Shown here: piece after piece, positions 1-64,000 of the stretch | Numbering within the stretch: the first letter of the stretch is position 1 | Layout of the letters: each line of letters opens with the position of its first letter | Assembly: GCF_028009165.1 (NCBI RefSeq) | Contig: NC_079244.1 | Location: 620,001 to 684,000 of the forward strand | DNA from: Akanthomyces muscarius | Lineage: Eukaryota > Ascomycota > Sordariomycetes > Hypocreales > Cordycipitaceae | Length of the DNA stretch: 64,000 bases | Direction of reading: 5' to 3' | Notes under the pieces: model-generated | What the model was told of the DNA's origin: nothing | Database searches by the model: none | Seen by the model: only the letters and a program-made list of their open reading frames with translations | Program-made: the position numbers and the translations under genes

Positions 1-286
1 AGCGCTTTTTGTTCGTGTTCATTTGGTTCTCACAGCCTTTTTGCTTTCTCGTTGTATGCTAGCCACACCAGATATATGGCCTTCTCTGTTGATGCCTATG
101 CAATTCCGGTGTTGTTATTATGCACTCGTGATATCGCACCAGACCTAGCTCGTTTGCTCTAGCATCCCGGGCTGTTCTAACAGCTATGCTGTATTCAAAA
201 TTGCAACAAAATAAGTCAACGCCCATAGAAAGCCTCCTTGTAAATGCCGCATGTATAAGAACAGAACCTCCTTCTCCTGTATATTT

Positions 287-2047
287 CTAATTCTTCAATG
301 TACCGTGGTACTCGTCAAACGCACCGCCACGCGCCGTCATGACGCCCGCAATCTCGTCGCTGCGGCGGCTCTTGGCCTGCAGCTCCGCGGTGATGGCGTC
401 GACGTCGACGTCCAGGTACCGCCGGAGGAAGTCGCCGACCTCTGTGTTTTCGACGTTGCCGCGGATGGCGTGCGTGCCGGGCCCGCCCGACGAGTAGATG
501 TTGACGTCGACGGCGGTGTGGCCGTGCGTGCTCCAGCCGATGCGCGCGCGGTGCGAGATGATTTCCGTAAAGATGTTCTTGGCGCGCTCAATGTCGCCGG
601 CGGCGGCCGCGGCGACGAGGCGGTCGAGGTCGGCGTCTGGAACCTCGCTGGCCGGGACGCCGAGGCCCGCGACCACGAGCTCGTCCTTGATGTACTTTCG
701 CAGCCCCGATGCGGCCTTGCCCGTCTCGGCGACGCGCGCCTTGAGCTTGGCGGCGAGGTGCTCGCAGGAGGCGGTCGCGCGGTCCAGCACGGCCGGGTAC
801 CAGTCGTACGTGGCCTCCCTTTCGTCGGGCCGCTGCAGGGCGGTGGCCAGGCCGCCCGTCTCGTGGTCCGAGGTGGCGACGAGCACCGTCTCGGTGTCGG
901 TGGCGTTGATGAAGTCGAGGACGGCGGCAAAGGTGGCGTCGTAGGCGAGCACCTCGTGGACCTGCGCGGCCGGGTCGTTGATGTGGCCGGCGTGGTCGAT
1001 GCGGCTGCCCTCAATCATGATGAAGAAGCCTTGCTCGGTATTCTGGGTCGCGCGCTCGAGGGCGCGCAGCGCCGTCGTCGCCATCTCCTTGAGGCTCGGG
1101 TACGTGTCGTTGCGGGTGCGGCGGTCGAGCTCAAAGGGCACGTTGAGTGGCGCCATGAGGCCGAGGAGCGGGAGCTTGACCTTGTTGCCGCCGTCGAGGG
1201 CGTCAAAGGCCTTGCGCGAGTCGACATAGGTCCAGCCGTGCTGCTCCCGCGCGACCCGGGTGACGTCGACGTCGTCCTGGCGGCAGCCGCCCTCGGTGCT
1301 GTTGGGCAAGAAGTAGCAGCGGCCGCCACCCATGATGAGGTCGACGCTGCGGCCGAGGACGCCCTGGCCGACCTCCTGCAGGGCAATGTCGTCCATCATC
1401 TCGCGGCGAGGCACGTGCGCGGCGAAGCACGCCGGGGTCGCGTCCGTCACGTACGTGGTGGCGACGAGGCCCGTCGTGTAGCCGGCGCGCTTGGCGGCCT
1501 CGAGGACGGAGCCGCAGGGCCGGCCGTCGGGCAGCACCGAGATGGCGCCGTTGTAGCTCTTGCGCGCGCAGGAAAAGGCCGTGGCGCCGGCGGCGCTATC
1601 GGTGACGAGCGAGCTGGACGACCGCGTGCGGCTGGTGCCCCAGAAGTGGCGGTCGAGCGTCAGCACGTGGCCGTGGTCGAGGTGCTCGACGTGCTGCCGG
1701 TAGCCGCGCGTCAGGGCCAGCGACGCCGGGCCCATGCCGTCCGACACCATGAAGACGAGGTTGCGCTTGGCGGCGGCGGGCGGTGAGGGTGACGGCTGGG
1801 TCTGGTGGTTGTGCTGCACCCACACGGCAATGATGATGAAGGCGGCCGTGGAAATCAGCGCCCAGGCGAAGATGACGGCCTCGCGGATCTTGGAGCGCTT
1901 GGCCTTGGCAGCGGCGGCGGCGGAGGCCGTGCCGTCGGCGTCATTGAGGAGAGGAGTGTCTTCGGAAGGCTATGAGCGATGGCAAAGTGATTAGTGAGGC
2001 TTGTTATGGAGGCTGTAGAGCATGGGGATTTGGAGAATACGCACCAT
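287..2047 (-). CDS. pho8: Vacuolar (PHO8-type) alkaline phosphatase
   Basis: Predicted type II membrane alkaline phosphatase of the vacuole, 561 aa after splicing. The start ATG (2047-2045) is followed at once by a 75-nt intron (1970-2044; donor GTGCGT, branch CTAAT, acceptor TAG); exon 2 runs 1969-287. The N-terminus is a short acidic tail with EDTPLLND, then a basic stretch and one membrane segment (VIFAWALISTAAFIIIAVW), as in fungal Pho8. Metal and catalytic motifs are all visible: MVSDGMGPAS, TDSAAGAT with the phosphorylated Ser, IEGSRIDHAGH, TSDHETGG and STHGHTAVDV. Family knowledge: it hydrolyses phosphomonoesters in the vacuole lumen with Zn and Mg. The coding region is very GC-rich, which leaves a long antisense open frame that I treat as a shadow. 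The one-codon first exon is inferred from the in-frame stop just upstream of exon 2. Confidence 0.93.
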
Positions 2048-2562
2048 CTCTGCGCAGGATGTAGCTGGGAAAAAGAGTGCCGATGCTCCGAGGGACGGAG
2101 GATGGAGGATGGAGGATGGTAATATGCGGAGTGCTGCAGTGGTGCAGGTACAGGCACCGATGGGTGTGGTGGGGTCATGCGGGAGCGTGGTCAGACGACG
2201 CCACCGACTATTTATGGCTGCGTCACAGCAAGGTCAGCCTATCAGTGACGACGATCTTGGGCTGTTTGTAGCTCTAGTGCACAATGAGCCGAAACTTGTC
2301 GCAATTCAGCTGGGATTTACTTCCAGCTTGTCACAAGGACATGTCATTTGATGGTGAATCGGCGAGGCAGGCGGATGGCATCAATTTGTCAATTTGGAAC
2401 ACGGCTTGCTACGCTGAAAAAAAAAGAAGATAGGTGAATAAGAGACAGGAGAAAAAGAAAAAAGGCAATCAAGATACAACAGCAATAAAGCTACATGCAC
2501 CCTCGGTAGGTAATGTACAACGGCCCCCCTTGCCCCCTGTAGCCCTGCTGCCAGCATTAGGC
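2048..2562. other. Intergenic, promoter side of the alkaline phosphatase
   Basis: No gene seen. It holds a short triplication of GGATGGA near 2092-2117 and an AT-rich TATTTAT at about 2208 upstream of the phosphatase start. The 3' end of the next gene lies at 2563. Confidence 0.5.
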
Positions 2563-3738
2563 TCACCATGGCCCCGTGCCGTACAAATCCGTCATGACGG
2601 ACCAGGGAATAGCATCCCAGGCATCCAAGCAGACCCAAAACCCAGAGAGCCTGCGTCTGTCTGTCGGCATGCTCTCCACGTCCTGCGCGTCTTCTGCCGC
2701 CAGCGGCCGCCAGACTGTATAGGGACACTGCTCAAAGTCGGCATAATTCTTAAAGTCAATGTCCAGCCCCCTCTCAATCTGCAGCCAGGGAAAGTACACG
2801 CTGCTGTCGAACGCGACCTCGCAGAGCCGCAAGGCGCGCATGCGGCGCATCATGGCCGCGAGCTCCGCCAGCATGTGCTCGACCTGAGCGTGCAGCGCCG
2901 CCGACGGGCCGCAGTAGACGAAGAGCTGTATCTCGGGCCACATCTCGCCGGCCAGCACGAGGTGCAGGCGCGACAGGCTGGCAAAGGCGTCCGGGAGCAG
3001 GGAAAAGAGGACCGGGAGGTGCTCGACGGTGTCGCGCGGGCGCGGGTAGGCGATGCGGTCCGAGGCGACGCGCGGGCGGCCCATGGTCAGGTTCAGGGAC
3101 AGCTGGGCGATGTGGGCGGCGGCGGGCATGATGCGGGCCAGGTTTTCGAGGGCAAACGACTCGTTGAGGCGGAACGTGTTGTGCCGGTAGAGCACCTCGA
3201 CGCCCTCGGCGTAGGCCTGGTGGCAGGTGAGGAGCCAGCCGAGGGCGCCGATCCGGCATGATGAGAGACCATAGTCGGGGAGGGTGCAGAGGGCGCCGCC
3301 GCCGGTGAAGCACCGGTCGCGGTCGACGACGAAGAGCGGCGTGGGCAGCGAGGAGCGCGACTGGCGCGCATCGAAGCACCGCCGATGGCAGAGATGGCCG
3401 GTGGGCTTCCACTGGATGTCGTCGCTGGCCAAGTCGATGAGGTCCCGCTGTCGTGTGACACCAGCACCGCCGTCCGGCGGCGTGATGGGCCGGGTCGTTT
3501 GTGTTTCAGTGGTGGCCGGCGTGCTGACGAGATCGAGGTCGGCGTGGATGGTGCGGTGGCCAAAGGCCGCGACTAGGATGAGGCTTCTGATTTCCGCCGG
3601 CAGCTGTAGGAGCGGGCTCGTCCGGACAATGGGCGTCTTGCGATGACGCAGCCGTGGCGAGGGCGGTGGTGATGCGTAGCGGCTGCTGCAGCCAGCGGGT
3701 CTTTGTATGAGATTGGATGCGAAGACGTTTTGATCCAT
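2563..3738 (-). CDS. F-box-like / DUF7730-type protein
   Basis: 391 aa from the ATG at 3738; the frame is open further upstream but that part looks like leader sequence. After a low-complexity, basic N-terminus comes an F-box-like start, LLQLPAEIRSLILVAAFGHR, followed by the pattern usual in this large fungal family: a conserved LLTCHQAYAEGVEVLYRHNT helix (about residue 175-195) and a C-terminal region rich in Leu that ends in WDAIP. Such proteins are thought to be substrate adaptors or scaffolds, but few have been studied, so the role is unknown. It stands alone, convergent with nothing obvious, and has no visible introns. Confidence 0.72.
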   Translation of the reverse strand: MDQNVFASNLIQRPAGCSSRYASPPPSPRLRHRKTPIVRTSPLLQLPAEIRSLILVAAFGHRTIHADLDLVSTPATTETQTTRPITPPDGGAGVTRQRDLIDLASDDIQWKPTGHLCHRRCFDARQSRSSLPTPLFVVDRDRCFTGGGALCTLPDYGLSSCRIGALGWLLTCHQAYAEGVEVLYRHNTFRLNESFALENLARIMPAAAHIAQLSLNLTMGRPRVASDRIAYPRPRDTVEHLPVLFSLLPDAFASLSRLHLVLAGEMWPEIQLFVYCGPSAALHAQVEHMLAELAAMMRRMRALRLCEVAFDSSVYFPWLQIERGLDIDFKNYADFEQCPYTVWRPLAAEDAQDVESMPTDRRRLSGFWVCLDAWDAIPWSVMTDLYGTGPW

Positions 3739-4880
3739 GGCCCCGGCGAAGAAAGAAGAGTAGATGAGTCCGGATTGAGATTCAGTTAGGTCGATGAACG
3801 GGCGATGGCAGAAGACCCATGGGTGATGGTGGCATGAACACGAAGCAACGAGGCTAGGCTTGGTTGACGTAGAGGAGAAGTGTAAATCGGGCAGCGTGAG
3901 GCTTGGGAGCTTCCCCTCCCCTCTTCGGCCTGGCTGATAGACCGAGAGGCGCATTGACCTCTCGGCAATTGATAATGTGCTGCGATGTCTAGAAACCGTC
4001 AAGATATTGCGGAAATTATACACGATTCAAGGTGAAGCCATCTGCACCGTCACACGATCCATGTCACGATGGTTTTCTAACCGTGGGCACCGATAATTTA
4101 GTTGACGCATGTAAGCCCGGGGAAGCTGCTCAGAGTGCTGACAGCGGAGCACAGGCGTGCCATTCCGATCGGGGTAGCGTGGTGTAGAAATTGGATCTAC
4201 AGTGGGGATAGATTGCTTGCAGACAAGACTAATTAGAAAAATAATAATAATACAAAATGGATGTACAGTCTTTTTTTAAGGTTTATATTCTAAGCAACAC
4301 CAACCAGACCGCAATGCGAACCCGTCCCAGATCCCGCGGGCGCCGTGCTACCACCACACCGGTTCGTCCTACAAGGCTGTGCAACAACCATTGTCTCTCG
4401 GCTGATGCATAGTTGTGGCGCCGAGTTCCCGCCCGCCCCAGCTCCATCGCAGCGGCATGCCGACGAACCGCCTCTATGCGACCACGGAAGTTGCCGTTCA
4501 AATTTCATTCGAAACAAAAAGAAAAAGACTCACACCAACATGACACGATCGGTGGCCACCATGAGCCTTTCCTCATTGTGGTCTACTTTCACGAGCCGTG
4601 TCTGTCGCAGTGACACGCCGTCGCAGTGACACGCCGTGGACCTCGCTTATAGAGCTGCGCATTGCTGGTTTAGGAACAGCTGGTGGATCAGGCCTTGTTA
4701 GTGACATCGCGTTGGCTTCACTAAATTGCATTCGGCACTCTAGCGTGTCCTTGAGCCGCCCTTGCAGGGTTTTCACCGGATGATCCGGTACCCGGGTACC
4801 GGGAGAGGCGAGATCAACAGGGCTTCCCCCTGGGCACTGCGAGGCAGCCTCTCTTTTGCGCACCCGACTCGAAAACGCTT
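3739..4880. other. Intergenic, no gene seen
   Basis: About 1.1 kb. Only short, unsupported open frames occur. It contains a 16-bp tandem duplication (separate entry) and a poly-T tract near 4270. Confidence 0.5.
4605..4636. repeat. 16-bp tandem duplication
   Basis: Two perfect, adjacent copies of TCGCAGTGACACGCCG at 4605-4620 and 4621-4636. Confidence 0.9.
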
Positions 4881-5765
4881 CTAATGATGCCGCCACTTGG
4901 ACATGGCCGTATAAGTGACCAGCTCGGCGGGGTACAGCGTCGGGAATATCGCATCTGCGTACTCTTTCCAGTCGCCTTCAGTCGGTCGCTCAAAGAACTT
5001 GACAAGCTCCCAATATTCTGGATACCATCCGCTTTCCTCCCAATCAACAATACCAGAAATCCTGCCATCTTGTACTACTATATTTCTTGGGGCAAGGTCC
5101 CCATGAGTAAAGACGATACGATGGTCGGTTCGTAGTTGGCCGCGGAGTGAGGTGCGCAGCATGGACGAGATTTGTCGGAAGAGTGTCGATTCCAAGTATT
5201 CATTGAACTGTACCTCATCATTGCAGACCGGCCCATAGTATGTAAAGCGCACTCGCGTGTCCCGGATTCCAGTGCCGTCGCAGCAGCCGATGTAATTTGG
5301 CGGAGGCTCTAGCTCCCGCATCTGCTTGAGTATCTGATGCAGCTGGTCGGCGATGTTCCTCTTCTGCCCCAACGACATGCTGGGCCATAATTTGTCGAGG
5401 GTTTGCCCCGGAACGTATTCCATGCGTATGGCCACTATTCCATTGTCGGTAAATACGTCATGCAGAAGCGGAGCTGGGATTCGTGCCCCGGAAGCGACTT
5501 TGAGGGCCTCTGCCTCGGCAGGACGTATTTGTGCCCCCGATTTGACAACGGTTTGCCCTTGTCCAAGCACGACCTTGCGTTTCCCGCTCTTGTACAGAAT
5601 CTCGACGCCTGAACGAGGTTGGTTTAGTGAAGGCTTAGGTCGCTAGGTAGAGCTGGGCAACCAACCTGGCGCAACGTCTTCTTCAGATTCGCTTGCATCT
5701 GAAGCGCTAGCTTCGGCTTTTTCCATGTCTATTCGCTTCTGTGTATGAGCAAGTGTCCTGTCCAT
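4881..5765 (-). CDS. Aminoglycoside-phosphotransferase-like small-molecule kinase
   Basis: 275 aa in two exons (5765-5666 and 5608-4881); the 57-nt intron 5609-5665 has an untypical donor GTTGGT and acceptor CAG. The protein-kinase-like fold is clear: VEILYKSGKRKVV and VLGQGQTVVKSG at the N-lobe, the Brenner motif FTHGDLAPRNIVV with catalytic Asp and Asn, and GIVDWEESGWYPEYWELVKF with the metal-binding Asp. This is the fungal APH/ChoK-like family that is common in ascomycetes; substrates are mostly unknown, and true aminoglycoside resistance is not implied. The start at 5765 was chosen because it gives a compact acidic leader; an in-frame ATG at 5855 is an alternative. Confidence 0.85.
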
Positions 5766-6380
5766 GGTGAGATGAGATGGGTAGCCTGTCGGTGAGCCAA
5801 CCACGCATCTGGTGCCAGCTGAGTCTCGGCGCAGATTGTTCCGCTCCGCCCTCATGTAAAACTGTCGAATACAATGCGCACTGCAACCCTATGAAGTTGG
5901 GCATTTCAAATTATAAGTATCTTTGCACAATTCTTTGATAATAGAAGCCAGTGTCTGCCTTGGCGCAATGGTTGAGCACAGCTCCAGCGCTGCAGACGCT
6001 GGCTCTTAGCGGCCACTTAGGGCGTCCACAGGCGACGCACGCCTGGAATCGGCTTTTGTAATCATCAACAATGTCAGGTTGGCATGTGCGATGAGCTACG
6101 ACTACTATCGTGCTGCTATACTTCTATGATTTATTTGCCTCTTACTAGAAATACAATTCTAGCCAGTTACACAGTAGAAAATATGACCGAAAACTAATAA
6201 TCAGCAAATTGATGAGCAGTTACTTACAATGCAATTGTTCGTAGTACAGGACTCAACAAATGGCGACTATGCCTTTGTAGTCCGGCAACAGAGAATAAAA
6301 ATGAAATATTAAACTATCGAATATACAGATAATAGCCCATATAAAAACAATTTCAAAATACACCACTCCTTCTTTACAAC
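5766..6380. other. Intergenic, no gene seen
   Basis: AT-rich between 6110 and 6380. A piece near 5958-5985 resembles a tRNA D-arm but lacks a T-arm and acceptor stem (see rejected items). Confidence 0.5.
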
Positions 6381-8447
6381 CTACTTCTCTTGACCCCACG
6401 GCGGGAAAGGCGCATACGAGCCGTCGCACGCCTCTGTCGTCAGGTAGTGCTCGCCCTTTTGGTCCGCACCACTGATATCCTGCCCGTCCGGGCCATAGAT
6501 CCGCAGCGACAAGTCCGCCGCGCCGCCCGTGTTGCCCCAGAGCACCCGGATCGGGTAGTAGGTGCCGGCCGCGAGATCCCTGTAGATGTCCTTGGGCTTG
6601 TTGTCACCGTAGTACGCCTGCACAATGCCGGCGTTTTCGCGCGTGTAGCTGTCGTACGCCTTGTCGCCGAACCACATGATGGTGATGTCGTCCGAGTACG
6701 GCGAGTTGAAGCGGTACCGGCCGGCCCTGCAGGCGAAGAGGAAGCCGCGGTAGCCGGCGGCCGCGTTGCTGAAGAGAGGGTTGAAGCCGTTGCCGTTGTT
6801 GTCGTCGGAGATGAAGATGGCCGTCTGCAGCGTGGTGCTGTACACGGGCTTTTCCTTCTTGAAGTACTTGGGCGAAAACGACTCGTAGGTGGGGGTGAGG
6901 TCGCTGCTGAAGGGGTTCTTGTAGAGCGCATACTGGATGCCGTGCGAGCAGGTTGGTGTTGGGCAGCTCTTGCGGATCTCGCGCGAGGTTTCGGGCTCGG
7001 GGGGTGGGGGAATGAGGCTAATGATGGGCTCGACGACGATGTTTGTGATTGTGGTGAGGGTGGGAGTGACGACGACGCTGGGCGTGGTGATGATTTCGTC
7101 GGTGGTGGTGAGGATGGGATGCACGCTGGTGAGTGTCTCCTCGGACGTGATGGTAACAAGAGATATGAATGGAGTGTCACTCGGTGTGATGACTTCGGTC
7201 GAGGTGACGATAACGGGCGTAGTTAGAGTCTCCTTAGACGTGGTGGTGACAAGAGATGTGAGAGTTGTGTTGCTCGTCGTGATGACCTCGGTCGAGGTGA
7301 CTACGATGGGCGTAGTTAGAGTCTCCTCGGATGTGGTGGTCACGAGAGATGTGACGGGAGTGTCGCTGGGTGTGAAAACTTCGGTCGAGGTGACAACAAC
7401 GGGCGTGGTCAGAGTCTCCGTGGTGGAAATGACAACGTCGGTTGTGATGGTCTCTGTCGTGAGGACCTCGGTTGTGGCCGTCTCAACAATAGGCCTACCG
7501 GCCGACGTTGAGTTGAAGAAGATGAGCTGTGGGAAGGTAGTGGTCAAAGTGGTTTCTGTAGTGGTGGTGAGACTGGGAAGGATGGTTGTGATTGTCTCTT
7601 TAGATATGGTGGTGACGAGCGATGTGATGGTAGAGTTGTTTCTAGTTATTACTTCGGTCGAGGTGACGACTACCGGCGTGGTTAGAACCTCCGTCGTGGA
7701 AATGACGACGTCGCTTGTGATTATCTCTTTCGTAACAACCTCGGATGTGGTTGTCTCGACAATGACTTGGCCCGACGACGTCGTGTTGAAAGTGACCAGC
7801 TTTGGCACAGTGGTGGTGATGACCTCAGTCTCGCGGGACGTCTCTGGCAGGGTCTCGATGGACGTGGCGATAATCTCTTCGGTGATGGTGCGGTTGTTGG
7901 TGATGATCTCGACGAGGGTCAGGGTGATGAAGCCGCTGGTAGAGAAGCTTGTAACGACCGAGCCACTGGTAATGGGTGACTTGGGGGTACTGCTGCTGAG
8001 TGAAGAGGTCGCAGTGACGGGGCCGCTGGTAATGCTGTTGGAGCTTGCGCCACTGGAAAACTGAGAGACAGTGGTGATGGTTTTGGTAATAGCACCGCTG
8101 GAACAAGGACAGGGAGTAGTAGTGGTGTGACCGTCAGGGCCGACAATTATGCCAACGACGTTGTTACCACCGACGTTGTTACCACCGACGTTGCTGCCGC
8201 CAACATTGTTGCCGCCGACATTGTTACCTGAATCGTCAGTGTAGGTGTTGGCATCCTTGATATCGACGCAGCAAGCGCCTGGTTGACATGCTTCAGTAGT
8301 GACGTCTTCATTCACACCGAGCATAAAGTACTCGTAGCACCGGTGCTGCTCAAAGGGAAGGTAATTGGTCACAGTGACAACGTCAGGCTGTTGGTTGGCC
8401 ACCGCCAAAGCGGCGCAAGCCAGGGAAAGAGGGAGAAGCTGCATCAT
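6381..8447 (-). CDS. GLEYA-domain secreted adhesin with Thr-rich repeats
   Basis: 688 aa, single exon. Residues 1-17 form a signal peptide (MMQLLPLSLACAALAVA). A short Cys-containing head (CYEYFMLGV, ACQPGACCVDI) is followed by five or so NNVGG repeats (about 75-102), then roughly 380 residues of Thr/Ser/Val stalk built from modules such as TTPVVVTSTEV and TSLVTTTSEETLTT. The last 190 residues match the GLEYA/PA14-like lectin fold of fungal adhesins: YRGFLFACRAGRYRF, TIMWFGDKAYDSYTR and YYPIRVLWGNTGGAADLSL. Family knowledge: such proteins bind glycans at the cell surface. No GPI signal is visible, so it is either released or held by another route. Repeat number may vary between strains. Confidence 0.9.
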   Translation of the reverse strand: MMQLLPLSLACAALAVANQQPDVVTVTNYLPFEQHRCYEYFMLGVNEDVTTEACQPGACCVDIKDANTYTDDSGNNVGGNNVGGSNVGGNNVGGNNVVGIIVGPDGHTTTTPCPCSSGAITKTITTVSQFSSGASSNSITSGPVTATSSLSSSTPKSPITSGSVVTSFSTSGFITLTLVEIITNNRTITEEIIATSIETLPETSRETEVITTTVPKLVTFNTTSSGQVIVETTTSEVVTKEIITSDVVISTTEVLTTPVVVTSTEVITRNNSTITSLVTTISKETITTILPSLTTTTETTLTTTFPQLIFFNSTSAGRPIVETATTEVLTTETITTDVVISTTETLTTPVVVTSTEVFTPSDTPVTSLVTTTSEETLTTPIVVTSTEVITTSNTTLTSLVTTTSKETLTTPVIVTSTEVITPSDTPFISLVTITSEETLTSVHPILTTTDEIITTPSVVVTPTLTTITNIVVEPIISLIPPPPEPETSREIRKSCPTPTCSHGIQYALYKNPFSSDLTPTYESFSPKYFKKEKPVYSTTLQTAIFISDDNNGNGFNPLFSNAAAGYRGFLFACRAGRYRFNSPYSDDITIMWFGDKAYDSYTRENAGIVQAYYGDNKPKDIYRDLAAGTYYPIRVLWGNTGGAADLSLRIYGPDGQDISGADQKGEHYLTTEACDGSYAPFPPWGQEK

Positions 8448-10293
8448 GAAACGAGCGACCGGCTGGATACAAGCGAGCGAAATTTGGCATTACTCTTCCA
8501 CAAAACTGTTCTACAGAAAACGACATACATCTACTTATACAACCGAAGGAAAAACAACGCACGGTAGACCGACTTTGGGCCACTTTGCTGGCGATAGAGA
8601 GAACTCGAGCTGGCATGGACCGACCGGAGCCATTGGTGTTAGTCGTGTAAGCTAGTTAGCGGCGAACCTTGATGCCGGAATGCCCACCATTCTGGGCACC
8701 GAGATGGAGCAGAGGCAACCGTGGACGCGTGAAGACTTACCATGGAATCTTGACTTGCGAGATTTTTCGGGCCAGCTGGGCTGTGTGTATACTTTTTTCT
8801 CGCTGGGCCGCCAAGGTTTTTGACGATGATGCTCGAACGGTGGGCTGTGTAAGTTGGTGGGGAGTGAGCACACGACCAGGTCACTCGTTCGCAAAAAGAA
8901 AAAGAAAAGAAAAGAAACGCCCAGAATATCTGCAGGAGAGGTACTCACTTCTGGCCAATCTCCCTTTTCTTTGTTTGGTTTATTATGCCGACTGCTGGCG
9001 TCGTCTGAAACTACCATTGTCCCATGTCGACTAGCGCTGTCGTTTCGGATCGCCCATAGGCGAAACCAGCCACCGACTGACTACTGCAAGGGCGCGGCCA
9101 TGAGCTGCTTCTTCCGGCGTGGTCGTCCCTTCTTTTTCTTCATCGCTTGGGCGAGAAAGCTGCTGCCCCGAATCTTGCCTAGTTCTGGTCAATGTTGATG
9201 GTTTGAAAGTTAAGTTACCGGAGATGCGCCAACTGGAGCTGTTGATACTCCACCAACAAGCGACTCAGTAGTCGAGGAAGCGATACGAACCGACCTATGA
9301 GCGTCTAGTCCGGAGTACCGAGATCTAAGCCCGAACAAGCCGCGTTCTTGGTTAACTAAGCCATTGTCGTCCATTGTTCCACTTGTTGTGGCCGAGACAT
9401 GTCGGTGCTACGCCGCACGGCAGGCCTAGTTCAGTCTTAGCGCCATCTTCGTTGAACGAATGCGTTGACGATTCAGACACATACAGCTAGGTACAAAGTA
9501 ACTTAGTCACAAACACACCTTCCTCCGTCAAGCCTGCAGCACCAGAAACGACCTCGCGGCCCCTAGGAGCCCGAATTCAACGCCACGCCAACTGGTTCTC
9601 AGCCAGACTTCCGCCGCCCGTCTCATGTTCGCTGCAAAGTGAAACCTGCGGTGTTGCGTCTACAGGTTGACCCCGGTCCCCGTCCCCTCCCCCGCCAGCC
9701 CTATTATTCCCGTCACATTTCGACGGCCGAACCTGTCAGAAGCTAGCCTTGCACCGACCGTTATGCGGCCTTTATTAAGATCCCAGTTTCCGATCACCAG
9801 GAACAGGCGTGCTGAATGGACAGCGTCGATCCCCTTTCATTTCCGCTGGTGACCCTGCCGGCGGGGCCGCTTCTTGTCCTGGCAGCAGCGCCCGTGTATC
9901 ACCGCTGCACGACATCGGTACACCGGCGCTTCGCGACACACTCCCTGCGTTATAAAGCAGTTCCTGCTAGCCAATAGTTGCATTCGTCACATCGTCGGTG
10001 AAAAATGCGCTCATTTGTGTGCCTCCGTAATTTACCATGCGTTCTGGATATAAGTAACTGCGTGCGTCCACCTGCTCTTCTGCCTCCGCGATGTGCGTCT
10101 AGTCGTCCTATGTCATGAGGTGAACTCGCTCGTCCATTCCTTTTCCCACACTGATACGGTTCTCGCTTTTGAAAACTTTTCATTCTTTGGCCTTTGATCA
10201 GGTCCCTCTGCTGTGCAGATTTACATTCCTTTCTTTTCTCACCTCAATCTATACTTTGAACCCTCATTCACCAAGCACACACCCTCATACATT
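8448..10293. other. Intergenic, no gene seen
   Basis: About 1.85 kb. Several short open frames lack any recognisable family or codon bias. CT-rich leader sequence precedes the next start (10190-10290). Confidence 0.5.
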
Positions 10294-12067
10294 ATGCTAC
10301 AAGTTTCCGCTATCTACACTGCCCTCGTCGCCGCGGCTCTTGCCGCTGGCAATCCAGTTCACTCCCGTGCTGTGGACAAGCTCAACGATGGCGCCTTCAA
10401 AGAGGCCCAGCAGCGGGATGACACGGCCACCCGCGCCCACGCCAACGCGCAGATCAAGACGTCCGACGGCCGCTGTCTCTTTGTCGATGCCTTATCGGGC
10501 GACTTCCGCGCCAACTTGACGCCGCTGCAGATCGCTGACTGCGGCGGCAACCAGACCGGGCAAGGCTTTGACGTCATCACAAAGGGCAAGCACAATGATC
10601 AGCAAGGCCAGGCCCTGGTGGTGAGCTCGCTGACGCAGGCGTGTCTGAGCTTCGACCCCAGACGACCGGCGGACTCTCAGGTGCATCTGTTTTCATGCGG
10701 CGGAAGAGCAGATGGCGGTGGTGAGGTGTCCAACTCGCAGCTCTTTGCTTTTGACGGCAAGGAGCAGGGCGCTATCTCGCTTAAGCCGCAGAACAGCCCT
10801 GGCAAGTGCCTGGCGTCGGCCGGTACTAAAGTCGTGATTGGAGACTGCGACGATAAAGATGTCAAGCAAAAGTTTACGTTTGGCGGTGATGCTGGTAAAG
10901 GCAATGGAGGCAACAGCAACAAGGGCGCGAGTGGGAGTAAGCAGCCTGTGCCCAGCTCCAGTGCCGCTCGAGACACAGCCAGCACTGCTACGAAACCTCC
11001 CAAGTCACAGTTGACTTCTGCGTCTCTACCTCTGAAGTCTCTCGTTTCTGGCGATGTCGATAGCAAGTGCAGTCTCAATGTGGTCACCGTCGTCAATACC
11101 GTCACCGTCACCATGCCGCCTCCCAAGGGCATGGGCGGTGCGACCAACGTTCTTTACTCAACCATCTTCCCCACCGAGACGGGATCCCCCGGAAAAAAAG
11201 CTCTGAAGAACAAAAATAGCAGTGGCTGCAGCGACGGTGGCAGCAGCAAAAATGGCGGAAGCAAGAACAAGGGCGATAGCAACAACACTGGGGGTAGCAA
11301 CAAGAATGGTGGAAAAATCGTTGGCGGCTGCAGCGGAGGCAATGCAAGCAACAATACCTCCGCGACCAACATCGGCGCCGCCACAACCACCACGACCACC
11401 CGCGCCGTCAACGGCCAGCACACGGCCAACCCGACCACTGAGGCTCCCGTCTCGCGTGGCGGCATCAAGCTCAACCCGACGGCCGCCGCCTCTGCCAACC
11501 AGTTCGACACGACGGCCCGCCGCGCCCTCGAGAGCGTCAACCTGCGCGCCGCCGACGGCCGCTGCCTGGCCATCAACACAACCGCGGGCGACTTCCGCCA
11601 GAACCTGATCCCCATCGGCTTCGCCGAGTGCAGCGAGGACCCGACGCAAAAGTTTGACGTCGTGACCCAGGGCAAGCACAATGACGCCAAGGACGGCAAG
11701 GCTCTCCTGGTGAGCGTCCTGACGAATGGGTGCCTGAGCTTTGACAACCGCCGCCAGCAGGGGGATACGGTGACGGTGTTTTCCTGCGGTGGCCGCGCAG
11801 ATGGAGGTGAGCTATCCCTCCCATCCCAAGGGTTCAGTTTCTAGTTTTTGTAATCTCATGCTAACCTGAGCAGAGGGTCAAACGGCGACGTCTCAGCTAT
11901 TCCCGTTTGACGGCACCAACAACATTGTTCTGCAGCCCAGCTCCGACGATGAAAAGTTTTGCCTCGTCGCTGGCAAGGATAGGCTGGATTCGACGAGCTG
12001 CGACAAACAAAAGGACCAAATTTTTGAGCTTGTGGAAGTTCTCAAGTCAACGGCCGATAAGCTGTAA
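10294..12067 (+). CDS. Secreted protein with two beta-trefoil (ricin-B-like lectin) domains
   Basis: 568 aa in two exons (10294-11806, 11874-12067); the 67-nt intron has branch CTAAC. A signal peptide (MLQVSAIYTALVAAALAAG) precedes two homologous domains of about 150 residues. Domain 1 (about 45-205) carries TSDGRCLFVDALSGDFRANL, KGKHNDQQGQALVVSSLTQ, CLSFDPRR and VHLFSCGGRADGG. Domain 2 (about 420-568) repeats this: AADGRCLAINTTAGDFRQNL, QGKHNDAKDGKALLVSVLTN, CLSFDNRR, VTVFSCGGRADG. They are joined by about 210 residues rich in Ser, Asn, Gly and Thr, a probable glycosylated linker. Likely an extracellular carbohydrate-binding protein; no catalytic domain is visible. The intron lies only in domain 2. 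Confidence 0.85.
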
Positions 12068-12440
12068 GCCGCCGGTCGCCATGGCGCCTTGGAGGTGCTT
12101 CATTTTCTTTCTCGTATTATAGATTCCACTTAAACCAGTACATGATGAACTGCATATGAGAACTGAATATACACTTTTTGTCTCCTTCCGTGTATAAAAT
12201 AAGTACAAGACCGACGCCTAGTCTTAGACGGACAAACGAGCTGTGAGTCGCCGGCCACAACCGGGCCTTGATGTCGTCTCATTCTTTTCTCATGTTACGA
12301 GCTCTACTTGACCTTGTGCATGATGGAATATTAATTAGAATTAAATTTACAATCCTACTGTCTTTTTTCGCGAATAAAGCATTGTACAAGCTAACCGCCC
12401 GCTTTTAGACTGGCAAATAAGCTTGACAGACCGCCGGACT
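12059..12440. repeat. Diverged ~180-bp tandem repeat, about two and a half copies
   Basis: The junction AAGCTGTAAGCCGCCGG at the 3' end of the preceding gene recurs in altered form at about 12238 and 12419, spacing 179 and 181 bp. Each unit also carries a CATTTTCTTTCTC-like tract, a CATGATG motif, and an AT-rich end before a CTTAGAC/TTTAGAC sequence. The rest of the interval to 12624 shows no gene. Confidence 0.6.
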
Positions 12441-12624
12441 CGGGCGAGTGGGGCCGATCCACCGGTTCACGAACAGCTCAACCTCAACCAGATCTGCGTC
12501 ACTTTGCCGATCGTAAGCTTCTTTCTCAAACTTTTTTCCCCTCCCCGCGATCCTGACCACTCCAGCGTCCAATCACCGTCACACCACAACAGCGCTGGCA
12601 TCGTGCTTGCCTCTTACCCGCACC

Positions 12625-13848
12625 ATGGCTACGCCCGTGGCCGTCGCCGCCTTTGCTGCGGTCGGCGTGCCGCTCGTCACCGCGGCCCTCATCCTCGTGC
12701 CCCGTCTCGGGCTCTTCCGCGCCACGGGGCAGCCGCACGCCGTCCTGCCCAAGCCCGTCTCCCGCCTCGACGGCCGCGACGTCCTCACCATCATCCTACT
12801 CATCCTCGCCAAGCTGCTCCAGCGCGTCTTTGGCCTCGCCCCGCCGCTCGTGCCCTCGGCCGACCGCCGCGGCTTCGACCTCCCCGCGCTGTCCGTCACC
12901 AGCACCCTCGCCATTGACGAGGACGACCTGCTGCGCTTCGACGCCGCGACATCCCCGGGCTCGAAAAAGGCATCCTCCGCCAAGGCGCAGTCCAACTCTG
13001 CGGCCGAGAACAACCGCTCCCTCCTCATCGCCGGCCTCGTCAACCCCCTCATGTCCATCCTCCTCGCCAACCGCAACCTCCCCATCCACCCGTTCGGCGC
13101 CGTCAACACCCGCAACACCTTTACCTTTCTCGACCCCGAGGCCTGCCGCTACCCGACCCAGGTGCTCGACCCTACGCGCGGCATCACCGTCTCCGCCTCC
13201 CTCGGCGGGCCCAGCAACCCCGGCCGCCGGGTCAAGCGCGGCATCGAGTTTGAGATATACTTTGAGGTCGCGGCCCTGCGCCGCGGCGACACCTCCCCGA
13301 CCGTCATCTTCAAGCAGGTCGGCGCCGTCCTGGCCCACCTGCCGCGCGACACGAAGCCTCTCTACAGGGACCTGAGCTCGACATTGGCCGTGGACGGGGC
13401 TGGTGAGGAAGAAGATGAGAAGGAGCCGGCGTGGATGTCGGCGGATGGCGAGATTGTGGAACTCGGCATGCGGGCGCCCAAGAAGTGGGCGGCGCTGTGC
13501 CGCGACTACAACCCCATCCACATGTCGAGCATCCTCGCCCGTGCCTTTGGCTTCCCGGGCAAGATTGCGCACGGCAACCACGCGCTCGCCCGTGCCGTGG
13601 AGCTGATTGCGCGGGACCCCGCGCGCGTCATGACGCCGGGCTTGAGCACCGCGGACAAGGCCTCGCTGCTCCTGTCGCGGTCCGATGACGGCAAGGAGAC
13701 GCCGAGCGCGCTCGAGGTGCACTTCAAGCGGCCCATGGTTTTGCCGTCGCGGCTGGGGCTCGAAGTGGCTGATGTCAAGAGCGGCTTTGCCCTGCGTGTG
13801 GTCAAGAATGAAAAGGAGCACCTGACGGCCATGTGGACAAAGCTGTGA
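12625..13848 (+). CDS. MaoC-like (hotdog-fold) dehydratase-type protein
   Basis: 407 aa, no intron; start ATGGCTACG at 12625 in a CACC context. The first 60 residues include a hydrophobic segment (VAVAAFAAVGVPLVTAALIL), so membrane anchoring is possible. The C-terminal third has the hydratase-2/MaoC motif: ALCRDYNPIHMSSILARAFG then FPGKIAHGNHALARAVELIA, where the Asp and His of DYNPIH are the expected catalytic pair. Fungal homologues are mostly uncharacterised acyl-dehydratase-like proteins. The gene is extremely GC-rich, which explains its long antisense frames. Confidence 0.8.
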   Translation: MATPVAVAAFAAVGVPLVTAALILVPRLGLFRATGQPHAVLPKPVSRLDGRDVLTIILLILAKLLQRVFGLAPPLVPSADRRGFDLPALSVTSTLAIDEDDLLRFDAATSPGSKKASSAKAQSNSAAENNRSLLIAGLVNPLMSILLANRNLPIHPFGAVNTRNTFTFLDPEACRYPTQVLDPTRGITVSASLGGPSNPGRRVKRGIEFEIYFEVAALRRGDTSPTVIFKQVGAVLAHLPRDTKPLYRDLSSTLAVDGAGEEEDEKEPAWMSADGEIVELGMRAPKKWAALCRDYNPIHMSSILARAFGFPGKIAHGNHALARAVELIARDPARVMTPGLSTADKASLLLSRSDDGKETPSALEVHFKRPMVLPSRLGLEVADVKSGFALRVVKNEKEHLTAMWTKL

Positions 13849-14299
13849 GGCGTTTATCAGGTGAGGGCGTGGGAAAAGGGAACGGTTAAACTTTGTAAAA
13901 GTTATGCACAGATATTACAAAAAAGGGACGAAGGAAATTTAAACCTTACGTCGTGGCGTATGGCAATGGGGGACGGCTATTGTGTATGCATCATTTTGCT
14001 CTGCGAATATTTGCGAGCTTGTAACTATATTTCACATAGACAGGGAAATTCTATACTATTAATTAGTCTTTTCTCTGTCGGAGGTTCCTGTGACGGAGGC
14101 CGCTTCATGCCTGCCTGCCCGAGAAAAGTTAGACAAGCCACCGTATCGTACATCTTTATAAGGCGGAACTGCTCTTCAAATATGCAAATTCGAGTATTAT
14201 CTTCCACGCGAAACTTCTCTTAACCATTGCAAAAATTTTCAGTACCATCGTGTAGAAGTGAAAATGACTCACGGCTTCAATGTACGTTGACTCTCGACC
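13849..14299. other. Intergenic, no gene seen
   Basis: About 450 bases between a stop and a start on the same strand; nothing recognised. Confidence 0.5.
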
Positions 14300-15535
14300 A
14301 TGCCAGCGACGGTGACTAACCTGACGGAGCAGTATTTTTCAGATAGAAGTGAATCTGTTGCTACCTTTACATTGCCGCGGAAGCGCCTTTGCCTGGACAT
14401 CTACGGCCCTCTCAGCTCGTGTCTCTTTGATAGTAGCTTGGAGAGATTGGCCGACTACCTGATTGTGCCCGTGCCTACCACCACGATCCTGCGCAACATT
14501 GACCGCCGGTTTCCGAAGTGCCAGTCGAAGAGTCCCGCAGACAGGAATCCGTGTCAGTCAAGCTTGGAAAAAAGACAGCAGAACTCGCGGGTTAATGAGA
14601 CGGGGAGCGCACCAAGAGGACCAGATAGGACCGAGAAGTTGCCTGCTGAGATTATATTCATCATTTTCGACAATCTGGAGCTGGTGGAAGATGCGCTCAT
14701 ATTTGGGCTCACTTGCCGCCGCATATGGCAATTTGCGCGCCGAAGGGTGTGCGAGTGGCAGCGGAAACGGATTGGGCCGTGGGCTGGAGAACACCTCGTC
14801 GCCGTGAGCGACCATTGTGATGATGATGACTACCCGCCCGGGCTTTTTTCTGCCGAAGAGATCAATCAGCTTATGGAACGATGGGCGGAGGAGGTTTCTT
14901 GGCGGTACGATTGGGAGTCCACCTTTTGGCGATTCAATATCTCCAGCTTCGCCCTGGAGAGGGTGGTGCAACACATCACGATGCCCGAGCGGACCCCGCT
15001 CTCTAGGCTGCGATCCAATCTTGACCGCCAGGGTCGACTGCCCGCGGCTCTCGAGGATGCCATCTGGCATGAAATCCGCGTTGACAAGTCCGTGTACGCA
15101 CCGGCCGACGAGGTCTGGATGCTGCGCAATCTGACCACGAGGGAGCTTGTGCGCGCCGAGGCGGTGGCCATCAAACAAGATCTCATCCACGGGCCGTACA
15201 TTGAAAAGCGAGGTTTTCACCATCTGTTGCTGATCCGTACCGCCTGGGGAAACCCAGAATTAAGAGAGATAACGAGGTACAGGAACCATCCGCCCGTACC
15301 CTGTCGCGGCCCTTGGGCTGGCCATAGGTTTGAGATTTGCACCGCAAAGCACCACGAAGCAGACGTCAGTGCAACGGGAGCAGAGTGGTCAGATGTGAGC
15401 GGGGACGCGAAAGCCGAGTTGGACAATCTGTGGGAGGCAGCGTACGGTCCAGACTGGCGCGATGTTGAATGGGATCATAAGCGACACCGGCCACCGAGCC
15501 CACAGTGGCTGTTAGGAGCTCCAGATAGAGGTTGA
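14300..15535 (+). CDS. F-box-like protein
   Basis: 411 aa, single exon. After a variable N-terminus of about 110 residues comes an F-box-like segment, EKLPAEIIFIIFDNLELVED followed by ALIFGLTCRRIWQFARRRV. Downstream are conserved-looking blocks: GEHLVAVSDHCDDDDYPPGL, RELVRAEAVAIKQDLIHG and HLLLIRTAWG. The decayed copy at 16126-17011 preserves the same blocks, which supports both the frame and the reality of the gene. The role is unknown; F-box proteins often recruit substrates to SCF ubiquitin ligases. Confidence 0.75.
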   Translation: MPATVTNLTEQYFSDRSESVATFTLPRKRLCLDIYGPLSSCLFDSSLERLADYLIVPVPTTTILRNIDRRFPKCQSKSPADRNPCQSSLEKRQQNSRVNETGSAPRGPDRTEKLPAEIIFIIFDNLELVEDALIFGLTCRRIWQFARRRVCEWQRKRIGPWAGEHLVAVSDHCDDDDYPPGLFSAEEINQLMERWAEEVSWRYDWESTFWRFNISSFALERVVQHITMPERTPLSRLRSNLDRQGRLPAALEDAIWHEIRVDKSVYAPADEVWMLRNLTTRELVRAEAVAIKQDLIHGPYIEKRGFHHLLLIRTAWGNPELREITRYRNHPPVPCRGPWAGHRFEICTAKHHEADVSATGAEWSDVSGDAKAELDNLWEAAYGPDWRDVEWDHKRHRPPSPQWLLGAPDRG

Positions 15536-16125
15536 TGTGGCTTGGTGTTGTTCAGACTAGACTTGTGAAGAAAAGGTGTGAGCGCCACGAAAGCTTAATA
15601 ATATAATTTTATGTAGTTGATCACAGGAAGAGAAAGCAGACCGCCCTAGACGGCAAAAACTTTAAACTTTCATGCAGCTCTATCCCTTGACCATCATGTA
15701 CTGAAAGATATTGACCGGTTGGTCAAAATGGCTCTTGTAAATCATGCCGCTTGGCGCCGTCATTAGTTTACCATCTTATAAGGCGTAGAACTCTGCAGAA
15801 GAACCTCGGGGGGACCAATACAGCTTTGCCATCCCTCGAGACTGTCGCACTATGCAATGTCATGGGCCAATAGACTCGTTGCTATTCAACTAAAAGCTGG
15901 AAGGAATCATCGATCTGTTTGTGATTCCGGTCTCGTTCGCCGAGTGAGCACTCCGAAAAGCTGCGTTGCGTCAAAAGTGCCAACTAGAACGGAATACTGT
16001 GGAAAATGCTACTCAATCCGGGAGCAAGAGAAAAGAACACCCAAAAGACAATGTGCTACCAAGGGCCATTGTCCTCGCTCGGCCCGGAGCATTCAGCCAC
16101 CACAACATCGAACACACAGAGAGAG
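15536..16125. other. Intergenic, no gene seen
   Basis: About 590 bases between the F-box gene and its decayed paralogue; AT-rich near 15590-15620. Confidence 0.45.
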
Positions 16126-17011
16126 ATGGAACACAGCTCGCACGGGCCTCATAAGTTTGTTGTAAGAATCTATTTATCGGATCTGCCTTCGGAACTCCTC
16201 TGCGTGATCGTTGCACAGTTGGGTTGGTTGAACCACATTTCGTTTGGGCTGATGTGTCAGCTTCTTGCAGATAATAAGTCATGAACTCGGCGACAGTATA
16301 TTTGGCGAACTTGGCCAGTGGCTTGACAAGGAATTCGTATTTGTCGGAGGCCACTGTGAAGCGGGTGACTACCCGCCAGAGTTGGGTACTGAAGTGGAAC
16401 TTGCAGAAATTGGAAACGTACAAGTCGACCGTGTCAGGACACATGGCGAGGATGGGAGCGAATACTATGCGACAACTCTCCAAACCTTCCTCTCCGCGTA
16501 TGTGTCTGACACGGAGCCCGAGCTCGGGTTGGGAATGTTTAAAGACCGGGTCAGGCAGGCTTTGGAACAGAGACGAGGGGGTCGGGACGCGGATACTGCC
16601 CCATTGTCGCACATGCCAGAGTTTGCCAAGGACATACACATGCCTTGCGACTTGAAATGTAGACTCGTCAACATCTTGAAGTGCGAGTATGTCCGGGCGG
16701 AAGCCATCGCTGTCAAGCCCGAGTACGTTCACCGCCGCACATAGATCACATTGGGTTCGCCGAGGTCCTGACGGTGCGGACCTGCTGGGTCGGAGTCCAC
16801 GCCTTTGAGCATGGAGAGCTACCCGTACCGCCCAAGGGAACATGGGCCGGCGACTTATTCATGATCGTGACAGAAGGGGTTCTGAAGAAGATTATAGAAT
16901 GCTGCGGGACGTGAACTACGAGGTTGCCGCAGAGATGTATGCCATCTGGGAAGCAAAGTTTGGTGCGGACTGGCGGGAAGTCATCGGCGCACCAGGGTTC
17001 GCGCCACCTTG
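16126..17011 (+). pseudogene. Decayed paralogue of the adjacent F-box-like gene
   Basis: Homology to the upstream gene continues in order but jumps between frames. Frame one gives SDLPSELLCVIVAQLGWLNH and ISFGLMCQ up to about 16270. Another frame, from 16265, gives EFVFVGGHCEAGDYPPEL and EYVRAEAIAVKPEYVH up to 16744. A third, from about 16740, gives VLTVRTCWVG and LPVPPKGTWAGDLFMIV up to 16914. The last block, IWEAKFGADWREV, lies near 16940-16985 after a stop. At least three frame breaks cannot be explained by GT-AG introns of normal length. It is therefore a tandem duplicate that has lost function, unless a fragment is expressed. The 313 bases after it (17012-17324) show nothing. Confidence 0.75.
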
Positions 17012-17324
17012 AGAAGATGGCGTTTTTGTGACGCTGCCTCGGCACATGGTCATGAAATATGAAATGATCAGCAGCAGAAGCGCGGGCTACGAGGATTAAA
17101 ATCAGGCGAGTGTGTTTATTGAACGCCAAGACGTCAGCATGATGGCAAGAGCGGATTTAGAGAAAATAGCGGAATACTAAAACGGGCCGAGTTTAGCTGC
17201 GTGTAATATCCATGTGTTACAAGGAAAATACGTTTGTACTCATTAAGCTTGAACGGGACGTGAATTTAATCTTTGACACCAAGATCTTCTCCAACGACGC
17301 CATCTGCTTCCATACCCATCCCTG

Positions 17325-18507
17325 CTATGATTCGACACCTGCGGCCGCCTGCAACGTCTGATTATGTCCATCACGAAAGTCACCGTAGAGCGCCGGCATC
17401 AAGTACTGCATCACCGAATCGACGAGCTCATCCGCCTGCCGCCCCTTGCCCTCCTTCCAGAGGTGGCGGACCAGCGCGCCGCGGCAGCCGTGCTGGTCCG
17501 CCGTCCACGGCGAGCCGTTGGCCTCGCCACACGGCACGGCGCGCACGTCGCCCGGGCGCGTAAACTCGTACTCCTTGACGAAGCTCATGAGCGCGGCCTG
17601 CTCGTGCGGCCAATCGTACGCGAAGCGCATGCACCCCTCGTGCTCGGCGCCCTCGGGGCAGCGCAGCCAGGCGTCGATGAGGTCGTGCGTGCGCGAGCTG
17701 TTCTGCGCAATGATGAAGCCCGTGTTCATGTACAGATTCCCGTGGGAGTCGGTGTTGAAGGGCCGTTCGGGGTCGTAGGCCAGCATGAGGCTGGTCTCGT
17801 CGTCGTGCTGCCAGTGGTTCAGGAGCCACTCGAGCGGCAGCGTCGGATAGCGGAAGAGGGCGTCTTGGTCGAGGAAAACGACAAACTCGTGCGTCCTGAG
17901 GGCTTTTTTTATCTCAGGGACTTTAGACCAGGTTTTGGACCAGTCAGAGATTTGCACTCCTTGAACGAATTGGTAGTCGTAACCATGGATTCGCGCTGCA
18001 CATCGTACTTCGTTAGTAGCCGCAACAAAGGAACGATAAGTCGGGATGTTGGAGCGAGAAAGGGTAGTTATGCCTACAGTATAGATAGTGACTGAGCATC
18101 CCAGAAGAAACTGGGTCTGGCTTCGGCCACTTCATGCCGTCGGTGCTGAGTAGCTCTCCCTCTTTGTTCATCGGTCGGGTGTCGGCATCGAGGATCAGGA
18201 CTCGCTTTCCCAGGCTCTGCTTGTAGAACGGCTCGCCGGGAACCCGAAAAACTTTACCAATCTCATCGGTAAAGTTCTCGGCTATGATGGGATGTAATCG
18301 AGGTTTGTACAGGGCGTCGATAATCCTGCCAAATGTAGAGTTGTCTGCCTCCTGACTGGCCGGGACGGCCAATTGAGCCACGCCCCTCACAGCAGCCCTG
18401 GGATCAAAGAACCTTGATAAAAGGAGGAGTGAAGCTACTAAGAAAGTAGCTAGCGATATCCAACTCAACCTCTTTGTTAACTGCGGGCCAACTATTGAGT
18501 TCTTCAT
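17325..18507 (-). CDS. GT34-type glycosyltransferase (galactosyl/mannosyltransferase family)
   Basis: 366 aa in two exons (18507-18078 and 17995-17325). The 82-nt intron has donor GTAGGC, a perfect branch region TACTAAC and acceptor GCAG; it restores HYLYSRIHGYDYQ across the junction. Type II membrane topology: a short cytosolic tail, then a signal anchor (SLATFLVASLLLL, about residues 17-31). Catalytic features: GKRVLILDADTRP, KTWSKVPEIKKAL and the nucleotide-sugar/metal motif FVVFLDQDALF (DxD type). Later NTGFIIAQNS and WPHEQAALM fit the GMA12/MNN10 family. Expected to act in the Golgi on N- or O-glycans; acceptor and donor are not determined by the sequence. Confidence 0.85.
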
Positions 18508-21413
18508 GGTAATGATTATGTATAAGTGAAGGCATCGCGGGAGTAAAACGACAAAACCGGGGCAGGACGCCTTTAAGAGTTCAAAGAAGTGAACGGTTCA
18601 ACTAATAATAGACCAAGGGTACCCTCTAAACAACGAATGGAATCATACGATTCATGTATGACTGGTGACGGTGATAGACGAAGCCGGCAAGACCGGCAGG
18701 TCAAGATCAATTCCTTTGATTGGTAGCACTAGGCGTTTAGTAAGGGTCTGATTTTGAGTTTACAAGTCCCATGTTTACCACCCGCAGGGGCTTAGCGGCC
18801 ATTCGCGGGGCCGACTCGGTGCCTGTTGCAGCCAATTTTGCATGGCAGGCATACCGGGCCGGGGTACGGTTGCTCTTCAGCTCGGCAACTAACCGCCTTT
18901 ACCAGCGTCTGCAAACGGCATTCCGGACTGAGAAGCAGGCTGTCCATGGCCCGCCCTCTCGCAAAGGGGCACGAAGAACAAGCCATGACACAGTCTAGAA
19001 CAAGTTGATAATGTAGTGGCGTCTTGAGTTCCTTTTTTATGCTAGCCATCCCTTGTTGCCATTTCCTCGTGCTTCATGGTGGCGATTGTATTGGCTAAGA
19101 AGTCTAGCTCTTAGGAATTTGACGCGAGACAATGAGAAGTAAGGCTCGTCGCAGCTTCGCGAGCATCTCCTCGCCGGAAGCAAAACGATAAGAGACTTGA
19201 ATTGGATGATTTGCGATGAAAAGTTGCACAGAGGCGACGCAAAAAGGACACACATATCTTCCCTTCAATTGACGAGCGGGCCAATTAAGTCAAGCCGATT
19301 TGCTCGCGCAGGTTGCTAGAGGACGCAGCGTCGTATTTTACGATTTATCAGACCACCACAAAGCAATGAGGCGCAAGGCTATAAACAACGACTGTATCTG
19401 ATTGGCACCGTGCCAGAAGTGGTGCGTTCAGCTGCCTCCGGTGGCTTCTGAAGTCTCTTTGCACATTGCGCTGCCAGCAGCCGGATCCGGCTAATGCCCT
19501 CACAAGCCAGAATGGAGGCGTTCAAACTTGGGCAAATGCGCCTTGCTTGGGTTGCAGCTTCGCCGTCACAGTTCTGGAGTGAGACTTTGGAAAAATCATC
19601 AAGTCCTAACAATGTAAGCCGTGCACCGACACTAACGTTACCAACCCTCCCAAGATGCCATAATAATTGCGCATGCTAGAAAAGCGCGTTTGAGCACAAC
19701 ACTAACGGCGCAGTTGTCATTCCAGTGCCATTGCTCAGCGCCGTGCAATTTTTCTCTTTTCCTCTGCTGCCATGTACAGGCCAAACTGACGAATTCAGGG
19801 TGCGCAATCTGGACTTGACCTACGCAAAAGACATTACTTCGTAGCCCGGCCAAATAGTACTAGAGTCTTGAAGGGTCATCGCTTTTCTCTCGGCGCAAAG
19901 AGGCTAGGCCAATAATGACTTCGACTGTATCATCGCAAAACAATCAGTAATAAAAGCCATCAATATAAAATGAGGAATTTGATGCATGTTTCTTTTTTCC
20001 ATTGCAACTGAGGTCGGCTGGCAAGCTGGCAAGACACCGTCTGTAGTATTGAGAAGGGTGAATACATCATCACCAGGATTACGAGCCGCGACAGCGAGTA
20101 GATAGCGATACACTTAGAACAGAGCTGTAAAAGAAATCCGGAATACACTGGCATTAATTCGAATTGACGCTGAGGAGATTCACGAAAACGCACCTCACTA
20201 GTTCACGACGGCTGTCGACGACGCGATCAACTGAGGCCGGCTTGGCTTGGATGACGCCACAGCGTCACCACCTTTCACAATCCCCTCTGTCGCCAAAATA
20301 CCTGCACCCAAAGGAAAGAGAATCATATATATCGTTCATAGATGTAAAGCCCTTTCCACGAAGAATATGGCGCTCAAATATATATAGTTTTCTTTTAAAG
20401 TTTCCGATGACAACTAATACCAGCATACGCCCGAAAAAAAAAGCACACCTTTTGCGAAGCACGCGTACAAACAGCTTCGAAAACTTAATTTGGCGCGCTT
20501 GATAACAACGCGACTGTATACGTCCTTTTCTCCACGATGCAGGTCGAGACTAGCACGCTGGGCTCCTGCTTGCCTCTCTCCTCAGGAGCTGCAAGTCATC
20601 GTTGGGTTAGCTGGCTGGCCGGTCTCTCCGCCCTTCCAACCCTTGCTCTTCTCCGATGAAGTCTTGGAATTATTGCTTCCAATATCATTTCTCATTCAAT
20701 GGGTATCCTTGTCGCAAGGGAGGCTTCCCGATCAATCCCCTCAGATCCAGGGTCTGTAGCGCCCTTTGCTTGGGTAGTCCTTGTCCTATTTGCATCAAAA
20801 CATGGAGAAGCATCATCCATTTGTTTCCTGCCAAGCTCGTGTTTTCTATTGGATGAGTTGCCTTTTCCCATGTGAGCCCCCGGTTTTATTAGCCCATGGC
20901 GCTTTTTTAAGTCAGGGGCCGGCTGCACTAGAGCGCCCGATCATCGCCTCGACCCCTGAACGCGAACCAGTGGTTTTTAGGCTGTCGGAATTCCTCTACA
21001 TTCCAATGCGTCTTTTCGCATGTCCCAAGCATGGGAAACCGTTGTAAAAACCGACCTGCTGACGCGTGATTGGATTCCATTCGAGACAGGGAAAATTGTT
21101 GTCGTACTGGTCAGTCAATCAGAAGTCCGTGGGATCAGAGCGTCGCCACTGGAACAAGGATCAAAGCAGGGGTAAATAATACGACTTTGCGGTCTTAGCG
21201 TTTCGCTAATCCTCCAGTCGCCGCCCTAGCAGGGACTTTTGCAGCCCCAGAACTGCACTTTTCGAGCCAGCTTTGCATGTAGTTGTTTTCTTGCTTCAAC
21301 ACGCTTCTTCGCTGCTACCTCGGTGGACGTATCCTCGCCGCTCAACTTCTCCCCGGCGCAAGCCGATACGCTCGTTACAACACTCCACAAGGTGTCCCCG
21401 ACCGGCAATCGAC
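18508..21413. other. 2.9-kb gene-poor interval
   Basis: I found no frame with a recognisable domain or convincing splice structure on either strand. There are AT-rich patches (about 19950-20100, 20320-20420) and a few TATATATA runs. The CT-rich stretch just before 21414 may be promoter or leader of the next gene. Confidence 0.5.
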
Positions 21414-23852
21414 ATGTTCAAGACCGTCGCGCTGGCCATGCTGGCTGTCGCTGGGCCCCAGGGCGGCGGAGCCTCGGGCTTTTGGTACCCGATGATGGAC
21501 CATGCTGGAGCACCACGGGGTTATGCACCGAACCTCGAGGATGCTGGAAAATACAACGTATATGTCAATGTTAAATCTGGCGATGGCGCAGGAATCCAGG
21601 ACGCAATCACCTCTGCGCCCGGCGGCCAGCGCAACAAGCAATGGCTGGCTTCTCAACCTCGGGTATGTCACGCGACTCGCGATGCCGCACGATACAATTA
21701 ACGCGAAACCAGGTCGTATACATCCCTCCTGGGACTTATGAAATTAGCAAGACTCTTTTCATGGAAACCGACACTGTTCTCATGGGAGACGCCACTGATG
21801 TAAGGTCATTCTTTTTGCAGTACAGAACGTGCAACTGACCCCTCTATAGCCTCCCGTTATCAAAGCCGCAAAAGGCTTCAGTGACGGAGTTTTGGTCAAC
21901 GGTAAAAAATGTCCTTCCAGTGGCTTGAAGCGACACTACTAACCTGGAACAGGTCAGGATCCCTCTACCAAAGAAAAAGGCGAAAACTCCTTCGCCATCA
22001 GCCTGAAGAATCTAATTCTGGACACCACGGCTGTTGACGGAGGCAGAAACTTCACGGCACTTTACTGGGGAGTCGCACAAGTCTCCCAGCTTCAGAATGT
22101 CAAAATTCAGATGCCCAGCCCAAACAATGGCCAGGGTCACAGTGGCATTAGACTCGGACGAGGCTCTACGCTTGGACTTGCTGATGTCCGGATTGAAAAC
22201 GGCCAGGTAAGTCTGTCGGCCCCCCAAGGTTGTTTCTAGCTACTAATACCCAGTAGAATGGCATCTGGCACGACAGTCATCAGCAAGCACTATACAAGAA
22301 CATTCACTTCTACCAAAACGAAGTTGGTATGCTCATCTCTGGCGGCAAAACAATCAGCCTGCTGGCACCAGTCTTTGAGGGTGTCAAGTCCGGCATCCTG
22401 AACACTGGCGGCAGCCCATTTATCGGCATCGTTGACGGCAAATCGACGGGTTCCGGCATCACTTTATCGTCCTCTGTCCACCCATCCATCCTCATCCAAA
22501 ATCTCGAGACCGACAACAAGTCTGACATTGTGAAACTTCCCGAAGGCACTGAGCTTACAGCTGCCAAACACATCGACAATTTCTCATACGGCAACACAGT
22601 CGGCCGCGATCCCGTCTATGGAGCGACCGCTGGCGCAGAGAAGCTATCTGGTGCCGCAACTCCTGGCGGCCGCATTCCTTCCATCACGGTGCCTAATTTC
22701 GCGAGCAACGCAGTTACAGATTTCGTCAATGTCAAGGACTCGAAGCAGAATGGCGGCCATACTGTCAAAGGCGATGGGACGGTTGACGAAGCGGATGTCC
22801 TCAACAAAGTCCTCGAATACGCGGCTTCCAAAAAGAAGATTGCCTATTTCCCGTACGGCGAGTACCGTGTTGAGTCTACTCTTGTAATTCCCATCGGCTC
22901 TCAAGTTGTCGGCGAGGCTTGGTCTACCATCTCTGGCGGCGGCAAATTCTTCAAGGACGCCTCTGACCCGAAGCCGATTGTGCAGGTCGGCAAGAAGGGC
23001 GACGTTGGTGTTGCGCAAATTCAAGACATGCGCTTCACTGTCTCTGAGGTGCTTCCTGGCGCTATCATTGTCCAGTTCCAGGCTGCTGGATCCTCCCCCG
23101 GCGATGTTGCGCTCTTCAACTCGCTAATCACTGTTGGTGGCACCAGAGGAGCACCCGGACTCACAGACTCTTGCAAAGACGCGAGCAACCCATGCCAAGG
23201 TGCATACTTGGGCCTCCACTTTACGAAGTCTTCGTCGGCATATGTCGAGAACGTATGGAATTGGGTGGCTGACCACATAACCGAGGACTTTGACGGAGGC
23301 TCCAGCATCTCAGGCAAAGGCGGCGCACTTGTCGAATCGACCAAGGGTACTTGGCTGCACGCGCTTGGCAGCGAACATTGGTGGCTCTACCAACTCAACC
23401 TGCGATCCGCCGAGAATGTCGTCGTGACCCTGTTGCAGAGCGAGACCAACTATGAACAGGGTGACAACGCCAGGATGCTTGCGCCGGCGCCTTGGAAGCC
23501 CGACACGGACGGCTGGGGCGACCCCGACTTTTCGTGGTGCAAGCGCGATGATGCCCGATGCCGCATGGGCCTGGCCAACTTTATCCAGGGTGGCTCCGAC
23601 ATTACTTACTATGGCTCCGCGTCGTGGGCGTTTTTTAGCGGCCCTGGGTACCAAGACTGTGCCGGCCCCTTCCAGTGCCAAAAGGTCCAGCACTGGATCG
23701 AGAAGACACCCAAGAACCTGCAGCTGTACGGCATGTGCACCAAGGATACTACCACGGCACTCCGTCTAGGCGACGGCAAAACGATTGGCGCCGAGGGAAA
23801 ATTTGAGGGCGGCTGGAGTCCCGGCGCAGACGTTGGTCGCTACACGAGCTAA
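21414..23852 (+). CDS. GH55 exo-beta-1,3-glucanase-like, pectate-lyase-fold, secreted
   Basis: 745 aa in five exons: 21414-21662, 21713-21799, 21850-21901, 21953-22206, 22257-23852. All four introns are 49-51 nt with good donors (GTATGT, GTAAGG, GTAAAA, GTAAGT). Signal peptide MFKTVALAMLAVAGPQ is followed by FWYPMMDHAG. Two right-handed beta-helix modules are visible, as in GH55: the first begins VVYIPPGTYEISKTLFMET, the second after residue 365 with KKKIAYFPYGEYRVESTLV. The block WNWVADHITEDFDG and the aromatic-rich part ending WSPGADVGRYTS are also family-like. Expected to release glucose from beta-1,3-glucan, for wall turnover or attack on other fungi or plants. Confidence 0.92.
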
Positions 23853-24172
23853 ACATGGACTTCTTCTAAAACTTAATTCTGGTATATAATTACGCAGTCA
23901 TGTCTATAATTAGGAACTCTATGAGTATTAATGCTATCAAAACGAGTTTTTGCGATGAAGCTTTGCTGTGCGGTGGGCCAGTAGATTGACTCTATGCCGT
24001 GGCTGGAATGAATACTTGGACGTGCGACTTATATGACAACCAGTGTCACACATATTTTTCAAGCACATCATCAATTGTTAAGAAAACAGCCGCCTCTCAA
24101 AATCATAGAGCCGAATTGACATATTTTATTCAATCTTCTGCTCTAAGTTAAGTATAGAACAAGTACTGTACA
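23853..24172. other. Intergenic, no gene seen
   Basis: 320 AT-rich bases between two convergent genes; probably the two 3' ends. Confidence 0.5.
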
Positions 24173-24493
24173 TCAGTACAAAGTCCCAGCTAAAACCAGC
24201 GCAACCAACATTGAGACCGTAGCTGTCCGGTGGTTGAGCAGGTGAGGAGCGGCACCGGACTCGTTGGAGGACGTGGGCGTCGGAGACGTAGTTTCGCTGC
24301 CGCTGCCGCCACCGCCACCTGAGCCCTCAGTGTTGTTGGCCTCCAGGATCGGGAGTGTGATTTGCGCGGTACAGACGGTGACCTGCGTGCCGTTCCCGAA
24401 GCCAGTCTGTGTAAAGACCGCGGTTGATGATGAGTCGCCAGCGGCCAGCGCGGCTAGTGTTGCAATGAGGAACGCTGAGTGAAGGAAGCGCAT
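24173..24493 (-). CDS. Small secreted, probably GPI-anchored protein
   Basis: 106 aa. Signal peptide MRFLHSAFLIATLAALAAG; a core with TAVFTQTGFGNGTQVTVC and QITLPILEANNT including two N-glycosylation sites and a single Cys; then a Gly/Ser/Thr-rich spacer. The C-terminus has a likely GPI omega site (SNESGAA) and a hydrophobic tail (VSMLVALVLAGTLY). This layout is typical of small wall or surface proteins in ascomycetes. I do not recognise a family. Function unknown. Confidence 0.75.
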   Translation of the reverse strand: MRFLHSAFLIATLAALAAGDSSSTAVFTQTGFGNGTQVTVCTAQITLPILEANNTEGSGGGGGSGSETTSPTPTSSNESGAAPHLLNHRTATVSMLVALVLAGTLY

Positions 24494-25495
24494 GTTTTAA
24501 GAGGTTCGACTTTTCGATGTCGAGTGTATCGCGGTAGGGCGCAAAACAAAACAAGACGAGTTCAGTTGCGGACACGTTCAGAATTGATCGTGTTTGCTTT
24601 GGAGAACAGGAAGTAAGAAGAAATATAGCCCAACTAGCAAGATTGTGTACGCTGGCAACACCGGCTTAACATTATATACTTGGGGTGGAGATTCTATCCC
24701 AGCGACCTGGACAGTTGCGGCTAAGCTTCAGGTAGAGTTTAGCCATCCCATATGGGACAAGTTCAGAACATAGCCTGCGGCGGCGGTCCTACACAGCCGA
24801 CCAGTGGGGTAATGAAGGCGCGCCGACATTCGCTTGCTCCGACACATAAAAAGTAAAGTACTATTGGCGGTTTGCTTGGAGGCCTATAACGAGAGTGCTG
24901 ATGGCTGAGCAAGAGGCAGGGCCATGCCGCCATGCTAAGAAATTGACGATGACTTTGGTCTGGAGCTAAAATGACACGAACCTCCCAGCAGCTGTTCCAA
25001 TAGCACCAGTGATGACTATGAGCGTAATTGCCTGAAAATGCGGTTGATGGCGATGTATTAGGACAGTATTATGCTCGAGTTCGTGCACCGAACGATCTGC
25101 CGAGCCGAAATACTGATTTTCAGCCCAGGTGTAATTTGGCACCAGCCGGTTTGCTTAGGCCTGCCAGTCTTCCAACGAAAGCTAGCCATCGTAAAGCTCC
25201 TTCATTGGTCGGGGTCTGCTAGCGTCCTCGATGGAGAGCTAGCTCATCGTAAAGCTTATTTATTGGCCAGAATCTCACGAGTCGGTAGCGACTAGTGTTG
25301 ACCAGCAAGTCCTTGGCTGTTAGACTTCGGGGCTAAGACCGGGCAGTGCTGATTTACTTGCCTGCGCGCATCCATCACTTGCTAGCCTTTGGACAAGGTT
25401 TATAACTGTCCCATCCAAATAGAACAAGGCAGGACACTACAATCTTTCGTATACTTTCATTTTCTTTTCGACATACCAAATCTGTCTCGTCAACC
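24494..25495. other. Intergenic, no gene seen
   Basis: About 1 kb; contains a 57-bp spaced direct repeat (separate entry) and an AT-rich leader before 25496. Confidence 0.5.
25180..25278. repeat. Imperfect direct repeat, 57-bp period
   Basis: AGCTAGCCATCGTAAAGCT at 25180 recurs as AGCTAGCTCATCGTAAAGCT at 25237, each followed by a TTATTGG/TCATTGG-type sequence. It lies about 220-320 bp upstream of the deiminase-family start. Confidence 0.65.
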
Positions 25496-26614
25496 ATGAA
25501 GCTCAACTTCGTTTTCCTATGCGGCGTTGCCACGGCGGCCTACTTTCGTCCTGCCGAATGGGGATCACAGTCTAGTGTCATCATGGCGTGGCCTTCTGCC
25601 GACAACCCGGCTTACAAGAATGCGCAAGACGATCTGCAAGACGCCACGACAGACATCACCAGCATTGCGCAGGCAGTCGCCAAGTTTGAACCAGTCACGC
25701 TGCTGGTCGTGCAGAGCCGACTAGACGAAGCAAAATCGCAGTTCGCAGACAGTAAGAACATCACTCTGCAGTCGATTGAGACTTACCCCAAACTGGATCT
25801 CTGGATGCGCGACATGGCCCCGACTTTTGTTTTTGACAAGACAAACACAAGTGGCCAGCTCTTTGGTGTCGACTACAACTTCAATGGATGGGGCAACAAG
25901 TTCCCGACGGGTTCATGCCTCTCTCTTGCATCGATGCTATCTTACAGCATGAAGGTGCCACGTGTGGATTCCTCCCTTGTGTCGGAAGGCGGATCTCTCG
26001 AAGTCGATGGAGAGGGTACGCTGCTCGTTACGGAGAGCTCCGTTCTCATTGACAATCGCAACCCCGGCAAGACCAAAGCACAGGCAGAGGAGGAGTTCCA
26101 GCGCACTCTTGGCGTGACAAAGACCATCTGGATCCCAGGCAGAAAGGGCTCCGACATTACAGACGGCCACATCGACGGTCTTGCTCGTTTCATCGCCCCC
26201 GGCAAAGTCCTCCTCAGCCGCCCCAGCACGCTCGAGGGCGGCGGTCCGTTTGTTGACACCTATCGAGAGGCCCAGGCAATCTTGTCGAACACGACTGACG
26301 CCAAGGGGCGCACGCTTGAGATTACTGAGGTTGTCGAGGCCGATCTTGAAAACATTGGGGCAGACAAGGCCCTCGTTGAGCAGGTACAAAATGGGGAGAA
26401 AGACTACCCCTCGTTGACGTATGTTAATTATGTCATGGTGAACGGAGGCATAGTGTTTGCCGCATTTGGTGACAAGGATGCGGACGCAGAAGCGCTCAAG
26501 ATCGTAAAGGAATTATACCCTGAGAGGACCGTTGAGGTAGTCAACACTCAGACGCTTGCTTTCCTCGGGGGTGGTATACATTGTTCCACGCAAGAGGTGC
26601 CTGTTGCCGAGTAA
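25496..26614 (+). CDS. Secreted agmatine / peptidylarginine deiminase family enzyme (PAD_porph)
   Basis: 372 aa, one exon. A short signal peptide (MKLNFVFLCGVATAA) precedes the full guanidino-group hydrolase fold. Landmarks of the agmatine deiminase/PPAD family are in order: RPAEWGSQSSVIMAWPS at the N-terminus, LWMRDMAPTFVF (about 105-116), FNGWGNK (about 130), SLEVDGEGTLLVTES, TDGHIDGLARF with the catalytic His (about 224), and GGGIHCSTQEVP near the C-terminus with the catalytic Cys. It should turn a guanidino group into a ureido group and ammonia, on agmatine, free arginine or C-terminal peptidyl arginine. Most agmatine deiminases are cytosolic; the signal peptide suggests an extracellular substrate. 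Confidence 0.88.
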   Translation: MKLNFVFLCGVATAAYFRPAEWGSQSSVIMAWPSADNPAYKNAQDDLQDATTDITSIAQAVAKFEPVTLLVVQSRLDEAKSQFADSKNITLQSIETYPKLDLWMRDMAPTFVFDKTNTSGQLFGVDYNFNGWGNKFPTGSCLSLASMLSYSMKVPRVDSSLVSEGGSLEVDGEGTLLVTESSVLIDNRNPGKTKAQAEEEFQRTLGVTKTIWIPGRKGSDITDGHIDGLARFIAPGKVLLSRPSTLEGGGPFVDTYREAQAILSNTTDAKGRTLEITEVVEADLENIGADKALVEQVQNGEKDYPSLTYVNYVMVNGGIVFAAFGDKDADAEALKIVKELYPERTVEVVNTQTLAFLGGGIHCSTQEVPVAE

Positions 26615-27119
26615 TACAAGGCTCTCCAAAGTCCACCAATGAAATTAGCAAATTATGAAATGTCCACTGCGCCTGATTACGGGAAATTTGCCTTTCAATG
26701 AAAGCGTAAAATGATTCAATCTTGTGCATGGCATTGAGAATGAAACTATGGTCTCTTAAACTCAGGTATTCGACTAACAGCTTCATGGGGGCGGGGCTCA
26801 CAACTAGTGACCGCAAATCCATACTTTCGAGATGCAACATTATCACATCTGAATGTAATTTCGGCAACTACTCGGCCGTCAAATTATGCATCTTGAGGCG
26901 GCGAGCTCGAAATCGTTCTGACAGTATCTTGCCACGACAGGCAGCGAGATCGCTGTGTGCTGACCGGGTGACTCATAGCGCGATCTTCATTTGAAGCTTG
27001 TTGACGAGAAAGCGAGGCAGTGGGCAGCTTCAGTAGCTGATATAGTCGCTACCCCAACTTGTCTTAAGATTCTGGCGACAAGAATAAAAAAGCCAAACAA
27101 CGACGCGGCGTAGAAGAAC
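26615..27119. other. Intergenic, no gene seen
   Basis: About 500 bases between two genes on the same strand; no recognisable sequence. Confidence 0.5.
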
Positions 27120-28217
27120 ATGTCGGAATTTGTCCCTGGGATTGCCCTTACGGGTGACTTCTTTGCCGAAGTGGTCCAACCCATCCTGGCGACACAATTC
27201 CCAGCCTTGCAGTACGGCGCCGCCCTCATCGGCCCAGGCAGCGAGGTTCTCGGCTTCGACACGCCCATGTCTATGGACCACGACTGGGGCTTGCGCGTCT
27301 TTCTCTTCCTGCGCGAGCAAGACGCGCAGGTCTTCTCACACCGCATCGCCAGCGTGCTCAGCCATGAGCTGCCGCCTGTGTTCCGGGGTGTACCTGCAGC
27401 CATTACCACACTGACCACTTCATCAAGCGTGCGCAGCATGGAGCTTGCCAATGCCATGGACGGGCCTGTGAAGCACCACGTCGTGCCAATGACGGTCCGC
27501 CGATTCGGCGAGCTGCAGCTCGGCTGCGATGCCACCAAGGGACTGTCGGTAGCGCAGTGGCTCAGTATCCCGAGCCACGCCCTCGGCGAAGTCGTCAAAG
27601 GCGCCGTGTATCTAGACACCACCGGCGAAATCACGGCGCTCCGGAAACAGCTGGCATGGTATCCACGGGATGTTGGTCTCTACATGCTGGCGGCTGGCTG
27701 GCAGCGGATCGGCGATGAGGAGCATCTCATGCCTCGCGCCGGCCATGCCGGCAGCGAGCTGGGCTCGGCGCTGATTGGGTCGCGGCTGGTGCGCGACGTC
27801 ATGCACCTCTGCTTCCTCATGGAGAAGCAGCACGCGCAGTACGCCAAGTGGCTCGGCACGGCGTTTAGCAGGCTGGACTGCGCGGCGGCCATGGAGCCGC
27901 TGCTGCGGCGTGTGCAGGTCGCGACGTCATGGGAGTTGAGGCAGGCGCCCCTGGGCGAGGCGTATGCGCTGCTGGCCCGGATGCATAATGCGATGGGGGT
28001 CACGCGGGAGATGCATACTGAGGTGTCGGGCTTCCATGATCGGCCGTTTAAGGTCATTCATGGCGAAGAATTTGCGCAGGCGCTGCTGGAACAAATTAAG
28101 GATGATGAGGTGAAGGCCATTGCGCAGAGATCGCTGGTTGGGAGTGTCAGCCAATGGACTGATAATGTGGCCATGAAGTATGTTAACAGCAAGAATATCC
28201 AAGCCATATACCAATAG
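27120..28217 (+). CDS. DUF4037-domain protein (nucleotidyltransferase-like)
   Basis: 365 aa, one exon. The N-terminal half has the nucleotidyltransferase-like pattern of DUF4037 proteins: YGAALIGPGSEVLGFDTPMS followed by MDHDWGLRVFLFLRE, where the Asp pair could bind metal. The C-terminal half is helical (LYMLAAGWQRIGDEEHLMPR; AKWLGTAFSRL). The family occurs in bacteria and fungi without a known substrate. No close functional partner is visible; the acetyltransferase gene downstream is convergent with only 80 bases between the stops. Confidence 0.8.
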   Translation: MSEFVPGIALTGDFFAEVVQPILATQFPALQYGAALIGPGSEVLGFDTPMSMDHDWGLRVFLFLREQDAQVFSHRIASVLSHELPPVFRGVPAAITTLTTSSSVRSMELANAMDGPVKHHVVPMTVRRFGELQLGCDATKGLSVAQWLSIPSHALGEVVKGAVYLDTTGEITALRKQLAWYPRDVGLYMLAAGWQRIGDEEHLMPRAGHAGSELGSALIGSRLVRDVMHLCFLMEKQHAQYAKWLGTAFSRLDCAAAMEPLLRRVQVATSWELRQAPLGEAYALLARMHNAMGVTREMHTEVSGFHDRPFKVIHGEEFAQALLEQIKDDEVKAIAQRSLVGSVSQWTDNVAMKYVNSKNIQAIYQ

Positions 28218-28297
28218 TCAAATCTGTCACGAAGAAAAGGTACCCAACTGTAGTGATTATGTTTAGCCCTCGCATTTATGCATCTACTTCCTCTAGT

Positions 28298-28993
28298 TTA
28301 TGGGTTTTTGGTGATATCTTTATTGCCCAGAACCAGAACCCAGTAGGCGTGCTTCCATCCCAGCTGATGATACATTTTCTGCCCATCTGGCGTGCCAATC
28401 AGCCAGCCCGTCTTTGCGCCGTGCGCATGCGCCTCAGCGCCCAAGGCCTGCATCACCAGCGTTCCCAAGCCTCTCCGTCGCATGTCCTCTTCTGTCTTGA
28501 TTCTGTCAAAGACAGCCATGTCCTTGTGAATACCGACCTGTCCCCCTGCAGCAGGCTTGCTGCCTTCCTCCTCTGACGAGGTCACCTTGAGCCGGCAGCG
28601 CGTGGCGATACCCGTCTGCGTCGTCTCAATCTCCTTGACAAAGGACGCCGTCTTATCCGACTGCGCTGGTAAGCTGCCCAAGTCTAGCATCATGAGCGCC
28701 TCCTGCGCGAGAATGTCAAAGCCGTGCGCCGTGGCCATCTCCCGGTACTCCGTCATGTCGTCGGCAATGACGGTGAGGAAGCGCTTGCTGTCTTGCAGGG
28801 CGATAGCGGCAGCTGCGTCGAATTCGGACTTGGTGGGCTCAAAGCCAACGTACTCCCATGTCCCGGCGGGCATGTCGGTGCGTAGAACGGCGGGAAGACC
28901 GGTTGGCAGAATCTCAACGACATATTCACGAATGGCGGCCCACACGTGGATGTGGTGCTCAATGTCTTCTCGCTTTGGTTTACCGACAGTCAT
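28298..28993 (-). CDS. GNAT-family N-acetyltransferase
   Basis: 231 aa from the ATG at 28993; the frame stays open to 29083 upstream but MTVGKPKREDIEHH looks like the natural start. The acetyl-CoA-binding region is at the C-terminus: FDRIKTEEDMRRRGLGTLVM (motif A, RRRGLGT) followed by ALGAEAHAHGAKTGWLIGT and GQKMYHQLGWKH. Acceptor substrate unknown. The 3' end faces that of the DUF4037 gene. Confidence 0.85.
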   Translation of the reverse strand: MTVGKPKREDIEHHIHVWAAIREYVVEILPTGLPAVLRTDMPAGTWEYVGFEPTKSEFDAAAAIALQDSKRFLTVIADDMTEYREMATAHGFDILAQEALMMLDLGSLPAQSDKTASFVKEIETTQTGIATRCRLKVTSSEEEGSKPAAGGQVGIHKDMAVFDRIKTEEDMRRRGLGTLVMQALGAEAHAHGAKTGWLIGTPDGQKMYHQLGWKHAYWVLVLGNKDITKNP

Positions 28994-29540
28994 TTTCCCT
29001 GATAATTTATTTGTATTGCGATGAACGATAAAGTATTTTTCGAGATTGGTCAAAATGTGTATGAGAGTCTGACATGCTGACAAGCTGGAAAAGTTCTTAT
29101 ATTTAAAATTCGTTACTGTGACTCACAGCGAGCTTTTAGTGAAGGCTAATAACCAGCCAATGGCATAGGGCTGATTGGCTTCGGCCTTGCCAAATTAAGT
29201 AGTTTGCAAGACCGGCTATTGTAGCCGAACGCCCGTTACGCGTCAACGCGTAAGCCAAGTAAGATCAAGATGTCACAATACAGATTTAACAACAATGCGA
29301 AGCTAGTTAGTGATTTGATTCTCCTGAGGTAGCCCTAAACGCAGGAAAAGAAGCTACCAGACTCTATATTTGGCAGTGGGTTGGACAAGCGCTAATCGAT
29401 GTGCATGTCTCTTGCCCGAGAATAAGGCTGGACTTCTCAAAATAGACCGGGGTATAGCTCGTTCTGGTGTAGCCTTGCTAGCTGTGCAAAAGGCTGAGAG
29501 ACAGCCGATGGCAGCTCAAAAATGTCGCGTGCGCATGTGT
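28994..29540. other. Intergenic, left flank of the transposon
   Basis: Nothing recognised apart from two CCAAT/ATTGG boxes facing each other at about 29155-29185. The last part joins the 9-bp target duplication of the transposon. Confidence 0.5.
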
Positions 29541-29549
29541 CGATTTATT
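29541..29549 (+). repeat. Target-site duplication, left copy
   Basis: CGATTTATT, identical and in direct orientation to 37139-37147. Nine bases is the usual length for Mutator-like elements. Confidence 0.85.
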
Positions 29550-29620
29550 GGGGGACTAGCTCACTGGTGGTGGTCGTAAAGCTATTGAAGGTTCAGGTGG
29601 GGCAAAAAGGCAAAAAGCGG
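29550..29620 (+). repeat. Left terminal inverted repeat
   Basis: Begins GGGGGACTAGCTCACTGG, continues with GTGGTGGT, AAAGCTATTG and GGTGGGGCAAAAAG, and ends AAGCGG. Pairs with 37076-37138; the left copy has an extra 8-bp GCAAAAAG duplication. Roughly 80% identity by eye. Confidence 0.85.
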
Positions 29621-29897
29621 TGAGTCTTGACCGCATATGCAATGCATATGCAATAGACGTACTGTGCGCTTGTCGGAAAGCTCATCTGCATACGCCATGC
29701 ATATGCCGGCAGCCAGCTCTGCATATGCCCCCGGCCATAAATACGGTGTAGAAGAATTCTCATGCTATGGCGCAAAAGACGGTCAGAAAATTGAGTGAAG
29801 AGATAACAAGGAGAAAAATAATAAAGCACATAAGCCTCGCATATGCCATACATATGCTATTATCACACACAACAAAAATCAACTTCAATATTATTAC

Positions 29898-32800
29898 ATG
29901 ATGTCATCACCAGAGTCAAGCGCGGTGAACCCTTGGGGGCAGCTGTTTCAGCATAATGAGGTAAGAATACCCTAATAAGGCTCTGGGCATATGCTAACAA
30001 CATCAAGGACCTATTCGCCAACACTCTCGAAGACGATGACCCTACAAGCTTTTTTAATATCCCGAAAGAGATTATTGAAGAGTCTGGGCTTATGCTCAGT
30101 GGGCGCGGAGCGCGTGCTGTGAGCGTTCGCAAAGTGATTGATTGCATTGCTCTTCCAAGCTATCCAAAAGCATCGATGGATGGATTGGTATATATTATAC
30201 CAAATATATCCCCGACATATGCTGGCGATAAGGTTGAGGAAGTGACAAACTTTATATAAGAGCAAATGAGTATTGTAAGTAATACTGGGCATATGCCAGT
30301 GCTATGCTCACTATCTACTAGGTACAGTTTGGTTCAACTCGGGTTGGCAAATGCACAACTGTTTCTCTGGTATTCTTGTGAGTAAATTCTTCAAGTGTGC
30401 AGATGCTGAGCATATACTGACTAGAGATAGGGAGCAGATGCTTGGAAAAGGAGCGCAGGCACAGTGCTGGCATATGGCCTTCAAATGCACTGGAATACGA
30501 GTCTGCTCAAAAATCAAGCAAGATCTTATAACCTACCAAGACGACTGGAATAATGGTTTTAACCCAGAGAATATTGGCCGCATACGCCAAACATATGCCA
30601 CAAGTATTGATACCATGGAGATTGACGAACGCACACGAATGAAGACGGAAGCAGCATACCTGGCATATAAGAAGATATGGGATAGTTCACGACGCCCTTG
30701 TCGGCTACTCCCTGTATCAGAAGACCCTGAGAGTCTACCAGGCATATGCTGCGAAGAGCAACTAATGACCTGGGTCCAGACTGACGGGCAGTACTTTATT
30801 GGCTGTCCACAAACATCGAATGAGGCCTGTCAGCACACACAGCTCCGAGTTGTTATTGGTAATATTGACCTAGCATATCTTCAGCATATGGTCGAGTATG
30901 GGTTACACGAGCCCGAGGAGCCTCTACGCGATACTTGCTCTTTTTGGGATGCCTCAAATACACGGAGAAAGGACTGTAGTAAGTGATAAGAATATATAGA
31001 ATGTAGAGTGAGCATATGCTAATAATATATAGTATTTCAGCATAAGGATATATCCCGCCTACGTCCACACAGTTGCCGTGTTAAATTTAACGTCTACATA
31101 CCAATTAATAACCGCCGTTTCCCTTGGTATATGCTCAGCACACGCGACGTCCATACCCACGTTCCACCGCCACCAAAAAACATACCACAAGATATTCTTA
31201 AACATCTTATTTATGCCCTCTCTGAGCGAGATGATTTATTATATCTAACTGCTTGTAAGTATTATTCTATACTATTTAAAGCATATGCTAATAACATACC
31301 CTATAGGGAAAATATTTTTAAGCCCTTTACTTAATGAATTCCTTAAAAAGTATAAGGCTAAGAATATTCGGAGCATCCACCCAGCATTGAATTGTGAGGA
31401 TAAAATACATGCAATACTTATACGTGCACGATTCCTTAAATACCCTGAGGGTAATGATATTGCAGGTAAGTGCTATTTAGAATGTTGTGGGCATATGCGC
31501 TAACCATGCTAGGTGTACAACGAGAATTCTGCCTTAACCAAATCCGTGAGCCAAACCAGCAATAGATACGTGAGATCAAATTCTACGGCTCTGAGTATTG
31601 GATCATCATATGCTCAAAAAGCCAGGCTTCTGCTGCTCAGAAGGCAAGATGTATACAAATTGATCTATCTTTTAAGATGATTCGAGGGAAAGCAAATATT
31701 CTTAGCATCTCAAGCTAGAATGACACTTCTAATCGTAAGCATATGCCCAGTCCAGATAATACCTATCTCTAACCTACATATCTAGTTCGCGAAACATATA
31801 TTTATACTATAACAACAATCACAACTACAGAGGCATACACTAATATAAGTAAGTGCCCAGCATATACCCAGGACACTACTAATCTAAATAGATGTTCGCA
31901 GCAATGTTTCGGTGGCTTGGTGACATTGGTGGCTTTAGCATACGCTGGCACCATCTCGAGCATATGCCACACGGAAGACCTCCTCCTATGTTCTATACAG
32001 TGACGACAGATATAGATGGGAAGCAAGCACATAGTGAGCAGCTACACAGCATATACGGAGAATATAGCTAATATCATTAGGACTTGGCAATTACTTACAA
32101 AGTCTTGATTCACGATAGACCTAGCAAGAACATTTAGAGCATGTGCTTATCTTCTGCCAGGTACATATCCAACGGAACTAGCGACATAACCATCCTGATA
32201 CTCCTGATGAGTATACATATATGTCGCTCCTAGACTCACCATCTGCTAAGATCTATAATGAGGAAGTACGTCAGCTTATTGAGGCACACCCTGAGAGAGC
32301 AAGTTGGTTTAAAGCAAAAACAGCTCCCTGGGTTATTGCTAGGCTTGTTGCAAGTGCCTCAAAGGTGCCTCCAAAATGGCGATTATATGCTCAGAAGAAT
32401 ACGAATATCGCAGAGAGTGGCCATTGGGAAGACTACTCTGCTGTAGGACAGCACCGCAGCCTACTATCAGGTATCCTAGGGCTACGTCAGCATGTGCTGG
32501 AGAAATGCTTCAAGGTCCAAACACAAACAGACCTAGGAGTAGCAGTAACATGGCATAATCGAGGGCCTGTTGCCCGCATAAGCCGAGCATATCTTCGACG
32601 AGATACTACTAATCGCATAGCGCAAGATCGACGTATCTCTCAGCCAAACCTACCCCTTAACCCACGGAATCCCTACCATGTTCGACCCGAAGGCTCAAGC
32701 CCTGCGTCAGCATATGCCTCCGATACACCAACAACTCCTGTCCCACAAAGATCCTTGCAACCCTCTGAGCCCCCGTCCTCAACAGGTTCTGGGCACATGC

Positions 32801-33624
32801 CGGCAATCTCTTCGTCACAACACACAATACAGGCCAACAACGTAGGCCTATATGATGCCGAGAATACACGTATAACACCACCTACTCCATCACCACAAAA
32901 TATACCACAAGAAGATGTGCAGACATTGGCGGAGCATATGCCTGCACAACAACCGGCATATCCGCAAATACAGGGGACAGGTACGCCCCGGCCCTCCTCG
33001 GCAGTCGGTAGGCATACGCCCAAAACCGATGGGGCATCAACTGCATTACTAGAGCCTCTCACAGCACCAGCACTAGTTAGGCATATGACTGTAATTGAGC
33101 TTAATAGCCTGTTAGATAGTGATCAGTTGGAAACAATCGATCTATCTACAGTCCCAGCCGCGGGCATATGCCAGGATGATGATCTATCAATCATCAGTAT
33201 AAGAGCTTTAACACCAAGCCGTATTAGACCAATTACTGATGCAGATTGTAAACCAGTAAGTAATAGACATAATATAGGCATATTCCCAGGACTAACTTTC
33301 TCTAGGAACCAAAAACACCACAACAACAAAAACGGGATCGCTCTAGCTCATCAGCAACGTGCTCACTACCATCAATTTCTCAGATATCTCTACGACCAAA
33401 ACGGCCCCGGCATATGCCAGAGATAGATCAATTTGATGATGCTGAGATTTCTGCACTTCTTCTACAGCAGAAGGTGGTCAGAGAGGAGTATAAAGATCTT
33501 ATTCAAGAGGATATTCAACATATAAAAGAAAAGTGTCAAAGACTCAGACAAGGTATATGCTTAAGAGAGTTTTAAAAGATACTTAACTAATTTATATATA
33601 GGAAAGGAAAAAAGAATAAGCTAG
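29898..33624 (+). pseudogene. MULE transposase with WRKY-GCM1-type zinc finger, disrupted by nonsense codons
   Basis: A spliced gene of about ten exons; start ATGATGTCATC at 29898, end TAG at 33622. Domains in order: an N-terminal region with STRVGKCTTVSLVF; a GCM1/WRKY-like Cys-His segment (HSCRVKFNVYIP to DVHTHVPPPPKNIP, 31060-31200); the MULE DDE core with IDLSFKMIRGKANI (first Asp, about 31660), FYTVTTDIDGKQAH (second Asp, about 32005), LIFCQVHIQRN (about 32150) and NTNIAESGHW (about 32410); then a long Ser/Pro/Thr tail, a basic RPKRPR and a predicted coiled coil. Nonsense codons interrupt the frame: TAA 30257, TAG 31563, 31716, 32116, 32122 and 32179. The TAG codons sit where Trp would fit, so TGG-to-TAG, and TAA fits CAA-to-TAA: changes expected of RIP. 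Two splice junctions near 31000 and 31840 do not resolve cleanly. Probably inactive here; active copies may exist elsewhere. Confidence 0.82.
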
Positions 33625-33678
33625 TTTTTTTTCGTTTTTTTACGCTAGATTGAAAATTAGATATTAAATAAGTATATG

Positions 33679-34695
33679 CTAGGAAAATGCTAAGTGGCTT
33701 ACTTGTGATAACTTTTGTAAAGCCCGGGTAGTCTTTTTAGGTGAAGTAGTTGCGTAGCATATGCTCTGCGACTTATTAACTCTTATCACGGACTCTGTAG
33801 AGGTAATATCCTCAGGCATATGCTGACTGCTAGCTGTGTACATTCTGGCTGTGTCCTCAAGTGAGGAGTCTGTGTTAATTGTGGTGTCTGGTTGACCGTT
33901 GTCTGAGCATATGCTGGTTTGATCCCGCTCTGATCGTGTGGTTGTAGGATCTAATGTGGGAGAGACTGGCACACCGTGAGCATATGCACACGGTGTGTTG
34001 AATGTATTTTCGAACAACATCTGTCGGAAACTTGAACGATGGAATTGTCTACCATATTTCTGTGCAAATGCTAGGTCTTGTTGGCTATAAGATTATTAGC
34101 ATATGCGTATAATATGAATAGTAGATACCTACGCAAGATACTCAAGCTCAGTCGCTACCTTATATAAAAATGAGGTCTTTGGTAGGTTTTTTGGCTCACG
34201 CTGGTACCGAGCATCACGCCAACCGCCATTGAGAACCCAGGCGCGAATAGTACTACTAAGTGTAAGCATATGTCACGTCTATTCTAAAAGAATACTTACT
34301 TCTCTCCAATTAGGCGTTCTTCGTCTGATATATTCGCCTTATTTGGGAGGCGGATATGGTAGGGATGTGCTGTTCGAATGTGACGATAAAACTAAAGTAT
34401 TTGATAAGTATATCCCTAGCAAGCGCCTGGCATATGTTAGGCCACCTACATTCACATTCTCAGTATATACCCTTCCACACATTCTGCCAGTACTGTTGAC
34501 AATAATATCACAAATGTGTGTGTTGACACGGGAGAGAATTTGTGTGTTTTTCTTCTCAACTGGTCCTAAAATAGAGTTAGCATATGCTGATAAAGTGATA
34601 TAAATATTCTGACCATGATGGAAGCCAAACTTTGATGGATTTGATGCATTTATCACATCAATATCTGTATACTCTAATAGAAGTTGTCGCGCCAT
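33679..34695 (-). CDS. Element-encoded finger protein A (C-x9-C...H-x4-H)
   Basis: 265 aa, intact, in five exons: 34695-34614, 34565-34471, 34391-34300, 34255-34133, 34084-33679. All phases agree. Introns are 48, 79, 44 and 48 nt and each has an exact or one-base-variant GCATATGC. Residues about 40-66 read HICDIIVNSTGRMCGRFYRH then IRTAH, a C-x9-C-x6-H-x4-H arrangement that could bind zinc. It is followed by a helical block (STIRAWVLNGGWRDARYQRE; LEYLAQQDLAFAQKYGRQFH) shared with protein B. The Ser/Thr-rich tail is encoded by exon 5, which holds four more palindromes. I know no named family. Suggested role: DNA binding at the palindromes (inference). Confidence 0.65.
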
Positions 34696-35308
34696 CTTAC
34701 AGGAATCTCAGTAGAAGATGTAAGGAGGAAGAGGGGTATATGCCTGATTAATTTCTATACTAGGCGGGACGGATTATTATTAATCCATAGCTTACGCATT
34801 TTTCCTCCGCATAGAAATATCTTTATAGTAAGCATAACTTATAGCGAGCATATGCTAGATTACGAAATAACCTAGTAAGTGTCCAGGGGCTGCCTGCCCG
34901 CTACTAGCCCGTATTATGTATTGGAATTTCAGCATATGCCGAAAAAACGACTGCCTGCCGGAGGCTGTATTGCGCTCTGGAATTTCAGCATATGCCGAAA
35001 AAAAGTTGACTGCCTCGCCGCGCGGTCTGTAGGGTAGCCTGCCTGCCTTACGCTAGCTAGGCGCAGCTGGCAGCCTGTAGCCGTTTAAATCTCTCGGCAT
35101 ATGCTCACAACATGCACATGAGGGACAGAAAAGATTGGGAAATGACTTTTTATTTTTCGGCATATGCCGAGGGTATCCTTCCGGTCTGCTTGCCGGGAAC
35201 AAAAACATCGCCGCCTGCCTCTCAGCATATGCTGAGCACCCTCCTGAAATTCACGAAAACAACAAAGCAAAAAACTGTCCAAGTCCCGAGGAGAGGCTGG
35301 GCATATGC
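34696..35308. other. Inter-gene segment of the transposon with dense palindromes
   Basis: Between the two minus-strand genes. It holds palindromes at about 34848, 34930, 34985, 35096, 35160, 35225 and 35301, plus a 26-bp direct repeat. It probably contains the promoter of protein A and the 3' end of protein B. Confidence 0.6.
34922..35003. repeat. 26-bp direct repeat containing the palindrome
   Basis: Copies at 34922-34947 and 34978-35003, each TGGAATTTCAGCATATGCCG followed by six A. The 56-bp period suggests local duplication as one way the palindrome multiplied. Confidence 0.9.
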
Positions 35309-36673
35309 TCAGGCCTTGTTGGCGGCAGCCTTCTTGGAAGGCTGGGCCTGGCGCGTGGAGGTGCGCGTAGCAGCTATTGATTGTCAGAATGCTGTCAGCA
35401 TATGCTCGGCGTACTACTTACCAGGGGCGGCACCCTTGGTGCCCGTGGCCGCCTTGTTAAGGCGGCGCTTCTTCGACGGGGCTATTTGTCGAGGGTCAGC
35501 CTAGAACCTTGTGGGCATATGCTCAGATACTTACGGGGGGGGCCCTGGGAGGGGGAGGGGGAGCGGTCCGGGACAGCAGCCTATTACTCGTCAGCATATG
35601 CTCAGTACATGTTCGTAGTGATTAATACTTACACCGCGGCCGCGCTTGCGCGGGGTGGTCTGCGCCTAGAAAAAGTATTATTATCTTGAGTACTCGGCAT
35701 ATGCTCAGACTAAAACTTACAGCAGGCGGGGAGCGGTGGAAACGACCAGTCTTGTCGCCGGTCGCGGCGCGCCAGACGGGATCAGCGCGACTAACATTAA
35801 TCAGCATATGCTCAGCTTGTTCGCACAGGATTCTCTACTCACGCCTTGGCCTCCAGAAAATCCGCGATCTTCTGGATCGGGCCGCCAAGGGGACCGGCAC
35901 TAGAGGTTGTTAGCTCAGCATATGCTCAGACGGTTTCTTTCACTTACCCGGGCTCGTCCAGGAAGGCGGCCCTCTTCCACTCCTGGGAGAGGACATACCA
36001 GAGGAGGGAGCTATCACGGGTCAGCATATGCTCAGCATCGGCCTGAAACTACTTACCGGCGGGCGGTGGCCTTGTCGGCGGTGGTCAAGTTGCGCCGACC
36101 GGAGGAAACGGCTACTGATGTCAGCATATGCTCAGAACTTACTTGGGCTTACTTACGGTCGAAGCCGTGCATCGTCTTGATGTGCTTCTTCATCTATTTT
36201 TTTTTGTTAGCCCGGCATATGCCCGGAAGATGCGCAACACTTACTTGGCCGGAGCCACCCAAGAAGGCAATCACGGTGCCACACATGACGCCAAGCTCGT
36301 TCTTGACGCCGCACCTTTTGAGAATTAGCTGGGCATATGCTTATGCTCAGTATTACTTACACCATGGTGTTGACCTTGGCGATCTGAATCGAGCCTAAGA
36401 AAATTGGTCAGCATATGCCTGGAATCGGTTGACAGGGAGCTTACGGAGGGGGGGGGTGGTGGCCTTCGATGCCCATGTCGCCTAGAAAAAAATTAGTATG
36501 TGGGCTTTGAGCATATGCTCAACCCGTGCTTACCGCAGTGGATGCCAAGGGCTGTCTCGCTGGGTGCCCCAACGCAGTTGACCAGCTCCTGGTCAGTGAA
36601 AGTTGCTGGGCATATGCTCAGTACATGTTCAAGTTATTGTACCACACAAAAACTTACTTCCGAAAGAATCCAT
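35309..36673 (-). CDS. Element-encoded finger protein B, extremely intron-rich, paralogue of protein A
   Basis: About 245 aa from 14 short exons; start MDSFG at 36673, stop TGA at 35309-35311. Thirteen coding introns of 34-69 nt, nearly all with donor GTAAG, each hold one GCATATGC; two more such introns seem to lie in the leader. Visible parts: TDQELVNCVGAPSETALGIH, then VCGVKNELGVMCG to GQMKKHIKTMHGF (C-x9-C-x14-H-x4-H), then SLLWYVLSQEWKRAAFLDEP, GPIQKIADFLEAKARADPVW and DKTGRFHRSP, which align with protein A. The tail is basic (TPRKRGRG, SKKRRLNKA), likely a nuclear signal. Two one-base frame conflicts fall in a G9 run (36448-36456) and a G8 run (35535-35542). The stop codon is made from the palindrome flank TGAGCATATGC. 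Exons are GC-rich, unlike the transposase. Confidence 0.6.
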
Positions 36674-37075
36674 CTGCATTCGTTAGCATATGCTGAGTGT
36701 ACTCTAGGAACAGGGGTAAACTTACCTTTGATGATGGCGGGGGGGCGCGCGCAGTTGTTGTATATCTACTACCTGTCTAGTCAGCATATGCTGGGTGCTT
36801 GCTTCGGGGGCAGGGCCTGCATACAGAATTTGATGATGATGAAGAAGAGAGAAAGGAGAAGAGGAGCAGGATCTAGGCATATGAGTTAATTGTTCCTAAG
36901 CACTGGCCAGGGCACGTGAGGTATCTCAAAGGAAGTGAATTCATTGTGATCTTTTTCATTGTCTATTGCTCAGATCAACTTCAGATCAGAGTAACAAAGA
37001 GGCATATACTAATTTGAGTGAAAAGGCGGGTACCTTGCATATGCAGAGCATCTGCAGCAGAGAATCATTTTTCTG

Positions 37076-37138
37076 CCGCTTTTTGCCCCACCCTAGCCTC
37101 CAATAGCTTCGCCACCACCACCAGTGAGCTTAGTGCTC
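37076..37138 (-). repeat. Right terminal inverted repeat
   Basis: Reverse complement begins GAGCACTAAGCTCACTGG and continues with TGGTGGTGG, GAAGCTATTGGAGG and GGTGGGGCAAAAAGCGG; pairs with 29550-29620. Confidence 0.85.
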
Positions 37139-37147
37139 CGATTTATT
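37139..37147 (+). repeat. Target-site duplication, right copy
   Basis: CGATTTATT, identical to 29541-29549. Confidence 0.85.
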
Positions 37148-38504
37148 CTGCGGCGTGCCGACTCTAATAAGTGGGAATGCAAGGATGAGCTTTAACTACG
37201 TAACCGGAGCTCACCTAGGCTAAGCCTTTGTCCTGGATATGCTCCAGCTACCGTGCACCCAAACTTCTAAGTCACCCCTCTCACAGGCACCACCGGCTCT
37301 CAGGATTACGCAGCAAGAGACCGGGATATCGATCTCTGACGTCAGCCTTTCGGTGCGAACAATAGTATCATCGTCAACTTCAGCACTGGCGACGACGGCG
37401 CGCAACTCAAGTCGTGGTATCTGGTCAACGCGCTCACTGACATGCGTGATAAGAACAGGCCCTTCTCTGGCCAGCAGGGGGCGTCTAGCTGGGTCTGTCC
37501 TAAAAGACTTAATTAGCAGCACTGAAGCCGAAAACTTATAGCGGTACGTGTAGGCCCTTCACCTAAGAGAGATAGCTACTTTTATAAAGGAAGATAATAC
37601 CTACTAAGATATAATAAATAAAAACTAGTTATGTTAAGTAACTAAAGCTAAATAACTATTTTATTATTTTTAATATTATTATTATTAGTACTCTAACTAA
37701 GCTTTAGCCTATCTAGTACTTTTATTAATAATAATAAAGGAAGGAAAAACTATAATAGTAGCGGGCCTATACTAGTATAAATATATGCACTCCTACTTAC
37801 GTAAAAACCTCTCCTACTAACTACTATATTAGTTAAATTAATATATAGACAAAGTTAATAGTAAGTAGTTATTTATAACAATAAAAGTATTTAATTATAC
37901 GAAAGTAATATGTTATATAATATATACATAGTATTACTATCAAAAAGAGGGAATAACTAATTAAAAGTATTATAATAGTGTCAGGGACCTCGAAGCTATA
38001 TAGTGGATGCTAGGGATACTCGGCCACGGTCTGCTATTACTTGATCTTTTTGATCTCTGTAGCCGAGTGGTTTACCTAGCGCCCCGGTTCCTCACAGGAT
38101 ACCAGACCGTGGCCGAGTAGGCCTAGGCTTACCGGCTTACTGATGGTAAAATTTAGCGACGACTTCTCTAGCAGTTACTAAATACCCAGGGGGCCTCTTC
38201 CGCCAGTTTTGCATGTCCTGTCTAGCCTATTTGGCAACGTAGTGTACCGTAGGCTGCCTCTCATAGGTATACATTCACTAAATTTTAGTATAATCATCCG
38301 TTGTGAGAAGGGCTAGTTATATATTGATATACTATACATTAGATTTAAAGAGTATTCCGTTCCTTATATCTTTTATATACAATAACTAATGGGGCCACTA
38401 TTTGGCGTCTACCCTCACGCTAGGACATTACTGTTTTTCTCGACTCAGCAAAATCTTTCAATATTGATGGACAGGTTACATTCGTGAAAAAGGAAACGAC
38501 CCCG
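37148..38504. other. AT-rich, gene-free right flank of the transposon
   Basis: From about 37550 to 38000 the sequence is very AT-rich with many TA steps (TTTATTATTTTTAATATT type), as left by RIP on old repeats. No coding capacity remains. A 103-bp hairpin lies at 38017-38119 (separate entry). GC content recovers near 38400. Confidence 0.6.
38017..38119. repeat. 103-bp element with perfect 17-bp inverted ends
   Basis: TACTCGGCCACGGTCTG at 38017-38033 is the exact reverse complement of 38103-38119. The loop contains TAGCCGAGTGG at about 38060, which matches a tRNA A-box, followed by a weak B-box-like GGTTCCTCAC. It may be a tiny inverted-repeat element or a hairpin with a tRNA-related core. 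Confidence 0.7.
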
Positions 38505-39719
38505 TCATACCCATTTATCCCGCAACTTCTCCATTAAGCCCCAGGCCTGTCTTCTGACCTGATCAGTGCGACTCAACAAGGCCGTCCTGGAGCATCGGCA
38601 AGACTGGCTAGTACTAGAGTTTCTACAACTTGAAGCACAGCTTGTATTGCTTCCCTGTCTGTGGCTCTGCGCAGCAATATATGAGCCAAAGTGAAAAAGC
38701 GAATGATCCAAACGGCAGAGCACCATCATTATTTCCAGTTGGCGATGGGCAATTTGGGAGGATGCATCAGGGCTGGACCACTGGTCGGCTTGCATGATGG
38801 GGGCACTTGACGTGCTTACCGACTGCTGTTCGCCCATTTTTAGGGTAAAGAAAACGAGATCAGCTATGATTTCAACAGCTTCCTCAACGGCTACACGCAA
38901 GATGGTCCACGAGTATTGCTCTTTACGAGCTTGGAAGCTACCCTGGTCTTGTGGCATCTTCAATACCGTCTGAAACAGCTTGTCAATGGTGCAGGACATG
39001 GCAAAGATTTTGTTTCGGCTCGTGTCGGCGCACAGATCAAGTGAGCAGTTCTGGCTCCATCCGTGTATCTCGTTGCAGATCTGCATGACGTCGAAGAATT
39101 CTGTCGACGTGGTGGCTGCCTCGCCGGAGACGTCTGACATGTGGTTAAAGCAGTTTGCCATGGCATTCTGGCCGGCACTGTCGGGCAACGGACTGGTGTC
39201 CAAGGGCGACGGTAGTGGGAGGCTGGACATCAGCCTGTCGGTCGTCATATCCTCAACCTGCGAATGGAAGTTTTGGAAGACGGTCAAATCTTTTTCGGTG
39301 TTGGAGGTGTGGCGGTGTGGAGTCAAGTAGGACAGAGGAGGCGACGTTGGTAATGATAATGCCGACGAAAAGTAGTCGGTAATCTGGTTACTCGTGCTTG
39401 AGCGACGCTGTGCTTTACTCTGCTTGGCCACTGAGTCGCCGGAAGAGGTGCGATCGAGGAATGAGGGTGATATGGCCCGGCGATTTCGATTGACGCCGTG
39501 TCTTGTATTGTTTTGGGAGTTTGCTTTTCTCGGCCGTCCAGTCTTGGACTTGAGAGAAAAAAGACACTGCCGCTGATTTTCCGAACAGGCCTCGCAGGTG
39601 CCTTCAGAGCTGTGGTGCGAGACACGACATCGTATCTTTCGCTTGTGGCATTCCTCACAGGCTAATCGAAGCTCACTCAGCTCAACAGGTGGCCAGCTGC
39701 CTAGAACAGGGTCTTCCAT
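38505..39719 (-). CDS. Zn2Cys6 transcription factor
   Basis: 404 aa, one exon. The binuclear cluster is at residues 20-52: ACEECHKRKIRCRVSHHSSE then GTCEACSENQRQCLF, six Cys with the Cys-x2-Cys-x6-Cys start. A basic linker KSKTGRPRKANSQ follows, with an AT-hook-like GRPRK. The middle is Ser/Pro-rich, and residues about 200-400 contain a helical region with repeated acidic segments (AVEEAVEIIADLVFF) like the AflR/fungal-specific regulatory part. The target genes are unknown; no biosynthetic backbone enzyme is next to it. Confidence 0.9.
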   Translation of the reverse strand: MEDPVLGSWPPVELSELRLACEECHKRKIRCRVSHHSSEGTCEACSENQRQCLFSLKSKTGRPRKANSQNNTRHGVNRNRRAISPSFLDRTSSGDSVAKQSKAQRRSSTSNQITDYFSSALSLPTSPPLSYLTPHRHTSNTEKDLTVFQNFHSQVEDMTTDRLMSSLPLPSPLDTSPLPDSAGQNAMANCFNHMSDVSGEAATTSTEFFDVMQICNEIHGWSQNCSLDLCADTSRNKIFAMSCTIDKLFQTVLKMPQDQGSFQARKEQYSWTILRVAVEEAVEIIADLVFFTLKMGEQQSVSTSSAPIMQADQWSSPDASSQIAHRQLEIMMVLCRLDHSLFHFGSYIAAQSHRQGSNTSCASSCRNSSTSQSCRCSRTALLSRTDQVRRQAWGLMEKLRDKWV

Positions 39720-40200
39720 TGTAAAGATGGTAGCATCAGACTAGGGTAGCTAGCGATACTAAGCACCGGGCCAAGCATGGAATTCGAGTTGAGTATCGGG
39801 GAAAAAGACTAAACAATGGTTTATCAAGGCGCTTCTTTCAAAGCGGGATTAGATCAGGCTACGCCCGGGTAAGCTTGCTCAGCAGAGCCGGGTGAAGCTG
39901 CCCGGTGGCGACATCTCATGTAATTTACCGCATCAAGCATTGCCAACAAAGGTACTCTACTACTTAAATCCTTCCAGCCTCGTCCAATCGCCGCACCTCA
40001 TTTGCGGTGCCAAGACCCCAACCATAGCCTGGATCCTTACCCTCGTTTGAGATGGATCCGCGCCAGAAAACAGGTTTACAGTACATCAGATGATATGGCT
40101 GCAGCATTGTACTTGGACCAACCCCTCTTTAGGGCAGGGCCTAGGCCCACGGAGAGGCTCGCCCGCCGCTGCAAGGCGCCCTGCCGCAAAGTCTTCTGCT

Positions 40201-40298
40201 GCAAAGCCGCCCAGCTGCAGTGGTGAGGATTGATGTGGCTTGTTTGGCAGGCGGCTAAGCGACTGAGAGGACTTTTCCTGGCTGCTGGGCGGTTTTGC
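40201..40298. repeat. Imperfect hairpin, 15-bp arms
   Basis: GCAAAGCCGCCCAGC at 40201-40215 pairs with GCTGGGCGGTTTTGC at 40284-40298 with one mismatch; 98 bp in all. Confidence 0.55.
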
Positions 40299-40573
40299 TA
40301 GGTTCCCGTCGTCTGAACTATCCCCCGGATCCCCACTGAAATCATTTAACTCGTGGACCATGCGGGGGTCCTTATTTCATGTAATATAGGGGGATATACG
40401 GAGTAGGCTGTCCACAACTGAGTGGTCGGCCACGATTTTTGCATGTCACTTTCTTACTCTTTCAGCCATCTAAATCGCCACTAAATATATTAACAATATT
40501 TAATAGAAATGTAATTATGCGGTTTTTCTACAGCCAGCCAAAGCCAGCCAGAGTAGCCTTCCAGACGGCCAGC

Positions 40574-40700
40574 ACGTACAAACAGCCCTCTAAGAAGCCG
40601 CCAGCCTGCCCTGTATCCAGCCTTCATCTACTTATCTACGTGACTGCCTAGAAGGCTGTTTCAGGGCCTGCTAGCGGCTTCTTGGAGACTGTTTGTACGT
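40574..40700. repeat. MITE-like imperfect hairpin, 127 bp
   Basis: ACGTACAAACAG at 40574 pairs with CTGTTTGTACGT ending at 40700. Pairing continues inward through AAGAAGCCGCCAGC/GCTAGCGGCTTCTT and GCCCTG/CAGGGC with a few mismatches, so nearly the whole unit folds on itself. No target duplication was clear. Confidence 0.7.
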
Positions 40701-41742
40701 TCGTGTGTCGTGAGTCCCCCCGCCCTCTCCCACGTAGGTAATCTTCGAAAAAATTCTGGCCTGGGGTAAGCTCCCAACTTGGATGTGCAAAGCCTCAGTA
40801 CGTTCGGCGAGGCAAACTTGTGGCTTCGATTCAAGGCTAAGAGCTTATACTTAGTGTCAAGCGTGGAGGGATGCAAAAGACAGTGGACTGCCAGTGACCC
40901 TTTCAGCCTTTGGCGGGAGGCACCCCCTGAGGGTGTCCCTAGCAGCCCAGACACACTACAGATAGCTTTTTCCTTTTTCCTCAATCAACACAATCACTCC
41001 ATGACTAATAGCTGCTCTGCGTGACATTTGGGACAAATCGGTGGCGTGCCCGGATCTAGGGCATCTCGTTTGTCCACTAGTCGGCTGACCTAAACTATCT
41101 CAGATGGCAACAACGCAATCTCATCTCTGTTTACAGTGGATCTTGGCCGGATAGTTTCAAAGTTCCGGGGCGCAATTACACGGCCGCCTTTTCCCCGAGG
41201 CTTGGCCGGCGCCCATCTCCTACGGCCAGACCAACAACATGCCGCCAAAAGCCAGTTACATCAGCTTGCAGCATGACGAGGATCAAGGAAGCAGCTGCGG
41301 TCAATGCAGCGGCCGATCGGTCTTTTGTGCGTCATTGGCCTACGTACTTGCGTAAGACGAACAGACAGCGAGCAGAACAATGGGCGGACGGAAGAATGCG
41401 ATCGCTCAACTTTAGAAGAGCAGTCACGTAAAGGTCAAACTAGATCTTGCATCGATATCCAAAAAGAGGCGAATACTCGTGCACAGAATCGTTTCACTTG
41501 CTTGGTGCTTCCAATCAGAGGGCTTAGTATCCGGGGGTGACTCTGTCAACTTGGTTTTCTTGGAGCCCAAGGACTATCGCATACCCTGACGCGCCGTAGT
41601 CCGCCCCCTGCTATGCCGCTCTTTGAAGCGATAGCTTCACTAACCTCAAGTGTTTTGGAGACCTATTTGACCAAACTAGCCGCCGCTTTGTGTAGTTGGC
41701 GCCATCTAGCGATATATCCAGTTCGAACAACGTTCCGCAATC

Positions 41743-43521
41743 ATGACGCTCAATGATGCTCAAACGCACCATCGTACGGCGCAGGACGAGTTAGTGGACT
41801 CACAACTGGCCGCTGAAAACTTCTCCAACAAGGCGTGGAAGGACTGGCCCAACGCAGCCGGTGTAATGAATAACCCAATCGTGCCTTTATCCGTCCACTG
41901 CTCCTGATTTGGCTAACAGATGATGCAGTTTGCTGGCTCGAAGAGCACAGAGGCCGAATAGAGCTGCGTATTCAAGGCTCCATCGGAGACTGGGCCGCTG
42001 GTGCCTTGTATCGCACCGGACCCGGGCTCAACGCGGTCGAGAACACCAGCCACGGCACCTACTCAGTCTCGCACTGGTTTGACGGCTTCGGACACATACA
42101 CAAGTTCGACATCATCGCGCGTGGTAGCGGCAAAAGCGACTACGCCCCATCCGTCATATACTCGTCCCGGAGGCAGTCACAAGAGTTTATGGACAACATT
42201 AAGCGTAAAGGATGGCACTCTGGCAAATCGTTTGCACAGAAATCCGACCCATGCGTGGCTTGTTCGCAAAGATGACATCCTACTTTTCTCCGTCGGATCC
42301 GCAGGTGAACAATAACGTGGCCATCTACCAGAACTGCCCGGGTTTGCCACAAGTCGCAGGCCATCGCGGCAGTAGCAGAAACATCTTCGTCACTACCGAC
42401 TACAACACGTTCCAGGAGATTGACCCAGACACTCTGGCCCCCCTGGGCACCGTCAGTCAGAGCCAGGTACTTCATCGCGATCTCAAGGGCCCCCTCTCCA
42501 GTGCTCACTTTCAGCGGGATCCCGAGACGGGAGACATGTTCAATTACAACCTTGCGCCGGGCCGAACAAGTACCTACCGTATCTTTCGGGTCAACACTTC
42601 GACTGGGACGACAGACATTCTGGCCACGATCTTGGAGCCTGACCCCCCCCCCCCCCCGCGTACATCCACAGCTTTTTTCTCACCCAAAACTTTGTTATTC
42701 TCTGCCTACCCTCGGCGCACTTTTCATGGAACGGAATCAATAACCTACTCGAGGCCATAAAGCCCTTTGACAAGGTCGACCTCTGCAAATGGCTCGTGGT
42801 GGATCGCCGTCATGGCAAGGGCCTCGTCGCTCGCTTTTCGACGCTGCCGGTTTTTTTTTTTTCATTCGGTTAACGCCTTTGAAGAATGCGTGCAGGATGA
42901 GAACAACAAGTGGCGATGTGACCTCTGCCTCGACTACATCGGCTTCGAGACGACGGACATCATGACGGGGCTGTACTACGATGTCATCTTGGATCGCAAT
43001 GGGGCAGGAACAAAATTCTGGGTATCAGATGAGATCACCGGAAATCAAACCCTCGCTTCGTGCGGCAGCGGTTCAGGATGCCCCTGGATGGACAGGCGCC
43101 CAAAGCTGTGCACGGAGCAGCGGCGTATGAAGTGCTGTCAATCTTGAACCCCCACGCCGGCGAGCTTCCGACGATTAACCCAGCATATGCGTGCAAGCCG
43201 TACCGGTACGTGTTCGGCACATGTAATCGTGGTCTTAACACGGTCGCCGACGCCCTCGTCAAGACCGACCTCCAGACGGGCGATGCCCTCATATGGTGCG
43301 GCCTTCACGGCCACTCCCCAGGCGAAGCCATCTTCGTTGCCCGTCCCGGGACCGTCGACGAGGATGATGGGATTGTGCTCAGCATCGTTCTGGACGGCTC
43401 AGCACAAAAGTCGTACCTGCTGTGTCTCGACGCCAGATCGATGACTGAGTCGGGGAGGGCCGAGGCAGACTTTCCCATCGGCATAGGCTTTCACGGCTTC
43501 CATGGCGGCGTGGTAGAGTAA
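41743..43521 (+). pseudogene. Carotenoid oxygenase (RPE65 family) with four frame breaks
   Basis: Start ATGACGCTC at 41743; a first intron (donor GTGTAATG at about 41861, acceptor ACAG at about 41911) leads into GSIGDWAAGALYRTGPG and SHGTYSVSHWFDGFGHIH. Further blocks: PLSSAHFQRDPETGDMFNYN, SAHFSWNGINNLLEAIKPF, DLCKWLVVDRRHGKGLVARF and FGTCNRGLNTVADALVKTDL, ending GEAIFVARPG with GIGFHGFHGGVVE. The family cleaves carotenoids or stilbenes using Fe held by four His. Frame breaks lie near 42242, in a C15 run (42643-42657), in a T12 run (42851-42862) and near 43048. Two of the four are homopolymers, so sequencing error is possible; all four would have to be wrong for the gene to be intact. Confidence 0.82.
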
Positions 43522-43854
43522 CGCTATGCTACGAAGAAAAGAAAGACGCACTTTGGAAAGGTTAAACAGGGAAGCATGGTGCGGAACTAGTGTTGTTCAA
43601 TGAGCTGTAACTTGCAGCTGAAATAGCTTGTGTGAGGGGTTAGAAAGACTTATTCAATCTACCAAACGATCTTATAACAAACAGGACGCGTCCTTTCCAG
43701 CGTTATCTTTCCGAGCGAGGCACTAAATGCAGCCTTTTTATTAGCTGGTTTAAGTGTTAGGTAGGTGCTAAGCAACCTTTATAATAGTAGCTAAGACACC
43801 CTTAATGCACTGGTAGAGATTGAATAATAAAGACACGAAGCAAAAGTAATAAGC
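43522..43854. other. Intergenic, no gene seen
   Basis: 333 AT-rich bases between two convergent, disrupted genes. Confidence 0.5.
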
Positions 43855-44962
43855 CTAATTGTACAGAGTTTGCTGTATAGCCCACTCGGTCACTGTCGCT
43901 ACGGCGCGATGATCCAAGAACGTCGATGGCCCGGAGTGGCCCCCATCAAAAGTGATCACTTTAGATCGCTTCTTGTCGCAGAGTTTTGCGGCCAGTGCTC
44001 CATGTCTTATCAAAGGATCTTGCTTTCCTTGAACATGAACTGTCGGGATATGAATGCGTTCCTTGACAGTTAAAGGGTGAAAAATGCGCGGGAAGTCTTC
44101 CGCTTTGGCCCCCTTCCACTTTTCACCGTATTTTTCAGGATTTGGATCCATCGCTGTCACGTCTTCCACAAGATCCACCAGCTCATTGGCCGGTGCTTCT
44201 CTCTGCGATCGCAGGATGAGCATAGATCGGTGCCTTGGCGCCGCTATGCTTTTGTCGGAACTGCTCTTTTTGTCATTTGATGACTGAGACAGGTCGTCGC
44301 CGGTTGTTTCTGTCTCTTCCATCTCCTTGTCACTGCTATGTTTTTTTGTGCCTTTCAATTTGCCCTTGTTTGCCGGTTCTCCTCTCTCGTTCTTGTTGTA
44401 GAACTTGCTGTACTTTGCAATGTATTCCGAGTTGAAACTCTGATCCGGCGATACTGCTACAACGCAGCATATAAGGACAGCAAACCTAAATGGAGGTGGC
44501 TTATTTGGATGTCATATCTCAGGGTGTAACAGCATAGACATGGCAAGCGCCGCTCCCTGGCTTAGTCCCAGAACGCCATCGAAGGGTCCTTCGTCTTCTA
44601 TGATTTCGTAGATAAATGCCTGTGCTTTTTCAACACTCGGGGACAACATGCCCTCATGCCAATTAAAAAATGGCCTCTGCACGAAATCAGGGACGCCTGT
44701 GTGCGGCATTGTTAGCTATGATGGAAGGTCCTATCAACGTTATTTCTTCCGCCAATGCTCACTGGTTGCTTTCCTTCCTTCGTTTGGCCCATCAATGTAG
44801 ACAATCTCGTGCATCGACCCTAAAAGAGTGACGAGGGGGGCCATTTGCCTTTCAAACAGCTGAGCCGATAAGCCCCTGGGACGAATAGTAAGGTTAGCCA
44901 AAACAGTGATGCGCAGGAGATTGGTGGCATTGTTACCATGGATGTAGTGCAAGTATTCTCAT
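43855..44962 (-). pseudogene. FSH1-type serine hydrolase with one in-frame TGA
   Basis: Three exons: 44962-44937, 44875-44763, 44696-43855, with clean introns of 61 and 66 nt. Start MRILALHPWGLSAQLFERQM. The alpha/beta-hydrolase triad is recognisable: GPFDGVLGLSQGAALA (Ser), VHVQGKQDPLI (Asp) and TFDGGHSGPS (His). Between the Ser and Asp lies a charged, low-complexity insert of about 90 residues. A single TGA at 44514-44512 interrupts the third exon just after AMSMLLHPEI; the same frame continues with NKPPPFRFAV, a normal family block, so the stop is a point change (for example CGA to TGA). Family members are esterases, often linked to secondary metabolism. Either a recent pseudogene or a sequencing error. 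Confidence 0.8.
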
Positions 44963-45595
44963 GTTTGCGCAAATAAACGAACGGGCGAGATTTGCCCACA
45001 CGCCAGTTTAGAAAAGTACGAAGGCAGAGGTAGAACTAAGCCCGAAAACTCCGAATAGGAAATATACTTCTGCTGGCGAATGTGCAGGCAGAAGTGCGAG
45101 GGAGGGGACACCAAGGAGAGCGCTGACACTGCTTTCGCAGCTTGACGCCTGAACGCCACCAATAGCTGGGGGTACGGCACTTTCTCAGGGTGTATCAAGT
45201 TCTTTTTCTGAAAAGACGCCGTCGCATAAGTCCAGGCATATGGGAGGCGCAGTTGAGGGAGCTACATTGTCGGCTGTGGTGCTTACTTTAAGCCTCCTCG
45301 GCGTTGACCTCGGCCAGTTCTTTCCATGCAGCCGAATCTGCCCTTTACAAGCATGTATTTTTTTCTCCACATTTCGCCGTGTTGCTCAAGCCATATATGT
45401 CACTTTTTGTGTCCAAGTCCCGGCCACTATACTATGTCTTTCATTCTCGTGGCGTATGTGACTCGCCTCTCGTACTTTTCCAACATAAAGAACCAGTATT
45501 TCTTTTACGAATTGTCCCAAAGTTCTCCAGAGAGACTCAATTACTTTTCACCACTATTCAATTACAACCTTTCTTCTTTGAAAGCAATCGCCATA
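44963..45595. other. Intergenic, probable divergent promoter
   Basis: About 630 bases between a minus-strand and a plus-strand start; CT-rich leader sequence at 45480-45590. No gene seen. Confidence 0.5.
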
Positions 45596-45981
45596 ATGAG
45601 ATTTGTTATCGTGGCGGCACTGGCATTCGTCTCTTCCGCCGTCGCCCAGACGCGAGATGATGTTCCTGTGTGCGCGAGAGGTTGCATTGAGACATCTACC
45701 AGAAAAGTGACAAACTGCAACTTTAATGACATCAAATGCTGCTGTAAAAAGGAGAATCAAGACAAGATTCTCAATGATTCACTCAAGTGCGTTGTTGACA
45801 GTTGTGGCCTTGATGTGGCTATCAGTAAGTATTTTGTTCTTCTACTTATCCTTTCTGTCTCACCTTTGTCCATCACATAAGAGCATGGGAGAATCATGGA
45901 AGGAGAAGATCAATTAACAGTGAGAAACTCACAGACAAGGTCAAGCCTGCCACCGAGGCCCTTTGCAAGGCGCAGGGTTAG
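45596..45981 (+). CDS. Small secreted CFEM protein
   Basis: 91 aa in two exons (45596-45824 and 45935-45981) with a 110-nt intron. Signal peptide MRFVIVAALAFVSSAVAQ. The mature part follows the CFEM pattern: DVPVCARGCIETSTRKVTNC, then DIKCCCKKENQDKILNDSLK, CVVDSCGLDVAI and, from exon 2, ALCKAQG. Nine Cys are present, one more than the usual eight, because of a CCC triplet. An Asp between Cys3 and Cys4 (NFNDIKC) could bind haem iron as in some Candida CFEM proteins. No GPI signal. Possible roles are haem or iron capture or host interaction. Confidence 0.88.
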
Positions 45982-47189
45982 AACACACCCGCTGCACAGT
46001 GTTGGCCAACGTGAGCCTGGGCTTGAAACTCTCCATGCATGAGTGTGTTCGTTGTCTAAACTCAGAAGGAGCAAGAGTTAAATCTATGAGAATAAAAACA
46101 TTCAATCCTTGGCGAGCTCTGATTTTTAGATCCATAATACAACTATGCCAACTTTTGTCATTGCCCTTCTGCGACGAGGTGAATCGCATCAGCCCGACTT
46201 TGATTAACTATTATCGGGCCAATTTTCACGCATTCGCTTCTTGGCCTTAAATTTTGTTGGTGTCTGCAGGAGGAACGCAAAGGCTCGGTTTTCGGGTTGG
46301 GCATGGAACTCGTGGTTTATGCGGTTTTATTGGGGGTGGGTAGTGTCGCCCGGTTTACTGTGCATCTATACTTGGAGCGGCCGCATTCAACGCTCTTTGC
46401 CTTTAGTGTTGATCGTCCGCTACTGTGAAAAACTAAAGAAACACTAGGTTTTTCCATCGCGCGGATGCGCGACCAGCTAGATGCAGCTTGAAGGTACCAC
46501 CTGAGACTTTGCCAGCATCGGACAATGAAGCTTTATAAGAGCAGGATTAGGTTACAACCTGGTACTCTAAAGCGACAGTGTTATTCTTTCCTATTGAGGC
46601 TACCCGGCGCCTTTCTCAGGATGGGCATGGAACCTGGCAGGGGGCAAGCACGTGCTGCTACTCACTGTACCATGGGAGGTCTCTTGGGCCGAATACTCAA
46701 CGCCAGCCCGTTTATTTGGTTCCAGATCAGCTTCAACTACGGTACTTGAGCTGCGTGCAACAAACATCACTGTCTGCTCGTCGCGAGCGCCGCATCCAGT
46801 TGACGCGTGTGGCTACTGATCCTAGCCGAGCCCTTGTTGTTTCTTAAATCTGCTTCGGCCGGTTTCCTTCGGCCGGTTTCCTTCGGCCAATTTCCTTCGG
46901 CCAGTTTCCTTCGGCCAGTTTTCCGTCGCCCGCCCGGGTGCTTTCCTCGGCTTGGCCCAGAAATCCAAAATTGGCATGCCACGTCACGCGCTCACGTCTC
47001 CCACATCTTCGCATGGGGTAACGTAGAATCCTTCACATGCCACTGGTAGTGAGAGTAAAAGCGAAAAGCCATTCGTTGCGCTTCTTGTTGTTCGAAACGT
47101 GCAGCAGATACTGAAAGCTTTCATTCTAGGCTCAACCAAGTCTCATAAACGATTACCTCGATATCGCGCGTTGCTTGTCCTTGGAAACC
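45982..47189. other. Intergenic, holds a minisatellite
   Basis: About 1.2 kb with no supported gene; the 14-bp minisatellite at 46861-46930 is listed separately. Confidence 0.5.
46861..46930. repeat. 14-bp minisatellite, five units
   Basis: Units of GGTTTCCTTCGGCC with variation in the first two bases (GG, GG, AA, AG, AG); the last is degraded. A partial unit precedes it at 46853. Confidence 0.9.
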
Positions 47190-48224
47190 ATGACAACCTC
47201 AAACCTTCTGACTACGCGCCCTCCCGACGACTATATTTTCGGACCGACCGCGAAATGCACTCTCGAGACATGTTCTGTTGAATGGAGCACTTATAAATAT
47301 CGGCCATCATTGCCAGCCAATATTACTTTATTGATTATCTTTATAATTACTTGGAATATACACGTCTTCCTCGGAATACGCTGGAGGACAGTGTGGTTTA
47401 TGAATTTTATGATGATAGGATGTGGTTCTGAGATTATTGGGTATATCGGCCGTATCCTTATGTGGAAAAATCCGTTTGGATTTCCAGGTTTCATCCTACA
47501 GGTCATCTTTATTACTGGAGGGCCAGTTTTCTTCTCAGCGGCAATCTACATCACTCTATCGGTAACGTACGACTATCTCTACTCACAAATAAAGAGTGTC
47601 GCCTGCTGCCACTGTACCTTCTACTTTTATAGAGCTAACAGGCAATAGGATAGAGCAATTAGCCCCTGAGCTCTCTCGCCTAAAGCCGGCGATATTTTAT
47701 TGGATTTTTATTTCTGCTGATATTATCTGCATGGTGCTGCAGGCGAGCGGCGGTGCCTTGTCTACCATTAGCTATGGAGCAAGTGAAACCGGCGTCAAGG
47801 TGGCTTTAGCCGGCTTGGCCGCACAAGTCATTTTTCTTTTCGTGTTCTGTATTTGCTTTGGTGATTATATGATTCGATATTTCAAAAGTAGCACAACGCC
47901 ACCTATGACTCCAAAGCTACAAACATGCTTCAGCTTCCTGGCTCTTGCTGTTACTTGTATTCTTGGCCGGTGCTGCTATCGATGCTATGAGTTGAGTCAA
48001 GGATACAGAAATTCTACTGTTATCACTAATGAGGGTCTTTTTATTGGTTTAGAAGGAGTGTATGTTCTATGATCATCAATCCTGTTAATCTGGCCATCTA
48101 TTAATATTCGAGCAGTCTTGTCCTAATTGCCGTTTTCGCGCTTGTTATAGCACATCCAGGCCGCATGTTCGAGCCTGTCAACAAGCCAACATCTGGACCA
48201 GAATCTCCGTCTATCAAAAAATGA
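47190..48224 (+). CDS. RTA1-like lipid-translocating membrane protein
   Basis: 298 aa in three exons: 47190-47566, 47649-48059, 48116-48224; introns 82 and 56 nt (donors GTACGA and GTATGT). Splicing restores TLSVTIEQLAPELSRLKP and LEGVLVLIAVFALVIAHPGR across the junctions. At least seven hydrophobic segments are visible, with the family block FISADIICMVLQASGGALS at about residue 155. The RTA1 family includes proteins tied to resistance to 7-aminocholesterol and to phospholipid flip; many fungal members are unstudied. It is transcribed away from the CFEM gene and convergent with the epoxide hydrolase. Confidence 0.88.
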
Positions 48225-48542
48225 GATTATTATTCAGAGCCTGAATATTTGAAGTGGGGTTGCTTATAGACCTAAAGGTTACTTATTTCTAAGTTAAATT
48301 ATATTCTATAGGTTAAATATTAGTTTTGCTAGTAGATAACAAGGCAGTAGCTACGTAACTCGACCGTCTCAGTTTTCACACATCATGTGGCTGGCTGCAA
48401 ATTTATCAGTCAATCAGACTTTAAATATACCGTCTTTAGTTGTTAGTCACTACTAGTACTATTTACTATAGACCTCGTCACTTTATCACCCATTTATAAT
48501 AATAGCTTAATTACTAAGAGTATAAAGCTGGTGGGTTTCAGT
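48225..48542. other. Intergenic, no gene seen
   Basis: 318 AT-rich bases between convergent genes. Confidence 0.5.
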
Positions 48543-49926
48543 CTAGCTTGTGATTAAATCGAAGAACTTTCGAGTGTCGTCAACCCAACACTTTGGCTGA
48601 GACACAGCTGGAAAATGGCCCCCAAAGTCGTGACCTGAGAAGTAAACCACGTTGGCGACACGCTCGATCCAATCTCTGGGCTTGAAGTACCCGCTGTCAG
48701 CTTTTCCCATCTAATCACAGTCTTATATATTCGATTGAAGGGTTCAATGGGGCAAAACTTACAGCAAAAGGAAAATCTTTCATCTCAGGATATGGTCCGC
48801 TTGGATTCAGCCATTGGGAGACTCCTGTTGGGACGCTCGTGCGTGGAAAGTCCATGAGACCAGGCTAAGATTTGACGTCAGTTCACGATCTATTAGAGAG
48901 AAAGGTTAGACCCTGTACCTTGTAAAACTCCTTGTATGTCCTCAAGTTTCCATATGTACCCTGAATCCAGAGTAGCATCGTAGACGTAATCACCTCGTCG
49001 TACGAGTATGCATATCCATCACTAACGGTGTGCATCAAGTGCCATATCCAGCCCGCGTAGCCGACAGGAGAATCCGACATAGCTAAAGCTAACGTCAATG
49101 GTGCTTGTGCCTGGATAGCAGCATATGCAGCGTGGCCATTCATATAGGCCTGCAGAGATTGTAGGTACGTGGCTTCTTGTGAGGTCGTCTTATTGCTCTT
49201 CAGACGATCGAAGTCGTCCGGAGTAGGCTGGGGAATAAAGAAGTCGGTCATATGACCGATGATGTTCTCTCCCACATCCTCCACCATCCACATACCTACT
49301 TGCCAACCTAAATCTGTGGTGGCTATGCCGTAGCGCTTGTATCCGAGGATGGCCATAAGCTTGTCGAACACGACAGCCATCTCACGAGGGCCGAGGCCGG
49401 AGATGGGCGGAGATGGACTGAAACCAAAGCCGGGAATGTCAGGCGCGACAGTATGAAAGGATTTGGTGGATATATTCTCGGGCGAAGTCAGTGGTTTGAT
49501 GACCTTGGCCCACTCCTGATGGGTAGAAGGCCATCCATGCAGGAGAAGCAGAGGCACAGCGTTTTCATCACTCGATCTTTCATGGACAAAGTGTAGAGGA
49601 AGCTCAGCGTCGTAGCGGCTCGTTTTCGGAATCGTCACTGTGTAGTGAGAGAAGTCTGAGTTCATCTTTTGCTGAACTTCGTACCAATCAAAATCTTCAG
49701 CCCAGTATTTGGCCAAGGCAGATATGGTTTTAGCTGGAGGCCCATCGGACCATTCGCTATCGCTGCTATTGCTCAGGTCGATAGAAGGCTTGTAGTTTCG
49801 CACCCTGACTCGGGTCTGCTGAATGAACTCGGGAGTCAACGCGAGCTCATATGGCTGTGGTACTGGACCCGAATGAAAGGGAAATGGCGCAGCATTGCCC
49901 AGCGCTGTGTCCAGTATAAAAGACAT
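48543..49926 (-). CDS. Epoxide hydrolase (EHN domain, microsomal type)
   Basis: 425 aa in three exons: 49926-48919, 48864-48763, 48710-48543, with introns of 54 and 52 nt. The N-terminal EHN domain (about 15-120) has FDWYEVQQKMNSDFSHYTV. The alpha/beta-hydrolase part carries the oxyanion-hole motif LLLLHGWPSTHQEW, a nucleophile elbow YGIATTDLGWQVG with the expected Asp, and a catalytic-His region GHDFGGHFPAVSQP in the last exon. Start MSFILDTALGN has no obvious signal peptide. It should hydrate epoxides to diols; such enzymes act in detoxification or secondary metabolism. Confidence 0.9.
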
Positions 49927-50501
49927 GATGAGCTAATTTCAGAAAGGGAGGAACAAAGAAGCAAGCAATTCGATGAGTGGACTGTTGATTTTGTCTGGTT
50001 TAGAACTACACCACCGAGGCAGCATGCCCCTCAGCTTATATACATTTTCGGAGCTTTGCCCAGGGCCCACAGTTGCGGAAATCAATGGCGTTAGCATGTA
50101 GCTTCTGATGCTTAGCAATGCGATTATATATTGAGAAATTAAGCAGCGCTGTTCTGTGTGCCCTGTAGCATGATGAACTGTGCATCTGCGAATAACCCCT
50201 GCCATGTTTCCAAAGAGCGCGCGATGATGGTACGGGTCAGCTTTGCGCTAAGCCCTGAGTAGTTCTAGCGCCGGACTACAGGGCACGGAGTCTGACAGGA
50301 GACGGACGAAAAAGAGCGGACGAAGACTAGCGGATGAAAACCAACGGACGAAGAAACTATGAACCGTAAGCAACGGACGAGAGGAGGCAAAACAAGGCAG
50401 ATGACCACGGAAACAACGGACGGAAAGACAACGGCCGGATTTTGGACCGAAAGGAACAGAGAAACAGACGAAATCCAGAAGCAATCATAGTCAGCTAAGC
50501 C
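49927..50501. other. Divergent promoter between epoxide hydrolase and Zn2Cys6 factor
   Basis: 575 bases that carry six CGGACGA-like repeats (separate entry). No gene seen. Confidence 0.6.
50302..50424. promoter_or_regulatory. Six-copy CGGACGA motif array
   Basis: ACGGACGAA 50302, GCGGACGAA 50316, GCGGATGAA 50330, ACGGACGAA 50344, ACGGACGAG 50373, ACGGACGGA 50416. CGG is the half-site read by Zn2Cys6 proteins, and a Zn2Cys6 gene starts 78 bp downstream at 50502. Autoregulation or control of the divergent epoxide hydrolase is possible but not shown; it could also be a simple decayed minisatellite. Confidence 0.5.
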
Positions 50502-52582
50502 ATGCGTAATCCTCCGGCAACACTGCGACACAAATTCCGCAAAGGCACGCACAGCTGCGGCGAATGTCAGTCTAGCTCGCTGCCGAATTGGTCTTCCACG
50601 CATCATTCTACTGGTTCTAACCTTCGATAATAGGCCGCAGACGCAAGCTGAAGTGCACCCTTAGCCCGGAAAGCACCGTCTGCACGAGCTGCCAACGGCG
50701 CGGCATCCAATGCATACCCCAGGAAATGGGACTACCTGTTGCCAAAGCAGCTTCAAATGAATGCAGATCAAAGTCCTCGGGAGTAGTCGTTTTGCAAAAG
50801 CCAAAGACACAACCCGAGCGCTTGGAGAAGCAGGCAAACAAGGTCACCGTCGCTGACAGGTGTTTGGCCTCCTCGGTCAGCCCAGATTCGCCTGTTGATG
50901 CCGTCCCAAGATCTCTTCAGGCCAGTCTTCCGTCATCATCGGACGAACAGACATGGCCGGCGCGCCAGTCACAGTGCTCAGCAGGAGACGCGTCGTTCAT
51001 GAACCCTGATGTGCTGGGTCGTACTGTGGCGCACAACGCAAAGGTGGTTACGGCGTTGGAAGAGGGCCGCTACTTCGATGGCCCTTTGACTAGCAGCATA
51101 CCTTCGCTTCGTCAAAATTCTCAGACGAGTGCCCATCACGACATTTCAGCTCGCCTTTGCTCTTTCCTTCCTCCAGAATCTACAGCCTCGATCCTTCTCA
51201 CGAACGGCCCGTCTGTGTTCCTCGACCTCTTCAATTCTTCGCAGCACTTCCGAAAGCTACAAAAGACCGACCATCCCGCTCTAGTAGCTAACCGGCTTAT
51301 GATGCTCGCTCTCTGCCTTCAGCAGCTCCCGTCCTCATTCGATCAATCCTCACTCGTCTTCCAACCCGCTTTGGTCACTCCAAACCTCAGCTCGAGAAGC
51401 CGCAGTAGTGTTGTCATTTGCACCTGGGTAGAGGCCGCCAGCTGCCTTGTTAGCTGCAACGATAACCTCATATCAAATGCAGAAGGTCTCGAGGCTCTCA
51501 TTTTGCAGGCCACCGTCCAAGCCGACGGTGGTCATCTTCGAAAAGCTTGGATGACTGGTCGCAAAGCTATATCCATGGCGGTCATGCTCGGACTCCACCG
51601 GGTGCAGCCAAACTCGGCCACTTTCCTGAGCTCCTGTATCCCTGGTGAAGTTGTGTCGAGCCAAATGATCGACTCACTATGGTTTCGCTGCAACTGCATT
51701 GACCGCTATGCTTCCCTCGTGCTTGGACTTCCTCCTGCGTCGAATGACCTCGACTTTGCCTCCGAGGCAAGGATGCAAGACAATACACCAAACGAATATT
51801 TGGGCAAGACATATGCCGTCTGTTCTGGCCGTATATGTGAGCGAAATGAAAAGTTGGCAGCCGGCCACGACGGTCGGGTATTGACGGAGGAAATCGAGAA
51901 CGAGCTTGAGCACATAGCCCACTTCGTGGACGACACATGGTGGGATTCGCCTAGCCTCTGCGTAGCGGGGACTGCACTTTCTGATGAACTGATGGTTCTG
52001 AATCTGCAAGTGAGGTATTACACTCTGACCGTGATGCTGCAGCTACCATATATGCTGCAGCAAAAGGCGGGCCAATATCCCGCCGCGCATGAGCGTAGCT
52101 GCAAGACCTGCATGCAAGCCTGCCGCTCGGTCATCCATCGCTTTGTCCGCTTCCGAAACATCTACAAGAGCTCCACCACAGGGCGCCAGATCGACTACGC
52201 GGCACTGTTGTCATGCATGGCACTTCTTCAAGGGCATATAGTATTGTGGCGCCAGGCCCGACAGAGTAAAGCTCACAGTCTTCAACCTCTTGACGAGGAA
52301 CTAGTCGACACAGCGAGACAGACCATGCAGCATATCGGTGTTATGAATGGAAACGACACGCTGTCGTGCGAGTTTGCAAAGACTATTTCCAACCTATTAG
52401 CCTACTTGCGGAGTCATGGCAAAGGAAACAACGGTGGCCTGGATAGCTATTTTGCAGAGCCGAGCGTAAGAATGACTGAGCAGCAGGCGATGCTTCCCCC
52501 GACCAGCCCCTATAGTATACTATTTGACGGTTTTAGTCTAGATCCAAGCCTTATATTTCCATTCATAAGCACTGATATTTAA
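50502..52582 (+). CDS. Zn2Cys6 transcription factor with fungal-specific regulatory domain
   Basis: 670 aa in two exons (50502-50565, 50634-52582). The 68-nt intron cuts the zinc cluster itself; splicing gives HSCGECRRRKLKCTLSPEST then VCTSCQRRGIQCIP, a complete six-Cys cluster at residues 19-46. The middle-homology region lies around residues 200-480: EGLEALILQATVQADGGHLR, KAISMAVMLGLHRVQPNSAT, SLWFRCNCIDRYASLVLGLP and later TVMLQLPYMLQQKA. The divergent epoxide hydrolase gene is a natural candidate target. Confidence 0.9.
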
Positions 52583-52705
52583 CGATTGAAGTGTCAAGTA
52601 GTTAAAATGATCATTTCAAGCTTCATTTATCATTAAGATACTATATGAATCACATCAACTATCCTGATTACCAGTGTCTGCGTGGTGTTCGTTCCGTACG
52701 CCGTG

Positions 52706-55700
52706 TTAGTTGCGCGTCGTCAAGTCCCACAGGCTCTCCACAGTCACTTTTTCCATCCACTCTTTGCCTGAAGTACCCTGCTGCAACTTGAACCCAACAT
52801 GTTTTTTCTCTCCTGGCAGCAATACAAAGAGATTGTGGTCGAAAAAGCCGATGACTTCCTCTGGATGAGTCAACCAGGTGTACAGCGACACGCTCTTTGT
52901 TGCTTCAATGATGAAGCCCCCTGTGGCGTTGTCTTTGGACAACTTCAAACCAGGATCTGCAAACTTGGCCTCTTTGGGCCACACGGGCAGGAAGTACTCG
53001 TTGTGTGTGAATCGTGTTGCGGTTTTGTTGTTGGGAAGATGACCATCGGCCTGGAGGGACATCAACAGGATCGCATCTTTTTGATCTGGTAGTTTGACGT
53101 CGGCAATATTTGTCTTCAACACACTTGTGCTGTTGATGGCGGGGACGGTGAAGTTGACAGTCTTGGGCATGCCCGCATTGTCTGCAATTGGCTTGCCCTT
53201 GAGGTCTACCCAACTGAATGACAGATGGCCCGCCACAGAGTCCCACAAATCTGATGTTACCCAAAAATCCAAGTCGCCGGAGGTGTTGTTAAAATATGGC
53301 GCAACAATGACGTTCTTGTAAATCTGTTTGGTCACGTAAGGCAAGGCCTTCCAGCGACCGCTGTATTCAAGTGCGGCCCATGTGGGTGCCTGCCAGATGT
53401 CGTTGAGCTGCCAGTAGAGGGATCCCATCTGGCGCTCGGGCATGGCGCTTCCGCGGCGATAGAACTGGATTTGGGATTTGTAAAAGTCGGCTTGGAAGAG
53501 TTGCGTGGCATGGCACCAGGAGCTAAAGTTTGCCGCGGAGTCGTCCTTGTTTGGCGTCGGGTAGTATCTCTCGACAGCAAGAGTCATCTCAGCCAACCCC
53601 CTGGCGCCCATGGTCAAGTTTGTCTCCAAGCCACCTGGAGGGTAGTGATGGTTTCGCAGTGTAATTGTGGTGGAATTAAAGTGTAAGTCTTCCGGGCCCA
53701 ATGCCTCCTTCCAAGTTGCCAGGCTTGGCATGCTGGTAAAGCCAAACTCGACGGCAAAACGCCCAATAGGATACTTATTAGAATCAAAGGAAACACTGCT
53801 GTCGTAATTATAATAGTCGGTGTTACTGTAAAGATCGCCTTTGGTTTTGTTATTGTAGCGCTCAACCATGGGCACTGGCAGAGAAAAGTCGATCTTGGTC
53901 CAGCCATTGTTGGCGCTGCTAGGTGTATAAGAGATGGAGCGACTGTTCTCCGCGAGGATTGTGAACATGGCAGTGATGAACAAGTGCTCATACTGTCCCA
54001 AATAGTATGGATAGCGGTCTGGGTCGACAGCTTGTGCCGTGGGGAGAAGCAAGTTCTCAAATTCGTTTCCGCCCGCCCAGCAAGCCAGGGATGGATGATG
54101 ATTGATGCGTCGAACGTTGTATGAGAGTTCGTCAGTGACACTCTGCACAAACTGGGGATAATCGGGATACAAGCTGTCGCTAAACTCGAATTCGCTCCAA
54201 AGCAGGATGCCTCTCTCATCGGCCAGGTCGTAGATGAAGTCTGGCAGATACGCGCCGGACGACCAAATTCGTAGCATGTTAAAATTCTGTGCCTCGACCG
54301 AATCAAACATACGGCTCATTCTATCGGTTGTGACACGAGGCCAGAAAGCATCGGGGGGGATCATATTGGCGCCTTTGGCGTAAAACTCGTGGCCATTGAT
54401 TTGAAAGTGCCAGTTATTTCCAGGTTGGTAGCCGCGGGCGACTTGGTCATCGGTCACATTGCCGGTGCTTAGAAGGATAGTTCGAAATCCAACTCTTCTC
54501 TGCGACACCAAAGTATGCTCATTTGTTCCACAACCAGAGACCGACACGGTGATCGAGTACAAGGGTTGTTGACCCATCCCGTTGGGCCACCAGAGTCGAG
54601 GCTTGGTGCCCTCAATGACGACTGAGCCCGTGATTGATTTGTTGGATCTAGTGATATTCTCCAAATTTCCAGAGTATAAGATCTTTGAATTGTCCTCGGC
54701 ATCTGTAATGATTGCATGCAGGGAGCCTTGCTTGGGTAAATTGCCGATGTAATCGAGACTGGCATTGACCACCCATGGTTGACTCTGGTCGGGCGCAAAA
54801 TTATTCAACTGGCCCTTTCGATAGATATCAATGTTGGTGTTGAGAGAGTATGCCTCTCCATCCTTGAGTTGGACAATGCGACCGTCTCGCCAGGGACCGG
54901 TAGGGACAAAAGCCGGACCCCAATCCCAGCCAAAGTCGGACTGCTCTTTGCGCACCCATTGCCGATTCGGATACTCGAAAGGATAAACAACTTCCGGCGG
55001 CCACGCTGGACTTCTGTTAGCTAGTTACAGGCAAAGAGTTCGACCGCTGTGCGCTTACTTTCAATGCCACTGGCGTTTAGTTTGTTGATGATTGCTGGAA
55101 TCGCTCCAAAGTTGATGCTGAGTACAGGCTCGCTTTGGCAGCCAGCGAGCACCGACGTCACATCAAAATACCACTGTTTAAACTGGTTATCAGTGGTCGC
55201 CACAATCTGATCGCAAAATTTGATGGTGCTATAGGTGTCCAGGCCGTCGAAGACGAGCCAAGTAGACAGGCTTTTGTCTTTCGTCCTGTATGTGGTTAGT
55301 GGAGTCCGATTGCTGGGACCAGAGAACATACAGTCCGAGAATTGGCTTTGAAGTATATGTCCAGTTCTGTGCAGAAATCCATCGCAGATTCAAATCGTTT
55401 TGGCCATGGTATCTGGTCGAGTTAGAATATGTTTGGGAGGCAGACCGGAATGGACGGCTTACGGGTCATCTATACAGCAGGTTAGCGATGTGAGTGCTGT
55501 ACCTAACGGCCAGGTATTGTGGTCATCAACTCACTGATAACTTGAGCAGCATAGAGGTCAAGATGGACCTGAGAAGGGAATTTACCAGGCACAGTGACAT
55601 TCCCATGCTCATTGGTAACAGTCCAGGTCTCCGCGCCCAAAGAGCGGGTAGTGTTTGACGCTTTGGCGCTAGCTACCAGCGCCGCAAAACAGCTCAAGGC

Positions 55701-55715
55701 GAAGACGATCTTCAT
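52706..55715 (-). CDS. GH2 beta-mannosidase, secreted, with a 7-nt microexon
   Basis: 931 aa in six exons: 55715-55535, 55469-55463 (7 nt), 55412-55332, 55285-55059, 55005-52706 counted with the microexon; introns 46-65 nt. Signal peptide MKIVFALSCFAALVASAKA. The microexon ATGACCC joins exons into VINDPYHGQNDLNLRW, a conserved family stretch. Then RKEQSDFGWDWGPAFVPTG, VGFRTILLSTGNV, LADERGILLWSEFEF, LACWAGGNEFENLLLP with the acid/base Glu of the NE motif, and RFAVEFGFTSMPSL with the likely nucleophile Glu. Many NxT sites. It should remove terminal beta-mannose from mannan oligosaccharides outside the cell. Exon 5 acceptor CCAG at 55008-55006 was chosen by phase. Confidence 0.9.
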
Positions 55716-56605
55716 TTTGTCCGCGAGTGTCCAGTTCTTGTCGCTCGCTCGGCCGCCTTCTGTGGGATGAGTGCGCGGTCTATATGCCGCCGACGGAGAT
55801 ATTAATTCCCGCCCGTTCAGTTTGTACCACGGCGATCGGCAATGCTAGTGCCCAATATGCCGTACACGTCGCCAAATATAACTACAATAAGCTGGACGAA
55901 TTGTTGTTTCCCCCACGCAGGTCGGGGCGGGGTTCGAAGCCGGCAAAACCGGCAGGAAACTCTGTGATGTCACCGTTTTCCCACTTGGTATGAGTTGCGG
56001 GACGATGTTACATTGCAGCTCGGTGGGAGGTGAAGAGGAGATTATCCGTCGGGGCCAAAGCTTTCTAGGAGAGGACAGATTGTGGTACTGATAGTTGTCG
56101 CACAGTTGAAGTATTATTCGAAAAGAGAAGATGATGAAAAAAAGTTTTGGTTATTCTTGTTTTGATGGCGAGAAGAGAAGTGGCAGGGTAGTTACCTGTT
56201 GTGGAATTGAACGTGCTTCTGGACTATTGCTACAAGCGCTGCACTCGCATTCCAGCGGCGTGGGAAAGACAGGGCATAAAGACGAGGACCAGCATAAACA
56301 GGAAAACAGGCATAGTCTTAGGTATCAAGCTTTGAAACTGGTCTTGCTAAGAAGTTATTGCTGTTCAAATAAGACGATGCATCGGGGAAGCCATTTTTCT
56401 AGCGGTTTCGTTTGTCGGGACGCGTTTGCTTGGCCCACCCGCTGCCAGCTGCCAGCTGCCTGTAAGCGAGCGCAGTTGGCTTGAGCATTACCAAGGTACA
56501 CCTTGCATCTCCTTGACTTTCCCCATTTTGCATTTCTCTCTTGATCCACCGTCTCTTAAACAAAGCCACCTCGCCACGCAGCTTATTCCATCGTGAGACG
56601 CCAAA
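55716..56605. other. Intergenic, no gene seen
   Basis: About 890 bases between divergent starts; no recognisable frame. Confidence 0.5.
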
Positions 56606-58746
56606 ATGGATTCAAGCAAGCTCGAGCAGCTCGCCCTCGTCGTCTCTCTCGCTTGCCACAATGACGAGTACCAGCCTGATGCCAAACACTTTGTGCCACG
56701 TCCCGAACTGGGAGATGACTGCCTAAAAAGATAGGGTGAGATATTTCTGCATTGGAGTTTTTCTGTCAGATTCTCTGATCTCGCAGACTGAGGATGCTGA
56801 GTCTACCCAGATGTTTTTAGCCACTGCACTCACCGTTGCGCATCGTACGATTTTGTCTACAACGACGACGTATTTGAACATCTGGAATACAAGTGAGTTG
56901 GCTCTGTTGATCGCGCAAACCGAGACGCCACTTGTTCTTGGCCAGAAAGGCTAACTTCTTCTCTAGATCTTTGGACCAAGTCAGAAGTAACGCCAAACAA
57001 GGTGATGGCCAGGATGGGATGACTGGGGAAGACTTCGAGGAACCTCACTCGCAAACCCAGTCTAGGCTTTGCGAGCGATTACTTCTACGATTTGACCACG
57101 TATCCCAATCTGAGAAGGCCATATACGCATGCATCACAACAGCTGGCTCAGTTACCGCCATGTGCAATGCTCATCTATATCTCCGCTCCAAGGCAAGAGT
57201 CAGATATGGAAAGATGCAGGCATGCTCGATATTTCCGACCGACTCTGATTTATACTACATATTCGACGATTACGGGCGTCTGGACAGACGCTTCTGCGGC
57301 CGTGGTACACAGAGAGGGTCTGGCGTATGGGGGAGCGAGCTCGATTACGATGAGATTCTTTTAATCAAAAGCCTTGACATTCGCTCCAGTGTCCAAGCAA
57401 CCGAAAAGCGACTTTTAATGGCACGCATGTTGACAGCTGTGGTTCTTGAATTTGCGCGTGAGCAGCAGCGGAAATTCTTTGCCATAGTAGCGAGCCCGGA
57501 GGACGATGAGAGGGCGTGGGAGGAAGACATCTATTATCGAAGGCCACTGCCACAGGACCAAGAGTTTTGCGCGCTTGGTAGCCGCTTTTGGCAGCTTCAT
57601 CGGTTTCGAAGAATCGGCTTGTCACCCTTCCTTGCCTTTACTGATGACATCAATCATCCATCTCGAGCCTTGATCGACGACTTCAGACTTCCCCGAAAGC
57701 GCGCCGCAAGTGCGCTAGTACAAGATTGGATGTCTGAGGTTGAATCGCTCCTCTCTGGCCGTGCTTTGGATTTCGAAATTCTCCTGATCGGGTTTACTGA
57801 GGATGTGCCAACCCCTTCATGGACATGGGTCGACAGTAAGGGAATGACTATTCTTCATCATGCGGCTCGCAGCGCAAAGGTTTATGCGGTTGACTACTTC
57901 ATGCGCGCATTCCCTCCACTAATTGAGATGCGTGACATATTCAACAGGACACCGCTGGACGCTCTTCTCAACGAGCGTGAAGTCGAGACAATAGTATGTA
58001 CATTCGAAGAAGATATTAGATTTCCTGATTGGAAATATGTCACTTGTATAGGTCTCCTCTCCGGCACCGAAATTTACCAGCCATTGAGCTTAGAAGACTT
58101 CGATAATCCAACAGACACAATGGCCATCATGAAGACTATGGATGCCAAGTACCCGAGGATTATGACTTGAACACTTCAAATTGTATTTGGTTGTACTTGC
58201 GGCTGCTGCATCTTCGGTGCGATTAGCCCAAGAATGTCTTACCAATTGCTCTACCATGCCAGGAAGGCCGCTGCCACCTGGTCGAACATTTGGTCTCATG
58301 TCTTTGGGAGGACCGATCCCCTCAGCTCCATTCTGTACGCAACCTGTCTTCGGCGCACAAAGGCACAGCATGAGATTACGCAAGCCGAACAAAAGACAGT
58401 TGCTGCAGCAGTTGAGGTCATTGTCAATTGGTTCATCCACTTCTTCACGGGGGAGCTGCTGGCGCGAAACGGCACGATGCGATCGACAATCTTGTCGCAA
58501 GTCCCTGCTACGGCCCCGGACGCAGCGGATTATCTACAGCGAGACGGACTAGAGCTTTTGGTGGTGGACCTGATATTTGACAGGGCGGTAAAGACCGACG
58601 AATGGGTGGGAAATGGACAAATTCTGGAAGAATGTGGCCCGGAACTTCGCGCTCTGCCCGAATGTCAGAATGACTCGCAATACATGCACCTCCTCCGGAG
58701 GTACTTGCAGTATATTCGGACAATCGAACGAATTCGTTGGGACTAG
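56606..58746 (+). pseudogene. Ankyrin-like fungal protein, broken by several stop codons
   Basis: Starts MDSSKLEQLALVVSLACHND, continues in one frame and uses one intron (about 56884-56956; donor GTGAGT, acceptor TAG). Recognisable parts: PDAKHFVPRPELGDDCL, an ankyrin-like TWVDSKGMTILHHAARSAKV and NRTPLDALLNERE near 57830-57980, and a Cys-rich end GCTCGCCIFGAISPRMSYQ followed by about 170 further residues. In-frame stops: TAG 56732, TGA 56789, TGA 56798 and TGA 58168. The last separates two long open stretches (56957-58167 and 58171-58743) that share a frame and read as one protein. I recall the CTCG..I.G.ISPRM block from uncharacterised fungal proteins. Pseudogene most likely; the 3' or central part could still be expressed. 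Confidence 0.6.
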
Positions 58747-58839
58747 GATGGCATCCAGATAGTTGTACCTTAGCTTTCGCTGAACAATATTCATCTATAT
58801 TTTGCAGGCTATAATTGGAACTTTCCTTCTCCCTTGTCT

Positions 58840-61220
58840 CTACAGCTCCGCTCCATCCTCCACCGCAAACGAGACACCGCCGGGAACGGGCGGAGGAAAC
58901 GGATCGCGGTGGCGGTCGTCTACACTACGAGAGTTATTGCCCACGGGGTACGTCAGGCGTCCCGTATCGACGTGGACGCGCCAGTCGACCATGTCGAAAG
59001 CGCTCTTCATGGTCTGAACGAGCATGAGGTCGTCGCCCTTGGCGCCAATGACGGCAGCGGAAAAGGGCGAATAGGTGCTTCCATCACTCTCCATTGCAAT
59101 TTGCGCGACTAAAAAGGACAGCCATTAGTACGACAGGTCCTTGCCGAGGGGGGGGAATGCGTCCAGTGACTTACACGGTGCGGACAGCTGCGGGGCACCC
59201 AGAATGGGCGCTAGAATCTCTGGACGCAGACTCTTGCTTGAGCCGGTTTTCCTGCTTTGGTGTTAGAAGACCTTCCTGCCCAATTTGCACAAGTTTGCAG
59301 TCTTACATGGAGTCTGGACGAAGGACAGGGACAATGACGACAGCCTTGTCGGAAGCGTCTGCTGCTGTGGGCGCAATATTCTTACTGAACCACGCAGTAA
59401 AGACATCGAGCTTCTTGACCGCTGCCTTGCCATCTGCTTTCGCACCGATAGCCCTGTTTACACGGTTAGCAGGATTCATCATTCATTCATGACGCGTGCG
59501 CGACGTACCATTGCTGTGCGACGTTCGGCTCCGTGTAGGGCTCTTTGCCAAACTTGGACTTGAAGGCCGATCGGAACTCGTCATAGTTGTGGTAAAAGTC
59601 GTAGCAAAACGCATTATACGTAGCCTTTGCCCCCATGTTAGATATATGATTTTATAGTCAGGCATTGTTGCTCACATTGCCAAGATATTCGTCCAGTGCC
59701 TGCTTGCCGGCGTCCTGTGGGGGGTTCTTGGCCCAGGCATCAGCTAAGCTCATCCTGTCCGCCTTGATGCCGAGTGCCTTTTCCCAAGCCACGACAAATT
59801 CTTCCATAAGGGCCTCTTGCTTCTCCGAGAGAAGAGAGGCAAAGTCGCTGGGATACACGATGCGCTTGGGCTTGGCGGTTGCTTTCCACGAGAGCTTGAA
59901 TGAAGGGGCGACGAGGTGCACGAGGTCTTCGAGGCTGCGGCCGGAAAGCCCAGTGGATTGGAACTTCCTATACAGTGTGTCAACATTATACACGTGAAAT
60001 AAAACGTATATATACTTACGGGGAACTCGCGCGGACTCCCTTTTGAGAGGCTGTTCCAGCGGTGGCGCGCATTGTGAAGAGACCGTATGCTGCGCCCTGC
60101 GGGATTGTCCCATCAATTGCTTTTGGCAAGTCAGCTTCCAGAAGCTCAGAACCTCCAGTCCTTTCATAGCTCTATCTTACCTCCTTGACTAATGGTATTT
60201 GCCAGCCAGGTGTAGCTGCTAAGGGCAGAGCCCGCACCGGCCGCCGCGCCTCCAGGCGGCTGCTTGCCGTCGCCACGCGGGTTGACGGGCGCCGTCGCGT
60301 CCACCCACGCGGTGCCGGCGGCAAACTGCCCGTCCTTTGTCTTGCCCACAATGATCGCGCCCTGGTTTAGCAGCAGCTGCACGTACTCTGCGTGTTTCGA
60401 CGCCGCGTCGGGGTGGAGAGCCGTCCAATTTTGGCTGGACAGGGTCGTCGGCAGGCCGGCCACGTCAAAGTCCTCCGGGATGGCGTAGCGCAGGCCGGAG
60501 AGCGGCTTCTTGATGGACGGGCCGGGAAAGTACAGCCGCGATGGCACAGGAATCGGTCGCAGAGTTCCGTTTGTGAGCGCATCGCCGAGATCAACATATC
60601 TATTTCAGTGTCAGCCACTGAGTCAATTTGTCTCGGATGCGGGACATGGGAGAGGGTCGCACTGGTCAAAGTTGTCGTGCTTCTCGGACACGATGCCGGC
60701 CGAAAAAGCACCCAATTCATCCTCGTAGATCCTGTACGCCTGGTGGAGTTCCTTGCCGTGCAGGATGTACGGTCCCGTGGGCAGATTTGAGAAGGGCGAT
60801 GATTTCGCGCTCGCGCCGTCCGGCTGACTCTCGGTGACCTGCACGGTGTAGGTCTGCTTGCCAGGTACAGAGGCCCGTTTGGTTCCAACAGCGCGTTTCG
60901 CCGTCTCATTGGCGCCGGGCTTTTCTACCAGGGCAAAGGCAAATTCGCTGGAGTAGACGTCGTCAAAAAGTTCGAGGCCCTTGAGGAAATCATCTAGGTT
61001 GGGGCTGTTGAGCTCCTCGGTGCTGATGAGGGTGACAGGGAGGACAGCATCTGGGTTGATGTCCTCTTGAATCATTCCCTGCGGATGATGTTAGCTAATT
61101 TTCCTCTTCTCTGCGACGGGGTTGGGCCATTTTTAAAAGCAATAAGAAGTGGCCTACCAAAATCTCAGGATGAAGGAGGTAGTTGACCCCTGCAATCACG
61201 GCAGTGAAGAGCGGCTTCAT
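58840..61220 (-). CDS. Amidase-signature-like protein lacking catalytic serines
   Basis: 632 aa in nine exons: 61220-61158, 61078-60663, 60599-60181, 60119-60020, 59967-59676, 59624-59509, 59453-59307, 59251-59175, 59108-58840; introns 51-79 nt and all phases agree. An N-terminal domain of about 170 residues is of the type found before amidases in some fungal proteins. Then YFPGPSIKKPLSGLRYAIPE and VGKTKDGQFAAGTAWVD with the Lys of the amidase triad. The Gly/Ser loop normally holding the cis-Ser reads PPGGAAAGAGSAL, and the segment where GxDTGGSxR is expected reads AIDGTIPQGAAYGLF, without Ser. So the fold seems kept and catalysis lost. The C-terminal part (DDLMLVQTMKSAFDMVDWRV) is unremarkable. 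Confidence 0.8.
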
Positions 61221-62539
61221 GATAACGGTCGTGGCTGTCAACGCGTATACAACTGCTGACCTCTCAACTCAATGGATGAAGATGAGAAGGCAGGTCAGAC
61301 AGAAGCGGAGGGAAGAGACGATTTTATCATGTTCGACGTGCGTCGGGCACCTTGCCTGAACCTGCACTAGCCGTCCGCAATGTCCAAGACAGTACGGGCC
61401 GGTGATGCGCTAACCGTCATCCTGCAGGTACGGCGGCGGGGAATGCTCCGTCGTACACAGAGGCAGGCCGAGAAGAAGACACGGAAGAGCAAGCAGAGCA
61501 GGGAACTTGAAGATGAGAATAAAATGGCAAAAAAATTAGAAACCAAGAGAAATTTGCCCTGAAGATATGAAAGAATCGTTCTTCCAATTCGTTAGAGTGC
61601 CGCCTCCCATCACTCGCATGCCTGCATTGAAATATGGGCCTGCCAGTGATCCCTGTCCACATTATTACTGTAAGCAGGCATATATCCGGCACGGCGCGAT
61701 AAAATATTGGTAGATTTATATTTGTTCGCCTTTGCCCAGATCGATCCGTCCTTTTAATAGGCCTCGCTCTCCATTCCTGCGCTGTCTTATTGGGCGGCGT
61801 AGACGTAAAGGAGACCATAGCAGCCGGCCTCTCACCATGCCATAGAGCGTCTCGCGCGGGTGACTATGCAGAAACCATCTCACTGAGACTATCTGCGCAC
61901 CGAACGCCGGCCAGTATACCAAGCCGTTTTCCAAGACATTTCTCACCATATTTTGAAGACAAGAGTACGGCAAGTGCTCCAAGGTTGGAAAAGGAGCACA
62001 GTGGTTAGCAGCTCTAACCTTTGACCAAAGTCAATGAACCCGCGGAAGTTTGGCCAAAGTAGAGTGGAACTGGGAAGTCAAGATCAATATGGAAATAATT
62101 CAACGAGGCAAGAAAATCTCTCTATATATTCTAAATGCTGAAGCGAATCAATACTTGAACTGCACTACGACGAACACTTTACTTGGGGATATTCATCTCT
62201 GATCAACATCAACTCGAACAAAATAGCACAACGTCAATTCAAACGTCAAAGTAAGAATGAGAATCTGAATTGAAAGTACGCCCATCTACAGACTCTTTCG
62301 GCGTCCATCGTGTGCTCCCAGTCCTCTTCCCGTTGCGCAACCCCACTGAAGCCGCGCTGCCGACGGGAAGCCCACCCACCTCCAGCTAGCCACGGCCCCC
62401 AAAAATAGGCGGGCGAATGTTACCTATCGATAGAGATTTGCAGCAGAAAAAAAAATAGCAGACCGACATTCCCCCACTATCGCAACGGCGCAGAACCAAA
62501 AGATTTTGCCAACACAAAATCACACAAACCCTGCTCACC
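61221..62539. other. Intergenic, no gene seen
   Basis: About 1.3 kb between divergent starts. A short Lys/Arg-rich open frame at 61380-61562 has no support. AT-rich from 62060 to 62280. Confidence 0.5.
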
Positions 62540-63163
62540 ATGGCCAAGGCAAAAAGTACGCCCAATCGCCATGTATAAGTCCAAATCTCTCATCTGTATA
62601 CTTACTCCATTCTCACAGCCCAACCCTCCAAGCGCTCCCGCGCCGCCCGCCGCGCCACCTCGCCCAGCATCGACACCGACAAGTCCCTCAAGACGGCGCA
62701 GCCGCCTCCTCGCACCAAGCCCACCGACCGTCCGTCCGTCCTCGCCGTGCAGCACGCGGCGGGCGTGCAGAAGCGGTCCAGCCACCGCAAGACGCACCTC
62801 TCGGCCAAGGCGCGCAAGCGCCGCGAAAAGGGCATGGAAATGGCCGAGGCCGTCATGGAGCGGACGTCGAACAAAGTCCAGCGGAGCCTGAACCGCCAGC
62901 GCACCGTGGACAAGCGCCGGAAGGAGTGGGATGCCATCAACAAGGATGTGAATGAGGCTGAGGGAGATGATGATGATGAGGATGATGAGGATATGGAGGT
63001 CGAGGAGGAGGGTGTGGAGACGAAGAAGAAGAAGAAGAATGGAAAGAAGGAGACGAAAAAGGCAGAGGACAAGGACAAGGAGGACGGGTGGGAGACGGAT
63101 GAGGGTGACGAGGGAAAGACGACAGACGGAGGCGTGGATGATGGTCTGGATGAGATTCTGTAA
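62540..63163 (+). CDS. alb1: Ribosome biogenesis protein Alb1
   Basis: 186 aa in two exons (62540-62555, 62619-63163) with a 63-nt intron after five codons (donor GTACGC). Start MAKAKTQPSKRSRAARRATS is followed by SPSIDTDKSLK and a basic central part (SHRKTHLSAKARKRREKGME). The C-terminus is a long acidic and Lys-rich low-complexity tail (EGDDDDEDDEDMEVEEEG). This is the Alb1 family: a small partner of Arx1 on pre-60S ribosomal particles that helps nuclear export and recycling. Confidence 0.85.
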
Positions 63164-63409
63164 AGAGCACACAGAATTGTCGCCTTTTCATCTTGCTTGT
63201 TTTTGTTGAAGACATTGGCGTTTGGGAGTCTACAGGCTTTGCATAGAAAAAGGGAGCTCGAAATTTCGATACGAATGATTTTTTATGATAGTATACACTG
63301 AATACTGGATCATCCATCCAGCAAACAAGAAAATACAAAGCAAGCATCTACAACCGGCCAAAATGTTCAGCGCCCGAATTCAGCCAAGGAAACTTGATAC
63401 CCCCTCCGC

Positions 63410-64000
63410 TCACGTCTGCTTCTTCACAACCCCTTCCAGATGCAGCCTCATCGTCCGGCCCACCTCCCCCTCGCGCGGCTTCACCTCGCGCGCGTCCAGC
63501 GTCTGAATCTCCCTTTGTATCCTCTTGAGCAGCGCCCTCATCGTCTCGTCGTCCACCTTTTGCCCGCCCTTTTTCCGCCCCAGCACCAGGTGCACCTTCA
63601 TCCCTTTCGCCAGGAACCCGCCCAGCTGCCGCAGCTTCGTCTGCAGGTCGTGCTCGCTGATCGACCACGTCAGCTCCATCTCCTTGGTCTTGGGCTTCGC
63701 GCTGGCCTTTTTCTTCTGCTTGCGCTCCTGCTCCTTGAGGAACGCCTCGAACTTGTTGACAATCTCGCAGAGGGCAAACTGCTCCTGCTGTGTCACTGGC
63801 CCTGCTGCGGCCCCCGGCTCGGCTCCTGCTCCTCTTTGGCTGGTGGGCGTCGGTCCAGCGCCGTCCTCGGCCGCTTTGTTGCCCTTGCGCAGGGGGGAGC
63901 CCTTGGGGATGTACGGCCGAATCATGCGCAGCGACTCCGTCTTCTCGTCGAGCTTGCTCATGACGTATCGCGTCGACAGGGGGCCCGCAATCGACCCGTT
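63410..64000 (-). CDS. Mitochondrial translation initiation factor IF-3, 3' part
   Basis: Open frame runs off the window edge at 64000, so the N-terminus (mitochondrial presequence and start) is missing; at least 196 residues are present. A linker with SLRMIRPYIPKGSPLRKG and an Ala/Gly-rich stretch leads to the IF-3 C-terminal domain: KTKEMELTWSISEHDLQTKL, RQLGGFLAKGMKVHLVLGRK and a Lys/Arg-rich end. It should bind the small mitochondrial ribosomal subunit and prevent early joining of subunits. The ATG at 63961 is internal, since coding sequence continues upstream. Confidence 0.85.
   Translation of the reverse strand, partial: NGSIAGPLSTRYVMSKLDEKTESLRMIRPYIPKGSPLRKGNKAAEDGAGPTPTSQRGAGAEPGAAAGPVTQQEQFALCEIVNKFEAFLKEQERKQKKKASAKPKTKEMELTWSISEHDLQTKLRQLGGFLAKGMKVHLVLGRKKGGQKVDDETMRALLKRIQREIQTLDAREVKPREGEVGRTMRLHLEGVVKKQT

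What the first reader, a model, noticed from the sequence alone, without database searches (positions are those of the whole stretch)
29550..37138. A MULE transposon saturated with one palindrome, GCATATGC
Seen directly: about 45 exact copies of an 8-bp palindrome in 7.6 kb (random expectation about 0.1) and only two (43183, 49121) elsewhere in the window. The copies stop at the inverted termini, so the array belongs to the element. It crosses introns, exons, intergenic DNA and both strands' genes alike. So the constraint acts on DNA rather than on any protein. I know of no fungal transposon described with such an array.
Basis: partly seen in the sequence, partly recalled or inferred. Interest (0 to 1): 0.95.

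Follow-up and report, generated by a model that had tools for sequence, protein, structure and literature searches.

The report
Palindrome-studded jumping gene in a fungus
A recently active jumping gene in the insect-killing fungus Akanthomyces muscarius carries one eight-letter DNA palindrome about 46 times, placed as if selected on the DNA itself, and it is probably a set of docking sites for a protein that recognises the element.

Summary
Confirmed. 46 exact GCATATGC lie in 7,589 bp (0.4 expected), about 360 times the density in the rest of the genome. The element is a MULE-like DNA transposon with ~50-bp inverted ends and 9-bp target duplications at all six full copies. Five copies keep 45-46 palindromes. 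The sixth has none because repeat-induced point mutation (RIP) rewrote it.

Exonic sites use all three frames. Shuffling synonymous codons of the transposase loses them (6 vs 1.9; one-mismatch 19 vs 8.3). A distant transposase relative, seen only as protein, is enriched for the peptides GCATATGC would encode (9 vs 0.6; rank 1 of 256 palindromes), at other positions. So the motif appears kept while its places turn over.

Sites are about five times denser outside coding sequence. All 23 modelled introns of two genes hold the palindrome (19) or a one-mismatch form (4); gene C exons hold none. Flanks lean to a 14-bp palindrome, TSRGCATATGCYSA, as a dimeric protein site would.

Best reading: a binding-site array for a sequence-specific protein, perhaps the element's own orphan gene C, working like the VANC/VANDAL anti-silencing system of Arabidopsis. 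Binding is untested. My literature listings showed nothing similar in fungi.

The parts
29541..29549 (.). Target-site duplication, left copy (CGATTTATT)
   Evidence: Direct reading; the same 9 bp lie at 37139-37147; all six full copies have their own 9-bp duplication
29550..37138 (.). Whole element, MULE-like DNA transposon
   Evidence: Six full-length copies with identical ends
29558..29609 (+). Left terminal inverted repeat, 52 nt, 87% complementary to the right one
37079..37130 (-). Right terminal inverted repeat
29633..29846 (.). Left-end cluster of 5 GCATATGC upstream of the transposase start
29898..33575 (+). Transposase gene: 10 introns; modelled as 1,062 aa on the copy L033; in the window copy broken by in-frame stops and a lost splice donor
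   Evidence: Model; window copy; D526, D603, C636-x2-H639 and E722/E727 shared with P0002 (P0002 numbering)
29961..33305 (+). Span of the 10 transposase introns: 6 hold exact GCATATGC, 4 a one-mismatch form
33679..34695 (-). Gene B region: open frames of 118 aa (34695-34339) and 180 aa (34269-33679, one intron 34132-34085 with the palindrome); whether one gene or two is unresolved
   Evidence: no Pfam hit
34848..35232 (.). Intergenic cluster of 6 GCATATGC between genes B and C, two of them in a 56-bp direct duplication
35309..36787 (-). Gene C: orphan protein of about 237-240 aa; 13 introns in my model (from 36673), each with exactly one GCATATGC, none in 715 bp of exon; open in L032-L034, frame-shifted in the window copy and L031. 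The annotated protein LMH87_011223 (probably the L032 copy) starts at the position equivalent to 36787
29633..37044 (.). Array of 46 exact GCATATGC (flanks leaning to TSRGCATATGCYSA)
37139..37147 (.). Target-site duplication, right copy (CGATTTATT)
   Evidence: Direct reading

Best explanation
The palindromes are a self-recognition array: dispersed binding sites for a sequence-specific, probably dimeric, DNA-binding protein that marks this transposon along its whole length. The most likely binder is made by the element, with the antisense orphan gene C first choice, and the most likely result is keeping the element's chromatin open against host silencing, as VANC proteins do for VANDAL MULEs in Arabidopsis. 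Shown here: the array, its selection at DNA level, its bias to introns and intergenic DNA, and a palindromic flank preference. Strongly suggested: the same motif in a distant relative, at other positions. Inferred only: that a protein binds it, that gene C encodes that protein, and that the result is anti-silencing.
For: 46 exact and 35 one-mismatch sites against 0.4 and 5.4 expected. Flanks are biased symmetrically: R/Y at +-1 and T/A at +-3; the one-mismatch sites share this (R/Y 60 of 72, T/A 37 of 72), so they look like true sites. Synonymous-codon permutation of the transposase: 6 exact vs 1.87 expected (P 0.0008), 19 one-mismatch vs 8.3 (0 of 5,000). Exonic sites use all three frames: GIC 2, HM 3, AYA 1 in the transposase. 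Spacing is more even than random in the transposase (CV 0.49 vs 0.88, P 0.011) and the gene C region (0.19 vs 0.93, 0 of 10,000). Relative P0002 (43% identity over the 251-residue core; 34% over 856 aligned residues): 9 GCATATGC-compatible peptides vs 0.62, rank 1 of 256 palindromes and 2 of 65,536 8-mers. Control, 26 mechanical open frames of at least 250 codons outside the element: 5 vs 4.4, rank 94 of 256. 0 of the 9 P0002 sites align with any of the 6 exonic sites here. The parallel: VANC21 binds YAGTATTAY, dense in non-coding parts including VANB/VANC introns, where density matters (PMC5735166, passages).
Against: No binding, expression or chromatin data. Gene C has no significant Pfam, NCBIfam or PDB match; its C..H..H and KRGRG stretches are my own reading, and its predicted structure is useless (pLDDT 41). 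The P0002 evidence is from protein only; its DNA could not be reached. In L035 the palindromes were not shielded from RIP (86 of 90 CpA mutated inside vs 828 of 988 outside). Over the whole element spacing is not significantly even (CV 0.83 vs 0.97, P 0.15). Only 15 of 45 exact sites in L032 fit the full TSRGCATATGCYSA. Unlike VANC motifs, these are palindromic and also lie in exons.
Confidence: 0.45

Rival explanations
1. The sites bind a host protein (transcription or chromatin factor) that the transposon exploits, so many sites raise its expression or accessibility.
For: The motif is short, palindromic and dense upstream of the transposase (5 in about 350 bp). No known DNA-binding domain is proven in the element.
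Against: GCATATGC is not enriched elsewhere: 831 sites in 36.19 Mb, 227 in five element copies, and close pairs are nearly confined to the element (65 of 70). An expression element would not need sites throughout exons and introns of convergent genes.
Confidence: 0.2
2. The palindrome is an RNA or splicing element: it sits near the branch point (GCATATGCTRAY) and helps define tiny introns.
For: All 23 modelled introns of the transposase and gene C hold the motif or a one-mismatch form. In 6 of 13 gene C introns and 3 of 10 transposase introns a branch-point-like CTRAY directly overlaps it.
Against: 11 sites lie in modelled exons and others in intergenic DNA and near the ends, where splicing is irrelevant. 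In most introns it does not form the branch site, and in gene C its distance to the acceptor varies from 4 to 31 nt.
Confidence: 0.12
3. Transposase-binding sites used in transposition, an extreme form of the subterminal repeats of other DNA transposons.
For: The left 348 bp have the highest density (14 per kb), and the transposase family (P0002 too) appears to share the motif.
Against: Sites are densest at only one end (right 258 bp: 1 exact) and run through the whole interior. The 278-bp right-end remnant L036 and the C11 terminal remnant are too short to test mobility.
Confidence: 0.12
4. A neutral by-product: palindrome-bearing introns or segments copied about the element (introner-like spread, tandem duplication) or a mutational bias.
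For: One 56-bp duplication carries a palindrome; the two genes are intron-rich.
Against: Gene C introns are little more alike outside the core than shuffled sequence (5' parts 2.99 vs 2.95, sd 0.09; 3' parts 3.38 vs 3.17, sd 0.11). Exonic sites depend on synonymous codon choice. RIP, the visible mutational force, destroys the motif.
Confidence: 0.05

Closest known systems
VANDAL transposons with VANC anti-silencing proteins (Arabidopsis; PMC5735166 and PMC10398659, passages seen)
   Same: MULE-type element with extra genes beside the transposase; one short motif at high density in this element; motifs in introns of accessory genes and upstream of the transposase.
   Different: Motif is a palindrome of unrelated sequence; also in exons, with synonymous-site selection; not tandem repeats; element has clear inverted ends; gene C matches nothing but itself in one search, and no binding or demethylation has been tested.
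Mutyl-type ascomycete MULEs (group 35 sub-group in PMC6446971, table passage seen)
   Same: 9-10 bp duplications; a second, antisense gene; C2H2 zinc-finger type (for gene C this is only my reading).
   Different: No motif array is mentioned in the passage; no sequence link was tested or shown.
Introner-like elements of fungi (PMC4457414: listing and a term search without hits; PMC9860276: listing only; otherwise recalled)
   Same: Many short introns sharing sequence.
   Different: Only the palindrome and a few flanking bases are shared; the motif also lies outside introns.
Fungal transposons encoding TET/JBP dioxygenases (PMC12730594, passages seen)
   Same: Transposon-encoded escape from methylation-based silencing proposed in fungi.
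   Different: Enzymatic route; no Pfam domain of that kind was found in the element's proteins.

Membership tests
Mutator-like element (MULE) | Target-site duplication of 8-11 bp | tested here: met
   9 bp at 6 of 6 full copies; range from PMC6446971
Mutator-like element (MULE) | Terminal inverted repeats | tested here: met
   52 nt, 87% complementary; identical ends in six copies
Mutator-like element (MULE) | DDE transposase with C-x2-H between second D and E (motif recalled) | tested here: inconclusive
   D526, D603, C636-x2-H639, E722/E727 invariant in the two-sequence alignment, but no Pfam profile hit for either protein
VANDAL/VANC anti-silencing system | Short motif at high density in the element, rare elsewhere, enriched in non-coding parts | tested here: met
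VANDAL/VANC anti-silencing system | Element-encoded VANC protein that binds the motif | not testable with these tools
   Gene C is an orphan in one search, no domain hit, poor model
VANDAL/VANC anti-silencing system | Loss of DNA methylation and derepression | not testable with these tools
   No expression or methylation data
VANDAL/VANC anti-silencing system | Motifs arranged as tandem repeats in one orientation | tested here: not met
   Weak flank preference beyond about 4 bp; one 56-bp duplication only; a palindrome has no orientation
Introner-like elements | Introns similar along their length (recalled) | tested here: not met
   Gene C introns little more alike than shuffled outside the core

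The most novel reading that the evidence does not exclude
A fungal transposon lineage has its own sequence-specific self-marking system, independent of VANC: one palindrome is held between transposases only 43% identical in their core while the individual coding sites turn over, and introns serve as carriers that let a compact gene hold a site about every 100 bp without touching its protein.
Probability: 0.4. Interest if true: 0.9.

Novelty: new variant of a known kind. Interest (0 to 1): 0.78.

Why it matters
If true, motif-array self-recognition by transposons arose in fungi as well as in plants, in a host that defends itself by RIP, and it can override codon choice and pair with intron gain. 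It gives a clean biochemical test (does an element protein bind TSRGCATATGCYSA?) and a possible reason for an extremely intron-dense gene.

Tried and rejected
Rejected: chance or composition. A genome-wide property. Protein-level repeat (three frames; codon permutation). Introner spread or wholesale duplication. Protection of the motif from RIP: palindromic CpA 86 of 90 mutated vs 828 of 988 elsewhere, and 74 of 84 in the same GCAT context outside. Conservation of sites between copies is uninformative: five copies are 99-100% alike and the sixth differs almost only by C>T/G>A (1,340 of 1,354 substitutions).

Led nowhere: Pfam and NCBIfam on the element's proteins and P0002, no significant hit. 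The first transposase search drew words from residues 150-800 and found none at E <= 0.001 among 4,973 candidates; a narrower search found one relative among 728. PDB sequence searches, none significant. Gene C against the own genome: the element copies, and otherwise one weak match at E 0.18. Predicted structure of gene C, pLDDT 41. Relatives of P0002 in viral and prokaryote contigs: none confirmed. The C11 terminal remnant has no exact palindrome in the 3.1 kb read. Text search for GCATATGC: 53 papers, 20 listed, none on transposons by title. Other searches for such arrays in print: (8 of 31 listed); apart from passages of PMC12730594 and PMC6446971 I saw listings only, and none described one. 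A call with bad coordinates (18), one with a bad region (46) and a script error (16) were followed by corrected calls; an alignment script with three copies in the wrong orientation was redone.
Full report
OBSERVATION. The window holds 48 exact GCATATGC, 46 of them between 29633 and 37044. Shuffles keeping dinucleotides give 1.44 for the whole window, with 0 of 100 shuffles reaching 48, and 0.4 for the element alone. The genome (36.19 Mb, 12 contigs) has 831 sites. Five copies of the element account for 46+46+45+45+45 = 227, so the background is 0.017/kb against 6.06/kb, about 363-fold. A search for two sites 78-108 bp apart gave 70 pairs; 65 lie in the five copies, 13 in each. Other spacings were not searched.

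WHERE. The one database match to the element's gene C is hypothetical protein LMH87_011223 of Akanthomyces muscarius, on a contig of the same length as the window's (4,856,708 bases). The organism is thus that hypocrealean fungus, an insect pathogen (PMC11354060, passages).

THE ELEMENT. It runs from 29550 to 37138, with 52-nt inverted ends, 87% complementary, and a 9-bp duplication at both sides. Six full-length copies exist, each with its own 9-bp duplication. The window copy and L031 are identical; L032, L033 and L034 differ from them by 26-28 substitutions and indels, including a 56-bp deletion in L033 and L034. Protein searches of the genome with two transposase exons found only the same six places.

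THE RIPPED COPY. L035 differs by 1,354 substitutions, of which 1,340 are C>T or G>A. 894 of 1,057 CpA sites are mutated against 35 of 793 CpC, and G+C falls from 0.456 to 0.281. This is a RIP profile. All 46 palindromes became GTATATAC or similar. They were not spared: 86 of 90 palindromic CpA mutated versus 828 of 988 elsewhere. The zero count in L035 therefore does not refute the array; it also shows that the array did not shield that copy from RIP.

GENES. The plus-strand gene was modelled on copy L033: 1,062 aa, 10 introns, no internal stop. A splice search without any palindrome condition gave nine of them; I added one and moved one acceptor by hand, guided by P0002. In the window copy the same model has 6 internal stops and one lost splice donor, so this copy is broken; intact copies exist. 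Because the window copy and L031 are identical, share the damage and sit at different targets, one probably moved after being damaged, or was converted by the other (inference). Gene C, on the minus strand, has 13 introns in my model. Its frame is open in L032, L033 and L034 and shifted in the window copy and L031. A splice search without a palindrome condition also gave 13 introns, all with the palindrome, though it went another way near the 3' end and upstream. The annotated protein is 99% identical to my splice over its whole length; it starts a few residues earlier and lacks two residues at one junction. That supports the model independently. Gene B, also on the minus strand (34695-33679), is unresolved. 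Neither Pfam nor NCBIfam recognises these proteins (Pfam; NCBIfam for gene C and P0002 only).

A RELATIVE. One transposase relative, P0002 (931 aa, unnamed source, contig of 4,119 bases), is 43% identical over the 251-residue core and 34% over 856 aligned residues. D526, D603, C636-x2-H639 and E722/E727 (P0002 numbering) are shared, the layout I recall for MULE transposases. Nine of the ten intron positions fall in aligned P0002 sequence that runs on without a break. How P0002 was predicted is not told; if it was not spliced, the introns differ between the two, and gain here or loss there cannot be told.

SELECTION ON DNA. (1) In the transposase exons, 6 exact sites use all three frames: GIC 2, HM 3, AYA 1. 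(2) Permuting synonymous codons, with protein and codon usage kept, gives 1.87 exact and 8.3 one-mismatch sites, against 6 and 19 observed (P 0.0008 and 0 of 5,000). Two-mismatch sites are fewer than expected, 17 vs 24.6. (3) Flanks prefer R/Y at +-1, C or G at +-2 and T/A at +-3 symmetrically; 15 of 45 exact sites of L032 fit TSRGCATATGCYSA fully, and one-mismatch sites share the bias. (4) Spacing is too even for chance in the transposase (CV 0.49 vs 0.88, P 0.011) and the gene C region (0.19 vs 0.93, 0 of 10,000), though not over the whole element (0.83 vs 0.97, P 0.15). Part of the evenness in gene C follows from one site per intron.

NON-CODING BIAS. 35 sites lie in 2,782 non-coding bp and 11 in 4,807 coding bp, five of the 11 in the uncertain gene B frames. 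Each of the 13 gene C introns has exactly one site, and the 715 bp of exons have none (Fisher P 6e-5). The transposase introns hold 6 exact sites in 489 bp, its exons 6 in 3,189 bp (P 0.0024). Its other four introns hold one-mismatch forms. Outside the core, gene C introns are little or no more alike than shuffled sequence, so they did not spread as copies.

SAME MOTIF, OTHER PLACES. Translating each possible 8-mer in three frames and scoring the protein of P0002, GCATATGC gives 9 compatible peptides against 0.62 expected. It ranks first of 256 palindromes and second of all 65,536 8-mers; CGTACGCG is first. Five of the nine are AYA, which other GCNTAYGC words would also give; HM and IC in the other frames single out GCATATGC (p 2e-8; the next best GCNTAYGC word 1e-5). 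Twenty-six mechanical open frames outside the element give 5 vs 4.4, rank 94 of 256. None of the 9 places aligns with the 6 exonic sites here. The DNA of P0002 was out of reach, so this is strong but indirect.

MECHANISM. A dense, palindromic, strand-neutral motif, selected in exons as well as spacers and introns and kept while positions change, is what a protein-binding array would look like. The closest precedent is VANC21, which binds YAGTATTAY motifs dense in non-coding parts of VANDAL21, including VANB and VANC introns; there density is what matters (PMC5735166, passages; PMC10398659, passages). I therefore propose an element-encoded binder and an anti-silencing role. Gene C is the first candidate because it is an accessory gene, is basic at its C-terminus and has a C..H..H stretch (my reading only). 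Neither binding nor effect is shown, and the RIP result shows that any protection is not absolute.

STATUS. It works like VANDAL/VANC in anatomy, but it is not shown to be a member: the motif is not in tandem repeats, the binder is unknown and no effect was measured. I found no description of such an array in fungi in what the searches of the held library listed.

A recount changed the intergenic cluster from 7 to 6 sites, placed 65 of 70 close pairs in the copies, and showed the frame shift of gene C in the window copy and L031.

Noticed in passing
L035 (G000:C1:6921783-6929369): Clear CpA-directed RIP in Akanthomyces muscarius, while a paper on isolate AC3 reports that RIP was not confirmed and no rid allele was found (PMC11354060, passages). 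The genome searched here has two loci with DNA methylase domains, not identified further.
   Followed up: partly
29655-32341 and L031: The window copy and L031 share about two dozen RIP-like transitions confined to this stretch, absent from L032-L034: light, patchy RIP, followed by movement or conversion of the damaged copy.
   Followed up: partly
L036 (G000:C10:1225851-1226128): A 278-bp right end of the element, 99% identical; no left end was found beside it.
   Followed up: no
L028 (G000:C11:330751-330850): A diverged (75-79%) remnant of about 100 bp of the termini, with no exact palindrome in the 3.1 kb read.
   Followed up: partly
38010-38126: Inverted repeat of 28 nt, 89% complementary, 61 nt apart, outside the element.
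   Followed up: no
27114-29122: Host genes left of the insertion: a DUF4037 protein (27114-28217, plus) and a GNAT-like acetyltransferase (29122-28298, minus; below Pfam's cut-offs).
   Followed up: no
35309-36673: Gene C is extremely intron-dense: 13 introns of 45-55 nt in 715 bp of coding sequence, exons of 16-72 nt, G+C 0.67 in exons against 0.42 in introns.
   Followed up: partly
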